64,000 nucleotides of DNA, taken from contig CACWZP010000010.1 of assembly GCA_902765395.1 (NCBI GenBank), positions 50,997 through 114,996 on the forward strand. The letters are read 5' to 3'. The DNA comes from an uncultured Eubacteriales bacterium. GTDB lineage: Bacteria; Bacillota; Clostridia; Christensenellales; Aristaeellaceae. Position numbers and translations under genes: made by a program. The notes beneath the pieces are model-generated. The model was given only the letters and a program-made list of their open reading frames with translations. It was not told the origin of the DNA and ran no database searches. Positions 1 to 64,000 of this stretch are shown here, piece after piece (position 1 is the first letter of the stretch; the number at the start of each line of letters is the position of its first letter).

Positions 1-1
1 A

Positions 2-394
2 CAGGCGAAGTCTGCCCTGGGCATCGAGATCGTCGCCCCGGCCATCGCCGACGCCAAGCGCAATGCCCAGCGCAACGCTCTTTCCGGCAGGGCGCGCTTC
101 ATCTGCAGCGACGCCGCCCGGGAGATCCCCCGGCTGCTGAATCGGGGAGAGCGCTTCGACGCCGCCATACTCGACCCGCCCCGCAAGGGCTGCGACGCCG
201 CGCTGCTGAAAGCGCTGATCGCCGCGGAGATCCCCACGCTCGCCTACGTCTCCTGCAACCCCGCCACCCTGGCCCGGGACATAAAGCTGCTGTCCGCCGG
301 GGGCTACAGGCTGGAATGGGCCCAGCCCGTGGATATGTTCGCGTGGACGGGGCATGTGGAGACCGTAGTATTGATGTCAAGGAAAGACACATAA
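2..394 (+). CDS. 23S rRNA (uracil-5-)-methyltransferase, RlmD/RumA type, C-terminal part
   Basis: The window opens inside this gene, so only about 130 C-terminal residues remain. They carry the DPPRKG motif of the SAM-dependent methyltransferase fold and the SCNPATLARD segment, which holds the catalytic cysteine of the TrmA/RumA m5U methyltransferases. Family members methylate uridines of 23S rRNA. The protein ends with GHVETVVLMSRK plus two residues, which is a normal RumA C-terminus. The N-terminal TRAM and iron-sulfur regions lie outside the window, so RlmD and RlmC-type specificity cannot be told apart. DNA after the stop looks like a decayed insertion. Confidence 0.85.
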   Translation, partial: QAKSALGIEIVAPAIADAKRNAQRNALSGRARFICSDAAREIPRLLNRGERFDAAILDPPRKGCDAALLKALIAAEIPTLAYVSCNPATLARDIKLLSAGGYRLEWAQPVDMFAWTGHVETVVLMSRKDT

Positions 395-508
395 GGCCAT
401 CAAAAGTGCCGTATTTCCGGTCTTTTCTGGCATTTGACCGTCAGCTACAAAGAACGGATTTGATCGCTAAAAATACTCCGACAGAACATATCTACCGCTC
501 CGGTCGGA

Positions 509-622
509 GGGTTGAGTAGGCCATTTAGATGTCACCGGGTTGAGTGGCCGGTTTAGATGTTTTTGCAGTAGGGTTGAGTTAGTGATTTGGATAACGGCAG
601 GTTGTGGCTGTGATTTAGATGT
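509..622 (+). repeat. Four imperfect 24-bp direct repeats, IS21-end-like
   Basis: Four copies of a 24-bp unit start at 509, 537, 571 and 599. The core reads GGGTTGAGT, then a GGCC-type centre, then TTTAGATGT. Spacing between starts is 28, 34 and 28 bp. Copies 1 and 2 are nearly identical, and copies 3 and 4 are more diverged. Closely spaced multiple repeats of this size are typical of the transposase-binding ends of IS21-family elements. No istA or istB gene is present, so this would be a leftover end. The IS21 assignment is an inference. Confidence 0.5.
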
Positions 623-634
623 CGGAGGTTAACC

Positions 635-856
635 ATGCTTGTATTGAGAATATTGGCCATCCTGCTGGGATTGGCGTTTACTCTGTTCGGGCATTTTATA
701 TACTTCCGGAAAAAGTATAATCTCATCAATGGCTTCGAAGCTGATTTCAAAGCAGGCCGCAAAAATGAGGACTACGCAAAGCGCGTAGGGATGGTGGAAT
801 ATGTAATTGGAATAGCGATCCTAATTGCGGGACTCATCCTCATCATATTTGCTTAA
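635..856 (+). CDS. Small two-helix membrane protein, DUF3784-like
   Basis: The 73-residue protein has two hydrophobic segments (about residues 3-24 and 52-73) separated by a charged loop with a YNLINGFEADF phrase. That layout and the YxLIxGF motif match the DUF3784 family of small Firmicutes membrane proteins, whose function is unknown. A GGAGG ribosome binding site lies 7 bases before the ATG. The gene sits directly after the four 24-bp repeats, inside the decayed island. It is AT-richer than the chromosomal genes to its right, which suggests it arrived by transfer. Confidence 0.6.
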   Translation: MLVLRILAILLGLAFTLFGHFIYFRKKYNLINGFEADFKAGRKNEDYAKRVGMVEYVIGIAILIAGLILIIFA

Positions 857-924
857 AGAGGACGACGCACCAAGGCTCCCGCACTGCCATCAGCGGCGGC
901 GGGGAGCGGTATTAGGAGGACTTT

Positions 925-1515
925 ATGTATTATCACGCTTCACCTATAGAAGGTATTACTCGGTTGGAACCACGGGTCTCCAATCACGGAATCCCTTTGA
1001 TTTATTTCTCAAAAAAGCGGGAAAACGTGCTTGTCTATCTGAGCAACGCCATCGAGAAGTATTGCAGGGATACCGGCTTCTCCTATGATGGAAAATGGGA
1101 AAAGTGGGGACCTTACGGATTTGACAAGGATGGTCGTCAGCGGCTGGAAGAATACTATCCAAATGCTCTGATAAATACATATAAAGGCGTTCCCGGCTAC
1201 ATTTACAGGGCCGAATCCATTATTGCTTCGGGATTTGAACTTCAAATACCGGATGCGGCAGCAAGTTCTGAGCCGGTAAACGTGGCTGACGTAGAGTTTA
1301 TCCCGGACGCTTATGAAGCCATTCTGCAAGCAGAGCGTAACGGCCTGATTACAATACTTCGCTATGAAGAGATGTCAGAGGCAATGAGAGAATGGAACGC
1401 AAGAACCATAAAAGAAGAATATGAAAAAGCGGTTGATCATCCGGAATACAGGCATTTTCTCAGAGGCAATTTCCCGGATATGTTCTTACGGAACTATGTG
1501 GATTCATTCCCGTGA
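925..1515 (+). CDS. Uncharacterised 196-residue protein
   Basis: I do not recognise a named family. The protein begins MYYHASPIEGITRLEPRVS and continues with a YFSKKRENVLVYLSNAIEKY segment. It is soluble, with no signal peptide or membrane helix. The opening H-x-x-P followed by a loop and a short helix recalls ADP-ribosyltransferase-like folds, but that is only a visual impression. A strong AGGAGG lies 8 bases before the ATG. With the preceding small membrane gene it forms the only intact coding content of the decayed island, and its moderate GC contrasts with the GC-rich chromosome to the right. Confidence 0.6.
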   Translation: MYYHASPIEGITRLEPRVSNHGIPLIYFSKKRENVLVYLSNAIEKYCRDTGFSYDGKWEKWGPYGFDKDGRQRLEEYYPNALINTYKGVPGYIYRAESIIASGFELQIPDAAASSEPVNVADVEFIPDAYEAILQAERNGLITILRYEEMSEAMREWNARTIKEEYEKAVDHPEYRHFLRGNFPDMFLRNYVDSFP

Positions 1516-1860
1516 ACGAACGGAGCCGCTGACATCCAAATGGACGTATCGAGCTACGTGGAGACGGCGGTCTCCATGCGCAAATAAAGGGAAGCTCGAA
1601 GGACCGGAAACACGCCAGAAAGGGTGAATGTTGTGAAATCGCTGGAAATCAAGCTGAAAACCCACGACAAGTTAAACTGTTTTCAGCCTGTGACCCGGAC
1701 CAGAAGCTGCTGTCGGAGGACGTGGCTTCCTGTCCGGAGCGGAATTACCTGAACAAGCACAGGTCCGCCCTTGAGGAGTATACGCTCCAAATCTGCAGCG
1801 ACGTGCCTACGACGTGCTGGCGACGCCTTGAATGGATAAAAACATCCCAAATTTCGGCAG
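1516..1860 (+). other. Decayed coding remnants, no intact gene
   Basis: No convincing intact gene lies here. A short reading frame at 1541-1588 ends with YVETAVSMRK and a stop, which resembles the VETVVLMSRK end of the rRNA methyltransferase at 2-394. A second frame near 1632 starts MKSLEIKLKTHDKL and soon breaks. A third frame (about 1686-1800) reads DPDQKLLSEDVASCPERNYL before it also breaks. The pattern suggests fragments of genes inactivated by frameshifts after a mobile element integrated at the methyltransferase gene. Confidence 0.4.
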
Positions 1861-1878
1861 GAATTGTACTGCGGCGCT

Positions 1879-1907
1879 TTGCGCTCGCGCCGGATTTTTG
1901 ATATAAT
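1879..1907 (+). promoter_or_regulatory. Promoter for the EAL-domain gene
   Basis: A perfect TATAAT lies at 1902-1907. The best -35 match 17 bp upstream is TTGCGC, which is weak. The start of the downstream gene is about 30 bases from the -10. The AT-rich stretch around it is conspicuous in this GC-rich sequence. Confidence 0.45.
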
Positions 1908-1938
1908 AATAACAAATAAACTGATAGGTGAAATGGGA

Positions 1939-3609
1939 ATGCCATTTTTCAGCGACAGCTTTCAACGATTCATCACCACGCTGGCCAGCTCCGCGGAGAC
2001 ATCGGCCGTCTCCCAGCAGGCGCTGGAGGAGCTGGCGGGGGAACTGCGCCTGGCCCGCATGGACGTGGCGCTGACCATACCCGAAAACCGCTATCTGCCC
2101 CTGGGCAAGCGGGGCACGATGACCCTATATGACGCCCACTCCCCCGCCGACGAGGCGGACGTGTATACCCGCGTGCTGCGCACCGGCGACGGCGGCGAGG
2201 GGGATTTCCGCGCGCTGCGGCTGGCGGGCACCGCCCCCTGGACGGAGGACGAGCGCGCCGCGCTGGACGTGATCGTGGACGTGTACGGCATGCACGGCGG
2301 CCGCTTCCGGCTGATCGGCCAGGTGGAGAACAGCCTGCTCACCAACTACCTGACGGGCCTGCCCAACAGCGGCGGCTATCTGCGCGAGGTGGGCAGGCGG
2401 ATGCAGGAGGGCAGCCTCAGTGATTACGTGGCCCTGTACTTCAACCTGAAGGGCACCAGCATCATCAACCTGCGCTTCGGCCAGCAGCAGGGCGACGCCA
2501 TCATCCGCAAGTACGCCCATTCGCTGAAGGAGGCGCTGCTGGAGGACGAGCTGCTGGGCCACCTGGGCGGCGACAGCTTCGTGGCCATGGTGCGCCGCGA
2601 CCGGGAGGAGGCGCTGCTGGAGCGACTGGCCCACACCGAGGTGTACGCCGAGCAGGACGGCGGCGAGCGCGTGCCGGTGGCGCTGGGCGCCTGCGTGGGC
2701 GTCATGTCCCTGGACGACAAGCTGCCCGGCCCCTGGATGTTGATCTCCGGACCGGCCATCGCCTGGCAGCGGGCCAAGGCCGAGGGCATCCCCGTGCTGC
2801 GCCTGACCCGGGAGATGTACGAGCTGACCAACCGCACCCGCATCGTGGAGAACACCTTCAAGCACGCCCTGCGCGCCGGGGAATTCGTGCCGTTCTACCA
2901 GCCCAAGGTGGACATGGTCACCGGGAAGATCATCGGCGCGGAGGTGCTCTGCCGCTGGATCAGCGATGGCCAGGTGGTGCCGCCGGCGCAGTTCATCCCC
3001 ATACTGGAGCGCACGGAGGAGATCGCCGACCTGGACCTTTTCATCCTGGAGCAGGCCTGCAGGGACATGAGCGCCTGGAAGGCCGCAGGGCACACTCCCG
3101 TGCCGCTGTCGGTGAACATCTCCCGGCGGGACGTGGGCCTGGCCGGCATCATCGAGCGCATCGAGGCCTGCTTTGAGAAGCACGGCATCCGCAAGGGCGA
3201 GGTGCTGATCGAGATCACCGAGACCAGCAACGAGCGCGAGAGTACCCAGATGAAGGACTTTGTGCACAGGCTGTTCTGCGACGACATCTACACCTCCATC
3301 GACGACTTCGGCAGCGGCTATTCCTCCTTCAACTTCCTGCGCACCATGCCCGTGCGGGAGCTGAAGATCGACCGCAGCTTCATCAACCACCCCAACATGG
3401 CGGACAAGGACGAGATCATCATCGGCGGCATCATCGACATCGCCAGGCGGCTGGGCATCGAGGTGATCACCGAGGGCGTGGAGACCCGGGAGCAGGCGGA
3501 CTTCCTGATGAAGCTGGGCTGCCACCGCGCCCAGGGCTATCTGTACGACCGGCCCATGCCGAAGGAGGCATTTGAGTCCAGGCTTTTGCGGGGAATGTAC
3601 GAGCTATGA
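1939..3609 (+). CDS. c-di-GMP phosphodiesterase with degenerate GGDEF and intact EAL domain
   Basis: The protein has 556 residues: an N-terminal region of about 130 with no clear fold, a GGDEF domain (130-295) and an EAL domain (about 305-550). The cyclase signature is degenerate (GGDSF at 210-214), so diguanylate synthesis is unlikely. The EAL domain keeps the expected catalytic set: EVLCRW at 335, NIS, EITE, SIDDFGSGYSS, KID and EGVE. It should hydrolyse c-di-GMP to pGpG. There is no signal peptide or membrane segment, so the enzyme is cytoplasmic. The ATG at 1939 fits better than the one at 1933, because AGGTGA at 1926-1931 is then correctly spaced. A strong hairpin follows the stop codon. 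Confidence 0.88.
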   Translation: MPFFSDSFQRFITTLASSAETSAVSQQALEELAGELRLARMDVALTIPENRYLPLGKRGTMTLYDAHSPADEADVYTRVLRTGDGGEGDFRALRLAGTAPWTEDERAALDVIVDVYGMHGGRFRLIGQVENSLLTNYLTGLPNSGGYLREVGRRMQEGSLSDYVALYFNLKGTSIINLRFGQQQGDAIIRKYAHSLKEALLEDELLGHLGGDSFVAMVRRDREEALLERLAHTEVYAEQDGGERVPVALGACVGVMSLDDKLPGPWMLISGPAIAWQRAKAEGIPVLRLTREMYELTNRTRIVENTFKHALRAGEFVPFYQPKVDMVTGKIIGAEVLCRWISDGQVVPPAQFIPILERTEEIADLDLFILEQACRDMSAWKAAGHTPVPLSVNISRRDVGLAGIIERIEACFEKHGIRKGEVLIEITETSNERESTQMKDFVHRLFCDDIYTSIDDFGSGYSSFNFLRTMPVRELKIDRSFINHPNMADKDEIIIGGIIDIARRLGIEVITEGVETREQADFLMKLGCHRAQGYLYDRPMPKEAFESRLLRGMYEL

Positions 3610-3613
3610 ACGC

Positions 3614-3645
3614 AGCGGCGGCGCCTTGAAGGCGCCGCCGCTTTC
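3614..3645 (+). terminator. Hairpin terminator after the EAL gene
   Basis: A perfect 12-bp GC-rich stem (3614-3625 pairs with 3631-3642) with a 5-base loop is followed by a short CTTT tract. It lies between convergent genes and may act in both directions. Confidence 0.65.
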
Positions 3646-3661
3646 CATCAGCATGGCTTTC

Positions 3662-4615
3662 TCAATCCGTTTCCCCTATCTCCGCCGCGAAGCGCTTCAG
3701 CACCTCGTTGGCCGGCTTGCCCCAGGTGCAGTAGCCATTGTCGTCCACCCCGGCGTACTCCGGATAGAGCCGGGTGGCGTGCCAGTCCCACCAGCCCGTG
3801 CCGCGCACGAAGGGATGGCGCCTGATCGCGTCGGTGAAGGCCTCGTACCAGCGCCGCTGCACGTCCATGTCGATGCCTTCGCCAAAGCGCCAGTCGTTGG
3901 GCCGGTACTCGCTGCCCACCCGGGCGGGACAGCCGCACTCCATGAACATGAAGGGGCGGTCAGCCTTCTCCGCCGCGGCGCGGATGCGCTCGAAGTGCTC
4001 ATCCAGCTGGTCGATGGGATAGTAGCCGGAGGAGGAGATCACGTCCACGGCGTCCCACCAGGTGACCCTGTCCTCCTGGTACTTGTCGCAGTTGTAGGTG
4101 ATGGGGCCGCTGTAGCGCTGGCGCACCTCGGCGATCAGCGCGCGCCAGTGGCCCGCCTGGCCGTCGGTGCCCACCATCTCACAGCCCACGCACAGCATGT
4201 CCGTGCTGTTCTCCCGGGCCATGTCCGCCACGCGGCAGACGTGGGCGGTCCAGTTGGGGAACCAGTCCGACCAGTTGGGCTCGGTGGGCACGGGCGGGTC
4301 GAAGAAGTGGATGTAGGCCCGCCAGGCGCCGTCCCGGCAGTTCACCATGGCCTTCAATATCACCTTCAGGCCCAGCTTCTTCGCCTCGGCGCACACCGCG
4401 GCCACGTCTGCCTCGTCCATCACAGCGGGCGAGTCGGACACCACCTCGGTGGACCAGGGATGCTCCTGCCATGCGGTGACGGGCAGTATGATGGCGTTGC
4501 AGCCGGTGGACCGGGCCATCAGTTGAAGGGACGCCTTCCAGGCCGAGCCCGCGGTGAAGCCCCGCTTCTCGCAGAAGCCGAAGGTATAGGCGTTCAGAAA
4601 GGGCATGTGCTGCAT
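3662..4615 (-). CDS. Glycoside hydrolase, GH113-like (beta-mannanase type)
   Basis: This is a 317-residue TIM-barrel-like protein without a signal peptide, so it is probably cytoplasmic. The block LCVGCEMVGTDGQAGHWRAL, followed by a TYNCDKY segment and a WWDAVDVISSSGYYPI strand, closely follows the layout of GH113 enzymes. E146 would be the acid/base and E226 (FMFMECGC) the nucleophile. GH113 members act on beta-1,4-mannans or manno-oligosaccharides; the substrate here is inferred. AGGAGG precedes the ATG. The gene lies 9 bases downstream of a TIM-barrel gene on the same strand, so the two are probably co-transcribed. Confidence 0.7.
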   Translation of the reverse strand: MQHMPFLNAYTFGFCEKRGFTAGSAWKASLQLMARSTGCNAIILPVTAWQEHPWSTEVVSDSPAVMDEADVAAVCAEAKKLGLKVILKAMVNCRDGAWRAYIHFFDPPVPTEPNWSDWFPNWTAHVCRVADMARENSTDMLCVGCEMVGTDGQAGHWRALIAEVRQRYSGPITYNCDKYQEDRVTWWDAVDVISSSGYYPIDQLDEHFERIRAAAEKADRPFMFMECGCPARVGSEYRPNDWRFGEGIDMDVQRRWYEAFTDAIRRHPFVRGTGWWDWHATRLYPEYAGVDDNGYCTWGKPANEVLKRFAAEIGETD

Positions 4616-4624
4616 GGCATCCTC

Positions 4625-5482
4625 CTATTTCGCCTTGCCGAAGGCGTCCTGGTGGGCGTTGGGGCTGGCCCGCTTTTCGATATCCGGGAAGCGGCGCTCC
4701 AGCGCGGCGCGGGAGATCTCGATGTCCTCGGCGGCCTCGTCGGGATGGGTGCAGCCCACGGTGACCATGTCGCAGTCGCGGATGGTGTTCCACACGAAGT
4801 TCAATCCCACATAGGGCGTGGTGCGACCCGCAGCGAAGGGCTTGATGGTCATCACCGGCTTTTTCGCGCTGTTGATGATGGCGGCCACGGTCTCGATCTC
4901 CACCTGCATCAAAAAGCCCATGCAGTTGTAGATCTGGATGTAGGTCTGCACGTCGTAGCCGTTTTCGTCGGAATAGGTGATCAGCTCCGGCATGTGGCAG
5001 GACAGGCCGGGGATCATGCCCTCCTGGCGGATCATGTCGGTGTAGTCGTCGATGCGCTGGATGGCGTGCCTGTTCTTGTTCACCAGCTGCTCGGCGCTGG
5101 AGTGGTGGATCAGGCACAGCTTCGCGCCGCACATCTTGCTGCGGTGGATGGTGGCCCGGGCCTGCTTGCGGCCCTCCTCGGTGTCGTCCACGTTGATGAT
5201 GGGCGTGTCGATCAGGATCAGCTCCCTGCCGGTGGCCTGCATGGTCTCCTGCACGGCCTCCTGCATCACCCGCTCCTGCTGCAGCGGGCCCATGATGGTG
5301 TCCACGCCCTCGTCCAGGAAGGTCTTCAGCAACGGCACCACCTGCGCGCCGGCCGGGAATCGGTTCTTGATCTGCCGGTCCGCCGCGGGGCTGCGGTGGC
5401 TCCAGCCCAGGATCCAGTTGGTGCCGATGATCATGCGGGAGAGGGAAACGCCCTCCACTTCAGTCCGGGGAAACGTATTCAT
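4625..5482 (-). CDS. Uncharacterised TIM-barrel protein, aldo/keto-reductase-like
   Basis: The 285-residue protein starts MNTFPRTEVEGVSLSRMIIG. The opening and a late KPFAAGR segment followed by VTVGCTHPDEAAEDIE resemble aldo/keto reductases, where the last strands bind NADPH. The classical catalytic Tyr and Lys are not obvious, so it may be a relative with another activity. The start at 5482 is chosen because GGAGG lies just upstream; in-frame codons extending to 5581 would run back over the promoter. It is the first gene of a two-gene operon with the GH113-like hydrolase, which suggests a role in carbohydrate use. Confidence 0.55.
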   Translation of the reverse strand: MNTFPRTEVEGVSLSRMIIGTNWILGWSHRSPAADRQIKNRFPAGAQVVPLLKTFLDEGVDTIMGPLQQERVMQEAVQETMQATGRELILIDTPIINVDDTEEGRKQARATIHRSKMCGAKLCLIHHSSAEQLVNKNRHAIQRIDDYTDMIRQEGMIPGLSCHMPELITYSDENGYDVQTYIQIYNCMGFLMQVEIETVAAIINSAKKPVMTIKPFAAGRTTPYVGLNFVWNTIRDCDMVTVGCTHPDEAAEDIEISRAALERRFPDIEKRASPNAHQDAFGKAK

Positions 5483-5536
5483 ATGGCATCCTCCATTGCA
5501 CGGGCCTGCGCCCGTTATTTCTATCACTCCGCTCAT

Positions 5537-5565
5537 ATTATAACTGGCCTGGCCAGCGCCGTCAA
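5537..5565 (-). promoter_or_regulatory. Promoter for the TIM-barrel/GH113 operon
   Basis: On the minus strand TTGACG (5560-5565) and a perfect TATAAT (5537-5542) are separated by exactly 17 bp. The spacer contains the inverted repeat CTGGCC/GGCCAG, a possible operator. Confidence 0.75.
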
Positions 5566-5686
5566 GGACGAAAGCGGCCATTTCTCACGGCGTTCTCATG
5601 GGCTTCTCACCCAAAGACAACCTGCAGTTAACCTGTCTCTGCTATGCTTATGCCCGTGAGGAGAATACCCCTGTGGGAGGGATCGT

Positions 5687-7378
5687 ATGATAACCACCTA
5701 TTACGACATCGCGCTGGCGCTCTCGCTGCTGTTGACGCTGGTGTATGTGTTCATGTGGCACAAGCACTTCGACGTTCACATCACGCTGACCTTCGTGCTG
5801 GTGTCAGTGACAAACCTGGGCTGGGCCATGCTCAGCCGCGCCAAGACGCTGGAGGCGGCGCTGATCGCCAACCGGCTGACCTACGTGGGCGGGTGCTATT
5901 TGATGATGAACATCACATTCGTGGTATTCAGCATGTGCCAGATCCGCCTGAACCGCTGGCTGCGGGTGGCGATGGTGCTGGTGTCCACGGCGGTATTCGT
6001 CGCGGCCATGTCCATGGGTCAGGCCGACTTCTTCTACAAGAGCATCACCTTTGAGCGCGTGGACGGCACGGTGGTGCTGACCAAGGAATACGGGCCTGTA
6101 CATGGCCTGTTCGTGGCGATGACCCTCATCTACTTCCTGATGAGCGTGGGCGCCATCGTCTACTGCTACATCCGCAGGAACCAGGTGTCCCGGAAGATGC
6201 TGGGGCTGCTGTTCTTCCCGGTGGTGGTGTGCATGGTGGCCTTCTACGGCGGACGGAAGCTGTTCCCCCGGGTGGAGCTGGTGCCCGCGGCCTTCGACAT
6301 CGCGCTGGCCACCTGCCTGGTGATCGTGTACCGCATCTGCCTGTACGATATCACCGACACCGCCGTGGATTCCCTGGTGCAGAGCGGCGACACCGGCCTG
6401 GTCAGCTTCGACTTCGGCTTCCACTATCTGGGCAGCAACGAGACCGCCAAGGTCATCTTCCCCAACCTGAACAACCTGACCGTGGACCGGTCCATCCGGC
6501 GGGACAAGCAGATGCAGGACATCGTGCGTCCCTGGCTGGAGGCGTTCCGGGACGACGAGGGCCAGGATTCCCACTACTACGAGCGGGACGACAGCATCTA
6601 CCTGGTCAAGACCACCTACCTCTACGACGGCAGCCGCAAGCGGGGCTACGAGCTGTTCATCACCGACGACACCGAGAACCAGCAGCACATCGCCCTAATG
6701 GATCGCTACAATGCCCAGCTGGAGGCGGAGGTGGCCGAGAAGACGGCGCACATCGTGGAAATGCACGACAAGCTGGTTCTGGGCATGGCGACCATGGTTG
6801 AAAGCCGGGACAACTCCACCGGCGGGCACATCAAGCGCACCAGCGAGGGCGTGCGGCTGCTGGTGGAGGCCATCCGCGAGGACAACGTGTTCGAGCTGAC
6901 GGACGAGTTCTGCCGGGCCGTGGTGAAGGCCGCGCCCATGCACGACCTGGGCAAGATCGCCGTGGACGACGCGATACTGCGCAAGCCCGGCCGGTTCACG
7001 CCGGAGGAGTTCGACAAGATGAAATCCCACGCCGCCGAGGGCGCGCGGATCGTGCGCGAGATCCTGGCGGGCACCGACGACACCTATTTCCAGCAGATCG
7101 CCGAGAACGTGGCCCACTACCACCACGAGCGCTGGGACGGTTCCGGCTATCCGGAGGGCCTGAAGGGCGACGAGATCCCGCTGGAGGCCCGGATCATGGC
7201 CGTGGCGGACGTGTACGACGCGCTGGTGAGCAAGCGGGTGTACAAGGAGAGCATGTCCTTCGAGCAGGCCCACGGCATCATCATGGACGGCATGGGCAGG
7301 CACTTCGACAAGCGGCTGGAAGCGTATTACCTGGCCGCCAAACCGAAGCTGGAGGCCTATTACAGCAGCCTGGCATAA
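5687..7378 (+). CDS. Membrane c-di-GMP phosphodiesterase, 7TM sensor plus HD-GYP
   Basis: The 563-residue protein begins with seven hydrophobic helices (about residues 5-220), like the N-terminal 7TM sensor regions of histidine kinases. A PAS-like linker (about 225-330), a short coiled coil and an HD-GYP domain (360-555) follow. The HD pair is at 419-420, a second HH pair at 479-480 and the GYP signature at 487-489, all intact. HD-GYP enzymes hydrolyse c-di-GMP at a binuclear metal centre. GGGAGG precedes the ATG. The gene is transcribed divergently from the TIM-barrel/GH113 operon and ends in a strong terminator. The ligand is unknown. Confidence 0.87.
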   Translation: MITTYYDIALALSLLLTLVYVFMWHKHFDVHITLTFVLVSVTNLGWAMLSRAKTLEAALIANRLTYVGGCYLMMNITFVVFSMCQIRLNRWLRVAMVLVSTAVFVAAMSMGQADFFYKSITFERVDGTVVLTKEYGPVHGLFVAMTLIYFLMSVGAIVYCYIRRNQVSRKMLGLLFFPVVVCMVAFYGGRKLFPRVELVPAAFDIALATCLVIVYRICLYDITDTAVDSLVQSGDTGLVSFDFGFHYLGSNETAKVIFPNLNNLTVDRSIRRDKQMQDIVRPWLEAFRDDEGQDSHYYERDDSIYLVKTTYLYDGSRKRGYELFITDDTENQQHIALMDRYNAQLEAEVAEKTAHIVEMHDKLVLGMATMVESRDNSTGGHIKRTSEGVRLLVEAIREDNVFELTDEFCRAVVKAAPMHDLGKIAVDDAILRKPGRFTPEEFDKMKSHAAEGARIVREILAGTDDTYFQQIAENVAHYHHERWDGSGYPEGLKGDEIPLEARIMAVADVYDALVSKRVYKESMSFEQAHGIIMDGMGRHFDKRLEAYYLAAKPKLEAYYSSLA

Positions 7379-7391
7379 AGAGAGAAACAAC

Positions 7392-7427
7392 ACAGGGGCG
7401 GCACACGGTGCCGCCCCTGTTCCATTT
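7392..7427 (+). terminator. Terminator of the 7TM HD-GYP gene
   Basis: A perfect 13-bp stem (7392-7404 with 7408-7420) and a 3-base loop are followed by TTCCATTT. It starts 14 bases after the stop codon. Confidence 0.75.
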
Positions 7428-7444
7428 GGGAACGAATTGTCAGG

Positions 7445-7630
7445 CTCTTCACGGAAACATGGGAAATTGAGGAAGGTCCCCTCTCCGCCCTGCGGGCACC
7501 TCTCCCCCTCATGAGGGGGAGAGGCAAGAGGGATTGGCTTTGCGGCAGCTTTGGCTCGCCCCCGTGAGGTGGAGAGCTGGCAGCCGAAGGCTGACTGAGA
7601 GGGGGATCCCCAGGAGAACGGGATGAACCA
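7445..7630. repeat. Dispersed repeat family R1, copy A (186 bp)
   Basis: This segment matches 57339-57667 over almost its whole length once a 140-bp insert is removed from the second copy. It contains several GC-rich hairpins, including a CCCCTC/GAGGGG palindrome and a GCAGCCGAAGGCTG hairpin. It fills the space between the HD-GYP terminator and the pgi stop codon. Confidence 0.8.
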
Positions 7631-7634
7631 ACTA

Positions 7635-9218
7635 TCAGATGTCCAGCAGGTCGCTGTAGGCCTTCAGCGCGCCGTCGGTGTCGTGGGCCAGCACCCGCTT
7701 GGCCAGCACCTTGCCCAGCTGCACGCCCTCCTGGTCGAAGGAGTTCACGTTCCAGATGAAGCCCTGGAACATCACCTTGTTCTCGAAGTGGCTCAGCAGC
7801 GCGCCCAGCGCCTCGGGGGTCAGCTGTTCGCCGATGATGATGGACGAGGGCCGTCCGCCGGCGAAGGCCTTGTTGGGATTGTCGTCGTCCTTGCCGCAGG
7901 CGAAGGCCATGATCTGGGCCGCCACGTTGGCGCACAGCTTCTGCTGGCTGGTGCTGCCCTGGATGTCCACGTCCATGCCCGCCTGGTTCTTCCGGAAGCC
8001 CACGAACTGCAGCGGGATGATGTCGGTGCCCTGGTGCAGCAGCTGATAGAAGCTGTGCTGGCCGTTGGTGCCAGGCTCGCCGAAGATGATCGGGCCGGTC
8101 ACGTAGTCGACGGGCTCGCCGAAGCGGTTGACGGACTTGCCGTTGGACTCCATGTCCAGCTGCTGCAGGTGCGCCGGGAAGCGGGAGAGCGCCTGGGAAT
8201 AGGGCAGCACGGCGGTGGCCGGATAGCCCAGCACGTTGCGCTCGTACACGCCGATCAGCGCGTCCAGCATGGCGGGGTTCCTGCGGATGTCCTTTTCCTT
8301 GGCGGTGGCGTCGGCCTGGGCCGCGCCGTCCAGGAATCGGGCGAACACCTCCGGCCCGAAGGCCAGGGACAGCACCACGCCGCCCACGCAGGACGTGGAG
8401 GAATAGCGGCCGCCGATGAAGTCGTCCATGAAGAAGGCGGCCAGGTAGTCGCTGGACTTGGCCAGGGGCGAGGTCTCGCTGGTGACGGCCACCATGTGCT
8501 TCGAGGCGTCCAGGCCGGCGTTCTTCAGCGCGTCCTTCACGAAGGATTCGTTGGTCAGGGTCTCCAGCGTGGTGCCGGACTTGGACACCAGCACGAACAG
8601 GGAGTGGGCCACGTCGATGCTCTTGAGCACGCTGGCGGCGTCGTCCGGGTCCACGTTGCTGATGAACCGGGCCTCCAGCTTCAGGTTGCCCGTCTGCTTC
8701 GCCCACTGCTCCAGAGCCAGGTACATGGCGCGGGGGCCCAGGTCGCTGCCGCCGATGCCAATCTGCACCACGGTGGTGAACTTCTCCCCCGCCGCGTTGG
8801 CGATCTCGCCGGCGTGCACCTTGGCGGCGAACTCGGCGGCCTTCTTCTGCTGGGCCACGTAGAACTGACGCTTGTCCATGCCGTCCACCACCACGGCCTC
8901 GCCCTGCTGGCCGCGGGTCAGCTGGTGCAGCACGCGGCGCTTTTCGCCGGTGTTGATGACCTCGCCATTGTAGAGGGCGGCATACTTGTCCGTCAGCTGG
9001 GCCTCGTCCGCCAGCGCCTGCAGGGCGGAGAGCACCTCGTCGTCCACGGCCTTGGCGGCAAAGTTATAGGCCAGGCCGCCCGCCATGGGCACGCTGTATT
9101 CGGCGACGCGGCGCGCGCCGTTCTCGCCGGACATGGCCTCGTTCAGCTTCACGCGGCCCTTGGTGGCGGCCAGCTTTTCGTAAGCGGCCAGGGTATCCAG
9201 GTTCTTCCAGGAAATCAT
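7635..9218 (-). CDS. pgi: Glucose-6-phosphate isomerase
   Basis: The enzyme interconverts glucose 6-phosphate and fructose 6-phosphate in the cytoplasm. At 527 residues it belongs to the long bacterial form. Visible landmarks are IGIGGSDLGPRAM, the phosphate-binding SKSGTTLET, FGEPGTNGQHSFYQLLHQG with the catalytic Glu/His region, and QGSTSQQKL. The ATG at 9218 is preferred over 9227 because AAAGGA is then 9-10 bases away. The gene stands alone with its own promoter, which overlaps the terminator of the operon upstream. Confidence 0.93.
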   Translation of the reverse strand: MISWKNLDTLAAYEKLAATKGRVKLNEAMSGENGARRVAEYSVPMAGGLAYNFAAKAVDDEVLSALQALADEAQLTDKYAALYNGEVINTGEKRRVLHQLTRGQQGEAVVVDGMDKRQFYVAQQKKAAEFAAKVHAGEIANAAGEKFTTVVQIGIGGSDLGPRAMYLALEQWAKQTGNLKLEARFISNVDPDDAASVLKSIDVAHSLFVLVSKSGTTLETLTNESFVKDALKNAGLDASKHMVAVTSETSPLAKSSDYLAAFFMDDFIGGRYSSTSCVGGVVLSLAFGPEVFARFLDGAAQADATAKEKDIRRNPAMLDALIGVYERNVLGYPATAVLPYSQALSRFPAHLQQLDMESNGKSVNRFGEPVDYVTGPIIFGEPGTNGQHSFYQLLHQGTDIIPLQFVGFRKNQAGMDVDIQGSTSQQKLCANVAAQIMAFACGKDDDNPNKAFAGGRPSSIIIGEQLTPEALGALLSHFENKVMFQGFIWNVNSFDQEGVQLGKVLAKRVLAHDTDGALKAYSDLLDI

Positions 9219-9256
9219 GGCAAACATCCTTTCTGTGGGTGGTTTGATATGGCAAT

Positions 9257-9286
9257 ATTATAGCGCAAAACCCCCGCCCTTGTCCA
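9257..9286 (-). promoter_or_regulatory. pgi promoter
   Basis: On the minus strand TGGACA (9281-9286) and TATAAT (9257-9262) are 18 bp apart. The -35 hexamer lies in the loop of the upstream operon's terminator hairpin. Confidence 0.65.
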
Positions 9287-9295
9287 GAGGGCGGG
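9264..9295 (-). terminator. Terminator of the binding-protein/HD-GYP operon
   Basis: On the minus strand an 8-bp perfect stem CCCGCCCT/AGGGCGGG (9273-9280 with 9288-9295) is followed by GGTTTTG. It overlaps the pgi promoter. Confidence 0.7.
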
Positions 9296-9316
9296 AGTTT
9301 AAACTGTGCGGAAGCA

Positions 9317-10507
9317 TCATTCCTCCACGGTGATGACGTCCCTTAGCAGGTAGCCGAAGGTGGGCCATGAAGTGGTTTCGTTCTCCTTGTAGCCCAGGCT
9401 CAGGTCCACGGTGTCGCTTTCGTCGGTGAGGCTCACGCCGGTGTAATCGCCCTTGAACACCTCGATGGTGCCCTTCTTCAGGCCCTCGATGGCCTTGTTC
9501 AGCTTCTCCTGGGTGCCATAGGCGGCCAGATGCTGGTTCAGCTCGGTCACCTCCACCCAGCCCTGGTCCAGGCCGGCGGAGACGTCGTTGCCGTGGACGC
9601 TGCCCTTCACGCTGCGCTCGATGCTCCTGCCCTCCAGCATGGCCTCCACCGCGCCCACCACATAGGGCGCCCAGTTCACCCGGCAGCCGATCAGCGATGT
9701 GCTCGGCGCGATGTCCATCATGCTCTGGTTGTAGGCCACGTGATAGACCCGCTTCGCGCCGGAGGCCTCCTCGCAGGCCATGGCCGGGCCGATGGTGTCC
9801 ACATGCTGGGCGATGATCACGCAGCCCTCGTCGATCAGGGCCCTGGTGGCGGCCTTCTCCTTGCTGTAGCTGCTCCAGGCGCCGGTGTAGCGCACGCGCA
9901 TCACGGCCTCCGGCGCGGCGGAGCGCACGCCCATCAGGAAGGCGGTATAGCCGGAGACGACCTCCACCGAGGGGAACGCGCCCACATAGCCCACCAGCGC
10001 CTCGTCCTTGGCCAGCAGGCCGTTGTCGATCATGTCCCGCAGCTTGAGCCCCGCGGCCAGGCCGGTGATATAGCGGCCCTGATAGATGGTGGCGTTGAAG
10101 GTGTGGTAGTTGTCGGGGCAGTCCTCATGGACGCCGGCGTTGTAGGACGTCTGGCAGAACTGCACGTCCGGGTACAGCCGCGCCGCCTCCAGGAATTGGT
10201 CGGAATAACTGTTGGTGAATATAATGTGGCAGTCGGCGCGCACCAGCTCGTGCACCGGCTCCAGCATCTCGCTCTCGGGCACATTACTGCTGACGTACAC
10301 CTCCACCCGGCCCGGGAAGCTCTTTTCCACTTCCCGTTCGGCCAGGCTGAAGTTGTAGGTGTAGGGCGTGCTCTCGTCGGTGTCATAGATGAAGCCCACC
10401 TTCAGCGCCTGCCGACCCACTTGGCCGCCATGGCCAAAGTAAATCCCGGCGACGACAGCCAGCACCAGCAGGGCCGCCACGAAAGATGTGATATTTACGC
10501 GCTTCAT
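9317..10507 (-). CDS. Membrane-anchored BMP/PnrA-type substrate-binding protein
   Basis: The 396-residue protein has an N-terminal helix (about residues 8-25) and a type 1 periplasmic-binding fold of the basic membrane protein (BMP/PnrA/Med) family. It shows LKVGFIYDTDESTPYTYNF, then IIFTNSYSDQFLEAA, ATIYQGRYITGLAAG and VGYVGAFPSVEVVSGYTAF. Family members bind nucleosides or similar small molecules. There is no lipobox cysteine after the helix, so it is probably an uncleaved membrane anchor with the domain outside the cell. Its ATG overlaps the stop of the HD-GYP sensor gene (ATGA), so the two are translationally coupled. No ABC permease or ATPase gene is nearby, which points to sensing. Confidence 0.82.
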   Translation of the reverse strand: MKRVNITSFVAALLVLAVVAGIYFGHGGQVGRQALKVGFIYDTDESTPYTYNFSLAEREVEKSFPGRVEVYVSSNVPESEMLEPVHELVRADCHIIFTNSYSDQFLEAARLYPDVQFCQTSYNAGVHEDCPDNYHTFNATIYQGRYITGLAAGLKLRDMIDNGLLAKDEALVGYVGAFPSVEVVSGYTAFLMGVRSAAPEAVMRVRYTGAWSSYSKEKAATRALIDEGCVIIAQHVDTIGPAMACEEASGAKRVYHVAYNQSMMDIAPSTSLIGCRVNWAPYVVGAVEAMLEGRSIERSVKGSVHGNDVSAGLDQGWVEVTELNQHLAAYGTQEKLNKAIEGLKKGTIEVFKGDYTGVSLTDESDTVDLSLGYKENETTSWPTFGYLLRDVITVEE

Positions 10508-13500
10508 GCCGATCCCTCCTTGGCCTCCCCGTCGTCCGTCTTCGCCGGATAGAGCGCATTCAGGTCGATCTTGCCGTCGTCGATCAGCTTCAACAGGATC
10601 TCCACGAACCGGGGATCAAACTGGGTGCCGCTGCACCGGCGCATCTCGTTCAGCACATAGTCGAAGTCCATCTGCTTGCGGTAGATGCGATTGGCAGTCA
10701 TGGCGTCGAAGGCGTCCGCCACGCCGATGATGCGGCCGTACAGCGGGATCTCCTCGCCCTTCAGCCCGTCGGGATAGCCTGTGCCGTCGTATTTCTCGTG
10801 GTGATAGCGCGCGCCGTCCACCACGTGGTCCAGCAGCGTGAAGTCCTTGAGGATCTCCGCGCCGCGGGTGACATGGCTCTTCATGACCGCGTATTCCTCG
10901 TCGGTCAGCCGCGCGGGCTTGTTGAGGATGGCGTCGGGGATGCCGATCTTGCCAATGTCATGCAAAAGCGCGGTGCGGCGCAGGTTCTCGCACTCCTCCT
11001 CGCTCATGCCGATCTCCCTGCCGATCAACGCCGAATACTCCGACACGCGCTTGGAATGCTGGCTGGTGCGCTCGTCCCTGGCGTCCACGGCATTGGCAAT
11101 GGCGATGATGGTCTCGTTGCCCATCTGGATCTTCTGGTTGGCGATGGCCAGTTCCCGCCGCTGGATGTCCAGCATGCGCTGCACCCGGGTGCGGGCGACG
11201 TACCAGGTGACCCAGGCCACCGCCAGCATCGGCACCAGCACCACATAGATGATGAACCACTGATTGTCGTAAATCTCCTTCTCCTTCACCAGCCGATAGT
11301 CCCGCTGTGCGAAGATCTCCGTCTGGTCGTTGTCAAACACCGCCAGATGGAAGGTGTATTCGCCGCTGGGCAGGTTGGTATAGGTGATGGTGCTCAGGCT
11401 GCTCTGGGGCAGTATGGTCCAGTCGGCATCAAAGCCCTCCAGCCAGTAGCCCACGAAGGGATCCTGGATGGTGTAGTTGATGACCTCGGGGTACATCTCG
11501 ATCTTGCTGACGCCCCGGCCAATTTCGATCAGATTGCTGCGGCCCAGGCGATGCATCGCGCCGTCCAGGCGCACGGAGCTCACCGTCATGCGGTAGGTGC
11601 TGCTGCCGGCGATGTAGCCGGCGGTGTCGATGATGTACACGCCGGTGTCGCAGGGCAGGAACAGGTCGCCGTGCTCGTCGCAGTAGTTCCAGGAATTGGC
11701 GGTCAGGGCGCTGTTCAGGCCGCTCTTGGCGTCCAGCAGCTCATAGCTCACCGCCTCACCGCCGGAGAGCAGCTCGTCCCGGTCCACCACGTAGATGCCG
11801 GCGCTGCTCATCACGAACAGGGTGTCCCGGTCCTTGGCGAACACGTCGTAGTTGTTGAAATACGGGAAGTTGTTCAGCGGGCGGATGGCCCCGTCGGCGT
11901 CCATGTAGCACAGGCCGTTGCTGGTGACGATAAACACGCCGTCCGTCTTGGGGTCGGGCACGGTGCGCAGGATGACCTCGGAAGACAGGCCGTCCTCCCG
12001 GGTGAGCATTCGCTCCACCTGGCCGTCCCGGATCACGGCGATGCCGTCGCCGTCGGTGCCTGCCAGGATGCGGCCGTCCTTCAGCTCCGTAACGGTGAGG
12101 ATCATGCTGTTGATCAAGCCGTCGGCGTAGCCCACGGTGTTCACGATCTCATGGCCCCGGATGAAGCTGACACCTGTATCGCCGCCGGCCATGATGGTGC
12201 CGTCGGACAGCTGGGCCACCACGCGGGCGCGGTTGCCGAAGCCGCCGTTTTCGCTGTTGTACCAGTGCTGGGCGCCGTCCGGCTCCACCTCCAAAAGGCC
12301 GCTTCCGTAGGTGCAGACCCAAAGGTGGTCGCTGTCGTCCACCAGCATGCACCGGATGCGCTTGCCGTCCAGCTGCTCGGTCAGTTCACTGTGGACGCGC
12401 CGCTTGCAGGCCTCGTCCACCACGTCCAGGCCCTTGTCGGTGCCGAAGTAGAACTCGCCCTGCCACTTCACCACCGTGTTCACCACGCGGCTGTCCATGC
12501 CCACTGTGCTGTAAACGTCCTTGAAGGCCGATGGCGCCATGCGCAGCAGGCCCAGGCGTGAGGACGTGAACCAGAGGTTGCCCTGGTAGTCGATGAGCAT
12601 GTTGTCGATGGAGTTGTTGAAATCGTTGGTGTTGATGGGCTCGAAGTCGTCTTCCCTGGTGATGTATCCCACGCCGTTGTCCGCGGAGATGAACAGCTCG
12701 CCGTTTTCCAGGTAGTACAGGTCGTTGAGGTTCTTGAGTCCTTCGCAGTCGCGAATGGTCTTCTGGTCGAAGCGGTCCTCGTTCACCTCGAACACGTAGA
12801 TGTGGTTGGTGGAGGTGCCCGCCAGCAGCACGCCATCCTCGTCGAAGCAAACGCTGTTGAACAGCTCCGCGCCATCGGGCAGCTTCAGGGAGCTGACGAT
12901 CTGGCCCTTCTTCATCAGGAACAGCCGGCCGTCGGAGGTGATGGCCGCCACGTGGCCGGCCTCGTCCGCCGCCAGCTTGTCGCAGTAGTTGATCTCCCAC
13001 AGGGTATTCACGGTCTTCAGGCCGTTGCTCAGCGTCAGCACCTGCAGGCTGCCGGTGGTGCCCACGTAGTAATAGCCGTCGCTGCCCTGCACGATGGCGC
13101 GCACGGAGTTGGACGGCAAGCCCCGGGACTGGTCCACCACGTTGGAGATCTCCTCGTTGATGCAGATGGACAGGCCGTTGTCGTTGGTACCGATCCAGAG
13201 GCGGCCTTCCTCATCCACGAACAGGCAGTTCACGTTGCGCACGGACCCATAGTCGTCCATCCAGCGGAACTCCCGGCCATTGTAGCGGTACAGGCCGGCG
13301 TAGGTGCCGATCCAGAGGATGCCGTCGCTGGTCTGGGCGATGTCGTTGGCCTCGCCGCAGGGCAGGCCGTTGTGGCTGGTGTAGATGGTCTGCACGTAGT
13401 CGTTGTAGTCGGTCCGGGCCTCGGCATTCTCGGCCCGGGCGACGGGCAGCGTCAGGCACCCGCCGCACAGCGCCAGCGCCAGTATCAGCGCCGCGGCGGC

Positions 13501-14094
13501 CTTTACGGCGCCATTGTTCCCGTCCTCCGCTCCCCCGTCGCCGCTCTTGCGGCCCCGGACGGCGTGCAGCAGGCGCAGGCACACGCCAAACACCACCAGC
13601 GTCAGCACCTTGTCAGCGAAATCCAGATAGAACTGGCCCATGACCTGGCACAGCAGTGCCGGTGCGCCCCGCTCCCGCAGGTAGCCGATCACGCCGTCGC
13701 CCCAGAGGTTGCCGGTGCTGCCGCCGTAGAAGATGATGTTCAGCGGCACGGACACCACCACCGCCGTGAGCGTCGTCGTGGCCGCCACCGACATGGTACC
13801 GAACAGGGTCGTCAGCTTGCGCCTGCGCGCGCCGATACCCACGATGACGCCCAGCACCGCGCCGGTGATGGCATAGATCGCGGACACGTTGTTCATCATG
13901 GCAAACATCGCGCTGCCCGCCACGCCCACTATGGCGCCGCACACCGGCCCGCCGGCATAGGCGCACAGCACCGTGCCGAAGGAATCCAGCCACAGAGGCA
14001 GCTCCAGCCGCGCAGCCAGCATCCTCCCCGCGATGTTGATCAATATGCTCAGGGCGACAAACAGCCCGATCTGCCACGTCTTCCAACGCTTCAT
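10504..14094 (-). CDS. Giant sensor: ECF-S-like membrane domain, beta-propeller, Y_Y_Y, HD-GYP
   Basis: The 1196-residue protein starts with a multi-helix membrane domain (about 1-185) resembling ECF-transporter substrate-specific components. A further hydrophobic segment (about 195-220) follows. A long extracellular region (about 225-750) contains Reg_prop-type beta-propeller repeats of the pattern D-G-x-L-W-I-G-T with NGLPCGEANDI-type turns. A Y_Y_Y domain (about 800-905), one membrane helix and a cytoplasmic HD-GYP domain complete it. HD-GYP residues are intact: HD at 1045-1046, the HH pair in RYHHEKYDG, and GYP near 1106. It probably degrades c-di-GMP in response to an external ligand. 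It lies between two orphan binding-protein genes in one operon. Confidence 0.82.
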   Translation of the reverse strand: MKRWKTWQIGLFVALSILINIAGRMLAARLELPLWLDSFGTVLCAYAGGPVCGAIVGVAGSAMFAMMNNVSAIYAITGAVLGVIVGIGARRRKLTTLFGTMSVAATTTLTAVVVSVPLNIIFYGGSTGNLWGDGVIGYLRERGAPALLCQVMGQFYLDFADKVLTLVVFGVCLRLLHAVRGRKSGDGGAEDGNNGAVKAAAALILALALCGGCLTLPVARAENAEARTDYNDYVQTIYTSHNGLPCGEANDIAQTSDGILWIGTYAGLYRYNGREFRWMDDYGSVRNVNCLFVDEEGRLWIGTNDNGLSICINEEISNVVDQSRGLPSNSVRAIVQGSDGYYYVGTTGSLQVLTLSNGLKTVNTLWEINYCDKLAADEAGHVAAITSDGRLFLMKKGQIVSSLKLPDGAELFNSVCFDEDGVLLAGTSTNHIYVFEVNEDRFDQKTIRDCEGLKNLNDLYYLENGELFISADNGVGYITREDDFEPINTNDFNNSIDNMLIDYQGNLWFTSSRLGLLRMAPSAFKDVYSTVGMDSRVVNTVVKWQGEFYFGTDKGLDVVDEACKRRVHSELTEQLDGKRIRCMLVDDSDHLWVCTYGSGLLEVEPDGAQHWYNSENGGFGNRARVVAQLSDGTIMAGGDTGVSFIRGHEIVNTVGYADGLINSMILTVTELKDGRILAGTDGDGIAVIRDGQVERMLTREDGLSSEVILRTVPDPKTDGVFIVTSNGLCYMDADGAIRPLNNFPYFNNYDVFAKDRDTLFVMSSAGIYVVDRDELLSGGEAVSYELLDAKSGLNSALTANSWNYCDEHGDLFLPCDTGVYIIDTAGYIAGSSTYRMTVSSVRLDGAMHRLGRSNLIEIGRGVSKIEMYPEVINYTIQDPFVGYWLEGFDADWTILPQSSLSTITYTNLPSGEYTFHLAVFDNDQTEIFAQRDYRLVKEKEIYDNQWFIIYVVLVPMLAVAWVTWYVARTRVQRMLDIQRRELAIANQKIQMGNETIIAIANAVDARDERTSQHSKRVSEYSALIGREIGMSEEECENLRRTALLHDIGKIGIPDAILNKPARLTDEEYAVMKSHVTRGAEILKDFTLLDHVVDGARYHHEKYDGTGYPDGLKGEEIPLYGRIIGVADAFDAMTANRIYRKQMDFDYVLNEMRRCSGTQFDPRFVEILLKLIDDGKIDLNALYPAKTDDGEAKEGSA

Positions 14095-14130
14095 TGCCGT
14101 TCCACTCCCCCCCCTTGACTCCCCTGATCC

Positions 14131-15060
14131 TTACATGCCCAGCTCGGCGGCCAGCGCCGCGTACTCCTCGAACCAGGCGCGGTACTGGCCCTCGGCCAGC
14201 AGCCCGTCGATCACGCCGTTGACGAAGTACATCAGCTGGAACTCGCCCTTGCGGCCCGCCACGCGGTCGCCGTCATATTCCTCCTCCAGCGTGTAGCGCT
14301 GATCCAGCAGCAGCGCAAGGCCGCTGTCCGGGTTGTTGGCGATATAGCCCTGCGCGGGCTCCACGTCCACCATGGCAGCGTCGGCCTCGCCGGAGGACAC
14401 CGCGTCGTAGACCTCCTGCTGGGTGGACAGCCGGCGGAACTCGTGATAGTCCATCACGTTCCTGGCCATCAGCAGCTCCTGCAGGGAGCCGCTCTGGGCC
14501 ACGATGTCGCGCCCGGCCAGATCCCCCGCGCCGGCAATGGTTCCGGCGTCCGCGGCGCGGATCAGCAGCGCGCCGCCCGCCCTCTCATCGGCAAAGTAAT
14601 AGCCCTTGGAAAGCTCCGCGATGGCGGCGCGGCCCGGCGTGAACGCCAGGGCGGAGATCGCCAGGTCGCAGCGCTCCTCGTCCACGGCGGTCAGCACCTC
14701 CGTGAACTCCATCGGCACGATCTCAAGCTCCACGCCCATGGCCTTCGCGATGGCCCGGGCCAGCTCCATGTCCGCGCCTACATACTGTTCCTGCCCCTCC
14801 CGGGACGGGTCGATGAACTCCTGGGGCGGGTAGTAGGGCTCGGTGGCCACGCGCAGCACGCCCCGGTCGCGGATGTCCGCCAGCACGCCCTCGGCGTTCT
14901 CGGGAATACCGGCGCTCACGTCCATGGAGCCGTCCACGAAATTCATGGCATTTTCCACATATACCGTCTCCCCGGCGTCCGCCTCCTCCGCCAGCGCCGC
15001 CATCGGCAGCGCCAGCGCGATCAGCAGCGCCAGAACCATCGTGCAAGTATTCCGTCTCAT
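14131..15060 (-). CDS. Secreted amino-acid-type substrate-binding protein (SBP_bac_3)
   Basis: The 309-residue protein has a signal peptide ending near ALAEEADA and no lipobox. The mature part follows the SBP_bac_3 fold: RGVLRVATEPYYPPQEF, then VGADMELARAIAKAMGVELE, CDLAISALAFTPGRA and a DAAMVDVEPAQGYI hinge region. Relatives deliver polar amino acids to ABC permeases or serve as sensor domains. The ATG at 15060 is used because GAGAGG lies 5 bases upstream. It is the first gene of the operon, 36 bases before the giant HD-GYP sensor, and no permease is encoded nearby. Confidence 0.85.
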   Translation of the reverse strand: MRRNTCTMVLALLIALALPMAALAEEADAGETVYVENAMNFVDGSMDVSAGIPENAEGVLADIRDRGVLRVATEPYYPPQEFIDPSREGQEQYVGADMELARAIAKAMGVELEIVPMEFTEVLTAVDEERCDLAISALAFTPGRAAIAELSKGYYFADERAGGALLIRAADAGTIAGAGDLAGRDIVAQSGSLQELLMARNVMDYHEFRRLSTQQEVYDAVSSGEADAAMVDVEPAQGYIANNPDSGLALLLDQRYTLEEEYDGDRVAGRKGEFQLMYFVNGVIDGLLAEGQYRAWFEEYAALAAELGM

Positions 15061-15119
15061 AAGCACCTCTCGGCCGTAGGGTCGATCGTCCTTCTTAACC
15101 TATACTTTTTCTAATTTAC

Positions 15120-15149
15120 ATTATAACCGATCTGACGTGTGCCAGTCAA
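15120..15149 (-). promoter_or_regulatory. Promoter of the binding-protein/HD-GYP operon
   Basis: TTGACT (15144-15149) and TATAAT (15120-15125) on the minus strand are separated by 18 bp. The leader to the ATG at 15060 is about 50 bases and shows no obvious riboswitch. Confidence 0.75.
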
Positions 15150-15163
15150 TATCCCGGTGAGAA

Positions 15164-15198
15164 AACAGAGCGGCGGAGGCGCGATGGCCCCCGCCGCG
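15164..15198 (-). terminator. Terminator after pepF
   Basis: On the minus strand GCGGCGGGGG (15189-15198) pairs with CCTCCGCCGC (15170-15179), with one internal mismatch, followed by TCTGTTTTCTC. Confidence 0.5.
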
Positions 15199-15210
15199 AA
15201 GCGCGGTTTC

Positions 15211-16968
15211 CTATTCCCCCGCCAGCTTTTCCAGCCGGGCGAGCTTGTCCTCGAACACCTTCAGGCTCGTGCGCCAGAAGTTCACGTCCGCCACGTCGAT
15301 GCCCACGCTGGCGGCCACTTCGCGCACGGTGCCGCTTCCGGCCATGCGCAGCAGCTTCTCGTAGTCCGGCAGGAAGTCCGCGCCCTTCTTCTGGTAGAGG
15401 GCGTAGACGCCCACGGCGAACAGCTGCCCAAAGGCATAGGGGAAGTTGTAGAAGTGCACCTGGGTGGAGTAGTAATGGCTCTTGCAGGCCCACATATAGG
15501 GGTGCATGCAGTCCGGGTCCAGCCCGTCGCCATAGGTCTTTTTTTGGGCGTCCAGCATGATCTGGCACAACTCCCGGGGGCTCAGCGTGGTATCCGCGCG
15601 GCGATCCACCACTTCCTTCTCGAACAGGAAGCGGCTCATGATGTCCACGATCACCTGGGCGGCGTCGGACAGCTGCTGCTCCAGCATGGCGATCTGCACG
15701 TCCCGGTCGGCCTTCTGAAGCATCCGCTCGGCCAGCAGGGTCTCGTTGAAGATGGAGGCCGTCTCCGCCAGGGGCATGGGATAGTCCGCCATCAGGATGG
15801 GCACGTCCCGCATGCATTCGTTGTGATAGGCGTGGCCCAGCTCGTGGGCCAGGGTGCTGACCGAGCCGTAGCTGCCCTCGAAGTTGGTGAGCACATAGCT
15901 GATGCCCAGCGGGTGCATGCCGCTGCAGAAGGCGCCGCCGCTCTTGCCCTCCCGGGGGAACATGTCGATCCAGCGCTCGTTGAAGGCGCGGTCCATCATG
16001 CTGGCCATGCGGGGGCTGAACGCGCCGAACTCCTTCACCAGCAGCGCGTGGGCGTCCTCGGGGGTGTAGTCCCCCTGGGCCTTCCCCACCGGCGCGAACA
16101 GGTCGTAGAACTTCAGCCCGCCCTCATAACCCAGCATCTTCGCCTTCAGGCGGAGGTACCGGCGGAACATGGGCAGGCTCTCCTCCATGGCCTGGAGCAG
16201 CGCGTCCAGGGTGGCCCGGTCCATGTTGGAGATGTCCAGCGCCATGTCCAGCACGGTGTCGAAGTGCTTCAGCTCGCACAGGGTGCGGGCCTCGCCCTTG
16301 ATACCGTTCAGGCAGGCGGCCATGGGGATCTCCATCTTGGGATAGGCGGCGATCTCCGCCTCATAGGCGGCCTTGCGCACCGCGGCGTCGGGGCTGTTGG
16401 CCATGCCGCGCACAGCGGACAGGGGCAGGGACTTCTTCTTGCCGTCCACTTCGACTTCCACCATGTGGTTGGCGTCCAGCTGGTCCCGCAGCTGCTCCCA
16501 GGCGTTGCCGCCGGTCATCTGCATCTTCAGCACGATGGGCTCCAGCGCCGGGTCGATCACGTGGGCCGCGTTCTGCTTGTACTTCTTCAGCAGGAAGGCG
16601 TGGGCGGTGAGCAGCTCGCTCTGCGCGATCAGCGCGTCCAGATCCTCTGCCGTTCCCAGCTTTGCGCTGAGGGCGCTGGAGGCCTCCTCCAGGCGATTCA
16701 TCACCGGCAGAAGCCGCGCGTAGGCCGCCATGGCCGGCTCGCAGTTGGCGTCCGCCGCCAGGGTCAGCTGGGCGAAGGACATAGTCTTGGTGGCCAGCGT
16801 CGCCACGCGCTCGGACAGCCGGATGGCCTCCTCCAGCGCGGGCACGCCGATCTCCATGCCCCGCGCCTGCTCCACGGCCTTGTCCGCCAGTTCCTTCAGT
16901 TCCTTCATGTCCGCCGCGAATTCCGGCGCGTCGAAGGATGCGTACAGTTTGGTGAGATCCCAGGTCAT
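15211..16968 (-). CDS. pepF: Oligoendopeptidase F, M3 family zinc peptidase
   Basis: The 585-residue cytoplasmic metallopeptidase cleaves short peptides. The zinc motif HELGH is at residues 375-379 (STLAHELGHAYHNE), and the third ligand is expected in the following EIASxFNETL-type helix, seen here as ETASIFNETLLAERM. The helical N-terminal lobe and overall length match M3B family members. GGAGG precedes the ATG. The gene is 19 bases downstream of the endonuclease/phosphatase-family gene on the same strand, so the two may share a transcript. Confidence 0.9.
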   Translation of the reverse strand: MTWDLTKLYASFDAPEFAADMKELKELADKAVEQARGMEIGVPALEEAIRLSERVATLATKTMSFAQLTLAADANCEPAMAAYARLLPVMNRLEEASSALSAKLGTAEDLDALIAQSELLTAHAFLLKKYKQNAAHVIDPALEPIVLKMQMTGGNAWEQLRDQLDANHMVEVEVDGKKKSLPLSAVRGMANSPDAAVRKAAYEAEIAAYPKMEIPMAACLNGIKGEARTLCELKHFDTVLDMALDISNMDRATLDALLQAMEESLPMFRRYLRLKAKMLGYEGGLKFYDLFAPVGKAQGDYTPEDAHALLVKEFGAFSPRMASMMDRAFNERWIDMFPREGKSGGAFCSGMHPLGISYVLTNFEGSYGSVSTLAHELGHAYHNECMRDVPILMADYPMPLAETASIFNETLLAERMLQKADRDVQIAMLEQQLSDAAQVIVDIMSRFLFEKEVVDRRADTTLSPRELCQIMLDAQKKTYGDGLDPDCMHPYMWACKSHYYSTQVHFYNFPYAFGQLFAVGVYALYQKKGADFLPDYEKLLRMAGSGTVREVAASVGIDVADVNFWRTSLKVFEDKLARLEKLAGE

Positions 16969-16987
16969 ATGTCTTTCCTCCGGTCTG

Positions 16988-18055
16988 TTATTCGTTCAAC
17001 ATAAACTCCATCACAACGGGGTTGTGGTCCGAACACTTGAAGCCGGTGTCGATCACCCGGCAGGACTCCACGGTCACGTTGTCGGACACGATGAAGCCGT
17101 CCAGGGTGTTCACAAAGGTCTCGCCCTTCACATAGGGGCCGTCGGCGATGCGGTTGCTGGGCACGGGATTTGCCTCGTCCAGCGGCGCGACCAGGGTCAG
17201 CCCTTCGGGGATGGTTCCCTCGGGGATGGGCTGGTTCCAGCTGTAATCCCGGCGCTCCTCGCCGAACACGGCGGCGGAATCGCCCAGCAGGTCCTTGTTG
17301 AAGTCGCCGCCGCCCATCACGTAGTTGCCTGCCTGGTACTCGGCCAGCATGTCCGCGCACAGGATCTCCAGCTGCTTCTGGGCAATGGTGCCGTCGCTGG
17401 TGTATGCAGACAGGTGCAGGTTGTACAGCACCAGATGCTTGCCGCTCTCCACCGGCAGCCAGACCTTGCTGTAGCAGCGATCCAGATCCAGGATCTTGGC
17501 TATGCCCGTCTCGATGGGCAGGCCGATGCGCGCCTGGCGGTTGAAGCCGAACTTTGAAAGCGTCAGGATGCCCGATTTCGAGGCGCCGTGGGGCTGGGTG
17601 AACGGATAAAACAGGAAGGGTGAATCGAAGTTCTGGGCGAAGAAGGTCTGGAAACCAGGGAAGGCCTTTCGCATCAGTTCCGTCTCGTCCACGTGATAGC
17701 TGCGGGTGGCGTCGGTGTCCAGCTCCTGCAGGATCATCAGGTCAGGGGCCAGCTCCTTCAATTTGCCCTCGGCAAAGCTCAGGTTCTCATACACGGCGTC
17801 CTTGGAAAAAGCCCAGCTCTCGGTGCCGCCGTCCATGAAGAAGCCGTAGTCGTCGCTGTAGGCGCCGAAGCCCAGGTTCCAGGTGGCCAGGGTATGCTTC
17901 TCGCCCGCGCGGATGCTCTCCCCCGTCGGCGTGACCGTCTCGTCCACGTCCGGCAGGCGATGGTAGCTGATAAACACATAGCCCACGTAGCCGATGGCGA
18001 TCACCAGCACGACCGCCAGGATGATGGCGATGGTTTTCAATATCTTTTTGAGCAT
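16988..18055 (-). CDS. Membrane-anchored endonuclease/exonuclease/phosphatase family protein
   Basis: The 355-residue protein has an N-terminal membrane helix (about residues 8-28) followed by an EEP-fold hydrolase. Visible motifs are TWNLGFGAY, MILQELD, YNLHLSAY, GGGDFNKD and a terminal SDHNPVVMEF. These supply the Asn, Glu, Asp and His residues of this metal-dependent phosphoesterase family. Substrates range from DNA to phospholipids and cannot be told from sequence. The catalytic domain should face outside. The ATG at 18055 is chosen because GAGAGGGGAAG lies just upstream; the frame is open further 5' but has no better site. Confidence 0.8.
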   Translation of the reverse strand: MLKKILKTIAIILAVVLVIAIGYVGYVFISYHRLPDVDETVTPTGESIRAGEKHTLATWNLGFGAYSDDYGFFMDGGTESWAFSKDAVYENLSFAEGKLKELAPDLMILQELDTDATRSYHVDETELMRKAFPGFQTFFAQNFDSPFLFYPFTQPHGASKSGILTLSKFGFNRQARIGLPIETGIAKILDLDRCYSKVWLPVESGKHLVLYNLHLSAYTSDGTIAQKQLEILCADMLAEYQAGNYVMGGGDFNKDLLGDSAAVFGEERRDYSWNQPIPEGTIPEGLTLVAPLDEANPVPSNRIADGPYVKGETFVNTLDGFIVSDNVTVESCRVIDTGFKCSDHNPVVMEFMLNE

Positions 18056-18157
18056 AGTGCTTCCCCTCTCCTGCTTTTCGTATGGCGGCATGGGCGGCGC
18101 TGCGCCGCCCCTACAATTGCACGGCAGCCACTATCCTCTACTCCCTACTCCCTCTCC

Positions 18158-19138
18158 TCAGCAGATCCTCAGCAGCATCGTGTGGGCGTCGTCCATCTCC
18201 ACCACCAGAAGGCCCTGCTTCTCCAGCGCCTTCATCACGTCTGAGAACTTCTTGAAGCCGATCTGCTTTTCCTCGAAGCTGGGATAGTCGGCCTGTATGG
18301 TGGCCTTCAGGATGGAGGGGTTGACGCGGTCGAAGCCCTCGTCTTTGAAGTGCTTCAGCGCCTGCTCGAAGGCGGGCAGCCAGTTGGTCTTGTCCAGCTT
18401 GGGCTCCTTGTCCTCCTCCTCGGCCTCCAGGCCAATCATCAGGCTGGAAGCCTCCATCCAGCTGGTCAGCTTGTCGGAGTGCCGGGTGATCTGCTGCACC
18501 AGCTTCCCGAAGGTGGCGCAGCCGTAGCTCTTTTCGGAGAAGTCCGGGCGCAGGCGGTTCAGCGTGTCCTTCAGCTCACTGGCGTACATCTGCTCCTCGT
18601 CCTGGTCGCCCACGATGGTCTCCACCGTGCTGACCAGCTCGTTGATGTCGCCGTCCAGGGGCGCCTCGTCCTTCTTCTTGGCCTTCTTGGGCTGGCGCTT
18701 GGCCACGGACTCCAGGAAAACAAATTCGTTGCAGGCGTTCACGAAGATGCTGCTGGCGGCCTCCGAGCGGGAGATGCCCAGCACGTGCTTGCCCATGCTC
18801 TTCAACCGGCCCACCAGGGGCGTATAGTCGCTGTCGCCGGAGACGATACAGAAGCTGTCGATCAGTGGGTTGGTGTAGGCCACCTCCATGGCGTCGATCA
18901 CCAGCTGGATGTCCAGGTTGTTCTTCTGGACCTTGCCCCAGCGCAGCGACGGCACCACGGCGAAGGTGTTGGAGAGCAGCACGGGCTTCAAGTCCGTGTA
19001 GCGGTCGGTATAGCCGTAGACCTTGCCCAGCAGGATGTCCCCGCGGATCTTCACCTTTTCGATGATGGACGTAAGCAGCGTCTCCTTCGCGCCCACGTTC
19101 TCCAGGTCCACAAAAACGGCAAAATTGGATTTACCCAT
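18158..19138 (-). CDS. NYN-domain protein with OST-HTH/LOTUS repeats
   Basis: The 326-residue protein has an N-terminal NYN domain (residues 1-150) of the PIN-like ribonuclease superfamily. Acidic positions appear in FAVFVDLENVG, DIQLVIDAMEVAY and IVSGDSDYTPLVGRLKSMGK. A Lys-rich linker (about 155-165) is followed by two winged-helix OST-HTH/LOTUS-type units (about 170-240 and 255-326), which bind RNA in better studied relatives. The architecture is that of the bacterial LabA/MARF1-like group, so a role in RNA cleavage or surveillance is plausible but not shown. The gene lies 11 bases downstream of the DUF815 ATPase gene. Confidence 0.82.
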   Translation of the reverse strand: MGKSNFAVFVDLENVGAKETLLTSIIEKVKIRGDILLGKVYGYTDRYTDLKPVLLSNTFAVVPSLRWGKVQKNNLDIQLVIDAMEVAYTNPLIDSFCIVSGDSDYTPLVGRLKSMGKHVLGISRSEAASSIFVNACNEFVFLESVAKRQPKKAKKKDEAPLDGDINELVSTVETIVGDQDEEQMYASELKDTLNRLRPDFSEKSYGCATFGKLVQQITRHSDKLTSWMEASSLMIGLEAEEEDKEPKLDKTNWLPAFEQALKHFKDEGFDRVNPSILKATIQADYPSFEEKQIGFKKFSDVMKALEKQGLLVVEMDDAHTMLLRIC

Positions 19139-19149
19139 AAGTTCTCCTT

Positions 19150-20466
19150 CTATTCTTCATCCTTGGATTGTCCGGAAATATAGTTGATGAATTGCTGGGC
19201 CGTCCGCCCGGAGACGCCGCCGTGGCGCAGCTCCCAGCGGTTGGCCAGATAGATGAGCTGTTCCTCGTCCAGGCCCAGGTTGCCATGGCGGGACGCGATG
19301 CCCCGCACGATGTCGTGGTACAGCTGGCGGTTGGGCGTGGAGAAGTTCACCGTGCAGCCGAAGCGGGCCGCCAGGGACAGCTTCTCCTCCATGGTGTCCG
19401 AGCGGTGCACGTCGCCGTCGTGCTCCATGTCCTTTCGATCGTCCCACATCTCCCTCACCAGGTGGCGGCGGTTGGACGTGGCGCAGATCAGCACGTTGTC
19501 GGGCCGGGTCTCCACCCCGCCCTCGATCACGGCCTTCAGGTACTTGTACTCCACCTCGTCCTCCTCGAAGGACAGGTCGTCGATGAACAGCATGAAGGGA
19601 TAGTTGCGCTTCTTGATCCGGGCGATCACCTCGCCCAGCAGGTGGAACTGGTGCTTGTACAGCTCCACCATGCGCAGCCCCCGGTCGGCATACTCGTTGA
19701 GCAGCGCCTTCACGGACGTGCTCTTGCCCGTGCCCGCGTCGCCGTAGAGCAGCATGTTGTTGCAGCCCCGGCCCGAGACGAAGGCCTCGGTGTTGGCGCG
19801 CAGCTCGGCCTTCTGGCTGTCGTAGCCGATCAGGTCGCCCAGCGTCACGGCGTCCACGTTGTTGATGGGCACAAATTCGATGCCGCCGTCTGTCTCCTTC
19901 ACCCGGAACGCCCGGTTCAGGCCGAACATGCCCGCGCCGTGGTCCCGGTAATAGTCGGTGACGAGGGTGAAGACCTGCCGCCCGTCCGCTGCGGCTTCGA
20001 TGGCGCCGCTCAGCGCGCGCACCGCGCGGCTGACCTCGCGGTAGTAAAGCTGGGCGCGCTTGGGGATAGCGCGGTAGTGGGTGAGCACCGTGAAGCAGTC
20101 GATGCCCAGATCCGCCTCGATGGGGCCGAAGTCGAAGTCGAACAGCGCCTTGAACACGTCGAAGTCCGCCACGGCAAAGGCGTTGACGGAGCCGTCCGAC
20201 GCCCCGGCGCGCTCGCAGGTGAGCGAGAAGGAATTCTCGTTGGTCATCAGCAGAAACGCCAGGTAATCATGCCACAGGTTGGCGTCAAAGCCGTAGGCCG
20301 TGGCCAGGTCCAGCAGGCGCTTCACCTGGTCGTACACCCGGCGCACCAGCTCCGGCCTGTCGACGCCGCCCCTCCCCCAGTCCGCGAAGATGCCCGCGAG
20401 TTTGAGCAGGATGCTGTCCTGGCCAAGGTCGCCGTAGAGCAGCAGGCGGGAAGTGAGCTTGTACAA
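19150..20466 (-). CDS. DUF815-type AAA ATPase
   Basis: The 438-residue protein carries a P-loop (GDAGTGKS, residues 242-249) and a Walker B segment (MLFIDDL, about 293-299) in a C-terminal AAA domain. The helical N-terminal half is typical of DUF815 proteins. Their function is unknown; the sensor-like ATSNRRHLV region fits a remodelling ATPase. A TTG at 20464-20466 is taken as the start because AGAGGGA lies 7 bases before it; the upstream ATG at 20493 has no ribosome binding site. It is the first gene of a pair with the NYN/OST-HTH protein. Confidence 0.82.
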   Translation of the reverse strand: MYKLTSRLLLYGDLGQDSILLKLAGIFADWGRGGVDRPELVRRVYDQVKRLLDLATAYGFDANLWHDYLAFLLMTNENSFSLTCERAGASDGSVNAFAVADFDVFKALFDFDFGPIEADLGIDCFTVLTHYRAIPKRAQLYYREVSRAVRALSGAIEAAADGRQVFTLVTDYYRDHGAGMFGLNRAFRVKETDGGIEFVPINNVDAVTLGDLIGYDSQKAELRANTEAFVSGRGCNNMLLYGDAGTGKSTSVKALLNEYADRGLRMVELYKHQFHLLGEVIARIKKRNYPFMLFIDDLSFEEDEVEYKYLKAVIEGGVETRPDNVLICATSNRRHLVREMWDDRKDMEHDGDVHRSDTMEEKLSLAARFGCTVNFSTPNRQLYHDIVRGIASRHGNLGLDEEQLIYLANRWELRHGGVSGRTAQQFINYISGQSKDEE

Positions 20467-20505
20467 GGCAAATCCCTCTTTTCTACCATACAATGGTGGA
20501 TTATC

Positions 20506-20588
20506 AGAGTGTAGAGTGGAGCATGACTGGCCAGAACCCGAAGCATCCCCTTCGTTCCGCAGTAATCTTTATCTGAACTCTTAACTCT
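20506..20588. repeat. Dispersed repeat family R5 (AGAGT/ACTCT type), copy A
   Basis: The ends AGAGTGTAGAGT and ACTCTTAACTCT form an imperfect inverted repeat around an unrelated centre. A longer copy lies at 29413-29522, and half-sites occur near 18145 and 39615. It occupies the gap between ilvD and the DUF815 gene. Confidence 0.5.
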
Positions 20589-20589
20589 G

Positions 20590-22251
20590 TTACTCCAGTA
20601 TCGCTCCCTTGTCCGCGCTGGAGACCAGCTTGGCATAGCGGGCCAGGTAGCCGGTCTTGATCTTCGGCTCGGGGCAGACCCACGCTGTGCGGCGGCGGGC
20701 CAGCTCTTCATCCGACACCTTCAGCTCGATCTTGCAGTTCGGGATGTCGATGGCAATCCCATCGCCGTCCTGGACCAGCGCGATGGTGCCGCCCGCGGCG
20801 GCCTCCGGGCTGACGTGGCCGATGGCCGCGCCCCGGGTGGCCCCGGAAAAGCGCCCGTCGGTGATCAGCGCCACGCTCGCCCCCAGGCCCATGCCCACGA
20901 TGGCGGACGTCGGGTTCAGCATCTCCCGCATGCCTGGGCCGCCCTTGGGGCCTTCATAGCGGATGACCACCACGTCCCCGGGCACGATCCGCCCGCCGAA
21001 GATGGCGGCGATGGCCTCCTCCTCGCTGTCAAACACCCGGGCGGGGCCCTCGTGCACCATCATCTCCGGCGCCACGGCGCTGCGCTTCACCACGCAGCCG
21101 TCCTTCGCCAGGTTGCCCTTCAGCACGGCGATGCCGCCGTTTTCGGAATAGGGGTTGTCGATGGGCCGGATGATCTCCTCGTCCAGGTTCTCCGCGCCCT
21201 CCAGGTTCTCCTCCATGGTCCTGCCGGTGCAGGTCATGACCGTGGTGTCCAGCAGGCCCTTCTTCGTCAGCTCCTTCATCACAGCGCTGACACCGCCGGC
21301 GCGGTCCAGGTCCTCCATGAAGGTGTCCCCCGCCGGGGCCAGGTGGCACAGGTTCGGGGTGTGAGCGGAGATTTGGTTGGCGCCGTCCAGGTCAATGGTC
21401 AGCCCGGCCTCGTGGGCGATGGCCGGCAGGTGCAGCATGGTGTTGGTGCTGCAGCCCAGGGCCATGTCCACGGTCTCGGCATTGTGGAAGGCCGCCGCGG
21501 TCATGATGTCCCGGGGCCGGATGTTCCTCTTCACCAGCTCCATCACCTGCATGCCCGCCTTCTTCGCCAGGCGGATGCGGGCGGAGTACGGCGCGGGGAT
21601 GGTGCCGTTGCCGGGCAGGGCCATGCCGATGACCTCGGCGAGGCAGTTCATGCTGTTGGCGGTGTACATGCCCGAGCATGAGCCGCAGGACGGACAGGCG
21701 TTCTCCTCGTAGTCCTTCACGCCGTCCTCGTTCAGCTTTCCGGCGTGATACGCGCCCACGGCCTCGAACATATGGGAGAGGCAGGTGCGCCGCCCGTCCT
21801 TCAGGCGGCCCGCCAGCATCGGCCCGCCGGAGCAGAAGATGGTGGGAATGTTCAGCCGCGCCGCCGCCATCAGCAGGCCCGGCACGTTCTTGTCGCAGTT
21901 GGGGATCATCACCAGGCCGTCGAACTGGTGGGCGACGGTCATGGCCTCGGTGGAATCGGCGATCAGGTCGCGGGTCACCAGCGAGTACTTCATGCCCACA
22001 TGGCCCATGGCGATGCCGTCGCACACGGCGATGGCCGGGAACACCACCGGCGTGCCACCCGCGGCGCGAACGCCCGCCTTCACCGCCTCGGCGATCTTGT
22101 CCAGGTGCATATGGCCGGGGACGATCTCGTTCTGGCTGCTCACCACGCCGATCAGCGGGCGGGCAAGCTCTTCGTCGGTGTAACCCAGGGCATACAGCAG
22201 GCTGCGGTTCGGCGCGCGGTCCACGCCGTTCTTGATGAAATCGGAATTCAT
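20590..22251 (-). CDS. ilvD: Dihydroxy-acid dehydratase
   Basis: IlvD makes the 2-oxo acid precursors of valine, leucine and isoleucine by dehydrating dihydroxy acids. The 553-residue protein shows the Fe-S cysteine motifs NCDKNVPG and [19 protein letters not shown] and the family phrase [27 protein letters not shown] precedes the ATG. It is the last gene of ilvBNCD and is separated from ilvC by about 300 bases containing a palindromic repeat. Confidence 0.95.
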
Positions 22252-22341
22252 ACCAACTGCTCCTTTTCTGGCGAATGCAATGATCCAACGGAAAATGTTT
22301 CAGGCGCCTGTGCGCCGCGCCTGCGAAAGAAAAAACCGCAA

Positions 22342-22456
22342 TGTACAGATCCCTCGACCCCGCTGTCGCTCCTCTCGGGATGACAGGCGCAGCGGCGTGC
22401 GTCATTCCGGGCGAAGCTTCGCCGAAGGCGGAACGCAGTCGAAGAATCTGTACATC
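22342..22456. repeat. Dispersed palindromic repeat family R2, copy A
   Basis: The outer ends TGTACAGAT and AATCTGTACA form an inverted repeat. Inside are TCGACCCCGCTGTCGCTCC and a CATTCCGGGCGAAG segment related to the other R2 copies at 49039, 57711 and 60012. The element lies between ilvC and ilvD, in the transcribed part of the operon. Confidence 0.75.
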
Positions 22457-22548
22457 ACACTGCGGCACAACCGGCCGCCACAGCCCGCGCCGTTCAACCG
22501 ACGGTGCCAGCCATCATTTATGCCTCATCCGAAGGCTCCGGGACGCCG

Positions 22549-23568
22549 TCAGTTCGACGCCGTATCCAGGTCGGAATCATTCTTCCACAGCATCTGCTCG
22601 CGCAGCTGCTTGCCGATGACCTCCATGGGATGCTTGGCCAGCTGCTCGCGCTTGGAGTTGAAGAAGGTGCGGCCGTTCTTGTTCTCGGCGATCCACTTGC
22701 CGGCGAAGGTGCCGTCCTGGATGTCAGAGAGCACCGCGCGCATGTTGGCCTTGGTCTGCTCGTAGGGCAGCACGCGGGGGCCGGACACGTATTCGCCGTA
22801 CTCGGCGGTATCGGAGATGGAGTAGTTCATGGCCGCGATGCCGCCCTTGTTGATCAGGTCGACGATCAGCTTCATCTCGTGGATGCACTCGAAGTAGGCG
22901 TTCTCCGGCTCATAGCCCGCCTCCACCAGGGTCTCAAAGCCGCAGCGCATCAGGTCGGCCACGCCGCCGCAGATCACGCACTGCTCGCCGAACAGGTCGG
23001 TCTCGGCCTCCTCGTGCATGGTGGTCTCCATGATGCCGGCGCGCGCGCCGCCGATGCCCGCGATGTAGGCCAGGGCGATGTCGCGGCACTTGCCGGAGGC
23101 ATCCTGCTCCACGGCGATCAGGCAGGGCACGCCCTTGCCCGCCACATACTGGGAACGCACGGTGTGGCCCGGGCCCTTGGGCGCCGCCATGAACACGTCC
23201 ACGCCCTTGGGGGGCACGATGCGCTTGTAGCGGATGTTGAAGCCGTGGGCGAAGGCGATGGCCTTGCCCTCGGTGATGTTGGGCGCGATGTCCTGGGCGT
23301 ACATGTCGGCCTGGTTTTCGTCGTTGATGAGGATCATGATGATGTCGGCCTTCCGGGTGGCCTCGGCCACGGTGTACACCTCAAAGCCGTCCTTCTCGGC
23401 CACGGGCCAGCTCTTGCCGCCCTTGCGCAGGCCGATGATGACGTCGCAGCCGGAGTCCCGCAGGTTCAGCGCGTGGGCATGGCCCTGGGAGCCGTAGCCC
23501 ACGATGGCGATCTTCTTGCCGTTCAGCGCGTTCAGGTCACAATCCTTCTCATAGTACATTCTTGCCAT
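22549..23568 (-). CDS. ilvC: Ketol-acid reductoisomerase, class I
   Basis: IlvC uses NADPH and Mg2+ to convert acetolactate or acetohydroxybutyrate to dihydroxy acids. The 339-residue protein has the Rossmann motif [32 protein letters not shown], and the class I C-terminal domain with [12 protein letters not shown] and [10 protein letters not shown]. The ATG at 23568 follows AAGGAG and overlaps the 3' end of ilvN by 20 bases. An upstream in-frame extension to 23670 lies inside ilvN and is rejected. Confidence 0.95.
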
Positions 23569-24100
23569 AGTCGAATTCTCCTTTTTCCTTGGTCTGTTCG
23601 TCGATGGTATACTGGCCCCGCTCCAGCGCCACCATGCCGGTGCGCACCAGTTCGAGGATGCCAAACTCATTGAGCAGCTTCTGGATCGCCTCCGCCTTGC
23701 TGTCGTCGCCGATCAGGGCGATGGTCAGTGACTCGGTGGCCACGTCGATAATCGAAGCTCTGAAGATGTTCGCGATCTGGATGATCTCGTTGCGGATCTC
23801 GTGGGTGGGCGCGGAGACCTTTATCAGCACCAGCTCGCGCCGGATGGCGTGCTCCGCGGCCAGGCGCTTCACCGAATGGACGCAGATCAGCTTCCTCAGC
23901 TGCATGCAGATCAGCCGCGCCTGCTTTTCATCGGTCGACACCTCGATGGTGATGCGGGAGACGGCGGGATCGTGGGTGGTGCCCACCGCCAGGGAGTCGA
24001 TGTTGTAGCCCTTGCCGGAAAACAGCCGCGCCACGCGGGACAGCACGCCGGCCTCGTTGTCCACCAGCACCGCCAGGGTATGCCTCTTGATTTCGTTCAT
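23549..24100 (-). CDS. ilvN: Acetolactate synthase small (regulatory) subunit
   Basis: The 183-residue protein has an N-terminal ACT domain ([20 protein letters not shown] and [14 protein letters not shown]) and a C-terminal ALS_ss_C domain ending with [17 protein letters not shown]. It should bind valine and feed back on IlvB. It lies 14 bases after ilvB and overlaps ilvC by 20 bases, so translation of the three is probably coupled. Confidence 0.93.
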
Positions 24101-24114
24101 CGTGCCGCCCCCTT

Positions 24115-25818
24115 TCAGTTCACCATGAACTCGGTGATGTGGCTGCCGCCGGACACCATGGGCCGCACCAGCTCGTCGGTGGCGATGGCGCAGTCGATCA
24201 CCATGCCGCGGCCCCCGTCGATGGCCTCGTGGAGCGCCGCCTCCAGCTGCGAGACGTCCGCCACGCGCCGCCCGGCGATGCCATAGGCCTCCGCCAGCTT
24301 CACGAAGTCCGGCCCGCGGTCCAGCGTGGTCTGGGAATAGCGGCCGTCACAGGTCAGCGTCTGCCACTGGCGCACCATGCCCAGCGCGCCGTTGTTGAAC
24401 AGCACCGTGATGATGGGCAGGTTGTAGAACTGCTCGGTGGACAGCTCGTTCAGGTTCATGCGGAAGCTGCCATCGCCGGTGATGTGCAGGACCACCTTGT
24501 CCGGGTTGCCCACCTGGGCCCCGATGGCCGCGCCCAGGCCGAAGCCCATGGTGCCGAAGCCGCCGGATGTGACCAGCTGGCCGGAATACTCAAAGTGCAG
24601 ATGCTGGATGGCCCACATCTGGTGCTGGCCCACGTCGGTGGTGAAGATGGCGTCCCGGGGCACGATGCGCGCGATGGCGTCCAGCACCTGGCTGGGCGTC
24701 AGCCGGTCGTCCGCCTCGTCGTACTCCGTCACCGTCTTGAAGGAGAACACATAGTCCTTCCAGGGGGTATGGTCCAGCTGCTCCAGCCGCTCGTTCAGCA
24801 GCTGCAGCACCCGCTTGGCGTCGCCGATGATGTGGTGGGCCGTCTCCACGTTCTTGTTGATCTCGCTGCGGTCGATGTCGATCTGCACGATCTTCGCGTT
24901 TTGCGCGAAGGACGAGGGCTTCAGCGCCACACGGTCAGAGAACCGGCAGCCCACGGCGATCAGCAGGTCGCAGGCGTCCACGGCCATGTTGCTGGCCTGG
25001 CTGCCGTGCATGCCCACCAGCCCGGTGGCCAGCTTGTTGAGGCCCCGGAAGCCGCCCGCACCCATCACGGTGATGCCCACGGGGGCGTCGATGCGGTTGG
25101 CGAACTCCTCGAACTCCCAGTCGGCGCGGCTGCGCACCACGCCGCCGCCGCAGATCACCAGCGGCTTTTCGCTGGCGCGGATCATGTCGCAGAGGATGTC
25201 GATGTCCCGGTAGTCCGGCTCGGGGGCCTTGAAGTCCTGGCTGGAGCGCTTCATCAGCTGGCCCAGCTTGCCGGTCATGCCGTGCTGGCCCCGGGAGAGG
25301 GGCTCGTACTCCCCCGTCGCGAGGGTCACGTTCTTGGGAATGTCGATCAGCACCGGACCGGGCCGGCCACTGCGGGCGATGGCGAAGGCCTCGCGCACGG
25401 TATCGGCCAGGTCGTTCACGTCCCGCACCAGGTAGTTGCACTTGGTGATGGGCATGGTGACGCCGGTGATGTCCACCTCCTGGAAGGAGTCCTTGCCCAG
25501 CAGGGGCAGGCCCACGTTGCAGGTGACGCACACGATGGGCGAGGAATCCATATAGGCGGTGGCGATGCCGGTGACCAGGTTGGTGGCCCCGGGCCCGGAC
25601 GTGGCAAAGCATACGCCCACCCGGCCCGTGGAACGCGCGTAGCCGTCCGCCGCGTGGCAGGCGCCCTGCTCGTGGGCCGTGAGGATGTGGCGTATGCCCG
25701 GATAGTTCAGCAGCTCGTCGTACACATTCAATATGGTGCCGCCCGGATAGCCGAATATGGTGTCCACCCGCTGCTCCGTCAGGCACTCCATCAGGATCTG
25801 TGCGCCGGTCATCTGCAT
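24115..25818 (-). CDS. ilvB: Acetolactate synthase catalytic subunit
   Basis: IlvB condenses two pyruvates, or pyruvate and 2-oxobutyrate, using thiamine diphosphate, FAD and Mg2+. The 567-residue protein shows FGYPGGTILNVYDEL, the catalytic Glu in LTAHEQGACHAADGYAR, and the cofactor motif GDGSFRMNLNELST leading to NN. It is the first gene of ilvBNCD. No T-box or long leader separates it from the HtrA gene upstream, so expression may depend on read-through or on a promoter I could not identify. Confidence 0.95.
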   Translation of the reverse strand: MQMTGAQILMECLTEQRVDTIFGYPGGTILNVYDELLNYPGIRHILTAHEQGACHAADGYARSTGRVGVCFATSGPGATNLVTGIATAYMDSSPIVCVTCNVGLPLLGKDSFQEVDITGVTMPITKCNYLVRDVNDLADTVREAFAIARSGRPGPVLIDIPKNVTLATGEYEPLSRGQHGMTGKLGQLMKRSSQDFKAPEPDYRDIDILCDMIRASEKPLVICGGGVVRSRADWEFEEFANRIDAPVGITVMGAGGFRGLNKLATGLVGMHGSQASNMAVDACDLLIAVGCRFSDRVALKPSSFAQNAKIVQIDIDRSEINKNVETAHHIIGDAKRVLQLLNERLEQLDHTPWKDYVFSFKTVTEYDEADDRLTPSQVLDAIARIVPRDAIFTTDVGQHQMWAIQHLHFEYSGQLVTSGGFGTMGFGLGAAIGAQVGNPDKVVLHITGDGSFRMNLNELSTEQFYNLPIITVLFNNGALGMVRQWQTLTCDGRYSQTTLDRGPDFVKLAEAYGIAGRRVADVSQLEAALHEAIDGGRGMVIDCAIATDELVRPMVSGGSHITEFMVN

Positions 25819-25887
25819 GGAGACTTCTCCCCTTCCAACAATCTCAACAGGCGCGGCCGGACTTTGCCGACCGCGCCAGCGCGTTTT

Positions 25888-27018
25888 TTAGTCGATGATT
25901 TCCAGCTCCAGCGTCAGGGTCAGCTCCTCATAGCCGCCCTTCACGTTGCCGTCCTGGTCGTACTCATAGCGATAGACCTTCAGCTCCATGGGCTGGTCCT
26001 TGCCGCACTTGTCCACGGCGTTGACCAGATCCTGGCTGGAGAGCACGCGCTCGCCGTTGGCCTCGGTGATCACGTCCTTCTCCTGCAGGCCGGCCTTGTC
26101 CGCCGGGGTGCCCTTCTCCACGGAATACACCTGGGCGCCGGCCGGCGGGAAGCGCCGCATGGCCTCGTCCGGGCCGTCGATGGAGATGACCGTGACGCCC
26201 ATGCGCGGGCGCACCACGCTGCCGTTGGCGATGATCTGCTCGATGAAATCCTTCACGGGGCTGATGGGGATGCAGAAGTTCATACCCTCGCCCAGGGTGT
26301 AGATCACGGGGATGCCCACCATCTCGCCCTTGGCGTTCAGCAGCGCGCCGCCGGAGTAGCCGCCGGTAAGGGCCGCGTCGATCTGGATGGTGGTGATGTG
26401 GTGGTTGAAGTTGCCTGCGTTCACGTCCTCGCGCTCCAGGCCCGAGATGATGCCCGCGCTGACGCTGCCGAACATCACGTCGTCATAGCCGGTGGAGGGG
26501 TTGCCCACGATGATGGCCAGCTCGCCGATGCGCAGCGTATCGGAATCGCCGATGGTGAGGGGCTTCGCGCCTTCGGGGGCCGCGTCCTCGAACTTCAGCA
26601 CGGCGATGTCGGTGCCGTCGTCATAGCCCACCAGCTCCACGTCCATCTCGGTGCCGTCCAGCCAGCGCGCCACGAAGGCGTCGCCGTCCTCCACCACGTG
26701 GTAGTTGGAAAGCAGGTAGCCGCCCTCGCCGCCCTCCAGCGCCCGGAAATAGCAGGCCGAGCCGTAGCCGGTCTCGTACACGTCGGAAATGCGGGTGACC
26801 GCGTCCCAGCTCTCCGCCTTGGTGATCAGCTGCACGACGGAAGGGCGCACGCGATCGGCGATGTCGGGGATGGGGTTGCTCGAGGAGTAGATCAGGTCAT
26901 AGGACGGGGTCTGTTCCGCGGCTTCCTCGGCGGGCGCGCCCAGGGCCAGCATGCCCGTGAGCATCAGCGCCGCCAGCACCAGCGCCAGCAGGCGGGACAG
27001 TATGGTGGAATACTTCAT
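25888..27018 (-). CDS. Secreted HtrA/DegP-like serine protease with PDZ domain
   Basis: The 376-residue protein has a signal peptide (about 1-30), a trypsin-like domain and a C-terminal PDZ domain (about 275-365). The catalytic triad can be read as H107 (SNYHVVE), D137 (GTDIAVLKF) and S222 (GGYSGGALL). The serine motif is GYSGG rather than the common GNSGG. HtrA proteases degrade misfolded exported proteins. The gene stands just upstream of ilvB and downstream of the two-component pair, with its own promoter. Confidence 0.88.
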   Translation of the reverse strand: MKYSTILSRLLALVLAALMLTGMLALGAPAEEAAEQTPSYDLIYSSSNPIPDIADRVRPSVVQLITKAESWDAVTRISDVYETGYGSACYFRALEGGEGGYLLSNYHVVEDGDAFVARWLDGTEMDVELVGYDDGTDIAVLKFEDAAPEGAKPLTIGDSDTLRIGELAIIVGNPSTGYDDVMFGSVSAGIISGLEREDVNAGNFNHHITTIQIDAALTGGYSGGALLNAKGEMVGIPVIYTLGEGMNFCIPISPVKDFIEQIIANGSVVRPRMGVTVISIDGPDEAMRRFPPAGAQVYSVEKGTPADKAGLQEKDVITEANGERVLSSQDLVNAVDKCGKDQPMELKVYRYEYDQDGNVKGGYEELTLTLELEIID

Positions 27019-27062
27019 ATGTCGATCCTCTCTTTCGTGGGTGTAGGATACTCGATTATCCT

Positions 27063-27091
27063 CTATTATAACCCTTTATCGGCGGTTGTAC
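27063..27091 (-). promoter_or_regulatory. Promoter for the HtrA-like gene
   Basis: A perfect TATAAT (27063-27068, minus strand) is preceded at 17 bp by TTGTAC (27086-27091), a weak -35. The start codon is about 45 bases downstream. Confidence 0.55.
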
Positions 27092-27119
27092 AATCGGTAT
27101 AATGTTATTTTAATACTTT

Positions 27120-27172
27120 AATTGAAGAGAGCGGTCAGCCGGGACCGGCATCCCCCGCCCCGACCGCCCTCT
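27120..27172 (-). terminator. Possible terminator after the histidine kinase gene
   Basis: AGAGAGCGGTC (27126-27136) pairs with GACCGCCCTCT (27162-27172) with one mismatch. On the minus strand it is followed by TCAATT rather than a clean T-run. Confidence 0.35.
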
Positions 27173-27209
27173 GTCGGCGGGCAGGGATTTCAAACGACCC
27201 TCCCCGTCC

Positions 27210-28649
27210 TCACTCCGCCGCGGGCAGCGTGAATTCAAACGCCGTCTGGCGATCGTCGGAGCGCACCTCGATCTTCGAGCCGTGCTGCTGCATGATCCTC
27301 TGGCAGATGGACAGCCCCAGGCCGGTGCCCTGGCCGGAGGTGTGGGCCTTGTCGGCCTTGTAGAAGCGCTCGAAGATATAGGGCAGGTCCGCCTCGGCGA
27401 TCCTCGGCCCGTTGTTGGCGATGGTGAAGCGCACGTCCTTCCCCTGCCGCGCGGTGCGCACGGTCAGCCGGCTGCCCTCGCCGTCCATGAACTTCACGGC
27501 GTTGTCGATGATGTTGGACACCACCTGGTTGATGCGGTTGGCGTCGGCCATCACCATCAGCGGCCCGTCGGCCAGCGCCACCTCCACGGCAATGCGCTTT
27601 TCCTCGATGCGCGGCTCGAAGTTGATCAGGTTGCGCCGCATAAGCTCGTTGGCGTCGAAGGGGGCCAGCGCCAGCGGGAACTTGCCCGACTCCAGCCGGG
27701 ACAGGTCCAGCAGGTCGTTCACCAGCGCGGTGAGCCGGTCGGTCTCGTCCAGCACGATCTGATAGTACCGGGGCATATCCTCCTGGGGGATCACGCCGTC
27801 CTGCATGGCCTGCACATAGCCGCGCATGCAGGTGATGGGAGAGCGCAGCTCATGGGACACGTTGGCCACGAAGCTGCGCCGGGAATCCTCCAGCCGGGAC
27901 AGATCCTCGGCCATGCGGTTGATGGAGTCGCCCAGCTCCTCCAGCTCGCCGCCGCAATGCACGTCCACCCGCCGGGTCAAATCGCCCTTGGAGAATTCGC
28001 GCACGGCGCTGGACATCTCCTTCATGGGCTTCACCTGGCTGCGGGCCAGGAAGAAGGCCAGTATGGTGCCCAGCACCACGGCCAGCACCGCCGGGGGCCA
28101 GATCTGGTTCAGCACGCTGGAAAGGCCCACCTTCAGCGAGGATGTGGGGATGTGCAGCAGCACCGCGCCCACCACCTCGTTTTCCCCGTAATACCAGGGC
28201 ACGCCGATGGTGACGATGTTCTCGCCGTCCTCCAATTCCGGGAACAGGCCCTCCACGCGGATCTCGTTGCCCTGCTGGATCTGGGAGAGCTGCTCCCGCA
28301 CGGCATCGGTGGCGATGAAGCGGGTGGTGTTCCAGCTCTTGTCCAGGTACTGCACGGTGCCGGAATCGTAGCTGACGATCCAGATGTCGGCATTGTAGGC
28401 GCTGTAGATGTCGCCAATCTTCCGCCGGATCACCCCGCGCATGGTGGCGTTGCTCTGTACGAAGCTGAGGGCGTTCAGGTTCGCCATGTACTCCGCCACC
28501 TCGCGGGCCTGGCGGCGCACCTCCGCCTCGTAGCTCTCTTGCGTGGCCTGCTGACGGGAGGCCACCAGCACGCCGGTGAAGATCAGTATCGTCAGCAGCA
28601 CGGCCGCCAGCAGCACGCCGTAGGTGCGCAGGAAAAGGCTTCTGCGCAT
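27210..28649 (-). CDS. Sensor histidine kinase, PhoR-like
   Basis: The 479-residue kinase has two membrane helices (about 10-30 and 186-203) around an extracellular sensor region, then a HAMP domain (about 205-255). The dimerisation domain has phosphoacceptor H266 in NVSHELRSPIT. The ATP-binding domain shows NxxDNAVKF, FERFYKADKAH and GTGLGLSI motifs. It lies 3 bases after the response-regulator gene. The stimulus is unknown; the PhoR-like label rests on domain order and a Pho-box-like site upstream of the operon. Confidence 0.9.
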   Translation of the reverse strand: MRRSLFLRTYGVLLAAVLLTILIFTGVLVASRQQATQESYEAEVRRQAREVAEYMANLNALSFVQSNATMRGVIRRKIGDIYSAYNADIWIVSYDSGTVQYLDKSWNTTRFIATDAVREQLSQIQQGNEIRVEGLFPELEDGENIVTIGVPWYYGENEVVGAVLLHIPTSSLKVGLSSVLNQIWPPAVLAVVLGTILAFFLARSQVKPMKEMSSAVREFSKGDLTRRVDVHCGGELEELGDSINRMAEDLSRLEDSRRSFVANVSHELRSPITCMRGYVQAMQDGVIPQEDMPRYYQIVLDETDRLTALVNDLLDLSRLESGKFPLALAPFDANELMRRNLINFEPRIEEKRIAVEVALADGPLMVMADANRINQVVSNIIDNAVKFMDGEGSRLTVRTARQGKDVRFTIANNGPRIAEADLPYIFERFYKADKAHTSGQGTGLGLSICQRIMQQHGSKIEVRSDDRQTAFEFTLPAAE

Positions 28650-28652
28650 GGG

Positions 28653-29345
28653 CTACTTCACCTCGAATTTATAGCCGACGCCCCAGACCGTCTTGATCTG
28701 CCAGCCCAGGCTCTCGCCCTCGGTCAGCTTCTCGCGCAGGCGCTTGACGTGCACGTCCACGGTGCGGGAATCGCCGAAGTAGTCATAGCCCCACACCTGC
28801 TCCAGCAGCTGTTCCCGGGTGAACACCTGGTTGGGATGGCTTGCCAGGAAATTGAGCAGCTCCAGCTCCTTGGGGGGCATCTCCAGCTCCTTGCCCATGT
28901 AGGTGACGGAATACTGGCTGATATTCACCTTCAGGCCGGGGAAGGACAGCTCCTTCGTGCCGTCCTGGGGCTGCTCCGGCTGCTGATAGCGGCGGATGAC
29001 GGCCTTGATGCGGGCCACCAGCTCTTTCATGTCGAAGGGCTTGGCGATGTAGTCGTCCGCGCCCAGCTCCAGCCCCAGCACCTTGTCGAAGGTCTCGTCC
29101 TTGGCCGTGAGCATGATGATGGGCACGTTCGAGTCCTTGCGGGCCTCCCGCAGCACCTGCCAGCCGTCCATGCCCGGAAGCATCACGTCCAGCAGCATAA
29201 GCCCCGGCGGCGACTTGCGGAACTTTTCCAGGGCCGTGTCGCCCCGGTCCGCCATCTCCACCTCGAAGCCTTCCTTCTCCAAATACAAATTCACCAGCTG
29301 GCGGATGTTCGGATCGTCGTCCACCAGCAGGATTCTGGTCTTCAT
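28653..29345 (-). CDS. OmpR/PhoP-family response regulator
   Basis: The 230-residue protein has a receiver domain (1-115; phosphoacceptor D53 in LMLLDVMLPGMDGW; K in MLTAKDE) and an OmpR-type winged helix (about 130-230; VWGYDYFGDSRTVDVHVKRL). The ATG at 29345 is preferred to the GTG at 29357 because the GAGGTG ribosome site then has normal spacing. It is the first gene of the operon with the histidine kinase. Two 6-bp direct repeats at 11-bp spacing lie just upstream of a -10 candidate and could be its own binding site. Confidence 0.93.
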   Translation of the reverse strand: MKTRILLVDDDPNIRQLVNLYLEKEGFEVEMADRGDTALEKFRKSPPGLMLLDVMLPGMDGWQVLREARKDSNVPIIMLTAKDETFDKVLGLELGADDYIAKPFDMKELVARIKAVIRRYQQPEQPQDGTKELSFPGLKVNISQYSVTYMGKELEMPPKELELLNFLASHPNQVFTREQLLEQVWGYDYFGDSRTVDVHVKRLREKLTEGESLGWQIKTVWGVGYKFEVK

Positions 29346-29382
29346 CACAGGAATCACCTCAAATATCGTTCTCCATCAGGAT

Positions 29383-29409
29383 AGCATAAAGCCGTGAACA
29401 GGGTGTGAA
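29383..29409 (-). promoter_or_regulatory. Pho-box-like direct repeat and -10 of the two-component operon
   Basis: On the minus strand TTCACA (29404-29409), five bases, then TTCACG (29393-29398) fit the TT(A/T/C)ACA-N5-TT(A/T/C)ACA pattern bound by PhoP-type regulators. TATGCT at 29383-29388 could be the -10 four bases further on. No good -35 is present, as expected for an activated promoter. The function is inferred. Confidence 0.45.
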
Positions 29410-29412
29410 CAT

Positions 29413-29522
29413 TTATAGAGTGAAGAGTTGAGAGTTTGGATTGATTGGCCGAAGAACGGCGCGACGCCTGAACCCTCTGAGCCTGCTTGATCTAAACTCT
29501 GAACTCTTGACTCTATACTCTT
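29413..29522. repeat. Dispersed repeat family R5, copy B (inverted repeat)
   Basis: The left end TATAGAGTGAAGAGTTGAGA and the right end (about 29494-29517) read as reverse complements with a few mismatches, about 110 bp apart. The right end overlaps the stop codon of the methyltransferase gene, so the repeat supplies its last codon. Confidence 0.6.
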
Positions 29523-30264
29523 AACGCTTTCTCGCCCGCACCACCAAAAAGTCCGGCTTGTGCAGCAGGTCCTTCGACCTGTCCGGGTGCGCCGCGAGGG
29601 TGGCCTCGTCGGGGATGGGCTCGATCAGCCTTTCCACGACGAAGCCCGCGTCCACCAGCGTGTTGACGATGGTGGAGAAGGTGCGGTGGTACTTCTTCAC
29701 GCCGTCCACGAACCAGCTGGACAGCCGCTCGCCGTCCACGCTGTAGTTGGAGATGTTCGCCCACAGCTTGTTCCCCGCCCCGTCCTTCGTCCATCTTTCG
29801 CCGGTGGTGAAGCAGGAAGTCAGCGGGTGCTCCTGGGAGAACACGAACAGCCCGCCGGGACCCAGCAGCCGGTGCGCCTGTCCCGCCACCGCGGCAAAGT
29901 CCGCCACGTAGTGCATGGCCAGGGAGCTGGCGACCAGGTCGAAGGGGCCTTCCAGCGCGTCCAGCTCCTCCATGGGCAGGCGGCGGTACTCCACGCGCGC
30001 GTCGGCGTTCTTCTCCCGGGCCAGGGCCAGCATCTTTTCGGAGATGTCGATGCCCAGCACCCGTTCCGCGCCGCGGCGAACGAACTCCGCGCAGTGGTCC
30101 CCCGCGCCGCAGCCCAGGTCCAGCACGGCCTTGCCCGCCAGATCCGGCAGAAGCGACAGCAGCGCCGGGGTCTCGAACAGCACGTTGGCGTTGTCCGGCT
30201 TCTCCCGAAGGCGGCTGTAGCCTTCGAAGAACACATCGTTGTCGTAGATGTTCTGCAGAGCCAT
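29521..30264 (-). CDS. SAM-dependent methyltransferase (class I)
   Basis: The 247-residue protein has the SAM-binding motif VLDLGCGAGDHCAEF, followed by VLGIDISEKMLALAREK and a FDLVASSLAMHYV motif IV. It belongs to the broad Methyltransf_11/25 group; the substrate is not evident. The start at 30264 is chosen because GGAGGAG lies upstream; the frame extends further 5' without a ribosome site. It is 38 bases downstream of the DUF3137 gene. Confidence 0.8.
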   Translation of the reverse strand: MALQNIYDNDVFFEGYSRLREKPDNANVLFETPALLSLLPDLAGKAVLDLGCGAGDHCAEFVRRGAERVLGIDISEKMLALAREKNADARVEYRRLPMEELDALEGPFDLVASSLAMHYVADFAAVAGQAHRLLGPGGLFVFSQEHPLTSCFTTGERWTKDGAGNKLWANISNYSVDGERLSSWFVDGVKKYHRTFSTIVNTLVDAGFVVERLIEPIPDEATLAAHPDRSKDLLHKPDFLVVRARKR

Positions 30265-30302
30265 ATCCCGTTCTCCTCCTTTCGGATCACTGGCGCCCGG
30301 CT

Positions 30303-31226
30303 TCAATTGGTCCGGTCAAACAACGCCGGGTTGTCCGACAGGCAGTCGATCAGTTCCAGGAAACGGTCCAGTTCCCGTTGGTCGCTGTTCTTCATCGTTT
30401 CCCAATCCTGCTCATCTTTGTTCTCGAACAGGTCGCGCCTGTTGTCCTTCGCGCCATAGAGCGTATCGCCGTCAAAGCACAGGAACAGTGTGCCGTCACC
30501 CCGGTTGCAGGCTTGCCTCAGCTTCCCGGTATATTCATCCGTCAGAATCTGTGCCGCGGCTTCCGTGTTGGACGCAAAGATACTCTGCCTCTCCAAAGCC
30601 GCGACATTTGTCACGGCGGTGCCAACGCGCTTTTCATAGGCGGCGCGTGTCAGCATCGGACTTTCATTATCCAGGAACCTGCCGATCCAAACCTTCCCGT
30701 TGACAGGCGTCTTCATGCGCAGCGCGAACACCTGCCCGGCAAAGGTGGTTTTCGGGTGCGCTTCCCCATCCTTGTCCTCGACGTAGTAGACCATCTTCAC
30801 ATCTGAAAAGCGCAGCGGCACGCCCTTATAGGCACCCTCCACGAAATCACTTCCGGTGACGTCGTGCCAAACGCCAGGGATCATGACGCGGTCGATATCC
30901 TCCTTTCTCATCATGGAAAAAGGGCTGTATTCCTTCACCGATGAAAGCCCCTGGTCCAGTGTCTCCATCGCGGTGTAGCTGTTCAGCGTCTTGAATTCAT
31001 CCTGAATCGAATTGATCTTCCTGTTCAGCGCCCGCGCCGCCAGTGCAATCGCGCCGTATACCACCACGAGGATGCCCAGCGCATGGCCAGTTACTGCTAT
31101 AAGAACAGGCATCAGGATAAAGCCCCCAAGGCCCATCAGCCTCATCACCCACTGCAGCCTGTTAATCTTTTTCTTCTGGTATTGATACCTGGTATCAAAT
31201 TCCTGCTTGTGCTCATATTCCTGCAT
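30303..31226 (-). CDS. DUF3137 membrane protein
   Basis: The 307-residue protein has two adjacent membrane helices (about residues 27-65) near the N-terminus and a large soluble C-terminal domain. It shows the DUF3137 pattern: DVTGSDFVEGAYKGVPLRFS, TTFAGQVFALRM and later IFASNTEAAAQILT. The function of this family is not known. AGGAGGG precedes the ATG at 31226. Confidence 0.7.
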   Translation of the reverse strand: MQEYEHKQEFDTRYQYQKKKINRLQWVMRLMGLGGFILMPVLIAVTGHALGILVVVYGAIALAARALNRKINSIQDEFKTLNSYTAMETLDQGLSSVKEYSPFSMMRKEDIDRVMIPGVWHDVTGSDFVEGAYKGVPLRFSDVKMVYYVEDKDGEAHPKTTFAGQVFALRMKTPVNGKVWIGRFLDNESPMLTRAAYEKRVGTAVTNVAALERQSIFASNTEAAAQILTDEYTGKLRQACNRGDGTLFLCFDGDTLYGAKDNRRDLFENKDEQDWETMKNSDQRELDRFLELIDCLSDNPALFDRTN

Positions 31227-31325
31227 GCTCAGCCCTCCTGACAAATCCTGTGCAACAGCGTCGCGCGGCGTTCATCTGCTCCCGTCGCCCATAGCGCCGG
31301 TCTCTCCCGACATCCGGCAGTCCCG

Positions 31326-33701
31326 TCATTTCAACTCCGCCACGGTCACGCCGTCCTCGCCCTCGCCGTACTTGCCCAGGCGGAAGGATTTGATGGCCGG
31401 GTGCTTCTTCAAATGCTGCTGGATGCCGCTGCGCAGCACGCCGGTGCCCTTGCCGTGGATGATGTAGACCTGGCCCAGCTTGTTCAGCACCGCGCCGTCC
31501 AGGAACATGTCCACGGCCAGCAGCGCCTCGTCCAGGCTCATGCCGCGCACGTCGCACTCCGTCTGGACGGCCCGGGGCGAAACGCCCACGTAGCCCGAGC
31601 CGCCGCCGGAGCCCTTCGCGGGCTGGCGGCCCTTGGGCTTCTCCGGCTTGTCGGGCTTGGCGGTGCGCATGTCGGCGATGTTGGCCTTCAGCTTCAGCGC
31701 TCCCGCCTGCACGGTGCACTCGCCCTTGCCGTCCGGCGGCGTGACGATCACGGCCTTGGCGTTCAGGTTCACCAGCAGCACGGTGTCCCCCACCCTGGCC
31801 TCCGTCACCGGAGCGCCCTCGCCCTCCTGGGCGGCGATCTTCTCGGAATTGTCGTCGATGGCCCCCTGCAGCTGGGCGCGCAGGTTGTGGAGCTCGTGGT
31901 CCTTCACGCCGTCGCGGCGCTGCTTCTTCAAATCGGAGATGATCTGCTCGCTCTCCCGCTGGGCCTTCTGCAGCAGCTGCCGGGCCTCCTGCCGGGCCTT
32001 GCGCAGCTCGTTCTCCCGCCTGGCGGCCAGCTCCTTCTGCAGCCGCTCGGCCTCGTCCCGCAGCTTCTGGGTCTCCCTATGCGCCTGCTCGGCCAGCTCC
32101 CGCTCCTTTTCGGCGATCTGGCGGTGATACTCCGCGTTGGCGATCACGTCCTCAAAGCGCACGGCGTCCTTGCTGAGGCGGCTGTTGGCGTCATCGATCA
32201 AAAACTCCGGCAGGCCCAGCTTCCGGGAGATCTCAAAGGCGTTGCTCTTTCCGGGCACGCCGATGGACAGCCGATAGGTGGGCCGCAGGGTCTCCACGTT
32301 GAACTCCACGGAGGCGTTCTCCACCCCCTGCGTGCCCAGGGCGAAGGCCTTGAGCTCGCTGTAGTGGGTGGTGGCCATGGTGGTCACCTTCATCGAAAGC
32401 AGGTGGTTGAGGATGGCCATGGCCAGCGCCGCGCCCTCGGTAGGGTCGGTGCCCGCGCCCAGCTCGTCGAACAGCGCCAGGGACTTCGGCGTCACGCTCT
32501 GCAATATCTCCACGATGTTGGTCATGTGGCTTGAGAACGTGGACAGGCTCTGCTCGATGGACTGCTCGTCGCCGATATCGGCAAACACCTCGTCGAATAT
32601 GGCCAGCTCCGATCCATAAGCCGCGGGGATCTGAAGCCCCGCCTGGGCCATCAGCGAAAGCAGGCCCACGGTCTTCAGCGTCACGGTCTTGCCGCCGGTG
32701 TTGGGGCCGGTGATCACCAGCGTGGTGAACTCCTCCCCCAGCCACAGCGTGGACGGCACCACCTTGGCGGGGTCGATCAGCGGGTGCCGCGCTTGGATGA
32801 GCCGCACGTGGCCGACCTCGTTCAGCTTCGGCGGCACGGCCCGCATCTGCCGGGCGAGGGCCGCCTTGGCGAAGATCACGTCCAGCCGGGCCATCAGGTC
32901 CAGGTTGCTGGCGATCAGCTCCGCGTCCGGGGCGATCCTGTCGGAGAACTCGCCCAGGATGTGCTCGATCTCGTTCTTCTCCTTGATGGTCCACTGCTTC
33001 AGCTCGTTGCCGGCCTCCACCACGCCCATGGGCTCGATGAACAGCGTGGAGCCGGTGCCGGACTGGTCGTGGACGATGCCGGGCACGTTCGCGCGGCACT
33101 CCGCCTTCACCGGCACCACATAGCGCCCGTTGCGCATGGTGACGATGGCGTCCATCAGGTACTTCTGCATGGTGGACGAGCGGATGATGCCGTTCAGCTT
33201 CTCGCGCACGCGGTCGTTCAGCACCCGCATCTGGCGGCGGATGGCGTACAGGTCCGGGCTGGCGTGGTCGCTGATCTCCTCCTCGGAGATGATGGCGTCG
33301 AAGATCTCCTCCTCCAGCGCCCGGTTCGTGGCCAGGCGGCTGCCCAGCTCAGTCAGCAGCGGCGTGTCCTCCCGGTCCGTCACCAGCGCGCTCCTGACCG
33401 TGCGGGACGCGCGCAGCACGTCCGCCACCTGCAAAAGCGCCTTGGGGCTCAGCGTGCCCCCGGCCTTCGCCAGCTTCAAATACGGGCGCACGTCGGTGAA
33501 CCAGGCCATGGGGTTGGAGCCGTTGTAGGCATACACCGAGGAGGCCTCCTCGGTCTCGGCCTGCCAGCGGCGCACGGTGTCCGCGTCGCCCGAGGGCGTC
33601 AGCTGCCGCGCCGCCTCCCGGCCCGGCTCCGTCACCGCCAGTGCCGAGAGCATCTCCAGGATCTTCGGGAATTCCAGCACGCGAAGATTGCGTTCGTTCA
33701 T
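31326..33701 (-). CDS. mutS2: MutS2 ATPase/endonuclease
   Basis: The 791-residue protein has the MutS core and clamp helices, a P-loop (TGPNTGGKTVTLK, about 331-343) and an ABC-type ATPase domain with FATLLDELGAGTDP-like motifs (LFDELGAGTDPTEG). A long coiled coil (about 515-640) and a C-terminal Smr endonuclease domain (about 715-791; CDVRGMSLDEAL and YIIHGKGTGVLR) follow. MutS2 acts on collided ribosomes and/or recombination intermediates. The ATG at 33701 has GGAG upstream and matches the normal MutS2 N-terminus; the open frame continuing to 34172 lies inside the next gene and is rejected. Confidence 0.95.
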   Translation of the reverse strand: MNERNLRVLEFPKILEMLSALAVTEPGREAARQLTPSGDADTVRRWQAETEEASSVYAYNGSNPMAWFTDVRPYLKLAKAGGTLSPKALLQVADVLRASRTVRSALVTDREDTPLLTELGSRLATNRALEEEIFDAIISEEEISDHASPDLYAIRRQMRVLNDRVREKLNGIIRSSTMQKYLMDAIVTMRNGRYVVPVKAECRANVPGIVHDQSGTGSTLFIEPMGVVEAGNELKQWTIKEKNEIEHILGEFSDRIAPDAELIASNLDLMARLDVIFAKAALARQMRAVPPKLNEVGHVRLIQARHPLIDPAKVVPSTLWLGEEFTTLVITGPNTGGKTVTLKTVGLLSLMAQAGLQIPAAYGSELAIFDEVFADIGDEQSIEQSLSTFSSHMTNIVEILQSVTPKSLALFDELGAGTDPTEGAALAMAILNHLLSMKVTTMATTHYSELKAFALGTQGVENASVEFNVETLRPTYRLSIGVPGKSNAFEISRKLGLPEFLIDDANSRLSKDAVRFEDVIANAEYHRQIAEKERELAEQAHRETQKLRDEAERLQKELAARRENELRKARQEARQLLQKAQRESEQIISDLKKQRRDGVKDHELHNLRAQLQGAIDDNSEKIAAQEGEGAPVTEARVGDTVLLVNLNAKAVIVTPPDGKGECTVQAGALKLKANIADMRTAKPDKPEKPKGRQPAKGSGGGSGYVGVSPRAVQTECDVRGMSLDEALLAVDMFLDGAVLNKLGQVYIIHGKGTGVLRSGIQQHLKKHPAIKSFRLGKYGEGEDGVTVAELK

Positions 33702-33751
33702 GGTCTTCAACTCCGTTATTTCAGTAATCCACGGGAACGTCCCGGGCCGCC

Positions 33752-36160
33752 TCACTCCACACCCCGGAACCAGTGCCCCGTCGTGGTGCTCATTTCGTCG
33801 ATGGCCGCCCACTCCGGCAGCGCCTTGAAATCCTGCCCGTTGAGCGCGGCGCGATAGACCTTCACGATGGCCTCGGTGGGCTCGTCCGGATTCAGCAGCA
33901 GCCGCCAGCGCTTCACCCCGGGCAGCCGGTCCAGCCTTCTCAGCGGCATGATCGGCGCGGAATTCAGCACCTGCACCACGCAGCCGCAGCCGGGCTCGGC
34001 GATCCTGCGCAGCGGGAAGGCGACGCCCTTGCGGTCGATCAGGGTTCTGCCGTCCAGCCTTTCCCCCGGTTTGCAGCCGTCGCAGTGGCGGCAGTCGGCG
34101 TGCTTTCCGCTCATGCCCCTGGCCGCGCGCAGCGGGCAGTGCCGCAGGTGCATCAGCGGGACGCGGCCCCACAGGATCAGGTTGTCCGGCGCGTCCATCA
34201 GGTTGACCTGCGCCGCGTTCAGCTCCACGGAGGGGGTATAGCCGGAAAGGCCCCAGTCCATCAGCTGCGCGACGGAGGCATTGTTTCCGATGTTCAGCAT
34301 GTAATCCCCCACGCGCCGCCCGGGCCAGTCGAGGCCCAGCTGGCCCACGTTGGAGAGGAAGGTCGCTTCGAGGATGTCCCGGTGCTCCAGCGCCCGGGCG
34401 TTCAGCGCGTCCAGCGCCTCCGCGCCCAGCACCGCCGGGACAGCCAGCGCCACTCGGCCTTTGTCGGCAAGGGGCGCCAGGTCCACCTTCGCCAGTGTCT
34501 CCGGGCGCACGTCGTTCGGGGCGTACACGGCCACGTCCGCGCCGCTTTCAAGGGCGGCCATCAGCTGGTCGATGTCCGGGCTTTGGGCCAGAAGGAGGGG
34601 GGCAGTGTCAACGGTGGGGCGGCGATTATCGACCCCATCCGTCACGGCTTCGCCGTGCCACCTTCCCCCGGTGGGAAGGATTTTGGGTGCCACCGCTTCA
34701 TAGTTCCGCGCTTCCCGGCTGACCTCCGTCCGCAGTGCCTCCAGCTTTTGAAGCGCGTCCCGCCGCAGGGCGTTCAGCAGCGAGGCCGGGCAAAAGGCGT
34801 CGGCATCGGCGTCGAAGTCGATCGCGTCGATCCGGTAGGCCGTGCCGCCGGTCTTTTTCAGCTGCGCGGCGGCGCGCTCGGCGTCGAAGGGCCGTCCCGT
34901 GGCCCTTTCGATGGCGTCCCCGGCGGCTTCCGCGGTGTGCTGGCCGTCCGATACCGTCAGCCGCGCCGGCTCGCCCACCCGCAGGGTGGCCCGGGCGCTG
35001 ACCGCGACCTGCCTGTTTTCGCCGCTCACACCGTCCCGGGCGGCCTTCATCTGCGCCTCGCTCACCAGCCGCCACAGGCCGTCGCCCCGCCTCGCCTTCG
35101 GACAGCGGACTTTCTCGCCGGACATTCCGTCCAGCTTCACGGGCACGTCCTCGCCCGCGCCCCGCAGCACCAGCGCGTCGGCGGTCTGCACGTCGGCGTT
35201 GAGCGCGATCTCCCCGTCCCGCCGGCACTCGCCCACCCGCACGCCGATGTGGTTCGGCCGATCCGGGTACATCAAATCCCGCTCCGACACCCCCGGGCCG
35301 TAGCCCCGGGTGAAGCCGCCGCGGTTGAACATCTGTTTGAGGGCGTCGCGTTCGGCGTCCAGGTCGATCCCGCGGCCCTCGTTGAGCGCGTCCAGCGCCC
35401 GCCGATAGGCCGCCACGGTGACGGCCACGTACTCCGCCCGCTTGAGCCGCCCCTCGATCTTCAGGCTTGAAACGCCCGCGTCGCGAAGCCGCGCCAGGTC
35501 GGCGATGCCGCACAGGTCCCGGGTGGACAGCAGGCAGCCGCTCGCGCCGTCCAGCCGCCAGGGCAGGCGGCAGGGCTGGGCGCACAGGCCGCGGTTGCCG
35601 CTGCGGCCGCCGATGAAGCTGGACATCAGGCACTGGCCGGAGCAGGCCACGCACAGCGCGCCGTGGACGAAGGCCTCGATCTCGATGTCCTCCGCCGCGC
35701 ACGCCGCCATCTCCTCGAAGGTCAGCTCCCGGGCCAGCACGGCGCGGTGAAAGCCCTGTTCCGCCAGGAACCGCACGCCCTGGCGGTTGTGGACGGCCAT
35801 CTGGGTGCTGGCGTGCAGCTGGATTTCCGGGGCGATTTGCTTGAGCGCCCTCGCCACGCCCAGGTCCTGCACGATCACGGCGTCCGCCCCGGACAGGTAC
35901 ACGTCCCGCGCCGCAGCCAGCAGCGCGGAAAACTCGTCCTCCCGAACGAGGGTGTTCAGCGTCACGTGCACCTTCACGCCCCGGGCATGGCAATAGGCGA
36001 CGGCCCCGTTCAGGGCGTCGCCGTCGAAATTCCCGGCGTTGCGGCGGGCGTTGAAGGCGCCCGCGCCCAGGTACACCGCGTCCGCGCCGCTCTGCACCGC
36101 GGCGCGCAGGGCATCGAAGTCCCCCGCCGGGGCCAGCAGCTCCATGGGCCGGCTATTCAT
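33752..36160 (-). CDS. U32-family protein (RlhA/YrrO-like), with repeat-derived insert
   Basis: The 802-residue protein has an N-terminal U32 domain, a DUF3656-like central region and a C-terminal extension. The U32 signature EAFVHGALCVACSGQCLMS (about 162-180) and GNRGLCAQPCR supply the cysteines C170, C177, C193 and C197 for an Fe-S cluster. Relatives such as RlhA hydroxylate rRNA with help from prephenate; others were annotated as collagenases. Residues about 490-521 come from a palindromic DNA repeat inserted in frame. The gene overlaps zapA by 8 bases and precedes mutS2, so zapA, this gene and mutS2 form an operon. Confidence 0.82.
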   Translation of the reverse strand: MNSRPMELLAPAGDFDALRAAVQSGADAVYLGAGAFNARRNAGNFDGDALNGAVAYCHARGVKVHVTLNTLVREDEFSALLAAARDVYLSGADAVIVQDLGVARALKQIAPEIQLHASTQMAVHNRQGVRFLAEQGFHRAVLARELTFEEMAACAAEDIEIEAFVHGALCVACSGQCLMSSFIGGRSGNRGLCAQPCRLPWRLDGASGCLLSTRDLCGIADLARLRDAGVSSLKIEGRLKRAEYVAVTVAAYRRALDALNEGRGIDLDAERDALKQMFNRGGFTRGYGPGVSERDLMYPDRPNHIGVRVGECRRDGEIALNADVQTADALVLRGAGEDVPVKLDGMSGEKVRCPKARRGDGLWRLVSEAQMKAARDGVSGENRQVAVSARATLRVGEPARLTVSDGQHTAEAAGDAIERATGRPFDAERAAAQLKKTGGTAYRIDAIDFDADADAFCPASLLNALRRDALQKLEALRTEVSREARNYEAVAPKILPTGGRWHGEAVTDGVDNRRPTVDTAPLLLAQSPDIDQLMAALESGADVAVYAPNDVRPETLAKVDLAPLADKGRVALAVPAVLGAEALDALNARALEHRDILEATFLSNVGQLGLDWPGRRVGDYMLNIGNNASVAQLMDWGLSGYTPSVELNAAQVNLMDAPDNLILWGRVPLMHLRHCPLRAARGMSGKHADCRHCDGCKPGERLDGRTLIDRKGVAFPLRRIAEPGCGCVVQVLNSAPIMPLRRLDRLPGVKRWRLLLNPDEPTEAIVKVYRAALNGQDFKALPEWAAIDEMSTTTGHWFRGVE
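34597..34690. repeat. Palindromic repeat inserted in frame in the U32 gene
   Basis: Two adjacent hairpins, CACGGCTTCGCCGTG (34643-34657) and CCTTCCC...GGGAAGG (34661-34679), sit inside coding sequence. They encode a low-complexity stretch, PTGGRWHGEAVTDGVDNRRP, at the junction of two domains. The style of consecutive short GC hairpins matches the intergenic R1 elements, although the sequence is different. Confidence 0.6.
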
Positions 36161-36425
36161 TCCCGGCTGCTTCCAGCTTCTGGCGCAGCTCGTCCAGCTC
36201 CGCCTGGAGGCGGCGGATCTCGTCCCGGCTCTTCATCATGTCGTCGGCCGCGTTCACCGCCGTCAGCACGGCCAGCTGGGCCGCCGGCAGGTGGGTGGCC
36301 GCGCCCAGCTCATCCATGCGGCGATTCACCCAGGCCGCCACCCGGTTCACGTACTCCTCGCTGTCATAGCTGGCGATGGTGTAGTCCTTGCCCGCGATGC
36401 GCACGGTGGTCCTGATCTTTTCCAT
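36153..36425 (-). CDS. zapA: Cell division protein ZapA
   Basis: The 90-residue protein starts MEKIRTTVRIAGKDYTIAS and continues with YVNRVAAWVNRRMDEL, the ZapA N-terminal domain. A helix with a heptad pattern (about 52-88) follows and forms the dimer/tetramer coiled coil. ZapA cross-links FtsZ filaments at the division site. GGAGG precedes the ATG, and its 3' end overlaps the U32 gene start. It is commonly found upstream of U32 and mutS2 genes in Clostridia. Confidence 0.9.
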   Translation of the reverse strand: MEKIRTTVRIAGKDYTIASYDSEEYVNRVAAWVNRRMDELGAATHLPAAQLAVLTAVNAADDMMKSRDEIRRLQAELDELRQKLEAAGNE

Positions 36426-36458
36426 GTTGCCCTCCAAAGCATACAAAAATCCATGTTG

Positions 36459-36487
36459 ATTATAGCACAACCGGGACCAATAGACAA
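36459..36487 (-). promoter_or_regulatory. Promoter of the zapA-U32-mutS2 operon
   Basis: TTGTCT (36482-36487) and TATAAT (36459-36464) on the minus strand are 17 bp apart, about 34 bases from the zapA start. Confidence 0.7.
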
Positions 36488-36512
36488 GGGCGGCCAGAAG
36501 GCCGCCCCTGGA
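36482..36512 (-). terminator. Terminator after the SH3-type protein gene
   Basis: A perfect 8-bp stem GGGCGGCC/GGCCGCCC (36488-36507) with a 4-base loop is followed on the minus strand by TTGTCTATT. Its tail overlaps the zapA -35 element. Confidence 0.6.
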
Positions 36513-36523
36513 TTCAGATGCCG

Positions 36524-37417
36524 TCAGTCCCACACATCGTAATTCACCGCGTAGCGGACCAGCTTCCAGCCGCTTCGGTCGTTCAGGCCGCTGCTGCCCG
36601 TGTCCACCACCGCACAGCCGAAGGGAACCATGCCGCCATACCCGGGATAGGCCGCCCAGGCCTGCTCCTGGGTGTAGTAGCAGGCGTCGTTGTCCCACTG
36701 CTCACCGCCGGCGTACACGCCGAACCACACGCGATACCTGCCGCCGCCCAGCTTCTCCGCGCCGCTCAGGCAGGCAAAGCCGTCGGAGATATGTCCGCCG
36801 GTCTCCTGCCAGTAGTAATACCCGTTCTTGTAGTCGGTGTACGGCTGCTCATGGCTGGGCTTGATGGACAGGCCGAAGTACTTCTTGACGATGGGCGCGA
36901 TCTGCTCTTCCGGCAGGCGGACGTTGTTGTAGTTGAAATACTCGCCCCACTCCAGCCGGTTCTGGCGATTGAACCAGCAGTGATCCACGGCAAAGTCGGT
37001 CAGCTGCACCGGGTCGGCCCAGGCGTCGCTGTATGCGCCTTCCCGGCGGCAGAAGCCCACCTCGGTGAAATTGGACAGGAAAAGATTCAGGTTGTAGCGC
37101 TGCTGGCTGGTCAGGCTCACGGCCGTGCCGCTTTCCTCCACATCGCGCAGATACTTTTCCAGCGCCCAGCCCGACTGGCCCTTCCAGCCCACGCGCACAA
37201 AGCCGTTGGACCGGTCGCCCAGCGATACCGCCTCGCCCTTCAGCGGGATCCTGGCCAGCGCCGCCGCGGAGGTGTCCGGCTCCTCGCGCAGGGTGATGTA
37301 CTCTTCGCAGTTCACCACGCGCAGCTTCGAGCCGATCCCGGCGTCCGTTTCCGCCAGCGCCGACATGCCCGCGGCGCACAGCAGCAGCGCCAGCACGCAG
37401 CAAAAAAGCCTTTTCAT
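36524..37417 (-). CDS. Secreted SH3-domain protein, otherwise unknown
   Basis: The 297-residue protein has a signal peptide (about 1-22, ending MSALAETDA) and a bacterial SH3-like domain (about 30-95; EEYITLREEPDTSAAALARI and WALEKYL). A C-terminal region of about 190 residues is rich in Tyr and Trp, with YNLNLFLSNFTEVGFCRREG; I do not recognise it. SH3b domains usually bind cell-wall peptides, so an extracellular or wall-associated role is likely. A GAGGGGGAG site precedes the ATG at 37417. Confidence 0.7.
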   Translation of the reverse strand: MKRLFCCVLALLLCAAGMSALAETDAGIGSKLRVVNCEEYITLREEPDTSAAALARIPLKGEAVSLGDRSNGFVRVGWKGQSGWALEKYLRDVEESGTAVSLTSQQRYNLNLFLSNFTEVGFCRREGAYSDAWADPVQLTDFAVDHCWFNRQNRLEWGEYFNYNNVRLPEEQIAPIVKKYFGLSIKPSHEQPYTDYKNGYYYWQETGGHISDGFACLSGAEKLGGGRYRVWFGVYAGGEQWDNDACYYTQEQAWAAYPGYGGMVPFGCAVVDTGSSGLNDRSGWKLVRYAVNYDVWD

Positions 37418-37489
37418 GGAAACTCCCCCTCGCTCATCCGTGTTTGGTCCTTGGACGCCGCCGTCGGACAAAAGGTTCCTTTCCCCCGC

Positions 37490-38407
37490 TCAATCCCACA
37501 GCTTTTCCGGGTAGACGCCCGCGTCCTTCATGGCCCGGATGGCGCCGCGCACCTTCTCCGCGTCCTCACGGTAGGTCATGCCGTACCAGCGCTCATCGGT
37601 CTTCAACAGCCGCACCCGGCCGCGGCCCCCGGCGATCAGCGCCTTGGGCACGTTGGGCAGGTAGAACTCCGCCTTCATCGGGTTCCTGGGCACGTCGTTC
37701 TTCAGGAAGTCCTCGAACATCCGCGGGAAGGCCTCCAGCACGCCGCTCCTGAACGCCCACAGGTTCATGGACACGGGCGTCCCGGCGGGGATGAAGGTCC
37801 AGCTGGCGCCGCCGTCCTCGGTGAAGGCCGCACCGCCCTCCCGGGGCTCGATCACGGTGCGCTCGGTGATATCGGTGAGATACCCCTCCGCGTCCCCGGC
37901 GCAAACGCCCCGGGACACGGTGCCGTTCTCGGTGAGGGTGTTTTCGATGTTGTAGCCCACCATGGCGTGCTCGTTTTCGTCGCCGCCCGCCATCAGGAAT
38001 TCCGCCGCGGCCCGGAAGGCGTCCCGGCCATAGAAGTCGTCGGCGTTGATAACGGCGAAGGGGCCGTCCACCTCCTTCAGCGCGCACAGCGTGGCATGTC
38101 CGGTGCCCCAGGGCTTGGCACGGTCCTCGGGAATGGCGTAGCCCGCCGGGATGTTGTCCAGCGTCTGCCAGGCGTATTTCAGCTCCACATGGCGGGCGAT
38201 ATTGTCGCCGATGGCCCGGCGGAAATCCGCCTCCATCTCCGGCTTGATGACGCACACCACCTTGCCGAACCCGGCGCGCACGGCGTCATAGATGGAGAAG
38301 TCGATGATGATGTGGCCAGCGTCGTCCACGGGCGCGATCTGCTTGTTGCCGCCAAAGCGGCTGCCCATGCCGGCAGCCATGATGACCAGGGTGGGTTTGG
38401 TGTTCAT
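37490..38407 (-). CDS. Sugar-1-phosphate nucleotidyltransferase-like protein
   Basis: The 305-residue protein has the nucleotidyltransferase opening LVIMAAGMGSRFGGNKQ, the PWGTGHATLCA segment and the metal-binding VINADDFYGRDAF. It is related to enzymes that join NTPs to sugar 1-phosphates, but the conserved product-specific regions are too diverged to name a substrate. The ATG at 38407 is used because AAGGAAG lies 7 bases upstream; the ATG at 38413 is too close to it. The gene has its own promoter. Confidence 0.75.
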   Translation of the reverse strand: MNTKPTLVIMAAGMGSRFGGNKQIAPVDDAGHIIIDFSIYDAVRAGFGKVVCVIKPEMEADFRRAIGDNIARHVELKYAWQTLDNIPAGYAIPEDRAKPWGTGHATLCALKEVDGPFAVINADDFYGRDAFRAAAEFLMAGGDENEHAMVGYNIENTLTENGTVSRGVCAGDAEGYLTDITERTVIEPREGGAAFTEDGGASWTFIPAGTPVSMNLWAFRSGVLEAFPRMFEDFLKNDVPRNPMKAEFYLPNVPKALIAGGRGRVRLLKTDERWYGMTYREDAEKVRGAIRAMKDAGVYPEKLWD

Positions 38408-38437
38408 ATCCATACTTCCTTTCAGTGCTCTGTCTCT

Positions 38438-38466
38438 ATTGTAAGCCAAAACGCGGGAAACTTCAA
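38438..38466 (-). promoter_or_regulatory. Promoter of the nucleotidyltransferase gene
   Basis: TTGAAG (38461-38466) and TACAAT (38438-38443) on the minus strand are separated by 17 bp. Confidence 0.6.
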
Positions 38467-38552
38467 GCCGGGAAGGCATATTTCCGCCCCGGCGCGCATA
38501 TAGGGTATATATTGCGCGTCACAGCGGCGCGCACAGGGAAATTTAAAAACTT

Positions 38553-38580
38553 TTGACATTCGCGGGGTTCAGTATATTCT
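38553..38580 (+). promoter_or_regulatory. Promoter of the RsfA-like gene
   Basis: A perfect TTGACA (38553-38558) and TATTCT (38575-38580) are 16 bp apart. The start codon is about 50 bases downstream. Confidence 0.65.
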
Positions 38581-38630
38581 GCGCACACGAGGCGCATACT
38601 CTGTATCATCAACGGTTTGGAGGGGATAAA

Positions 38631-39398
38631 ATGGATCAGGCATTGACGCACGAAGGCAGCGGTCGCATGGAGTTTCCCCGGGCGGGCAGGCGCGCGGGCT
38701 GGACCGACTCGGAAAACAAGCTGTTGTGGGAGACCGCCGACGAGGCCCAGCAGCAGGGTCTGCCGCTGAAGGCCGTGTTCGAGCAGATCGCCCGCCAGAC
38801 GGGGCGCCGCCCCAACAGCATCCGCAATTACTACTATGCCCAGGTGCGCCAGCATGACGGCGAGGCCCGCCCGGCGCGGTTCGTGCCCTTTACACAGCAG
38901 GAGGTGGACTGGCTGATGGAGCAGGTGCTGGTGGCCCGCTCGGCGGGGCAGTCGGTGCGCTCCTGCCTGCAAAAGCTGTCCGGCGGGGATCACAGCCTGA
39001 TGCTGCGGTATCAGAACAAGTACCGGGCGGTCATCAAGAGCCGCCCGGAATACGTGAAGGAGCTGGTGGACAAGCTGAACGAGCAGGGCGTGGCCTGCGA
39101 GACGCCCCAGGTGAACCACCGGATGCGGGCGGATCTGCAGGAGTCCTCCGGCCAGCTGATGGCGGAGGCCCGGCGCTCCGGCGACGCGGAGCTGGCGAAG
39201 GCCTGCGACGTGCTGACCCAGTACCTGCGCTCCCAGCGCACGCCCCAGGAGGAGGGCGACGTGCTGGACGCCGCCCGGGCGCTGATCGGCCCCATCAAGG
39301 AGTTCGTCGCCCTGGACGGCAAGGCCCGCATGGAGGCCGCGGACGCCTTCTGCGAGGAGATCAGCGAGCGCATCGGGGCGCTGGAGGCAAGGCTGTAG
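38631..39398 (+). CDS. Myb/SANT-domain regulator, RsfA-like
   Basis: The 255-residue protein has an N-terminal Myb/SANT-like helix-turn-helix (about 17-72: GWTDSENKLLWETADEAQQQ, then IARQTGRRPNSIRNYYYAQV). A second similar unit (about 83-140: VPFTQQEVDWLMEQVL) and a helical C-terminus follow. Two such units and the length fit the RsfA/RacA-type prespore regulators of spore-formers. The ATG at 38631 follows GGAGGGG. If the assignment is right, the organism probably has a sporulation programme; no other sporulation gene is in the window. Confidence 0.7.
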   Translation: MDQALTHEGSGRMEFPRAGRRAGWTDSENKLLWETADEAQQQGLPLKAVFEQIARQTGRRPNSIRNYYYAQVRQHDGEARPARFVPFTQQEVDWLMEQVLVARSAGQSVRSCLQKLSGGDHSLMLRYQNKYRAVIKSRPEYVKELVDKLNEQGVACETPQVNHRMRADLQESSGQLMAEARRSGDAELAKACDVLTQYLRSQRTPQEEGDVLDAARALIGPIKEFVALDGKARMEAADAFCEEISERIGALEARL

Positions 39399-39418
39399 AG
39401 GAGTGGAGATAATATAGG

Positions 39419-39567
39419 GAACCGGATTGCCACGTCGGGCTTGCGCCCTCCTCGCAATGACATCGTTTGTTTTCGCCGTGTTGCGCGAAACGCACAGCGC
39501 TGGGCGCAGGGCATCAGGACGACGTCATTGCGAGGAACCCCAGCGGGGTGACGTGGCAATCCGGTTC
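39419..39567. repeat. MITE-like palindromic element R4, perfect 18-bp inverted ends
   Basis: GAACCGGATTGCCACGTC (39419-39436) and its exact reverse complement (39550-39567) bound a 149-bp element. An inner inverted repeat CCTCGCAATGAC/GTCATTGCGAGG adds a second stem. No ORF is carried. It fills the gap between the RsfA-like gene and the convergent GH67 gene and could act as a bidirectional terminator. Confidence 0.75.
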
Positions 39568-39626
39568 TCTTGATGTGCTTTCGGCCTGTCCTCGAGGCTT
39601 CAGCCATTCAATCCAAGCTCTCAACT

Positions 39627-41462
39627 CTAATCGTATATCTTCCTGCCCTTTTCATCCTCCGCCCCGCTGAGGCGATGGAAGAAGGTGTTGACCACGTCCC
39701 GCCACTCGCGGGCGTTTTTAATTTGCTTTTCCATGCGCTCCAGGGCCTCGGCGCGGTCCGGCTCGGGGATTTCCAGGGATTTCAACGCCTCCCCCATGGC
39801 CTCCGCGGCGGCGCAGCCCTCGAAGTGGTCGTCGTAGATGCGCTGGATCAGCGTGCGGCCGTCGGCCATCCTATAATCATAGCGCAGCCGGTGGAAGAAC
39901 AGCTTCAGGTTGTCCGGGCAGGCCTCGGGCGTGGCGTACTGGGCCCGCAGCGCCTCGGGATACTGCTCCAGGTACCCGGTGCCGGACGCGGTGCGGTCGA
40001 TGCCCACGGCGTCCCGGCTGGCCTTGTGGTAGGTGCCCCACAGGTCGTACTCGTAGCCGGAGGGGTTCGGGCCGTAGTGGTTGTGGGGGTTCACCATCCA
40101 GCACAGGCCCAGCGGCGCGGTGTACTTTTCGTACACCTCCCGGCTGTGCATCAGCAGATCCACCAGCGCGTCCTCCTGCGCCGCCGGCAGGCGATAGCTC
40201 AGCCGCGCCCAGCGGCGGGTGACCGCCTCCGGGTCGCTCTGCGGGTCCCAGGCGAAGCGCCCGAAGCCATACAGGTTCACCGCGGCGAAGGGGTGACCGG
40301 TGTAGTTGTCGTCCCGGCCCAGGTTGGACACCGCCGCCACCGCCGAGACCGTCTCCGGGGGCAGCGCCTGCGCCAGCTCCTTCCACATGGGCGGCATGGC
40401 GTAGAGGTCGATCTGCTGGCCGGTGTACTCCTGGGCCAGCTGCACCTCCAGCGCCAGGCGGGTATTCGGCATGGCGTAGAACGTGGGCGACACGGGCTCG
40501 CGCACCTGGAAGTCGAAGGGGCCGTTCTTCACCTGGAGGATCACGTTGTCGTCAAACTGGCCGTCCAGCTGCGCGTAGGTCTCGTAAGCCGCCTTGGGGC
40601 GATCGGTGGAGGTGTCCCGCCAATCCTGCATGCAGTTGTAGACGAAGGCCCGCCACACCAGCACACCGCCATGGGGTTTGATGGCCCGGGCCAGCATGTT
40701 CGCGCCCTCGGCGTGGGTGCGCCCATAGGTGAACGGGCCGGGGCGATGCTCGCTGTCGGCCTTCACCAGGAACCCGGCAAAGTCCGGGATGGCGGCCCAG
40801 ACGGCGTCCGCCCGCTCGCGCCAGAAGCGCTGGACCTCCCCGTCCAGCGGGTCGGCGGTGGAGATGCCGTGGGCCAGGGGCCGGGAGAATTCGATGGAGG
40901 TCATCAGCCGCACGCCGAAGCGCCGGAATTCCGCCGCCAGCCGCGCCAGCTCCGGCAGGCCTTCGTCCTCGATGAGCAGCGCAGCGTCCGCGCGCACGTT
41001 CACGTTGTTCACGCACAGCACGTTGACGCCCGCAGACGAGAGCATCCTCCCCAGCTGGCGGATGCGCGGGCCGTCCCAGTCCAGCCTGCCGTCCTCGAAC
41101 CACAGCGACCGCCCGGCATAGCCCCGCTCCACGGTGCCGTCGGCGTTGTCCCAGCAGTTCAGCATCCGAAGCGCATAGAAGGGCTTCTGCGGCCCGGCCG
41201 GGGGCTCCTCCCCCGCCGCCTTCGCGCACAGCCAGGCATAGACGCCGTAGAGCACGCCCCTCTCGCCGCCGGTGATAACGCCATCCTTGATTTCATAGCT
41301 CTCGCCCATGTCCGGCATCACCTGCAGCGCGGGAGCCTCGATGCCCAGCGTTTTGCAGCCCAGCTCCAGTTCAAAGGCCGCGGTTTTGGCCGGGGTGTCG
41401 CAGGCGGCGGGAATATCTGCGTTCAGAAAGGGCAGCCAGGTTCGGCGGGGTTGTGTTGACAT
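39627..41462 (-). CDS. aguA: Alpha-glucuronidase, GH67
   Basis: The 611-residue intracellular enzyme removes 4-O-methyl-glucuronic acid from xylo-oligosaccharides. GH67 landmarks are FLVKADSEHRPGPFTYGRTH (acid E238), and DGQFDDNVILQVKNGP leading to DFQVREPVSP, with D300 and E322 as the paired catalytic acids. It lacks a signal peptide, as usual. The ATG at 41462 leaves normal spacing to GAAGGG; two upstream in-frame ATGs are too close to that site. The protein is shorter than typical members (about 680 residues), with the N-terminal domain reduced. No xylanase or transporter lies next to it except a decayed binding-protein gene. Confidence 0.9.
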   Translation of the reverse strand: MSTQPRRTWLPFLNADIPAACDTPAKTAAFELELGCKTLGIEAPALQVMPDMGESYEIKDGVITGGERGVLYGVYAWLCAKAAGEEPPAGPQKPFYALRMLNCWDNADGTVERGYAGRSLWFEDGRLDWDGPRIRQLGRMLSSAGVNVLCVNNVNVRADAALLIEDEGLPELARLAAEFRRFGVRLMTSIEFSRPLAHGISTADPLDGEVQRFWRERADAVWAAIPDFAGFLVKADSEHRPGPFTYGRTHAEGANMLARAIKPHGGVLVWRAFVYNCMQDWRDTSTDRPKAAYETYAQLDGQFDDNVILQVKNGPFDFQVREPVSPTFYAMPNTRLALEVQLAQEYTGQQIDLYAMPPMWKELAQALPPETVSAVAAVSNLGRDDNYTGHPFAAVNLYGFGRFAWDPQSDPEAVTRRWARLSYRLPAAQEDALVDLLMHSREVYEKYTAPLGLCWMVNPHNHYGPNPSGYEYDLWGTYHKASRDAVGIDRTASGTGYLEQYPEALRAQYATPEACPDNLKLFFHRLRYDYRMADGRTLIQRIYDDHFEGCAAAEAMGEALKSLEIPEPDRAEALERMEKQIKNAREWRDVVNTFFHRLSGAEDEKGRKIYD

Positions 41463-41617
41463 GTCCATCATCCCTTCGATGTGTATTTGCAGCGTATGTC
41501 TGTTTGATATCGCCGCGCCGCGCCTAATTCCTGCGATCGCGGCAAGATTTTTCGGCCTTTATTGAAGCTCTGCCAGCCAATGCCGCGGATAGTGATCGCT
41601 GCCGGTCCGAACCTCAT

Positions 41618-42645
41618 TCACCTTCCAGTCAGTTTCCATATCCCCATCCGAATGATGTGATACACGGGATAGAGCAGCCGAAGCAGCCTCGGGCAGACGT
41701 GCAGCATACGATAAGCGACACGCACCTTGAGCTCAAGGCTCTGTGCGTCAATCGCCTGCCCCTCGCGGAGAACTCGCCGTCTAAAATCTTCGATATAGGT
41801 ATCATCTGGGTTTTCCGCCCTGCTCGCATACCAGATCCAGTTCCTCACAAGCACCTTGAATTGCGACTGCTGGACGTGCGCCAGTTGGTACCATGAGAAA
41901 ATGTCGGGGGGTGTGCGCTTCAACAAAAGCAGAAAAGACAGAGCGCGCCAACATACGATCCTCAATTCTCTCCAGGGTATCGCTGTATGTGATGCTTCCC
42001 GCGCATTCTGTAATAATACAGCGTTTGGCCGATCACGCAAACCCGACCGCACCGATCAAAGACGCTCATGCAAGTCGATATATCCTCGTATACATGCCCC
42101 TCAGGGAACCGAATGTCCCTCCACACGCCGCGCTTGCAGAGCTTGTTCCACACGGTCGCGTTGATCGTGCCATCGGCAAGCGCTCGGAGCGCGCTGACCC
42201 GATCATACACGCCAGGCGCAATCGGAGGGTTCGGCCTCACGCTCCTTCCGTCTGCAAGCCTCCCGGTAGTGGCATGTTTCGTATACCGACACAAGACCAT
42301 GTCGGCGTCTTCCCGAACCATGGCGGAGGCCATCGCTTCGATAGCGTGTTCATCGTATGCGTCGTCCGGATCCAGAAAGGCTATCGCCGCACCGGTCATC
42401 CTCTCCAGGCCCGCATTGCGTGCCGCGCTGAGACCCCTGTTTTCCTGATGGATGACGCGGACGCGCCCGTCCCGTTTCGCGTAAGCGTCGCAGACCTCCC
42501 CAGAGCCGTCCGTGGAACCGTCGTCGACCAGAAGAATCTCCAGATTCGCATAGCTCTGGTTCAGGACGCTGTCCAGCGCCTCCTCGATATACGGACGCAC
42601 GTTGTAGACAGGGATGATGACGCTGACCAGCCCGCCGCTATCCAT
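41618..42645 (-). pseudogene. Frameshifted family 2 glycosyltransferase
   Basis: The first 227 codons (42645 down) encode a good GT2 domain: VSVIIPVYNVRPYIEEALDS, LLVDDGSTDGSGEVCDAYAK and FLDPDDAYDEH. After LYYYRMRG the frame ends at a premature stop (41962). In another frame the expected continuation GSITYSDTLERIEDRMLA appears directly, so a 1-2 base indel lies near 42005. The C-terminal part (WIWYASRAENPDDTYIEDFR to the end at 41618) is in yet another frame, so at least two frameshifts exist. The lower GC of this stretch compared with its neighbours suggests acquisition by transfer. It could alternatively be sequencing error, but two independent shifts make this less likely. Confidence 0.7.
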
Positions 42646-42767
42646 ACCAAGCCACTCCTTCGGAACTCCGCGAAAAAACCTTGATGCCCCGCCTGCCGTC
42701 CATCCATCGTTTCATATCGATTCTATTCCATTCTCTGGCCCATGTCAAGCTTTTGTGTATTAAAGTG

Positions 42768-43670
42768 CTAAAACAAGCCACCCCGGAGCCAGTCGCCGGT
42801 GGTGGCCAGCTTCTCGAAGCCGCCCTCAACCGCGTTGTAGCTCTCGCCCTCCTTGCCCAGCTGCAGGAACGCGATGGTCTCCGGATCGGAGATGAAGTTC
42901 AGGTACAGCAGGGAAGCGATGGGCTCGTCGTTGGTGGCCGGGAAGAACACCTTGCGGTCGATGGGCTGGGCCAGGAACTTGCGATGCACGCCCGCGTCGT
43001 TCACGAAGGTATCCACGGCAATGTAGGCCGCGTCCTCGCCGACGTTGCGCTGCAGGTTGGCCTGGATGGAGTCGTAGCCGCCGCGATAGGGATAATCCCA
43101 GTTGTGCTGGAAGGCGCCGACGAAGCCGGCCTTCATCATGTCGTCCTCATGGGCGGAATCGGAGGCGTACTCGGCGAAGTCCTTCCAGACCAGGCCCTCG
43201 TTGTACCACTTGTTCAGCACGCGGACGCCTTCCTTGTAGTTGTAGAACTCCTCCTCCGTGGTGGGCAGGGGCTGCTCCAGCTTGTCCAGCCAGTCCTTGC
43301 GGATGAAGGTGTTGATGCGGGCATTGTCCGCCAGCCTGGCCTCGACGGCCCACAGGTTGCCGGACTCGGGATCCTGGTCGTAGTAGATGTTGTTGTCGCC
43401 CAGCAGGTCCCACAGGTTCGGCAGGATGTCCTTGTACTCTTCCAGCTTCTTGCCGCCGGTGTCGTTCAGGTTGACGATGCCGCCCATCTGAGGGTACTTG
43501 GCGATGGTGGGATAGGAATAGGTCACGCACACGTCGGGCGCGTCGCCGGAGGCCAGGGCGGTGTTCATGTCGTCCGCCTCGGTCAAGCGGCCGATGGACA
43601 CGAACTCCACTTCCACATTGTGCTGCTCAAGCATGCCCTGCTTGATGTAGTCGGTGTACAGCCCTCCCAT
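42768..43670 (-). pseudogene. Truncated extracellular solute-binding protein (sugar ABC type)
   Basis: About 300 codons match family 1 lipoproteins of sugar ABC systems: ALASGDAPDVCVTYSYPTIA, then ARINTFIRKDWLDKLEQPLP. The text starts in mid-domain without a signal peptide or lipobox. It jumps from EEEFYN to YKEGVRVLNKWYNEGLVWKD, where relatives have well over 100 additional residues, and it stops early after TGDWLRGGLF. The frame stays open across the internal deletion. It is therefore a remnant and not a working receptor; no permease genes are present. Confidence 0.7.
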
Positions 43671-43735
43671 CGAACCCTCCCGCGCATTTTACACGCACAA
43701 ATAACATACCGCGCCCGGGAAAGCGCTCCCGGCGC

Positions 43736-43764
43736 TTGCAAAAATAACCTGATGGCGGTATAAT
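43736..43764 (+). promoter_or_regulatory. serS promoter
   Basis: TTGCAA (43736-43741) and TATAAT (43759-43764) are 17 bp apart. The leader to the ATG is only about 30 bases, so there is no T-box. Confidence 0.65.
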
Positions 43765-43798
43765 GTCGGCATCCAAAATACGCAACGAGGGTGAAATC

Positions 43799-45079
43799 AT
43801 GCTGGACATCAATCTGATTCGCACCAACCCCGACCTGGTTCGGGAGAACATCAAGAAGAAGTTCCAGGACGACAAGCTGGTCCTGGTGGACGAGGTCCTG
43901 GACCTGGACAAGAAGAACCGCGAAGCCATCCAGCGCGCGGACTTCCTGCGCTCCCAGCGCAACAAGATCTCCAAGCAGATCGGCGCGCTGATGGGCCAGG
44001 GCAAGAAGGACGAGGCCGAGGCCGCCAAGCAGTCCGTGAAGGACATGCAGGACGAGCTGGCCGACATCGAAAAGAAGGAAGAGGAATACGCCGAGGAGAT
44101 CCGCAAGCGCATGCTGGTGATCCCCCAGATCATCGACGATTCCGTGCCCATCGGCAGGGACGACAGCCAGAACGTGGAGAACGAGCGCTTCGGCGAGCCC
44201 GTGGTGCCCGAGTGGGAGATCCCCTATCACGTGGACATCATGGAGCGCCTGAACGGCATCGACCTGGACGCCGCCCGCCGCACCTCCGGCAACGGCTTCT
44301 ATTACCTGAAGGGCGACATCGCACGCCTGCACAGCGCCATCCTGTCCTATGCCCGCGACTTCATGATCGACCACGGCTTCACCTACTACGTGCCGCCGTT
44401 CATGATCCACGGCAACGTGGTCACCGGCGTCATGAGCTTTGCCGAGATGGAGAACATGATGTACAAGATCGAGGGCGAGGACCTGTACCTGATCGGCACC
44501 AGCGAGCACAGCATGATCGGCAAGTTCATCGACCAGATGCTCTCCGAGGACGAGCTGCCCCAGACCCTGACCAGCTACTCCCCCTGCTTCCGCAAGGAAG
44601 TGGGCGCCCACGGCATCGAGGAGCGCGGCGTCTACCGCATCCACCAGTTTGAAAAGCAGGAGATGGTGGTGGTCTGCAAGCCCGAAGACAGCATGAAGTG
44701 GTACAATAAGATGTGGCAGCTGACGGTGGAGTTCTTCCGCAGCATGGACATCCCGGTGCGCACGCTGGAATGCTGCTCCGGCGACCTGGCCGACCTGAAG
44801 GTGAAGAGCTGCGACGTGGAAGCCTGGAGCCCCCGCCAGCAGAAGTACTTCGAAGTGGGCAGCTGCTCCAACCTGGGCGACGCCCAGGCCAGAAGGCTCA
44901 AGATCCGCGTGAAGGGCCCGGGCAACAAGAAGTACCTGCCCCACACCCTGAACAACACCGTGGTGGCCCCACCCCGCATGCTGATCGCGTTCCTGGAGAA
45001 CAACCTGCAGGCCGACGGCTCCATCCGCATCCCTGAGGCGCTGCGGATGTACATGGGCGGCAAGGCGGAAATCAGGTAA
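43799..45079 (+). CDS. serS: Seryl-tRNA synthetase, divergent type
   Basis: The 426-residue class II synthetase has the N-terminal two-helix tRNA-binding arm (about 30-105). The catalytic domain shows TSEHSMIGKFIDQML, motif 2 FRKEVGAHGIEERGVYRIHQ, and motif 3 near HTLNNTVVAPPRMLIAFLEN. SCSNLGDAQARRLKIR and the terminal PEALRMYMGG are SerRS hallmarks. Several positions differ from the usual bacterial form (TSEH instead of TAEV, HTLNNT instead of HTLNGS) and look more like archaeal SerRS. The ATG at 43799 follows GAGGGTG. A terminator follows the gene. Confidence 0.88.
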   Translation: MLDINLIRTNPDLVRENIKKKFQDDKLVLVDEVLDLDKKNREAIQRADFLRSQRNKISKQIGALMGQGKKDEAEAAKQSVKDMQDELADIEKKEEEYAEEIRKRMLVIPQIIDDSVPIGRDDSQNVENERFGEPVVPEWEIPYHVDIMERLNGIDLDAARRTSGNGFYYLKGDIARLHSAILSYARDFMIDHGFTYYVPPFMIHGNVVTGVMSFAEMENMMYKIEGEDLYLIGTSEHSMIGKFIDQMLSEDELPQTLTSYSPCFRKEVGAHGIEERGVYRIHQFEKQEMVVVCKPEDSMKWYNKMWQLTVEFFRSMDIPVRTLECCSGDLADLKVKSCDVEAWSPRQQKYFEVGSCSNLGDAQARRLKIRVKGPGNKKYLPHTLNNTVVAPPRMLIAFLENNLQADGSIRIPEALRMYMGGKAEIR

Positions 45080-45087
45080 CACCCATT

Positions 45088-45120
45088 GCAGGGGCGACGC
45101 AAAGACGCCCCTGCATTTAT
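45088..45120 (+). terminator. serS terminator
   Basis: A perfect 9-bp stem GCAGGGGCG/CGCCCCTGC (45088-45096 with 45106-45114) is followed by ATTTAT. Confidence 0.6.
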
Positions 45121-45140
45121 AATGAGAAGGAGGTCATCCC

Positions 45141-46259
45141 ATGGATTTCAGCAAGCTGACTGCCTACCTGGACACCCTGCAAAGCGTGGGCGTGCCCGGC
45201 TGCGACCTGGTGGTCTGCAGGGATCATGAACAGCTGTACCGCCACCAGGCGGGCTTTCGCGACGCTGCGTTGACCCAGAGCGTGCGCGACGACGACACCT
45301 ACAACCTCTACTCGGCCACCAAGGTGTTCACCACATGCGCGGCCATGCAGCTGATCGAGCGCGGCCGACTGAGCCTGGACGACGCCGTGGCCGACTACCT
45401 GCCCGCCTTTGCCCATATGACCGTGAAGGACGGCGATACCGTGCGCCCGGCGAAGCGGGTGATGACCGTGCGCCACCTGATGAGCATGCAGAGCGGCCTG
45501 GATTACGACATGGAGACGCCGGCCATCCACGACGCCATCGAGGCCCTCGGCCCCGACGCCACCACGCGCCAGCTGGTGGACGCCAAGGCGAAGGACCCGC
45601 TGATGTTCGAGCCGGGCACCAACTTCCTCTACAGCCTGAGCCACGACGTGCTGGCGGCGGTGATCGAGGTCGCCTCCGGCAAGCGGTTCTCGGAGTATCT
45701 GAAGGAGAACATCTTCGACGTCCTGGGGCTCAAGACCATCGGCTTCGTGCCCACGCCCGAAATCGAAGAGCGGCTGGCCGAGCAGTATGTGTTCGACGAC
45801 GATCTGAAGAAGCCGGTGCCCATGCCCGCCTACGCCAACAACTATCGCCTGACGCCCCATTACGAGAGCGGCGGCGCGGGGCTGATCTCGGACGTGAAGG
45901 ACTACATCACCTTCGCCGACGCGCTGGCTTGCGGCGGCTCGGGGCTCCTCTCGCCGGAGATGATCCAGCTGTGGAGTGCCAACCAGCTCGGCCCGAAGGG
46001 CCGCGCCACCTTCGACGAGTGGAAGCGGCTGGGCTACTCCTACGCCCTGGGCGTGCGCACCCGGGTGGACACCGCTATCGGCGGCCGGGGCCAGATCGGC
46101 GAATTCGGCTGGGACGGCGCGGCCGGGGCCTGGGCCATGATCGACCCCATCAACCACCTGTCCGCCTTCTTCGCCATGCACGTGCGCAACTTCGGCTACT
46201 GCTATGACGTGATCCACCCGAAGATCCGGGATCTGATCTACGAGGCCGTGGCGGAATAA
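45141..46259 (+). CDS. Serine hydrolase of the beta-lactamase/class C PBP family
   Basis: The 372-residue protein has the SxxK motif as SATK (about residues 58-61: YNLYSATKVFTTCAAMQLI), VMTVRHLMSMQSGLDYDM, a YSLSHDVLAAVIE segment in the YxN position, and GAGLISDVKDYITFADALA. There is no signal peptide, so it is probably cytoplasmic and an esterase- or peptidase-type relative rather than a beta-lactamase. AAGGAGG precedes the ATG. It lies 21 bases after the serS terminator with no clear promoter of its own. Confidence 0.85.
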   Translation: MDFSKLTAYLDTLQSVGVPGCDLVVCRDHEQLYRHQAGFRDAALTQSVRDDDTYNLYSATKVFTTCAAMQLIERGRLSLDDAVADYLPAFAHMTVKDGDTVRPAKRVMTVRHLMSMQSGLDYDMETPAIHDAIEALGPDATTRQLVDAKAKDPLMFEPGTNFLYSLSHDVLAAVIEVASGKRFSEYLKENIFDVLGLKTIGFVPTPEIEERLAEQYVFDDDLKKPVPMPAYANNYRLTPHYESGGAGLISDVKDYITFADALACGGSGLLSPEMIQLWSANQLGPKGRATFDEWKRLGYSYALGVRTRVDTAIGGRGQIGEFGWDGAAGAWAMIDPINHLSAFFAMHVRNFGYCYDVIHPKIRDLIYEAVAE

Positions 46260-46275
46260 GCGATCAAAACCAAGT

Positions 46276-46316
46276 AAAAACAGAGGCGCCTTCAAATCGG
46301 CACCTCTGTTTTTTTG
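46276..46316. terminator. Bidirectional terminator between convergent genes
   Basis: A 10-bp stem with one mismatch (46281-46290 with 46299-46308) has TTTTTTTT on its right and AAAAA on its left, so it can serve both the serine hydrolase gene and the VanY-like gene. Confidence 0.8.
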
Positions 46317-46344
46317 CACTGTTTCACCGGCCGCTGTCCACAGA

Positions 46345-47004
46345 TCACTTCTCCCCCATGTACTCCTCCAGCGTCTGGCCGGTCTTGTACATCCTCGTGG
46401 CGGCTTCCACGCCCACATAGCGATAGTGCCAGGGCTCGTAGCTGATGCCGGTGATGTCGGACTTGTTGGCGGGATAGCGCTGGATGAAGCCGTACTCGTG
46501 GGCGTGCTGCATCAGCCAGGAATACTGCGGCGTGCTCTCGAATCCTTCGCTGGTCTCCACGGTCACGTCGAAGGCCAGGCCGGTCTGGTGCTCGCTGGCG
46601 CCGGGCTGCTGGGCCTTGCCGGGCTCCGACGCGGCATAGACCTCCTGCTGGCGCTGGTAGCTGCGGTAGCCGCTGGTGACGATATAGCCATTCATGTCCG
46701 CCTCCTCGGCGGCGTGGAACATCGCCTCCATGGCCTCGTAGGTGGGCCGGGTCAGGAAGATCTCGCTGGAGGCCATGCGGAAGGAATGGCGCTGCTGGTA
46801 CAGGTTCACCAGCTCGTCCGGCACGTAATTCGCGTCCAGCCGGTGGCTCTCGTTCACCAGCAGGATGTTGCCGTGGTACTCCGTGGATTTCACGCCGAAG
46901 TGCCAGCCCAGGGCGAACGTCCCCGCCAGCAGGGCCACCGCGACGGCGGCGATGATTATGTACTGCCCCGTGGGGTTCCTGTACTTCTTTTTCTTCTTGA
47001 CCAT
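46345..47004 (-). CDS. Membrane-anchored D-Ala-D-Ala carboxypeptidase, VanY-like
   Basis: The 219-residue protein has a cytoplasmic poly-Lys start, one membrane helix (about 14-36) and an extracellular peptidase M15B domain. The zinc site is visible as H139 and D146 (ASEHQTGLAFD) and H193, with catalytic E190 (YEPWHYRYVG). SGYRSYQRQQEVY is the family's other landmark. It should trim the terminal D-Ala of peptidoglycan peptides. It is transcribed divergently from the ABC-F gene. Confidence 0.9.
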   Translation of the reverse strand: MVKKKKKYRNPTGQYIIIAAVAVALLAGTFALGWHFGVKSTEYHGNILLVNESHRLDANYVPDELVNLYQQRHSFRMASSEIFLTRPTYEAMEAMFHAAEEADMNGYIVTSGYRSYQRQQEVYAASEPGKAQQPGASEHQTGLAFDVTVETSEGFESTPQYSWLMQHAHEYGFIQRYPANKSDITGISYEPWHYRYVGVEAATRMYKTGQTLEEYMGEK

Positions 47005-47037
47005 ATGCCCGCCTCATTTGTATAATCTGTCATTTCT

Positions 47038-47066
47038 ATCTTATCCCTTCGTTTCGCCCTTGTCAA
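47038..47066 (-). promoter_or_regulatory. Promoter of the VanY-like gene
   Basis: TTGACA (47061-47066) and TAAGAT (47038-47043) on the minus strand are 17 bp apart. The -35 lies 4 bp from the divergent -35 of the ABC-F promoter, forming the palindrome TGTCAAGCCATTGACA. Confidence 0.75.
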
Positions 47067-47070
47067 GCCA

Positions 47071-47099
47071 TTGACAAGCCAAACAAAGGCTGTTATAAT
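47071..47099 (+). promoter_or_regulatory. Consensus promoter of the ABC-F gene
   Basis: A perfect TTGACA (47071-47076), 17 bp, then a perfect TATAAT (47094-47099). Such a strong promoter in front of a long leader fits a gene controlled after initiation. Confidence 0.85.
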
Positions 47100-47105
47100 G
47101 ATGCC

Positions 47106-47315
47106 ATCCAAGGAAAGGCAGGTTCACACGGGCTGATGAGGAAGAGCAACTGACATCCGGCGCAAAAATGGAGCTTCGGCCAGCAGGGTCGGGGCGTAGT
47201 TTTGCCGCCGTTTGGAGGTTGCGTTTTTTGCACAGCCAGGCCCATTGACGGGCCCCGGATTGCGGCATCGTATGTGTTTTTGCGCTCCCTCCCCGGCGGG
47301 AAGGAGTGTATTTTT
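47106..47315 (+). promoter_or_regulatory. 210-base leader of the ABC-F gene, candidate attenuator
   Basis: A short frame (47168-47248, 26 codons, MELRPAGSGRSFAAVWRLRF...) could encode a leader peptide, though its ribosome site is poor. Near the end, CTCCCTCC (47285-47292) pairs with GGAAGGAG (47299-47306) in 7 of 8 positions. That hides the AAGGAG ribosome binding site and is followed by TATTTTT. Drug-responsive ABC-F genes often use ribosome-stalling leaders; the mechanism here is inferred. Confidence 0.45.
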
Positions 47316-49010
47316 ATGCAGAAAACCGTATTGGAAGCCACAAACATCGTCAAGCGCTACGGCGATCAGGCAGTGCTGGATATCGACCATTTGAGCCTGT
47401 GCGACGGCGAGCGCGTGGGGCTGATCGGCGAAAACGGCGCGGGCAAATCCACGCTGCTGGCCATCCTGGCGGGCGACCTGGAGCCGGATTCCGGCCATGT
47501 GCGCCGCTATGGGCCGGTGGCGATGATCCGCCAATCCGGCGAGGCGCGTCTGGACGCCGGGACAGGCTCACCGTCCGCTCCCCTGTCCGCCTTCGACCCC
47601 CGAACCGCCTCGGAATTCCGCGCCAAGGACGCCCGGGAGGGGCTGTCCGGCGGCGAGCGCACCCGGAGGCGCATCGCGGGCGCGCTGTCGGCGCGATCGG
47701 CGATCCTGCTGGCGGACGAGCCCACCACCGACCTGGACGCCGCGGGCGTGGCCCGGCTGCGCCAGCGGTTGATGGAGCATCCCGGCGCGCTGGTCCTGGT
47801 CAGCCACGACCGGGCCCTGCTGAACGAGGTATGCGGGCGGATCTGGCAGCTGGAGGGCGGCAGAATCGAAGACTTCCCCGGCAGCTACGACGCCTGGCAG
47901 GCCGAGCAGGAGCGCCGCCGCGCCCACCAGCAGTTCGAGTACGACCAGTACCGCGCCGAGCAGTCCCGGCTGAGGGCATCCATGCAGCAGAAGGCGGAGT
48001 GGGCCTCGTCGGTGAAGAAGGCGCCCAAGCGCATGGGCAACAGCGAAGCCCGGCTGCACACCCATGAGTACACCAATTCCGTGCTGCGCCAGAGCAGCGC
48101 CAAAAGGAAGCTGGAGGGGCGGCTGGAGCGGCTGGAGGTGAAGGAGCGGCCCCGGGACCTGCCCCAGATCAAAATGGCGCTGGGCGCCTCCCGGCCCATA
48201 TCGGCCAAGACCGCCCTGACGGCCAGCTGCCGCAGGCTCACCGCCGGGGTTCGGACGCTGCTGGCGGACGCGAGCCTTGTCCTGCCCACCGGCTCCCGCA
48301 CGGCGCTGTTGGGCGAAAACGGCGCGGGCAAGACCACGCTGCTGCGGGCGCTGCGCGGCCAGAGCGGCCCCGGCACGACCTTCACCGGCGACGTGCGGCT
48401 GAACCCTGCGGCGCGGCTGGGCTGGTTCGACCAGGACCACGAAAGGACGCTGGACCTGAATGCCACGGCCCTTGAAAACGCCATGGCGGACACGTCCCTC
48501 AGCCAATCCGACGTGCGTACGGTGCTGGCGCGGCTGAACCTGCGGGGCGACAGCGTGTTCAAGCCCGCCCGGGTGCTCTCCGGCGGCGAGCGGGCCAAGC
48601 TGGTGCTGGCGAAGCTGCTGGTGTCGGACTGCAACCTCCTGCTCCTGGACGAGCCCACGAACCACCTGGACCTGTTCGCCATGCGGGCGTTGGAGGAACT
48701 GCTCTCCGGCTACGCCGGCACGCTGCTGTTCGTCAGCCATGACCGGGAATTCACCCGCGCCGCGGCCACGCGGGTGCTGACGCTGGAGGGCGGCGCGCTG
48801 GCCGCGTTCGATGGAACGCTGGACCAGATGGAGGCCGACCGGCGCCGCGACCGCCCGGCGGAGGACCGGCAGCTTCAGATCACCGCGCTGGAGATGCGCC
48901 TGGCCGCCCTCGCCGCGCGGATGTCCGCGCCGAAAAAGGGTGACCGGCCGGAGGCGCTGAACGAGGAGTATGAGAGGATTCTTGAACAATTGAAGCATAT
49001 CAAAAGCTGA
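47316..49010 (+). CDS. ABC-F family ATPase, ribosome-protection type
   Basis: The 564-residue protein has two ABC domains and no membrane segment. Walker A motifs are GENGAGKST (about 38-46) and GENGAGKTT (about 333). Signatures are LSGGERTRRRIAGAL and LSGGERAKLVLAKLL, with Walker B ILLADEPTTDLD and LLLLDEPTNHLD. A charged linker (about 185-275) joins the domains. ABC-F proteins bind the ribosomal E site; the short ones with a long leader, such as the Vga/Lsa/Msr types, protect against antibiotics. Whether this one confers resistance is unknown. The ATG at 47316 follows AAGGAG. Confidence 0.87.
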   Translation: MQKTVLEATNIVKRYGDQAVLDIDHLSLCDGERVGLIGENGAGKSTLLAILAGDLEPDSGHVRRYGPVAMIRQSGEARLDAGTGSPSAPLSAFDPRTASEFRAKDAREGLSGGERTRRRIAGALSARSAILLADEPTTDLDAAGVARLRQRLMEHPGALVLVSHDRALLNEVCGRIWQLEGGRIEDFPGSYDAWQAEQERRRAHQQFEYDQYRAEQSRLRASMQQKAEWASSVKKAPKRMGNSEARLHTHEYTNSVLRQSSAKRKLEGRLERLEVKERPRDLPQIKMALGASRPISAKTALTASCRRLTAGVRTLLADASLVLPTGSRTALLGENGAGKTTLLRALRGQSGPGTTFTGDVRLNPAARLGWFDQDHERTLDLNATALENAMADTSLSQSDVRTVLARLNLRGDSVFKPARVLSGGERAKLVLAKLLVSDCNLLLLDEPTNHLDLFAMRALEELLSGYAGTLLFVSHDREFTRAAATRVLTLEGGALAAFDGTLDQMEADRRRDRPAEDRQLQITALEMRLAALAARMSAPKKGDRPEALNEEYERILEQLKHIKS

Positions 49011-49038
49011 CCAGGCGGCATGCTGTCCGTTTCGCATC

Positions 49039-49150
49039 GTACAGATTCTTCGACTGCGTTCCGCCTGCGGCTACACTTCGCTCAGAATGACAGGAAAGCG
49101 CATCGTCTGTCATCCTGAGCGGAGCGCAAGCGAAGTCGAAGGATCTGTAC
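49039..49150. repeat. Dispersed palindromic repeat family R2, copy B
   Basis: The outer arms GTACAGATTCTTCGACT and AGTCGAAGGATCTGTAC are near-perfect reverse complements. Inner arms CGCTCAGAATGAC and GTCATCCTGAGCG pair too. The whole element could fold as one long hairpin. It lies 29 bases after the ABC-F stop and may end transcription. Confidence 0.8.
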
Positions 49151-49218
49151 GTATGACAGCTTTACAGCCTATCAGTCGGAACGCCCCACCCATCCCCCAA
49201 CTGTTTACCTATTCTATG

Positions 49219-49247
49219 TTTAAAAAACCGTCGAATCCTGCTATAAT
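49219..49247 (+). promoter_or_regulatory. purA promoter
   Basis: TATAAT at 49242-49247 with TTTAAA 17 bp upstream (49219-49224). The 80-base leader contains two short inverted repeats (around 49288 and 49304), and one includes CCGAATTATT, which loosely resembles a PurBox half-site. Confidence 0.5.
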
Positions 49248-49331
49248 GGCAATGTACGCGCGAAAAGGCGCGAATACCCGAATTATTCCGGGCATACCAT
49301 CGAAAAACATTCGATTATGAGGTGAGTATTC

Positions 49332-50606
49332 ATGTCCAATACCGCGATCGTCGGCATCAACTGGGGCGACGAGGGCAAGGGCCGCATGGTGGATTACTTC
49401 GCGGGCCAGTTTGACGTGGTCGTCCGCTATCAGGGCGGCAACAACGCCGGCCACACCGTCATCAACGACTACGGCAAGTTCGCGCTGAACCTGCTGCCCA
49501 GCGGCATCTTCCACCGGGACGCCGTGAACCTGCTGGGTGCGGGCGTGGTCATCGACCTGAAGCACTTGAGCGGCGAGATGGACAAGCTGCGCCAGAAGGG
49601 CGTGGAGATCACCCCCGACAACCTGAAGATCTCCGACCGCGCCATGATGGTGCTGCCCATCCACCCCAACCAGGACAAGTGGGAGGAGCAGCGCCTGGGC
49701 AAGGACCACTACGGCTCCACCCTGCGGGGCATCAGCCCGATCTACGGCGACAAGTACATGAAAAAGGCCATCATGATGGGCGACCTGAAGCACCCGGCCA
49801 CACTTGAGAAGCACCTGCGCACGCTGATCGGCTGGAAGAACGACACCATCGTCTCCGGCTACGGCCAGCCGAAGATCGACTTCGACGAGACCCTTGAATG
49901 GATCCACACCTGGGGCGATCCGCTGATCCCCTACCTCTGCGATGCCGGCGAGCTGCTGGAGAGCGCGGTGGACGCGGGCAAGAGCGTGATGTTCGAGGCC
50001 CAGCTGGGCGCGCTTCGGGACATCCAGTACGGCATCTATCCCTTCACGAGCTCCTCCTCCCCCCTGGCAGCGGAGGCTCCCGTGGGCTGCGGCCTGCCGT
50101 CCATCAAGGTGGACGAGGTCATCGGCGTCACCAAGGCCTATTCCACCTGCGTGGGCGAAGGCCCGTTCGTGGGCGAGCTGGACGGCCAGGCGGCCCACGA
50201 CCTGCGGGAGGCCGGCGCGGAGTACGGCGCGGCGACGGGCCGCCCCCGTCGCGTGGCCTGGTTCGACGTGCCCGCCACCCGCTACGGCACGAAGCTGCAG
50301 GGCGCGACCGCGCTGGCGCTGACCAAGATGGACGTGCTGTCCTACCTTAAGGAGATCCCGGTCTGCGTGGCCTACAAGCTCAACGGCAAGACCATCGACC
50401 GCTTCCCCTACACCCCCGACCTCTACGACTGCGAGAGCGTCTATGAGACCCTGCCCGGCTGGAACTGCGACATCAGCAAGTGCCGCACCTGGGACGAGCT
50501 GCCGAAGGAAGCACGGGACTACGTGCTGTTCATCGAAGAGCGCGTCGGCTGCCCCATCAAGTATGTGAGCGTCGGAGCCGAGCGCGAGGCGCTGATCATA
50601 CGGTGA
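49332..50606 (+). CDS. purA: Adenylosuccinate synthetase
   Basis: PurA joins aspartate to IMP with GTP, the first step from IMP to AMP. The 424-residue protein has the GTP-binding WGDEGKGRMVDYFA, QGGNNAGHTV, FEAQLGALRDIQYGIYPF, and TKMDVLSYL near the guanine site. GAGGTGAG precedes the ATG. The last 113 bases of the gene are repeated almost exactly at 51315-51427. purB lies about 2 kb downstream on the same strand. Confidence 0.95.
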   Translation: MSNTAIVGINWGDEGKGRMVDYFAGQFDVVVRYQGGNNAGHTVINDYGKFALNLLPSGIFHRDAVNLLGAGVVIDLKHLSGEMDKLRQKGVEITPDNLKISDRAMMVLPIHPNQDKWEEQRLGKDHYGSTLRGISPIYGDKYMKKAIMMGDLKHPATLEKHLRTLIGWKNDTIVSGYGQPKIDFDETLEWIHTWGDPLIPYLCDAGELLESAVDAGKSVMFEAQLGALRDIQYGIYPFTSSSSPLAAEAPVGCGLPSIKVDEVIGVTKAYSTCVGEGPFVGELDGQAAHDLREAGAEYGAATGRPRRVAWFDVPATRYGTKLQGATALALTKMDVLSYLKEIPVCVAYKLNGKTIDRFPYTPDLYDCESVYETLPGWNCDISKCRTWDELPKEARDYVLFIEERVGCPIKYVSVGAEREALIIR

Positions 50607-50625
50607 TCCGTTTGGAAGAACAACC

Positions 50626-51114
50626 ATGTTGATACGCAAAGCGACCGCTGAGGAAATGCTGCGGCTCTGGGGCTTTTCAGACGTCGAAACCGCTTCACCC
50701 AACGCGAGGTTCTACTACCGCAATATCGCTTCCGGAAACGCCGTCTTCTGGACGGTAGACGAAGGCGGAGAATTGATTGGAGAACTGTATGTTTTCCTGA
50801 ACCTGGACGACAAGGATTTTGCCGACGGAGTAAGCACCGCCTATCTGTGCGCGTTTCGGGTGCAGGAAGGCTACCGCGGGCAGGGACTTGGCAGCAGGTT
50901 GATGCATGCAGCGCTTGCGGAATTGAAAGAGCTGGGATTCCGCACCGCGACCATCGGCGTCGGCGCCGACAAGCCGCAGAATATAAGGCTCTATCGACGC
51001 TTCGGATTCACCGAAAAGGTGAAGGACTGCCACTACGATCCCTGTGGCATGGACGAAAACGATCAGCCGGAGTATGAGAAAGAGGCCTGGTGGCTGCTGT
51101 CCAAAGCGCTGTAA
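50626..51114 (+). CDS. GNAT acetyltransferase 1
   Basis: The 162-residue protein has the GNAT fold. The acetyl-CoA-binding segment is VQEGYRGQGLGSRLMHAALA (about 79-98), and the late strand is ENxRLYxxFGF-like (PQNIRLYRRFGFTEKVKD). The substrate is unknown. GGAAG lies before the ATG, 19 bases after purA, so it is probably on the purA transcript. It is not closely similar to the second GNAT at 51515. Confidence 0.8.
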   Translation: MLIRKATAEEMLRLWGFSDVETASPNARFYYRNIASGNAVFWTVDEGGELIGELYVFLNLDDKDFADGVSTAYLCAFRVQEGYRGQGLGSRLMHAALAELKELGFRTATIGVGADKPQNIRLYRRFGFTEKVKDCHYDPCGMDENDQPEYEKEAWWLLSKAL

Positions 51115-51164
51115 ACCGCTGATACCATTTTCATGTTCCACAAAGCCAAATCCCAGGAGGCATT

Positions 51165-51427
51165 ATGAGCAAGAACACCTACGAATCCCTCCTGAACAGC
51201 CGCTACGCGAGCGCGGAAATGCAGTACATCTTCTCCCCTGACCGCAAGTTCACCACGTGGCGCTGGCGGAGAGCGAGATGGACCTCGGCCTGCCCGTGAC
51301 TGCAAAACAGGTGGACGAGCTGCCGAAGGAAGCCCGGGACTACGTGCTGTTCATCGAACAGCGCGTCGGCTGCCCCATCAAGTATGTGAGCGTCGGAGCC
51401 GAGCGCGAGGCGCTGATCATCCGGTGA
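51165..51427 (+). pseudogene. purB'-'purA chimeric pseudogene
   Basis: The first part (51165-51322) matches the 5' end of purB (MSKNTYESLLNSRYASAEMQ versus MNKSTYESPLNSRYASREMQ), with a 16-base deletion near 51259 that shifts the frame. From 51313 it continues as the last 38 codons of purA with only about three base differences, including the stop. The junction lies in GGACGAGCTG, present in both parent genes. AGGAGG is retained before the ATG. It cannot make a functional enzyme. It looks like the scar of a tandem purA-purB duplication that collapsed by recombination at short homology. Confidence 0.88.
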
Positions 51428-51514
51428 TTCCCAGGGAGGCTTCCCCTTTGGGGAATGCCTTTGGGAATGCAGGGTCCCCGGCGGGTCGACCAGTCAGGAT
51501 ATGAGGTTTATCCC

Positions 51515-51943
51515 ATGGTGAGAAAAGCGACCGAGCACGACGCGCAGCAGCTGGCGGCGCTCAACGACGAATTCAACGGCCCGGGCGAAACAGCGCTGGA
51601 CCACATTCGGGAATCGCTTATGCGCAATGCGCAGGAAGTCGTGATCGTCGACGATGAGAACGGCATTCTGACCGGCTTCGTCTGTGTCCAGCTCAAAAAG
51701 TCGTTCTGCTACGATGACTATATTCCGGAAATCACAGAGGTCTATGTTCGTTCCGCATACAGAAACAGAGGGATCGCAAGCAATATGATCTCTTTTGCCG
51801 AGGATTATTGCAGCAGGAACTATCCGCTTCACAGGTTTGAACTCCTCACGGGAGAAAAAAACCTGGCTGCGCAAGCGCTCTACAGGAAACTCGGTTACAG
51901 CGACGATCGAGAGCTTCATCTCTCCAAGCGCACCAGGAAATAG
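51515..51943 (+). CDS. GNAT acetyltransferase 2
   Basis: The 142-residue protein shows EITEVYVRSAYRNRGIASNM as the acetyl-CoA loop, followed by LLTGEKNLAAQALYRKLGYS. The substrate is not known. The ATG at 51515 is chosen because a GAGG site lies about 8 bases upstream and MVRKAT is a typical GNAT opening; codons further upstream overlap purA-derived DNA. Its GC content is lower than that of purA and purB. Confidence 0.75.
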   Translation: MVRKATEHDAQQLAALNDEFNGPGETALDHIRESLMRNAQEVVIVDDENGILTGFVCVQLKKSFCYDDYIPEITEVYVRSAYRNRGIASNMISFAEDYCSRNYPLHRFELLTGEKNLAAQALYRKLGYSDDRELHLSKRTRK

Positions 51944-51958
51944 ACCACATCCTGTAAA

Positions 51959-51980
51959 CGAGGCGCTGATGATCCGGTAA
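51959..51980 (+). pseudogene. Second relic of the purA 3' end
   Basis: CGAGGCGCTGATGATCCGG plus a stop encodes EALMIR, like the EALIIR end of purA, with two or three base differences over 22. It follows the second GNAT gene just as the chimera's purA end precedes it. Confidence 0.45.
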
Positions 51981-51983
51981 GTA

Positions 51984-52146
51984 GACGATGATTAATTCAA
52001 GTGACGAGGCTGCGAGTGATTTTTTCGGCAGATGGCCTTGCAGATTTCGAAGGTTTACTGGAGGTAAATCGAGAATTCTGCAAGAGACAGATGCCGGAAA
52101 AGGCGCCGCAGAATCGGTGCGGAAATGAATCAGCGGCTACCTGAGA
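51984..52146. repeat. Structured repeat family R3, copy A
   Basis: This aligns over about 160 bp with 60174-60333. Shared blocks include AGATTTCGAAGGTTT, ACTGGAGG, AGATGCCGGAAAAGGCGCCG and a final AATCAGCG. A hairpin GATTTCGA...TCGAGAATTC encloses TTTAC/GTAAA; in the other copy the inner stem is TTTGC/GCAAA, a compensatory change. It ends 28 bases before the lipoprotein start codon. Confidence 0.75.
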
Positions 52147-52174
52147 AAAACATTGAAACAAGAGGATCAAAGCA

Positions 52175-52597
52175 ATGAAGAGAACCGCAATTCTGGCCCT
52201 CATCCTCGCGCTGGTATTGTGCGCGTTGACGCTGACGGCCTGCGCAAAGTCGGAATTCGGCGTCACCACCAACACCGAAAAGCACATGACCATAGACGCC
52301 GTGAACGCCGATAAGGACGACTCCTTCATGGTGGGCACCCTGGAAGCCGCCGAGGGCGAACAGGTCACCATCGCCGCGAATCTGAAGAGCGGCTCCATCC
52401 GGGTCGAGCTGGTCGCGGCGGATACGCAGGACGGCGACAAGCTGCCCGAGACGGACGGCAACGCGATCATCACCGCCAACCTCGTTTCGACCGATAGCTC
52501 GACCAGCACCGTTCCCGCGGGCAGCTATATGATTCGGGCCACCTGCCTGGAGAAGGCGACCGGCACCGTCGAGATCAACCTGGAGCCCGCCGCCTGA
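52175..52597 (+). CDS. Small lipoprotein of unknown function
   Basis: The 140-residue protein has a lipoprotein signal peptide with lipobox LTACAKS (Cys at about 23). The mature part of about 115 residues is polar and beta-rich. Phrases such as FMVGTLEAAEGEQVTIAANL and AGSYMIRATCLEKATGTVEI suggest an Ig-like or C2-like sandwich. I do not recognise a family. AGAGGA precedes the ATG. It sits between the R3 repeat and purB. Confidence 0.7.
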   Translation: MKRTAILALILALVLCALTLTACAKSEFGVTTNTEKHMTIDAVNADKDDSFMVGTLEAAEGEQVTIAANLKSGSIRVELVAADTQDGDKLPETDGNAIITANLVSTDSSTSTVPAGSYMIRATCLEKATGTVEINLEPAA

Positions 52598-52657
52598 TCG
52601 GCGCAGGCAAGGGATTCCGCTATCAGCAAAGAAAACACAACCGCGCAGGAGGCCGTT

Positions 52658-54085
52658 ATGAACAAGAGCACCTATGAATCCCCGCTGAACAGCCGCTATG
52701 CCAGCAGGGAGATGCAGTACATCTTCTCCCCCGACCGCAAGTTCACCACCTGGCGCAGGCTTTGGATCGCGCTGGCGGAGAGCGAGATGGAGCTGGGCCT
52801 GCCCGTCACGCAGGCGCAGGTGGACGAGCTGAAGGAGCACATCGAGGACATCGACTATGAAAACGCCGCCCGCCACGAGGCCCGGGTGCGCCACGACGTG
52901 ATGGCCCACGTGCACGCCTATGGCGACGTGTGCCCCAACGCCCGGGGCATCATCCACCTGGGCGCGACGTCCTGCTACGTCACCGACAACGCGGACATAT
53001 TGATGCTGCGCGACGCGCTCACGCTGATCCGCGAAAAGCTGGTGGAGGTGCTGCGCAGGCTTCGCAAGTTCGCCTGGGAGTACAAGGGGCTTCCCTGCCT
53101 GGGCTACACCCACCTGCAGCCCGCCCAGCTGACTACCGTTGGAAAGCGGGCCACCCTTTGGATGCAGGACCTGACGATGGATTTGGAGGAGGTGAGCTTC
53201 GCGCTGTCCAGCCTCAAGCTGCTGGGCAACCGCGGCGCGACGGGCACGCAGGTCAGCTTCATGGAGCTTTTCGAGGGCGACGGCGCGAAGGTGGACGAGC
53301 TGGAAAGGCGCATCGCCGAGAAGATGGGCATGACCGCCGTGTTCGACGTGTCCGGCCAGACCTATCCCCGCAAGCTGGATTCCCGGGTGCTGGGCGCGCT
53401 GAGCGGCATCGCCCAGAGCGCCTACAAGTTCGCCCAGGACCTGCGGCTTTTGCAGTCCTTCCGCGAGGTGGAGGAGCCCTTTGAGAAGAGCCAGATCGGC
53501 TCCTCGGCCATGGCCTACAAGCGCAACCCCATGCGTTCTGAGCGCATCTGCGCGCTGTCGCGGCACGTGATGGCCCTGTATTCCGACGCCAGCATGACCG
53601 CCGCCACCCAGTGGTTTGAGCGCACGCTGGACGACTCCGCCAACCGCCGGCTGTCCCTGCCGGAGGCGTTCCTGGCCACCGACGCGGTGCTGGAGCTGTA
53701 CGCCAACATCGCGGACGGCATGGTGGTCTATCCGAAGATGATCGAAAAGCGGGTGATGGAGAACCTGCCCTTCATGGCCACCGAGGACATCATCATGGAG
53801 TCCGTGAAGAACGGCGCGGACCGGCAGGAGATCCACGAGCGCGTGCGCGTGCACAGCCAGGCCGCGGCGCTTCGCATGAAGGCGGAGGGCCTGGAGAGCG
53901 ACCTGATGGAGCGCATCGCCGCCGACCCGGCCTTCCCGCTGGACGGCGCGAGCCTCACCGCGCTGCTGGCCCCGGAAAAGTACACCGGCCGGGCCGAGGA
54001 GCAGACCGAGCGATTCCTGACGACCGTGGTCGACCCGATCCTGAAGGATTATGAAGCAGTGGATATGGGTACAATCAACGTTTAG
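52658..54085 (+). CDS. purB: Adenylosuccinate lyase
   Basis: PurB splits SAICAR and adenylosuccinate in purine synthesis. The 475-residue member of the fumarase/aspartase superfamily shows TYESPLNSRYASREMQYIFS, YTHLQPAQLTTVGKRATLW with a catalytic His, and the signature loop GSSAMAYKRNPMRSE (Ala where most members have Pro). GGAGG precedes the ATG. Its 5' end is duplicated in the chimera at 51165. Confidence 0.94.
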   Translation: MNKSTYESPLNSRYASREMQYIFSPDRKFTTWRRLWIALAESEMELGLPVTQAQVDELKEHIEDIDYENAARHEARVRHDVMAHVHAYGDVCPNARGIIHLGATSCYVTDNADILMLRDALTLIREKLVEVLRRLRKFAWEYKGLPCLGYTHLQPAQLTTVGKRATLWMQDLTMDLEEVSFALSSLKLLGNRGATGTQVSFMELFEGDGAKVDELERRIAEKMGMTAVFDVSGQTYPRKLDSRVLGALSGIAQSAYKFAQDLRLLQSFREVEEPFEKSQIGSSAMAYKRNPMRSERICALSRHVMALYSDASMTAATQWFERTLDDSANRRLSLPEAFLATDAVLELYANIADGMVVYPKMIEKRVMENLPFMATEDIIMESVKNGADRQEIHERVRVHSQAAALRMKAEGLESDLMERIAADPAFPLDGASLTALLAPEKYTGRAEEQTERFLTTVVDPILKDYEAVDMGTINV

Positions 54086-54099
54086 AGGGCGAAAGCGCC

Positions 54100-54375
54100 A
54101 TGAAGTGTGAAATCTGCGGCAGGGAAATCCTCGATGCGCCCGGGGCCGGCGGGCAGTATGAAGTCTGGAAATCCCGGGTGACCGGCTATTGCTGCCTGGG
54201 GGATGTCATCCGCGAGTCCCTGGTCCCGGACCGTCCGGACGCCGATTTGCTCTGGAACTACGACGAGACGTTCCATGAGAAGGACGGCGGCGGGCGCTGG
54301 CGGATCCGGCACAGCGTATCCACCGGGCCCGGCAACTGCGGCTATGTGGAAAGTTACGATATCGAACCGATTTGA
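54100..54375 (+). CDS. Small zinc-ribbon-like protein
   Basis: The 91-residue protein opens MKCEICGREI, a CxxC knuckle, with another Cys pair at CCLGDV. The rest is polar, with no known domain. It is 14 bases after purB, and its stop lies within the ribosome-binding region of the ROK gene, so it is probably co-translated. The function is unknown. Confidence 0.6.
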   Translation: MKCEICGREILDAPGAGGQYEVWKSRVTGYCCLGDVIRESLVPDRPDADLLWNYDETFHEKDGGGRWRIRHSVSTGPGNCGYVESYDIEPI

Positions 54376-54389
54376 CGGAGGTTGAGGAC

Positions 54390-55343
54390 ATGCGCGATTA
54401 TACCGTTGGCATTGACGTGGGCGGCACCAACATCAAGCTGGGGCTGTTCGATGGCAAGATGCAGCTGGTGTCGGAGACGAAATACTCCACGGACAAGGAC
54501 GGCACCGCCATCGAGATGATGGACTACCTGGCCCAGCAGGTGAAGAGCCTGGTGGAAAAGGCGGGGCTTTCCATGCTGGACGTGAAGGGCGTGGGCGCGG
54601 CCTTCCCCTCCTATGTGGATTTCAAGCACGGCATGACGCTGGAGAGCGCGAACCTGGTGGCCCTGAACGAGCAGCCCGTGCGGGAGATGCTGGAAAAGCG
54701 GCTGGAGGTGCCGGTGTTCGTGGACAACGACGCCAACGTGGCCGCCCTGGCGGAGCACCGCTACGGCGCGGGCCGGGGCTACGACAACCTGATCTACGCC
54801 GTGCTGGCCACCGGCATCGGCGGCGCGCTGATCCTGAACGGCCAGCTGTTCCGGGGCATGCACGGCATGGCGGGCGAGATCGGCCACACGCTGATCTCCG
54901 ACTCCATCGGCTATCCCTGCAGCTGCGGCGTGACCGGCTGCGTGCACTCCATCTCCTCCGGCTTCTACATGGCCCGCTACGCCATGGACCGCATCAAGGA
55001 GGGCGAGGAGAGCCGCATCCTGGACTACGCCGGGACGCTTTCCAACGTGGACATGGTGGCCGTGGGCCGGGCGCTGGCGATGAACGACCCGCTGGCGCTG
55101 GAGGTGGTGAACCGCGGCGCGGAGTACCTGGGCCGCATGTTCCACAACCTGAACCAGATCTTCGACATCAACATCTTCATCTATGGCGGCGGCATCACCA
55201 AGCTTGGCCACCGCTTCACCGACCGGATGATCGCCTCCTATCGCCACCACTCCCTGATCGACCAGAAGTTCCCGGCGAAGTTCATCCCGGCGGAGCTGGG
55301 CGAGCGGGCCGGGGTGATCGGCTCGGCGCTGCTGGTGCAATAG
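54390..55343 (+). CDS. ROK-family sugar kinase (glucokinase type)
   Basis: The 317-residue protein has the ATP-binding opening VGIDVGGTNIKLGLFDG, the catalytic VDNDANVAALAEHRYG, GIGGALILNGQLFRG, an EIGHTLI histidine and the zinc-binding CSCGVTGCVHSISS (slightly altered from CxCGxxGCxE). These fit ROK kinases that phosphorylate glucose or N-acetylated hexoses. The start at 54390 is used because GGAGG lies 8 bases upstream. It overlaps neither neighbour but is one base from the phosphoesterase start. Confidence 0.88.
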   Translation: MRDYTVGIDVGGTNIKLGLFDGKMQLVSETKYSTDKDGTAIEMMDYLAQQVKSLVEKAGLSMLDVKGVGAAFPSYVDFKHGMTLESANLVALNEQPVREMLEKRLEVPVFVDNDANVAALAEHRYGAGRGYDNLIYAVLATGIGGALILNGQLFRGMHGMAGEIGHTLISDSIGYPCSCGVTGCVHSISSGFYMARYAMDRIKEGEESRILDYAGTLSNVDMVAVGRALAMNDPLALEVVNRGAEYLGRMFHNLNQIFDINIFIYGGGITKLGHRFTDRMIASYRHHSLIDQKFPAKFIPAELGERAGVIGSALLVQ

Positions 55344-55344
55344 T

Positions 55345-56136
55345 ATGCTGCAGCGCTTTTCCCGCCCGGACCTGTTCCTGCGCCGCTGCGACCGGCTGGA
55401 CTGCGACGTGCATCACTGGCGCATCGAGGGCGCTCCGGCCTTCATGCACGGTGTGAAGGCGCTGTTCGTCGCGGACACCCACGTGCGGCCGAGCACGCCC
55501 GACGGGGCCATATGCGCCTTCGTGGAGAAGCTGGCGGTCCTCGCGCCGGACATCCTGCTGCTGGGCGGCGACTTCGCCGATCAGCGGGAGGACGCCCTGC
55601 GGCTGCTGGACGCGATGGACGGGCTCCGCCCGCCGCTTGGGATCTACGGCTGCCTGGGCAACAACGACGCCGAGGCCTGGGAGAGCGCCCACGAGCTGTC
55701 CAGGGCCATGAAGCGCCGGGACATGAAGCTGCTGGTAAACGCGGCGGCGCGCGTCGAATTGAACGGCGGGAAGCTGTTCATCGGCGGCGTGGACGAGCGC
55801 AAGTACGGCGTGCCGCAGTACGCGGGGCTGTTCCCGAACGCGCATGCCGACAGCACCTATCGAATCCTTCTGTCCCACTTTCCCTGCATGCCGGAGACAA
55901 GCTGCGACCTGATGCTCTCCGGCCACACCCACGGCGGCCAGTTCAACCTGCTGGGCGTCACGCCCTACACCGTGGGCTTCGAGCGCGTGTTCCCCCGGAA
56001 CATGGCAGTGCTGGCGTCGGCGGGTCTGTTTGAGGCGGACGGCATGAAGCTGCTGGTCAGCAAGGGCGTGGGCGCCAGTAGGATCCCGTGGCGCGCGGGC
56101 GTTCGGCCGGAGATCGACCTGATTGCCTTCGGGTAA
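55345..56136 (+). CDS. Calcineurin-like metallophosphoesterase
   Basis: The 263-residue protein has the metal-binding series: FVADTHV (D-x-H), LGGDFAD, GCLGNND, LSHFP and SGHTHGGQF. This is the YkuE/YaeI-like group, whose members hydrolyse phosphodiesters or lipid pyrophosphates. There is no signal peptide, though the N-terminus is short and basic. Its ATG follows the ROK stop by one base, so the two genes are co-translated. Confidence 0.85.
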   Translation: MLQRFSRPDLFLRRCDRLDCDVHHWRIEGAPAFMHGVKALFVADTHVRPSTPDGAICAFVEKLAVLAPDILLLGGDFADQREDALRLLDAMDGLRPPLGIYGCLGNNDAEAWESAHELSRAMKRRDMKLLVNAAARVELNGGKLFIGGVDERKYGVPQYAGLFPNAHADSTYRILLSHFPCMPETSCDLMLSGHTHGGQFNLLGVTPYTVGFERVFPRNMAVLASAGLFEADGMKLLVSKGVGASRIPWRAGVRPEIDLIAFG

Positions 56137-56184
56137 CGCCCTTTGTGCATGTTAAACAAAACGCACGAAATTTGCAAAACAGCA

Positions 56185-56213
56185 TTGACTTTCCCCCGCC
56201 CAGCCGTTATAAT
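56185..56213 (+). promoter_or_regulatory. Promoter of the 6S RNA
   Basis: TTGACT (56185-56190), 17 bp, then a perfect TATAAT (56208-56213). Initiation is expected near 56220. Confidence 0.85.
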
Positions 56214-56219
56214 AGAGAC

Positions 56220-56435
56220 AGTTCAAGGCGAACTTATCCTGGGGTGTGCGTTAGTCAATGCTTTTACCCACAGATTCAAAAAAGGATTCCGGGTCGGTAT
56301 GCAGATGCCAAGCCTCCTTCGCAGTGGAAGGCAGCAAGCAGCCGCAGGTCTCCGCCCTGCCTGAGCGGCGGGTGAAAAAGCAGCGGCAGACGGCACTTAC
56401 GGGATATTTTAGGAACTCTCACGAGTTCCTTTTTT
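56220..56435 (+). ncRNA. ssrS: 6S RNA
   Basis: A strong promoter and an intrinsic terminator bound about 216 bases with no credible ORF. The 5' arm TCCTGGGGTGTGCGTTAGTC and the 3' arm GCAGACGGCACTTACGGGA match the closing region of 6S RNA next to the central bubble; compare E. coli CTGAGATGTTCGCAAGC and GCGGCGGCATCTCGG. GTGCGT and ACGGCAC pair with one bulge, and TATCC pairs with GGATA outside them. 6S RNA binds the housekeeping RNA polymerase by mimicking an open promoter. The exact ends are estimated. Confidence 0.75.
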
Positions 56436-56436
56436 G
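56411..56436 (+). terminator. 6S RNA terminator
   Basis: A perfect 8-bp stem AGGAACTC/GAGTTCCT with a TCAC loop is followed by TTTTTT. Confidence 0.88.
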
Positions 56437-56510
56437 TGCCCAAACGCAGATTATTCGCGGCCCCGGGCGAATATATAAAGTGTGCAATACTTCGCCCGGA
56501 GGGATCGCCC

Positions 56511-57323
56511 TTGTTCAAGTCGCAAAGCATCCAACAGCTGCCCGGCCGCCACCTGAGCCGCGTGCCGGTGCGCAGCGTCCATCCCGGCCCCGACCAGCCC
56601 CGGCGGGACTTCCCCGCCGAATCCATAGAGGCGCTCGCCCAGTCCATCCGGCTGCATGGGCTGCTGTCGCCGCTGCTGGTGCAGGCCGATGGCGGCGGGC
56701 AGTACCTGCTGGTGGCCGGGGAGCGGCGGCTGCGGGCGCTGAAGCTGCTGGGGCGGCAGTGGGCGGAGGCCATCGTGCTCACGGGCGGCGAGGACGACCT
56801 CGCCCTGATCGCGCTGGTGGAGAACCTGCAGCGGGAGGACCTGCACTTCCTGGACGTGGCCGCAGCCTGCCGGCGCATCCTGGACAGCCGGAGCATCACC
56901 CAGGAGCAGCTGGCCCTGGGGCTGTCCTGCAGCCCGTCGGCGCTGGCGAACCGGCTGCGGCTGTTGAAGCTGCCAGAGCGGGTGCAGAGCCTGGTGCGGG
57001 AGGCGGGCCTCTCGGAGCGCCACGCCCGGGCGCTGCTGGGGGCCCAGGGCGAGGCGCGGCAGCTGGAGCTGGCCCGCCAGGCGGCGGAGCAGCGGTTGAG
57101 CGTGAAGCAGCTGGAGGCTCTGGTGGCCCGACGCGCCGCGAAGCCCCGGGCGCGGCCGCGGCTCTCCCCCATTCTGCGGGACAATCGCATCGTCATCAAC
57201 GCGCTGATGGATACCGTGCGCCAGTTGAAGGCCATCGGCGTGCCCGTCACCAGCCAGGTGGAAGAGGCGGACGGCTGCGTGCGGGTGACCGTGACATTCC
57301 CGGGCGTACAGCGGGGACAGTGA
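56511..57323 (+). CDS. noc: ParB-family nucleoid occlusion protein Noc
   Basis: The 270-residue protein follows the ParB/Noc plan: PDQPRRDFPAESIEALAQSI, the CTP-binding VAGERRLRALKLLG and ENLQREDLHFLDVA, a helix-turn-helix (ITQEQLALGLSCSPSALANR) and a C-terminal dimer domain. Noc binds chromosomal sites and blocks division over the nucleoid; ParB binds parS for segregation. No parA is adjacent, which favours Noc. The start is a TTG at 56511 with GGAGGG 7 bases upstream; earlier codons would lie in the 6S terminator region. Confidence 0.82.
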   Translation: MFKSQSIQQLPGRHLSRVPVRSVHPGPDQPRRDFPAESIEALAQSIRLHGLLSPLLVQADGGGQYLLVAGERRLRALKLLGRQWAEAIVLTGGEDDLALIALVENLQREDLHFLDVAAACRRILDSRSITQEQLALGLSCSPSALANRLRLLKLPERVQSLVREAGLSERHARALLGAQGEARQLELARQAAEQRLSVKQLEALVARRAAKPRARPRLSPILRDNRIVINALMDTVRQLKAIGVPVTSQVEEADGCVRVTVTFPGVQRGQ

Positions 57324-57338
57324 CCGGCAGAAAAGAGG

Positions 57339-57667
57339 TTCTTCACGGAAAGTTGGGGAATTGAGGAAGATCCCCTCTCCGCCCTGCGGGCACCTCGAAC
57401 GAGGGTCTGCCAAACGCGCGCCCAATGCTGGCGCATTGGGTCCCATCGCGCACGACCGGACCCGTTCTTGCTGCAAGTCCCGAAAGGCGTCTATCGAAGC
57501 GTCCATGCAGTCCGCTGGACTGTTTTCCAGGCGCTCGAACCTCCTCACGGGGGCGAGGCAAGAGGGACAGAACTTTGCGGCAGCCTTGGCTCGCCCCCGT
57601 GAGGGGGAGAGCTGGCAGACGAAGGCTGACTGAGAGGGGGTATTCCCCAGGAAAACGGGATGAACCA
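57339..57667. repeat. Dispersed repeat family R1, copy B (with insert)
   Basis: Outside a 140-bp insertion this is the same element as 7445-7630 in the same orientation: TTCACGGAAA at the start, then CCCCTCTCCGCCCTGCGGGC, GGCTCGCCCCCGTGAGG and ACGGGATGAACCA at the end. It lies downstream of noc and may act in termination through its hairpins. Confidence 0.8.
57401..57540. mobile_element. 140-bp insert in R1 copy B, flanked by 7-bp direct repeats
   Basis: Copy A has no such sequence. The insert is bounded by CTCGAAC at 57394-57400 and again at 57534-57540. Inside it has a CCCAATGCTGGCGCATTGGG hairpin and a TCCGCTGGA palindrome. It encodes nothing plausible. It could be a miniature mobile element with a target duplication or a recombination insert. 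Confidence 0.5.
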
Positions 57668-57710
57668 TAAAAGAGGCCCCTCATTCCATTGTCATACAGA
57701 CAAGCAGAAA

Positions 57711-57804
57711 AAAGATCCTTCGACTGCGCTTCGCTCCGCTCAGGATGACACAAATCATACTGCTGTCATTCTGAGCGAGGCGAAGCCGAAGTCGAAGGAT
57801 CTTT
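57711..57804. repeat. Dispersed palindromic repeat family R2, copy C
   Basis: AAAGATCCTTCGACTGCGCTT at the left (first 20 bases shown by AAAGATCCTTCGACTGCGCT) pairs with AGTCGAAGGATCTTT at the right. Inner arms CGCTCAGGATGACA and TGTCATTCTGAGCG also pair. It lies between R1 copy B and the crh-like gene's 3' end. Confidence 0.75.
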
Positions 57805-57840
57805 CATGACTGAATGACATTGGCCCTTCAGCCCCGATCT

Positions 57841-58089
57841 TCACTCCAGCGCCGCGGCAATGGCCTCGGCGGCGGCCTGCGCGTCCTGCCCTTCGGCGAG
57901 GATCGTCAGCGCGTCGCCCCGGCGGCAGGGCACGGACAGTATGCCGATCAGCGAATCCAGCAGCACCCGCTTGCCTCCGCGCTCCATTTCCAGCTTCGCG
58001 TCGTATTTTTCAGCGATGGCGGTCAGCTTCGCCGCCACATCCGGCGTCATGCCGTCGCCGCATTGAAAGACGGCTTCCATGCGTACCAT
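57841..58089 (-). CDS. crh: Crh-like HPr protein lacking the catalytic histidine
   Basis: The 82-residue protein aligns along its whole length with HPr. Position 15, the phosphoryl-accepting His of HPr, is Thr (GDGMTPDVAAKL against GLHARPA). Ser46, the site phosphorylated by HPr kinase, is kept at exactly residue 46 (LLDSLIGILS). This is the Crh pattern: regulation through CcpA but no sugar transport. GGGGGAG precedes the ATG at 58089. As with B. subtilis crh, it follows whiA (20 bases). The gene symbol rests on this context and the missing His. Confidence 0.8.
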   Translation of the reverse strand: MVRMEAVFQCGDGMTPDVAAKLTAIAEKYDAKLEMERGGKRVLLDSLIGILSVPCRRGDALTILAEGQDAQAAAEAIAAALE

Positions 58090-58108
58090 TTCTTCTCCCC
58101 CCAGTATG

Positions 58109-59065
58109 CTATAAATCCACATCTTCCCCGCTGCGCAGCTTCGCGGCCAGCTCCGTCAGCCGCCGCAGCCGCGCGTTCACGCCGCTCTTGCCCAGCGGCG
58201 GGTCCAGCTGCTCCCCCAGCTCCGCCAGGGGCATCTCCGGGTTGTTGTGCCGGGCGATGGCCATATCCCGCAGGCTCCGGGGCAGCTTGTCCAGGCCGAT
58301 CTCGGAATCGATGAAGCGAATGTCCCGGATCTGGGCCTCGGCAGCGCTGACGGCGCGGTTGATGTTGGAGTTGTCGCAGTTCATCTGCCGGTTGACCCGG
58401 TTGCTGACTTCCTTCTTCACCCGCACGTTCTCAAACGCCAGCATCGCGCCGCTGGCTCCCAGCAGCGAGAGCATGTCCGAGATGTCCTCGGCACGCTTCA
58501 AGTATACCACATATTTTGATTTTCTGCACGTGTTCTTAACATTTATCTCAAAATATTGCAGCTGTCGGGCGATGAAATCCGCCAGGGCCTCGCTCGGCGC
58601 GGCGATTTCGATGTGATAGCCCCTGTCCGGATGGCTCACCGCACCGCACATCAGAAAGGCCGCGCGGACGAACGACTTCTTGCAGCAGGCGAAGCGCACC
58701 GTCTCCTCCGCCGGCACGGCCCGCAGGCCGAACAGCCCCGCCTCGTCCAGCAGGCCCAGCGCCTCCAGCAGCTTCGCCGCGTCCTCGTCGGCCACGGCCA
58801 GCTGGTAGCGGGTCTGGTTGTTCAGCGCGTCGCCGGACAGCGTGCGGATCTGGCCGATGATGCCGTAGAACTGCTTGAGCATGGCGAAGTAGCGCCGCAC
58901 GGTGGGGGCCTCCCCCGCCGTGATCGACGCCGCATAGCGCCCGCGGCCGCGCCAGGCGATGCCCCCGCCGCAGAGCAGCGCGGCGGTCAGCTCGCTTCTC
59001 GCGCAGCAGGCATCCGTCACGCTCTGACGGGCCAGCTCGCCCCGCACGTCCGATGCAAACGACAT
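58109..59065 (-). CDS. whiA: WhiA DNA-binding/division regulator
   Basis: The 318-residue protein has the WhiA N-terminal LAGLIDADG-like domain, MSFASDVRGELAR with CCARSELTAALL. A C-terminal helix-turn-helix follows: MNCDNSNINRAVSAAEAQIR and PLGKSGVNARLRRLTELA. WhiA affects cell division and chromosome segregation in Firmicutes and sporulation in actinomycetes. Its ATG is 3 bases after the murB stop. The usual rapZ and yvcK genes between murB and whiA are absent. Confidence 0.95.
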   Translation of the reverse strand: MSFASDVRGELARQSVTDACCARSELTAALLCGGGIAWRGRGRYAASITAGEAPTVRRYFAMLKQFYGIIGQIRTLSGDALNNQTRYQLAVADEDAAKLLEALGLLDEAGLFGLRAVPAEETVRFACCKKSFVRAAFLMCGAVSHPDRGYHIEIAAPSEALADFIARQLQYFEINVKNTCRKSKYVVYLKRAEDISDMLSLLGASGAMLAFENVRVKKEVSNRVNRQMNCDNSNINRAVSAAEAQIRDIRFIDSEIGLDKLPRSLRDMAIARHNNPEMPLAELGEQLDPPLGKSGVNARLRRLTELAAKLRSGEDVDL

Positions 59066-59068
59066 GAT

Positions 59069-59977
59069 CTACGCATCCTCTCCGATGATCCGCACTTCCG
59101 TCTCCAGCTCCACGCCGTACTTTTCCCGCACCTCGGCCTGCACCAGGCGGATCAGGCCCAGGATGTCCGCGGCGGCGGCGCTGCCGGTGTTGATGATGAA
59201 CCCGGCGTGCTTCTCGCTCACCTGCGCGCCGCCCACGCTTCGGCCCTTCAGCCCCGCGCCTTCGATCAGCGCCCCGGCAAAGTGGCCCTCCGGGCGCTTG
59301 AAGGTACTGCCCGCGCTGGGATAGTTCAGGGGCTGCTTGTCGCGCCTGCGGGCGTTCAGCTCCTTCATCCGCGCGGCGATGGCCCCGGGGTCGTCCGCCG
59401 TCAGCGCAAACCGGGCCGACAGCACCACGCCGCCCTCCCGCAGGGGCCGGGTCGTGCGATAGCCCATCTCCATCTCAGAGACCGTCAACGTGCGCGCCTC
59501 GCCGCCCATCAGCACCCGGGCGTCGATCAGGCAGTCGGACAGCTGGCCGCCGTAGGCCCCGGCGTTCATGGCGCAGCCGCCGCCCAGGGTGCCCGGGATG
59601 CCGGAAGCGAACTCCAGCCCGGAAAGGCCCTCGCTCTGGGCGAACGCCGCCACCCTGGCCAGGGACGCCCCCGCCTGGGCGGTGACGGTGTTCCCCTCCC
59701 GGCTGACGGCGCTCATGCCCTCGCCCAGGGCGATCACCAGGCCTCGGATGCCGCCGTCCTTCACCAGCAGGTTGGAGCCGTTGCCGATCACATAAGCGGG
59801 AACGCCCGCATCCTGCGCCGCCTTCAGCGCCGCCGCCACCTGCGCGCCGCTCTCCGGCAGGAACATCACGTCCGCAGGCCCGCCCACGCGGAAGGTGGTG
59901 TGACGGGACATGGGCTCGTTCAACAGGATCTGGTTGGGGCGGGCAAAAGTGGAAAAGGCTTCAATGATTCTGTCCAT
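59069..59977 (-). CDS. murB: UDP-N-acetylenolpyruvoylglucosamine reductase
   Basis: MurB reduces UDP-GlcNAc-enolpyruvate to UDP-MurNAc with NADPH and FAD. The 302-residue type II enzyme shows HTTFRVGGPADVMFLPES, VIGNGSNLLVKDGGIRGLVI, SGIPGTLGGGCAMNAGAYGG, and YPSAGSTFKRPEGHFAGALI with the catalytic Ser. The ATG at 59977 follows GGAGGA; upstream in-frame codons to 60124 come from an R2 repeat. It is the first gene of murB-whiA-crh. Confidence 0.95.
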   Translation of the reverse strand: MDRIIEAFSTFARPNQILLNEPMSRHTTFRVGGPADVMFLPESGAQVAAALKAAQDAGVPAYVIGNGSNLLVKDGGIRGLVIALGEGMSAVSREGNTVTAQAGASLARVAAFAQSEGLSGLEFASGIPGTLGGGCAMNAGAYGGQLSDCLIDARVLMGGEARTLTVSEMEMGYRTTRPLREGGVVLSARFALTADDPGAIAARMKELNARRRDKQPLNYPSAGSTFKRPEGHFAGALIEGAGLKGRSVGGAQVSEKHAGFIINTGSAAAADILGLIRLVQAEVREKYGVELETEVRIIGEDA

Positions 59978-60011
59978 GGTTCCTCCATTGATATGTCGTT
60001 CAGTGTCGATC

Positions 60012-60124
60012 TGTGCAGATCCTTCGACTGCGCTGACGCTCCGCTCAGGATGACAACGATGGCAAGGCCCGTCATTCTGAGCGAAGTGCAGCCGCAGGCA
60101 AACGAAGTCGAAGAATCTGTACAT
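60012..60124. repeat. Dispersed palindromic repeat family R2, copy D
   Basis: CTGTGCAGATCCTTCGACTG and GTCGAAGAATCTGTACA form the outer arms. CCGCTCAGGATGAC and GTCATTCTGAGCG form the inner arms. It lies just upstream of murB. Confidence 0.75.
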
Positions 60125-60173
60125 TAATCGACCTTACTCATTGCAATCAGTGGTCGTTCCATTGCTTTGACAG

Positions 60174-60333
60174 GCGATGATGAATTCATGTGTCGAAGCC
60201 GCGAGCGAGTTTTCTGGCAGGTAGCCTAAAGATTTCGAAGGTTTGCTGGAGCAAATCGAGAAATCTGCAAGAGCCAGATGCCGGAAAAGGCGCCGCAGAT
60301 CCGGTTCGGGGAATCAATCAGCGACTGCTTAGA
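60174..60333. repeat. Structured repeat family R3, copy B
   Basis: This is the second copy of the element at 51984-52146. Here the inner stem is TTTGC/GCAAA and the outer stem GATTTC/GAAATC is perfect; TCTGGC and GCCAGA add a further possible pairing. The last bases overlap the stop codon of the MBOAT gene, which runs on the opposite strand. Confidence 0.75.
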
Positions 60334-61735
60334 AATTGAAGTAGATAAACGGATTGTAGCTGCCCACCGCCACATAGCTGATGGAGATGAACGTCAGGCC
60401 CAGCAGCGCCGCGGCGCCCACCACCTTGATCAGGTTCGGGGAGACATGCAGCCGGTCGCGCAGGAACTCCGGCACCGGCAGGCTGAACAGCACGCCCGCG
60501 GCCAGGAACGGGCCGTACTCCCGCAGGAAGGCGTTGGTCAGGCCGTTCCACAGCGGCGCGCCGCCCAGGCCGAACATCGATCCATAGAATATGCGCGCCA
60601 CGTGCAGGTTATCCGAGCGGATCATCACCGTGATGGTCACCACCACGAACATGGCGTAAAAGTGGCCGATGGCGTGCTTGCTCATCCACTTGCCCATGCC
60701 GGTCAGGCGCTCCACCACCAGGAAGATGCCGAAGCCAAAGCCCCAGAGGAAGTAGGTCCAGGCCGCGCCGTGCCACAGGCCGGTGAGTGTCCAGACCACC
60801 ATCATGTTGAACACCAGGCGGGGCGTCTTCACGCGGCTGCCGCCCATGGGGATGTACACATAATCGGTGAACCAGCTGCCCAGGGAGATGTGCCAGCGCT
60901 TCCAGAACTCGCCCACGCTCTTGCAGATGAATGGATAGGTGAAGTTCTCCAGGAAGTGGAAGCCGAACATACGGCCCAGGCCGATGGCCATGTCGGAATA
61001 GCCGGAGAAGTCGTAGTACACCTGCATCAGGTAGGCGCAGGCCGCCAGCCACGCGCTGACCACGGACAGCTGACCGGTCTCAAGCGCGAAGGCGGTGTCC
61101 ACCAGCAGCCCCAGGTTGTTGGCCAGCAGCATCTTCTTGCAGAAGCCCTTCATGAAGCGCTGGGTGCCCTCGATGAAGTCGTCCAGGTTCTCCCGGCGGT
61201 TCTGGATCTCGTCCGCCACGGTCTGGTAGCGCACGATGGGGCCGGCGATCAGCTGCGGGAAGAAGGAGATGTACAGGCACACGTTCACCAGGTTCTTCTG
61301 CACCTTGCCGTCGCCGCGGTACACGTCGATCACGTAGCTCATGGCCTGGAAGGTGAAGAAGGATATGCCGATGGGCAGCGTGATCTGCGGCACGGGCAGG
61401 CGCAGGCTGAACCAGGCGTTCAGGCTGTTCATCAGGAACATCAGATACTTGAACACGCCCAGCAGGCCCAGGTTGAACACCACCATCAGCGTCAGGGCCA
61501 GCTTGGCCTGCTTCTTGTTGTCCCGCGCCTTGTCCACCCACAGGCCGAACAGCCAGTTCACCACGATGGAGGCCATCATGATCGGGAAGAACTTGGGCGC
61601 GCCGAAGGCATAGAAGCCCAGGCTCATCACCGACAAAAACACGTTGGCTGCCTTGCGCCAGCGCTTCAGGATGTAATAACCGATCAGCACCACCGGCAGG
61701 AAGTAAAACAGGAATTCGATGCTGGAAAATACCAT
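60329..61735 (-). CDS. MBOAT-family O-acyltransferase, AlgI-like
   Basis: The 468-residue protein has about ten to eleven membrane helices and the MBOAT core: the invariant His in LTGLWHGAAWTYFLWGF, and the EFWKRWHISLGSWFTDYVYI and YYDFSGYSDMAIGLGRMFGF blocks. AlgI-type proteins move acetyl groups across the membrane for O-acetylation of polysaccharides or wall polymers, normally with an AlgJ/DltD/PatB-like partner. No such partner lies next to it here. AAGGAG precedes the ATG at 61735. Its stop lies within an R3 repeat. Confidence 0.9.
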   Translation of the reverse strand: MVFSSIEFLFYFLPVVLIGYYILKRWRKAANVFLSVMSLGFYAFGAPKFFPIMMASIVVNWLFGLWVDKARDNKKQAKLALTLMVVFNLGLLGVFKYLMFLMNSLNAWFSLRLPVPQITLPIGISFFTFQAMSYVIDVYRGDGKVQKNLVNVCLYISFFPQLIAGPIVRYQTVADEIQNRRENLDDFIEGTQRFMKGFCKKMLLANNLGLLVDTAFALETGQLSVVSAWLAACAYLMQVYYDFSGYSDMAIGLGRMFGFHFLENFTYPFICKSVGEFWKRWHISLGSWFTDYVYIPMGGSRVKTPRLVFNMMVVWTLTGLWHGAAWTYFLWGFGFGIFLVVERLTGMGKWMSKHAIGHFYAMFVVVTITVMIRSDNLHVARIFYGSMFGLGGAPLWNGLTNAFLREYGPFLAAGVLFSLPVPEFLRDRLHVSPNLIKVVGAAALLGLTFISISYVAVGSYNPFIYFNF

Positions 61736-61772
61736 TTGCCGCACTCCTTGGGAGCATAATAAACTAATCTAT

Positions 61773-61801
61773 ATTATACATCATCTCGTGCGGTTTGTCC
61801 A
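61773..61801 (-). promoter_or_regulatory. Promoter of the MBOAT gene
   Basis: TGGACA (61796-61801) and TATAAT (61773-61778) on the minus strand are 17 bp apart. Confidence 0.75.
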
Positions 61802-61809
61802 TGTTTATA

Positions 61810-61838
61810 TTGACAGCCGCCCCAAACAAGAGTATCCT
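61810..61838 (+). promoter_or_regulatory. Promoter of the DUF4867 gene
   Basis: A perfect TTGACA (61810-61815) and TATCCT (61833-61838) are 17 bp apart. The promoter is divergent from the MBOAT promoter, with -35 elements 8 bp apart. Confidence 0.7.
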
Positions 61839-61873
61839 AAAGGCAGCCAATAAAACGACAGGGAGGCATATCC

Positions 61874-62497
61874 ATGAAGATCTATTCCATCTACGACGCC
61901 GAATTTAAGCCCTATGGCCAGGTGCTTCAGGGCTACGACACGAAGGAGCTGCAGGAGGCCATGATGAAGATCGACCTGCCGGAGGGCACCGCCTACGAGC
62001 CCGGCATCGACAGCCTGGAGGCCTGCGAAATCTTTGGGCCCCTCTCCGACCGCGCCTACGGCGGCATGCCCATCCAGCTGGGCATGTGCTGGGGCCACAA
62101 CACCAAGCTGAACTGCCTGGAGTACCACCGCGACAGCGAAGTGAACATCGGCACCCACGATTTCGTGCTGCTGCTGGCCAAGGAGGACCAGATCGTGGAC
62201 GGCGTGCTGGACACGTCGCTGGTGAAGGCCTTCCGCGTGCCCGCCGGCGTGGTCGTCGAGGTGTACGCCACCACGCTGCACTACGCCCCCTGCCACGTCA
62301 ACGCCGCCGACGGCTTCCGCGTGGCCGTGGTGCTGCCCAAGGGCACGAATACCGAAAAGCCCGACTACGAGCCCGCCAACGAGGAGGACAAGTGGATGAC
62401 CGCCCGCAACAAGTGGCTGCTGGCCCATCCGGAGTCCAGCGAAGCGAAGAGCGGCGCCCACATCGGCCTGAAAGGCGAGAACATCGACATCGCGTAA
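61874..62497 (+). CDS. DUF4867 cupin-like protein
   Basis: The 207-residue protein starts MKIYSIYDAEFKPYGQVLQG and has a beta-rich core with VLLLAKEDQIVDGVLDTSLV, RVPAGVVVEVYATTLHYAPC and an HVNAADGFRVAVVLPKGT strand. That pattern fits DUF4867, a cupin-like family often found near sugar catabolism genes. A His in GHNTKLNCLEYH and Glu/His residues in VEVYATTLHY could bind metal. The function is unproven. GGGAGG precedes the ATG; a strong terminator follows. Confidence 0.7.
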   Translation: MKIYSIYDAEFKPYGQVLQGYDTKELQEAMMKIDLPEGTAYEPGIDSLEACEIFGPLSDRAYGGMPIQLGMCWGHNTKLNCLEYHRDSEVNIGTHDFVLLLAKEDQIVDGVLDTSLVKAFRVPAGVVVEVYATTLHYAPCHVNAADGFRVAVVLPKGTNTEKPDYEPANEEDKWMTARNKWLLAHPESSEAKSGAHIGLKGENIDIA

Positions 62498-62514
62498 AAC
62501 TTAACTGTTTTGAA

Positions 62515-62545
62515 GGGCGGTCGCGACTGCGCGGCCGCCCTTTTT
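62515..62545 (+). terminator. Terminator of the DUF4867 gene
   Basis: An 11-bp stem (62515-62525 with 62530-62540, one G-T pair) and a 4-base loop are followed by TTTTT. Confidence 0.85.
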
Positions 62546-62548
62546 ATA

Positions 62549-62577
62549 TTGACTTTTGCACATAATATTGATATAAT
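62549..62577 (+). promoter_or_regulatory. Promoter of the L,D-transpeptidase gene
   Basis: TTGACT (62549-62554) and a perfect TATAAT (62572-62577) are 17 bp apart, starting right after the preceding terminator. Confidence 0.85.
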
Positions 62578-62630
62578 TGTATCAGAAATTCATATTTTTG
62601 GCATAATTTCGTCACGAAGGAGCCCTTTAC

Positions 62631-63971
62631 ATGAAACATATCAAATTCCTTGCCCTGATGCTGGCAATGCTGATGCTGGCGATGACGCTGACGCCCGCCG
62701 TCGCCGAGGGGGAGACGCAGACCGAAACCAAGCCCGAGCCCGCTCCCCTGCCCTACTGGATCGGCGTGGACGTGAACAACCAGCGCGTCACCATCTACTC
62801 AACCGCTGACAACAGCGTGGTGCACCGCTGGAAGTGCTCCACTGGCACCAACGCCACGCCCACGCCGCTGGGCACCTTCAAGCTGCCCAAGAGCGGCACC
62901 AACCGCAGCGAGTGGAGCCTGTTCGGCAATGTCTACGTGAAGTGGGCCGTGCGCATCACCGGCGGTTACTACTTCCACTCGGTGCTGTTTTCCAAGCGCA
63001 ATGACAACAGCCTGATGAAGAGCACGCTGAGCAAGCTGGGCCACAAGGCCTCCCACGGCTGTATCCGGCTGGAGGTGTACAACGCCAAATGGATCCGCGA
63101 CAACGTGGCCTGCGGCAGCAAGGTCATCATCCACAAGGGCGTGAACGACAAGCGCATCACCAGCGTGCTGGGCGGCAAGGCCGGCACGGGCCTGACGCCG
63201 TCGATTCCCGCGTCGCCGAAGGTGAAGTCGCTGGTGCTGGATCAGGCCGGCCCGATCACGCTGAACAAGGGCGATAAGCTGCAGCTGAAATGCACCGTCG
63301 AGCCGGAGAAGGCCAGCACCAAGCTGACCTGGAAATCCAGCAAGACCACGCGGGTCAAGGTGAGCTCCAAGGGCCTGGTCACCGCCGTGGGCCACGGCGA
63401 GGCCACCATCACCGTCACCGCCTCCAACGGCGTCAAGGCCAGCGTGGTGGTGAAGTCCGTGGATCCCCTGGCCGCCGACAAGCTGTCCCTGGATCGGACG
63501 GGCACGGTCTACATCTGCAAGGGCGACACCCTGCAGCTGAACGCCAGCGTGGAGCCCGCCGCCGCCGCCGATGGGCTGAGCTGGAAGTCCGGCAAGGCCT
63601 CCGTCGCCAGCGTGGACGCAAAGGGCCTGGTCACCGCACGCAAAAACGGAACCGCGAAGATCACCGTCACCAGCTCCAACGGCAAGAAGGCCACTGTGAC
63701 CGTGAAGGTGCTGGCCGTCAACAAGCCCCATGGCGTGAAATTCGCCGAGGAGGGGCCGATCACCCTGCACGAAGGCGAAACCGTCCAGCTGAACCCCGTC
63801 CTCAACCCGACCACCGCCAAGACTTCCTTCAAATGGACGAGTTCCAAAAAGAAGTGCGCCACCGTGGACAAGAACGGCCAGGTCACCGCACGCAAGGCGG
63901 GCACGGCCAAGATTACCGTCAAGACCGGAAACAAGAAGAAGGCGACCATCACCATCAAGGTGATAAAATGA
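62631..63971 (+). CDS. Secreted L,D-transpeptidase with three Big_2 repeats
   Basis: The 446-residue protein has a signal peptide (about 1-26, ending PAVAEG) and a YkuD domain (about 40-170). The active-site motif is HKASHGCIRL (138-147, nucleophile C144), with an upstream His in YYFHSVLF. Three bacterial Ig-like Big_2 repeats follow (about 200-280, 285-365, 368-446), each with a KGLVTAxxxGxAxITV-type end. YkuD enzymes make or exchange 3-3 crosslinks in peptidoglycan; Big_2 domains probably hold it at the surface. There is no sortase motif. A palindrome GCGTCCTGCAGGACGC at the window end may begin the terminator. Confidence 0.9.
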   Translation: MKHIKFLALMLAMLMLAMTLTPAVAEGETQTETKPEPAPLPYWIGVDVNNQRVTIYSTADNSVVHRWKCSTGTNATPTPLGTFKLPKSGTNRSEWSLFGNVYVKWAVRITGGYYFHSVLFSKRNDNSLMKSTLSKLGHKASHGCIRLEVYNAKWIRDNVACGSKVIIHKGVNDKRITSVLGGKAGTGLTPSIPASPKVKSLVLDQAGPITLNKGDKLQLKCTVEPEKASTKLTWKSSKTTRVKVSSKGLVTAVGHGEATITVTASNGVKASVVVKSVDPLAADKLSLDRTGTVYICKGDTLQLNASVEPAAAADGLSWKSGKASVASVDAKGLVTARKNGTAKITVTSSNGKKATVTVKVLAVNKPHGVKFAEEGPITLHEGETVQLNPVLNPTTAKTSFKWTSSKKKCATVDKNGQVTARKAGTAKITVKTGNKKKATITIKVIK

Positions 63972-64000
63972 GAATGAAGCGGCGCGTCCTGCAGGACGCG

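Follow-up and report, generated by a model that had tools for sequence, protein, structure and literature searches.

A putative c-di-GMP phosphodiesterase receptor encoded with two binding proteins and no transporter in Clostridia

Why should the gene of a giant membrane sensor be flanked by genes for two extracellular binding proteins when no transporter is encoded with them? The question is raised by an operon of an uncultured Eubacteriales bacterium, situated in the 64,000-nucleotide stretch of contig CACWZP010000010.1 that was analysed here as a whole (the window). To our knowledge, only a few of the signals that c-di-GMP receptors receive in gut Clostridia have been identified. Reading of the open reading frames (ORFs) places three genes on the minus strand, in the transcription order SBP_bac_3 protein (SBP), 1196-aa sensor and BMP-family protein, the last two genes overlapping as ATGA; gene order, positions and overlap agree with a preliminary description of this DNA. 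The features referred to below are as follows.

15120..15149, minus strand: site resembling a sigma-70-type promoter (TTGACT-18-TATAAT), ahead of the SBP gene; a consensus match only, at 11/12 positions
14131..15060, minus strand: secreted SBP_bac_3 (PF00497) binding protein, 309 aa from ATG, with a signal-peptide-like start and no lipobox
14887..14961, minus strand: conserved SBP segment between the signal peptide and the SBP domain (residues 36-60 in the 311-aa frame)
10504..14094, minus strand: sensor, 1196 aa
13540..14094, minus strand: S-component-like membrane domain of the sensor (S-domain), residues 1-185, with hydrophobic segments; NF045596 match (E=2.3e-16) below cut-off
13429..13503, minus strand: signal-peptide-like segment of the sensor with an A-x-A site, residues 198-222, at the S-domain/propeller junction
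11515..13413, minus strand: Reg_prop beta-propeller ectodomain, about residues 228-860, from Pfam and the HTCS structures 4a2l, 3v9f and 3ott
11305..11448, minus strand: Y_Y_Y domain, residues 883-930, from Pfam
11197..11253, minus strand: transmembrane helix, residues 948-966, from hydropathy
10609..11097, minus strand: HD-GYP domain, residues 1000-1162, motif residues intact
10504..10507, minus strand: ATGA shared by the sensor stop and the BMP start, read from the sequence
9317..10507, minus strand: BMP/PnrA-like protein, 396 aa, without lipobox; hydrophobic N-terminal residues 6-24 taken as anchor

The SBP and sensor genes are separated by 36 bases, and the 4-nt overlap between sensor and BMP recurs in 45 of 72 measured pairs, which suggests that translation of these two genes may be coupled. 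The longest SBP frame opens at a GTG at 15066 (311 aa), the ATG at 15060 being the better fit. A terminator-like hairpin (15197-15170, minus strand) precedes the promoter-like site at 15149-15120, and the promoter scan returned 3 promoter-like sites against 1.0 +/- 0.9 in shuffles. The gene that follows BMP, which from its sequence we take to encode glucose-6-phosphate isomerase, has a promoter-like site of its own at 9286-9257. Co-transcription of the trio is predicted from gene spacing and the promoter-consensus match; for RNA control, an Rfam search returned only a distant 6S RNA (RF00013, window 56233-56409). Genes for a GGDEF-EAL protein (window 1864-3609) and a 7TM-HD-GYP protein (5687-7378) are found some 2 to 8 kb away from the operon's end, so that several c-di-GMP genes are clustered in the window.

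The sensor matches the Pfam families HD_5 (PF13487, E=7.9e-41), Reg_prop (PF07494, E=9.7e-24) and Y_Y_Y (PF07495, E=1.5e-11), the last two bearing out the Reg_prop/Y_Y_Y region of the preliminary description. Hydropathy places several membrane segments within residues 9-181 and further ones at 200-218 and 948-966, and because of these segments the propeller is predicted to be extracellular and the HD-GYP domain cytoplasmic. The protein thus has the parts of a Reg_prop/Y_Y_Y receptor, namely propeller repeats and Y_Y_Y outside, a transmembrane segment and a cytoplasmic output, with the topology taken from hydropathy. Both the HD_5 profile and the conserved HD...GYP residues assign the output to the HD-GYP family: H1013, H1045, D1046, K1049, H1074, H1098, H1099, D1103, G1106, Y1107, P1108 and D1127, which we take to be the motif residues, are invariant in 53/53 aligned sensors and, as described earlier, intact in the window. 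The closest PDB matches of the domain include the cGAMP enzyme 5z7c, so that c-di-GMP is only the presumed substrate of the sensor, a predicted phosphodiesterase.

Conservation of the arrangement was examined in 300 genomes of the window's family, with two candidates scored per genome. At E<=1e-30, 166/300 genomes match the sensor, HD-GYP-only and paralogue matches included, and at least 80 near-full-length matches (start at or before residue 13, end at or after 1151; two candidates per genome) occur in 76 genomes, the window's among them. SBP and BMP were each found in 29 of 30 loci with 1.5-kb flanks, the exceptions (L014 and L034) being at contig edges, and in the wide regions of 34 full-length matches plus the window the SBP stands upstream and the BMP downstream in 35/35, which establishes the trio as a real unit in this family. 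The 84,980 genomes of named species were also scanned, with the sensor alignment and two peptide patterns, and the best 80 of 411 confirmed relatives were taken. Among these best 80, BMP is present in 77 and SBP in 36; in the three without BMP at most 156 bases follow the sensor match, and the 44 without SBP comprise one at a contig edge and 43 with at least 1972 bases upstream.

Taken together, the 35 wide family loci and the best 80 of 411 make a set of 115 loci (108 distinct sensors, seven of them occurring twice), in which BMP follows the sensor in 112, with three misses at contig edges, and SBP precedes it in 71. Where present, both are adjacent to the sensor and on the same strand. The three-part system originally proposed is therefore a conserved trio, but one from which the SBP is missing in 44/115 loci (one a contig edge), and the stable core is sensor plus BMP, though BMP is absent in 3/23 further orthologue loci. 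SBP-minus loci belong mostly to records named Lachnospiraceae or Butyrivibrio, some of them isolates. Ten SBP-minus genomes were searched; eight contained any SBP match at 1e-10, the best of these having 26-32% identity and covering the query from residue 47 at the earliest, so that no SBP orthologue was found in the ten.

Further afield, 13/391 genomes class-wide match the sensor at 1e-120, and in three, the window's being one, the match starts at the first residues; 74/397 genomes of a Lachnospiraceae-like family match at 1e-150. The 23 further orthologue loci come from this latter family: BMP is adjacent in 20, two of which (L281, L282) are apparently the same contigs as L153 and L139, and absent in L261, L272 and L273. 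Orthologue loci L211 and L212 carry BMP and no SBP orthologue. BMP was found beside none of seven more distant S-domain-propeller-HD-GYP genes, one of them followed by only 842 bases, and beside none of nine S-domain-propeller genes without HD-GYP, three of them cut at the gene end; one of the nine, in L254, encodes a histidine kinase with a receiver domain. The 24 loci of propeller paralogues without S-domain (23 matched through HD-GYP) hold no BMP or SBP orthologues, weaker matches in two of them being a 630-aa BMP-like ORF in one and an ordinary SBP in the other, and a further such paralogue, in L262, has neither neighbour.

The history of the unit was followed on a 134-row FastTree phylogeny with four distant receptors as the root. 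BMP changes once on it and SBP four times, L083 being left out of the SBP count. On this tree, in which deep nodes are weak, long branches are flagged and deep branches shift with outgroup choice, the simplest story would be an old sensor and BMP pair, a single SBP gain on the branch leading to the window's clade, and losses. The largest loss is that of a 41-row clade with a local support of 100. An SBP contact patch was sought as relaxed conservation after SBP loss, and an entropy scan of a clade without SBP peaked at sensor residues 400-404 (window 12883-12897; z 4.1), the most relaxed stretch of the propeller there. This candidate was rejected, as one of two SBP-keeping control clades peaked comparably, elsewhere and at z 3.9 (2.3 in the other).

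Outside the trio, no gene cluster is found in more than 16/115 loci, with genes called by a codon-usage score, and the order of the trio is therefore not a matter of chance. Random neighbourhoods in related genomes had been named in advance as an objection; the surrounding genes do vary, while the trio itself is conserved. The 115 loci show 48 instances, none of them at the window, of a further same-strand gene no more than 60 nt from the module, which is thus not always a closed unit.

The constancy of this unit bears on the explanation that BMP and SBP serve ABC transporters encoded elsewhere, the sensor being merely co-regulated. In its favour, contig C31 of the window's own genome encodes an entire BMP-type ABC transporter, various kinds of ABC ATPase turn up here and there in the 115 loci, and permease-like genes flank nine of them (8 distinct contigs), in L036/L081, L088 and L136 shortly upstream of the module and in the same direction. 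Judged from their sequences and an EAA-motif search, these flanking genes appear to be of the sugar (CUT1) type; for amino-acid permeases, the EAA-motif pattern matched some of the same loci. Being outside the unit and at 9/115 loci only, sugar-type permeases were rejected as partners. No transporter gene lies within the trio, as the preliminary description had noted for the window; it had counted permease genes at homologous loci as evidence against its proposal, and these exist only in the flanks. The C31 transporter, moreover, is accompanied by a BMP whose pocket residues are different, and BLAST of the 1266 predicted proteins of the 115 loci found no homologue of its permeases and thus no sign of a linked BPD_transp_2-type permease. 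The conserved adjacency is to the sensor and not to transporters, and lipobox-like motifs in the first 60 residues are rare in both binding proteins (1/34 SBPs and 2/49 BMPs), the window's SBP and, as already described, its BMP having none. With a complete BMP-type transporter elsewhere in the genome, the receptor-linked BMP is an addition to the transport BMP, and service to distant transporters is an unlikely explanation of the unit.

The BMP protein matches PF02608 at E=4.3e-22 (78.9 bits against a cut-off of 24.1), and the best PDB relatives of its alignment are 3s99 and AtzT (6pi5). The AtzT report lists the contacts of that protein with guanine as Tyr45, Ser97, Phe98 (backbone), Glu165, Trp194, Asn218 and Asn220 (PMC6834077). 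The positions matching Tyr45, Glu165 and Trp194 are kept as Y49 (45/49), E182 (44/49) and W211 (46/49), those matching Asn218 and Asn220 are H235 (45/49) and D237 (40/49), and in the same 49 proteins the Ser97 position is G in 26, S in 9 and N in 9, that of Phe98 being Y in 38. The pocket looks more like those of the purine-base binders AtzT and 3s99 than that of a nucleoside binder; from this alignment alone, the nucleoside-like ligand first suggested has been replaced by a purine-base-like one. In the transporter-linked BMP of the same genome the residues at Y49, E182, W211 and H235 are Q, A, N and Y, with D237 shared. Y49, E182, W211 and H235 are all shared by an orphan BMP on contig C25 of this genome (L077:6689-7846), which is 37% identical to the window's BMP and whose gene is divergent from that of a GGDEF-EAL-PAS protein (3352-6255). 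BMP similarity is also seen over residues 296-455 of a 653-aa protein on contig C4 of the same genome (L075:5148-7109), in which no signal peptide is obvious.

The SBP (PF00497, E=1.5e-21) has the amino-acid binders 4i62 and 4h5f as its nearest PDB structures. S138 and R146 are found in 34/34 members and D234 in 29/34; these are presumably amino-acid-type pocket residues, R146 being the carboxylate-binding Arg, and with the Pfam match they place the protein among the SBP_bac_3 amino-acid binding proteins. A segment of about 25 residues before the domain holds N39, V44, D49, I54 and P55 in 34/34, and among the 60 PDB matches listed for the SBP all begin at profile position 54 or later; this segment is a possible docking arm. 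No Omp85 match was obtained in the genome, and the host is therefore probably single-membraned, in which case an unanchored SBP could remain at the surface only with the help of a partner.

These pockets also bear on a reading in which BMP and SBP form a constitutive part of the receptor, structural or stabilising in function, and the propeller or S-domain senses the ligand. In hybrid two-component receptors the propeller senses sugars by itself, the SBP can be lost, and no BMP adjoins the more distant S-domain-propeller receptors, all of which would suit such subunits. A purely structural role would not, however, require the pocket residues of both proteins, which are kept in most members, and we regard this reading as improbable.

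A receptor complex is the best explanation of the conserved BMP pairing, the gene overlap and the absence of transporter genes, and we consider it probable, with some reservation, that the sensor is a c-di-GMP phosphodiesterase whose gating depends on the operon's binding proteins as co-receptors. A binding-protein gene is conserved beside that of a predicted membrane c-di-GMP enzyme, with no transporter genes in the unit. The membrane-anchored BMP, as constant partner, would bind a small extracellular ligand, perhaps purine-base-like, and dock on the receptor ectodomain, altering HD-GYP activity. In the window's lineage the secreted amino-acid-type SBP would have been added as a second input. 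Docking, ligands, catalysis and the direction of the c-di-GMP change are what we infer. That receptor and binding proteins have stayed paired in many species of gut and rumen Clostridia suggests a complex that carries a signal from outside the cell to the inside.

The N-terminal S-domain had been called ECF-S-like. Residues 12-174 do match the NCBIfam profile ECF_S_CD3073 (NF045596; E=2.3e-16) and contain membrane segments, but the score of 60 bits is far under the curated cut-off of 180 bits. The families matching the window's sensor in Pfam at E<=0.1 do not include 5TMR-LYT (PF07694), which matches another protein (L272:6303-8507) just under cut-off. According to Partipilo and Slotboom, the S-component fold is common to ECF transporters and 5TMR kinases, and a helix-1 AxxxA motif is tied to ECF coupling (PMC11109136). 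That the S-domain is a working ECF transport subunit coupling uptake to signalling, as the profile match and two CbiQ/EcfT-type proteins in the genome might suggest, is very improbable and was rejected, given the sub-threshold score and an AxxxA motif (residues 6-30) in only 5/53 aligned sensors, the window's not among them. In-frame stops in some sensor relatives coincide with the gene end in the loci inspected, and recoding was dismissed.

S-domains also occur in other company. A 735-aa protein of the same genome (contig C42, L178:194-2401) joins an S-component-like domain to HD-GYP, with no BMP or SBP among the ORFs of its 8.7-kb contig. S-domain-propeller proteins with a histidine-kinase-type output are encoded at L254:5944-10755 and L255:5932-11872, the latter gene overlapping a second S-domain-HD-GYP gene. 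An S-component-like domain is in frame with an ion channel at L180:2609-3922 (437 aa, Pfam Ion_trans), and at L182:5196-6549 an S-domain gene adjoins one that, from reading its sequence, is channel-like.

The linker between S-domain and propeller resembles a signal peptide, with a basic start, a hydrophobic core and A-x-A. In 63 SBP-plus sensors position -1 is A in 61, G in 1 and S in 1, and position -3 is A in 40, V in 10, G in 4, T in 3, S in 2 and C in 1, with 3 gaps. The site is relaxed in the Lachnospiraceae clade without SBP, where 41 sensors have A (30), V (8), T (2) or S (1) at -1 and 12/41 have L, F, E or K at -3. Most paralogues without S-domain start, as judged by eye, with a signal-peptide-like sequence at the corresponding place. 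Cleavage of this linker is a guess. We offer only tentatively, and as a rather doubtful extension, that the sensor could be a polyprotein cut after the A-x-A at residue 221 into an independent S-component-type membrane protein and a receptor made of propeller and HD-GYP, the latter integrating purine-like (BMP) and amino-acid-like (SBP) ligands into one c-di-GMP decision.

The receptor described here is conserved and genetically defined, comes with candidate ligand carriers, is present in cultured Lachnospiraceae isolates too, and offers a direct test case for the use of binding proteins without transporters. With it, BMP-family proteins join the binding proteins likely to be used in signalling, and the S-component 'transceptor' idea is extended to propeller receptors with HD-GYP and kinase outputs. 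No description of the three-part combination was found in open-licence PMC full text. The main text of Partipilo and Slotboom 2024, as far as available, has no mention of HD-GYP, propeller or substrate-binding protein (PMC11109136). In common with the 5TMR histidine kinases, an ECF S-component-like fold forms part of a receptor, here preceding a propeller receptor. The hybrid two-component receptors (4a2l, 3v9f, 3ott) have the Reg_prop ectodomain in common with the window's sensor, which also has Y_Y_Y; unlike these receptors with their kinase output, it has an HD-GYP output, an extra S-domain and partner binding proteins. Med, a BMP-family lipoprotein of Bacillus subtilis, is reportedly required by the membrane sensor kinase KinD (work attributed to Banse et al. 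in 2011); that pair has a kinase output, a dCache ectodomain and a lipoprotein anchor, with neither propeller nor HD-GYP. The pocket aromatic pair and acidic residue of AtzT and the Brucella basic membrane lipoprotein 3s99 are kept in the window's BMP family, whereas Asn218/Asn220 of AtzT are mostly His/Asp in receptor-linked BMPs, and AtzT is discussed as a transport binding protein (PMC6834077). Stimulation of receptors by SBPs is treated as widespread in one article (PMC9602780), and a review of c-di-GMP inputs states that of the binding-protein clan only SBP_bac_3 had been studied in c-di-GMP networks, as a domain of RmcA (PMC8846402). The closest parallel in kind is NspS-MbaA, in which a binding protein controls a c-di-GMP phosphodiesterase (PMC5646818). 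In that Vibrio cholerae system MbaA is a GGDEF-EAL protein and NspS binds polyamines, whereas the window's system combines HD-GYP, propeller and S-domain with BMP and SBP_bac_3 proteins in a host that is probably single-membraned.
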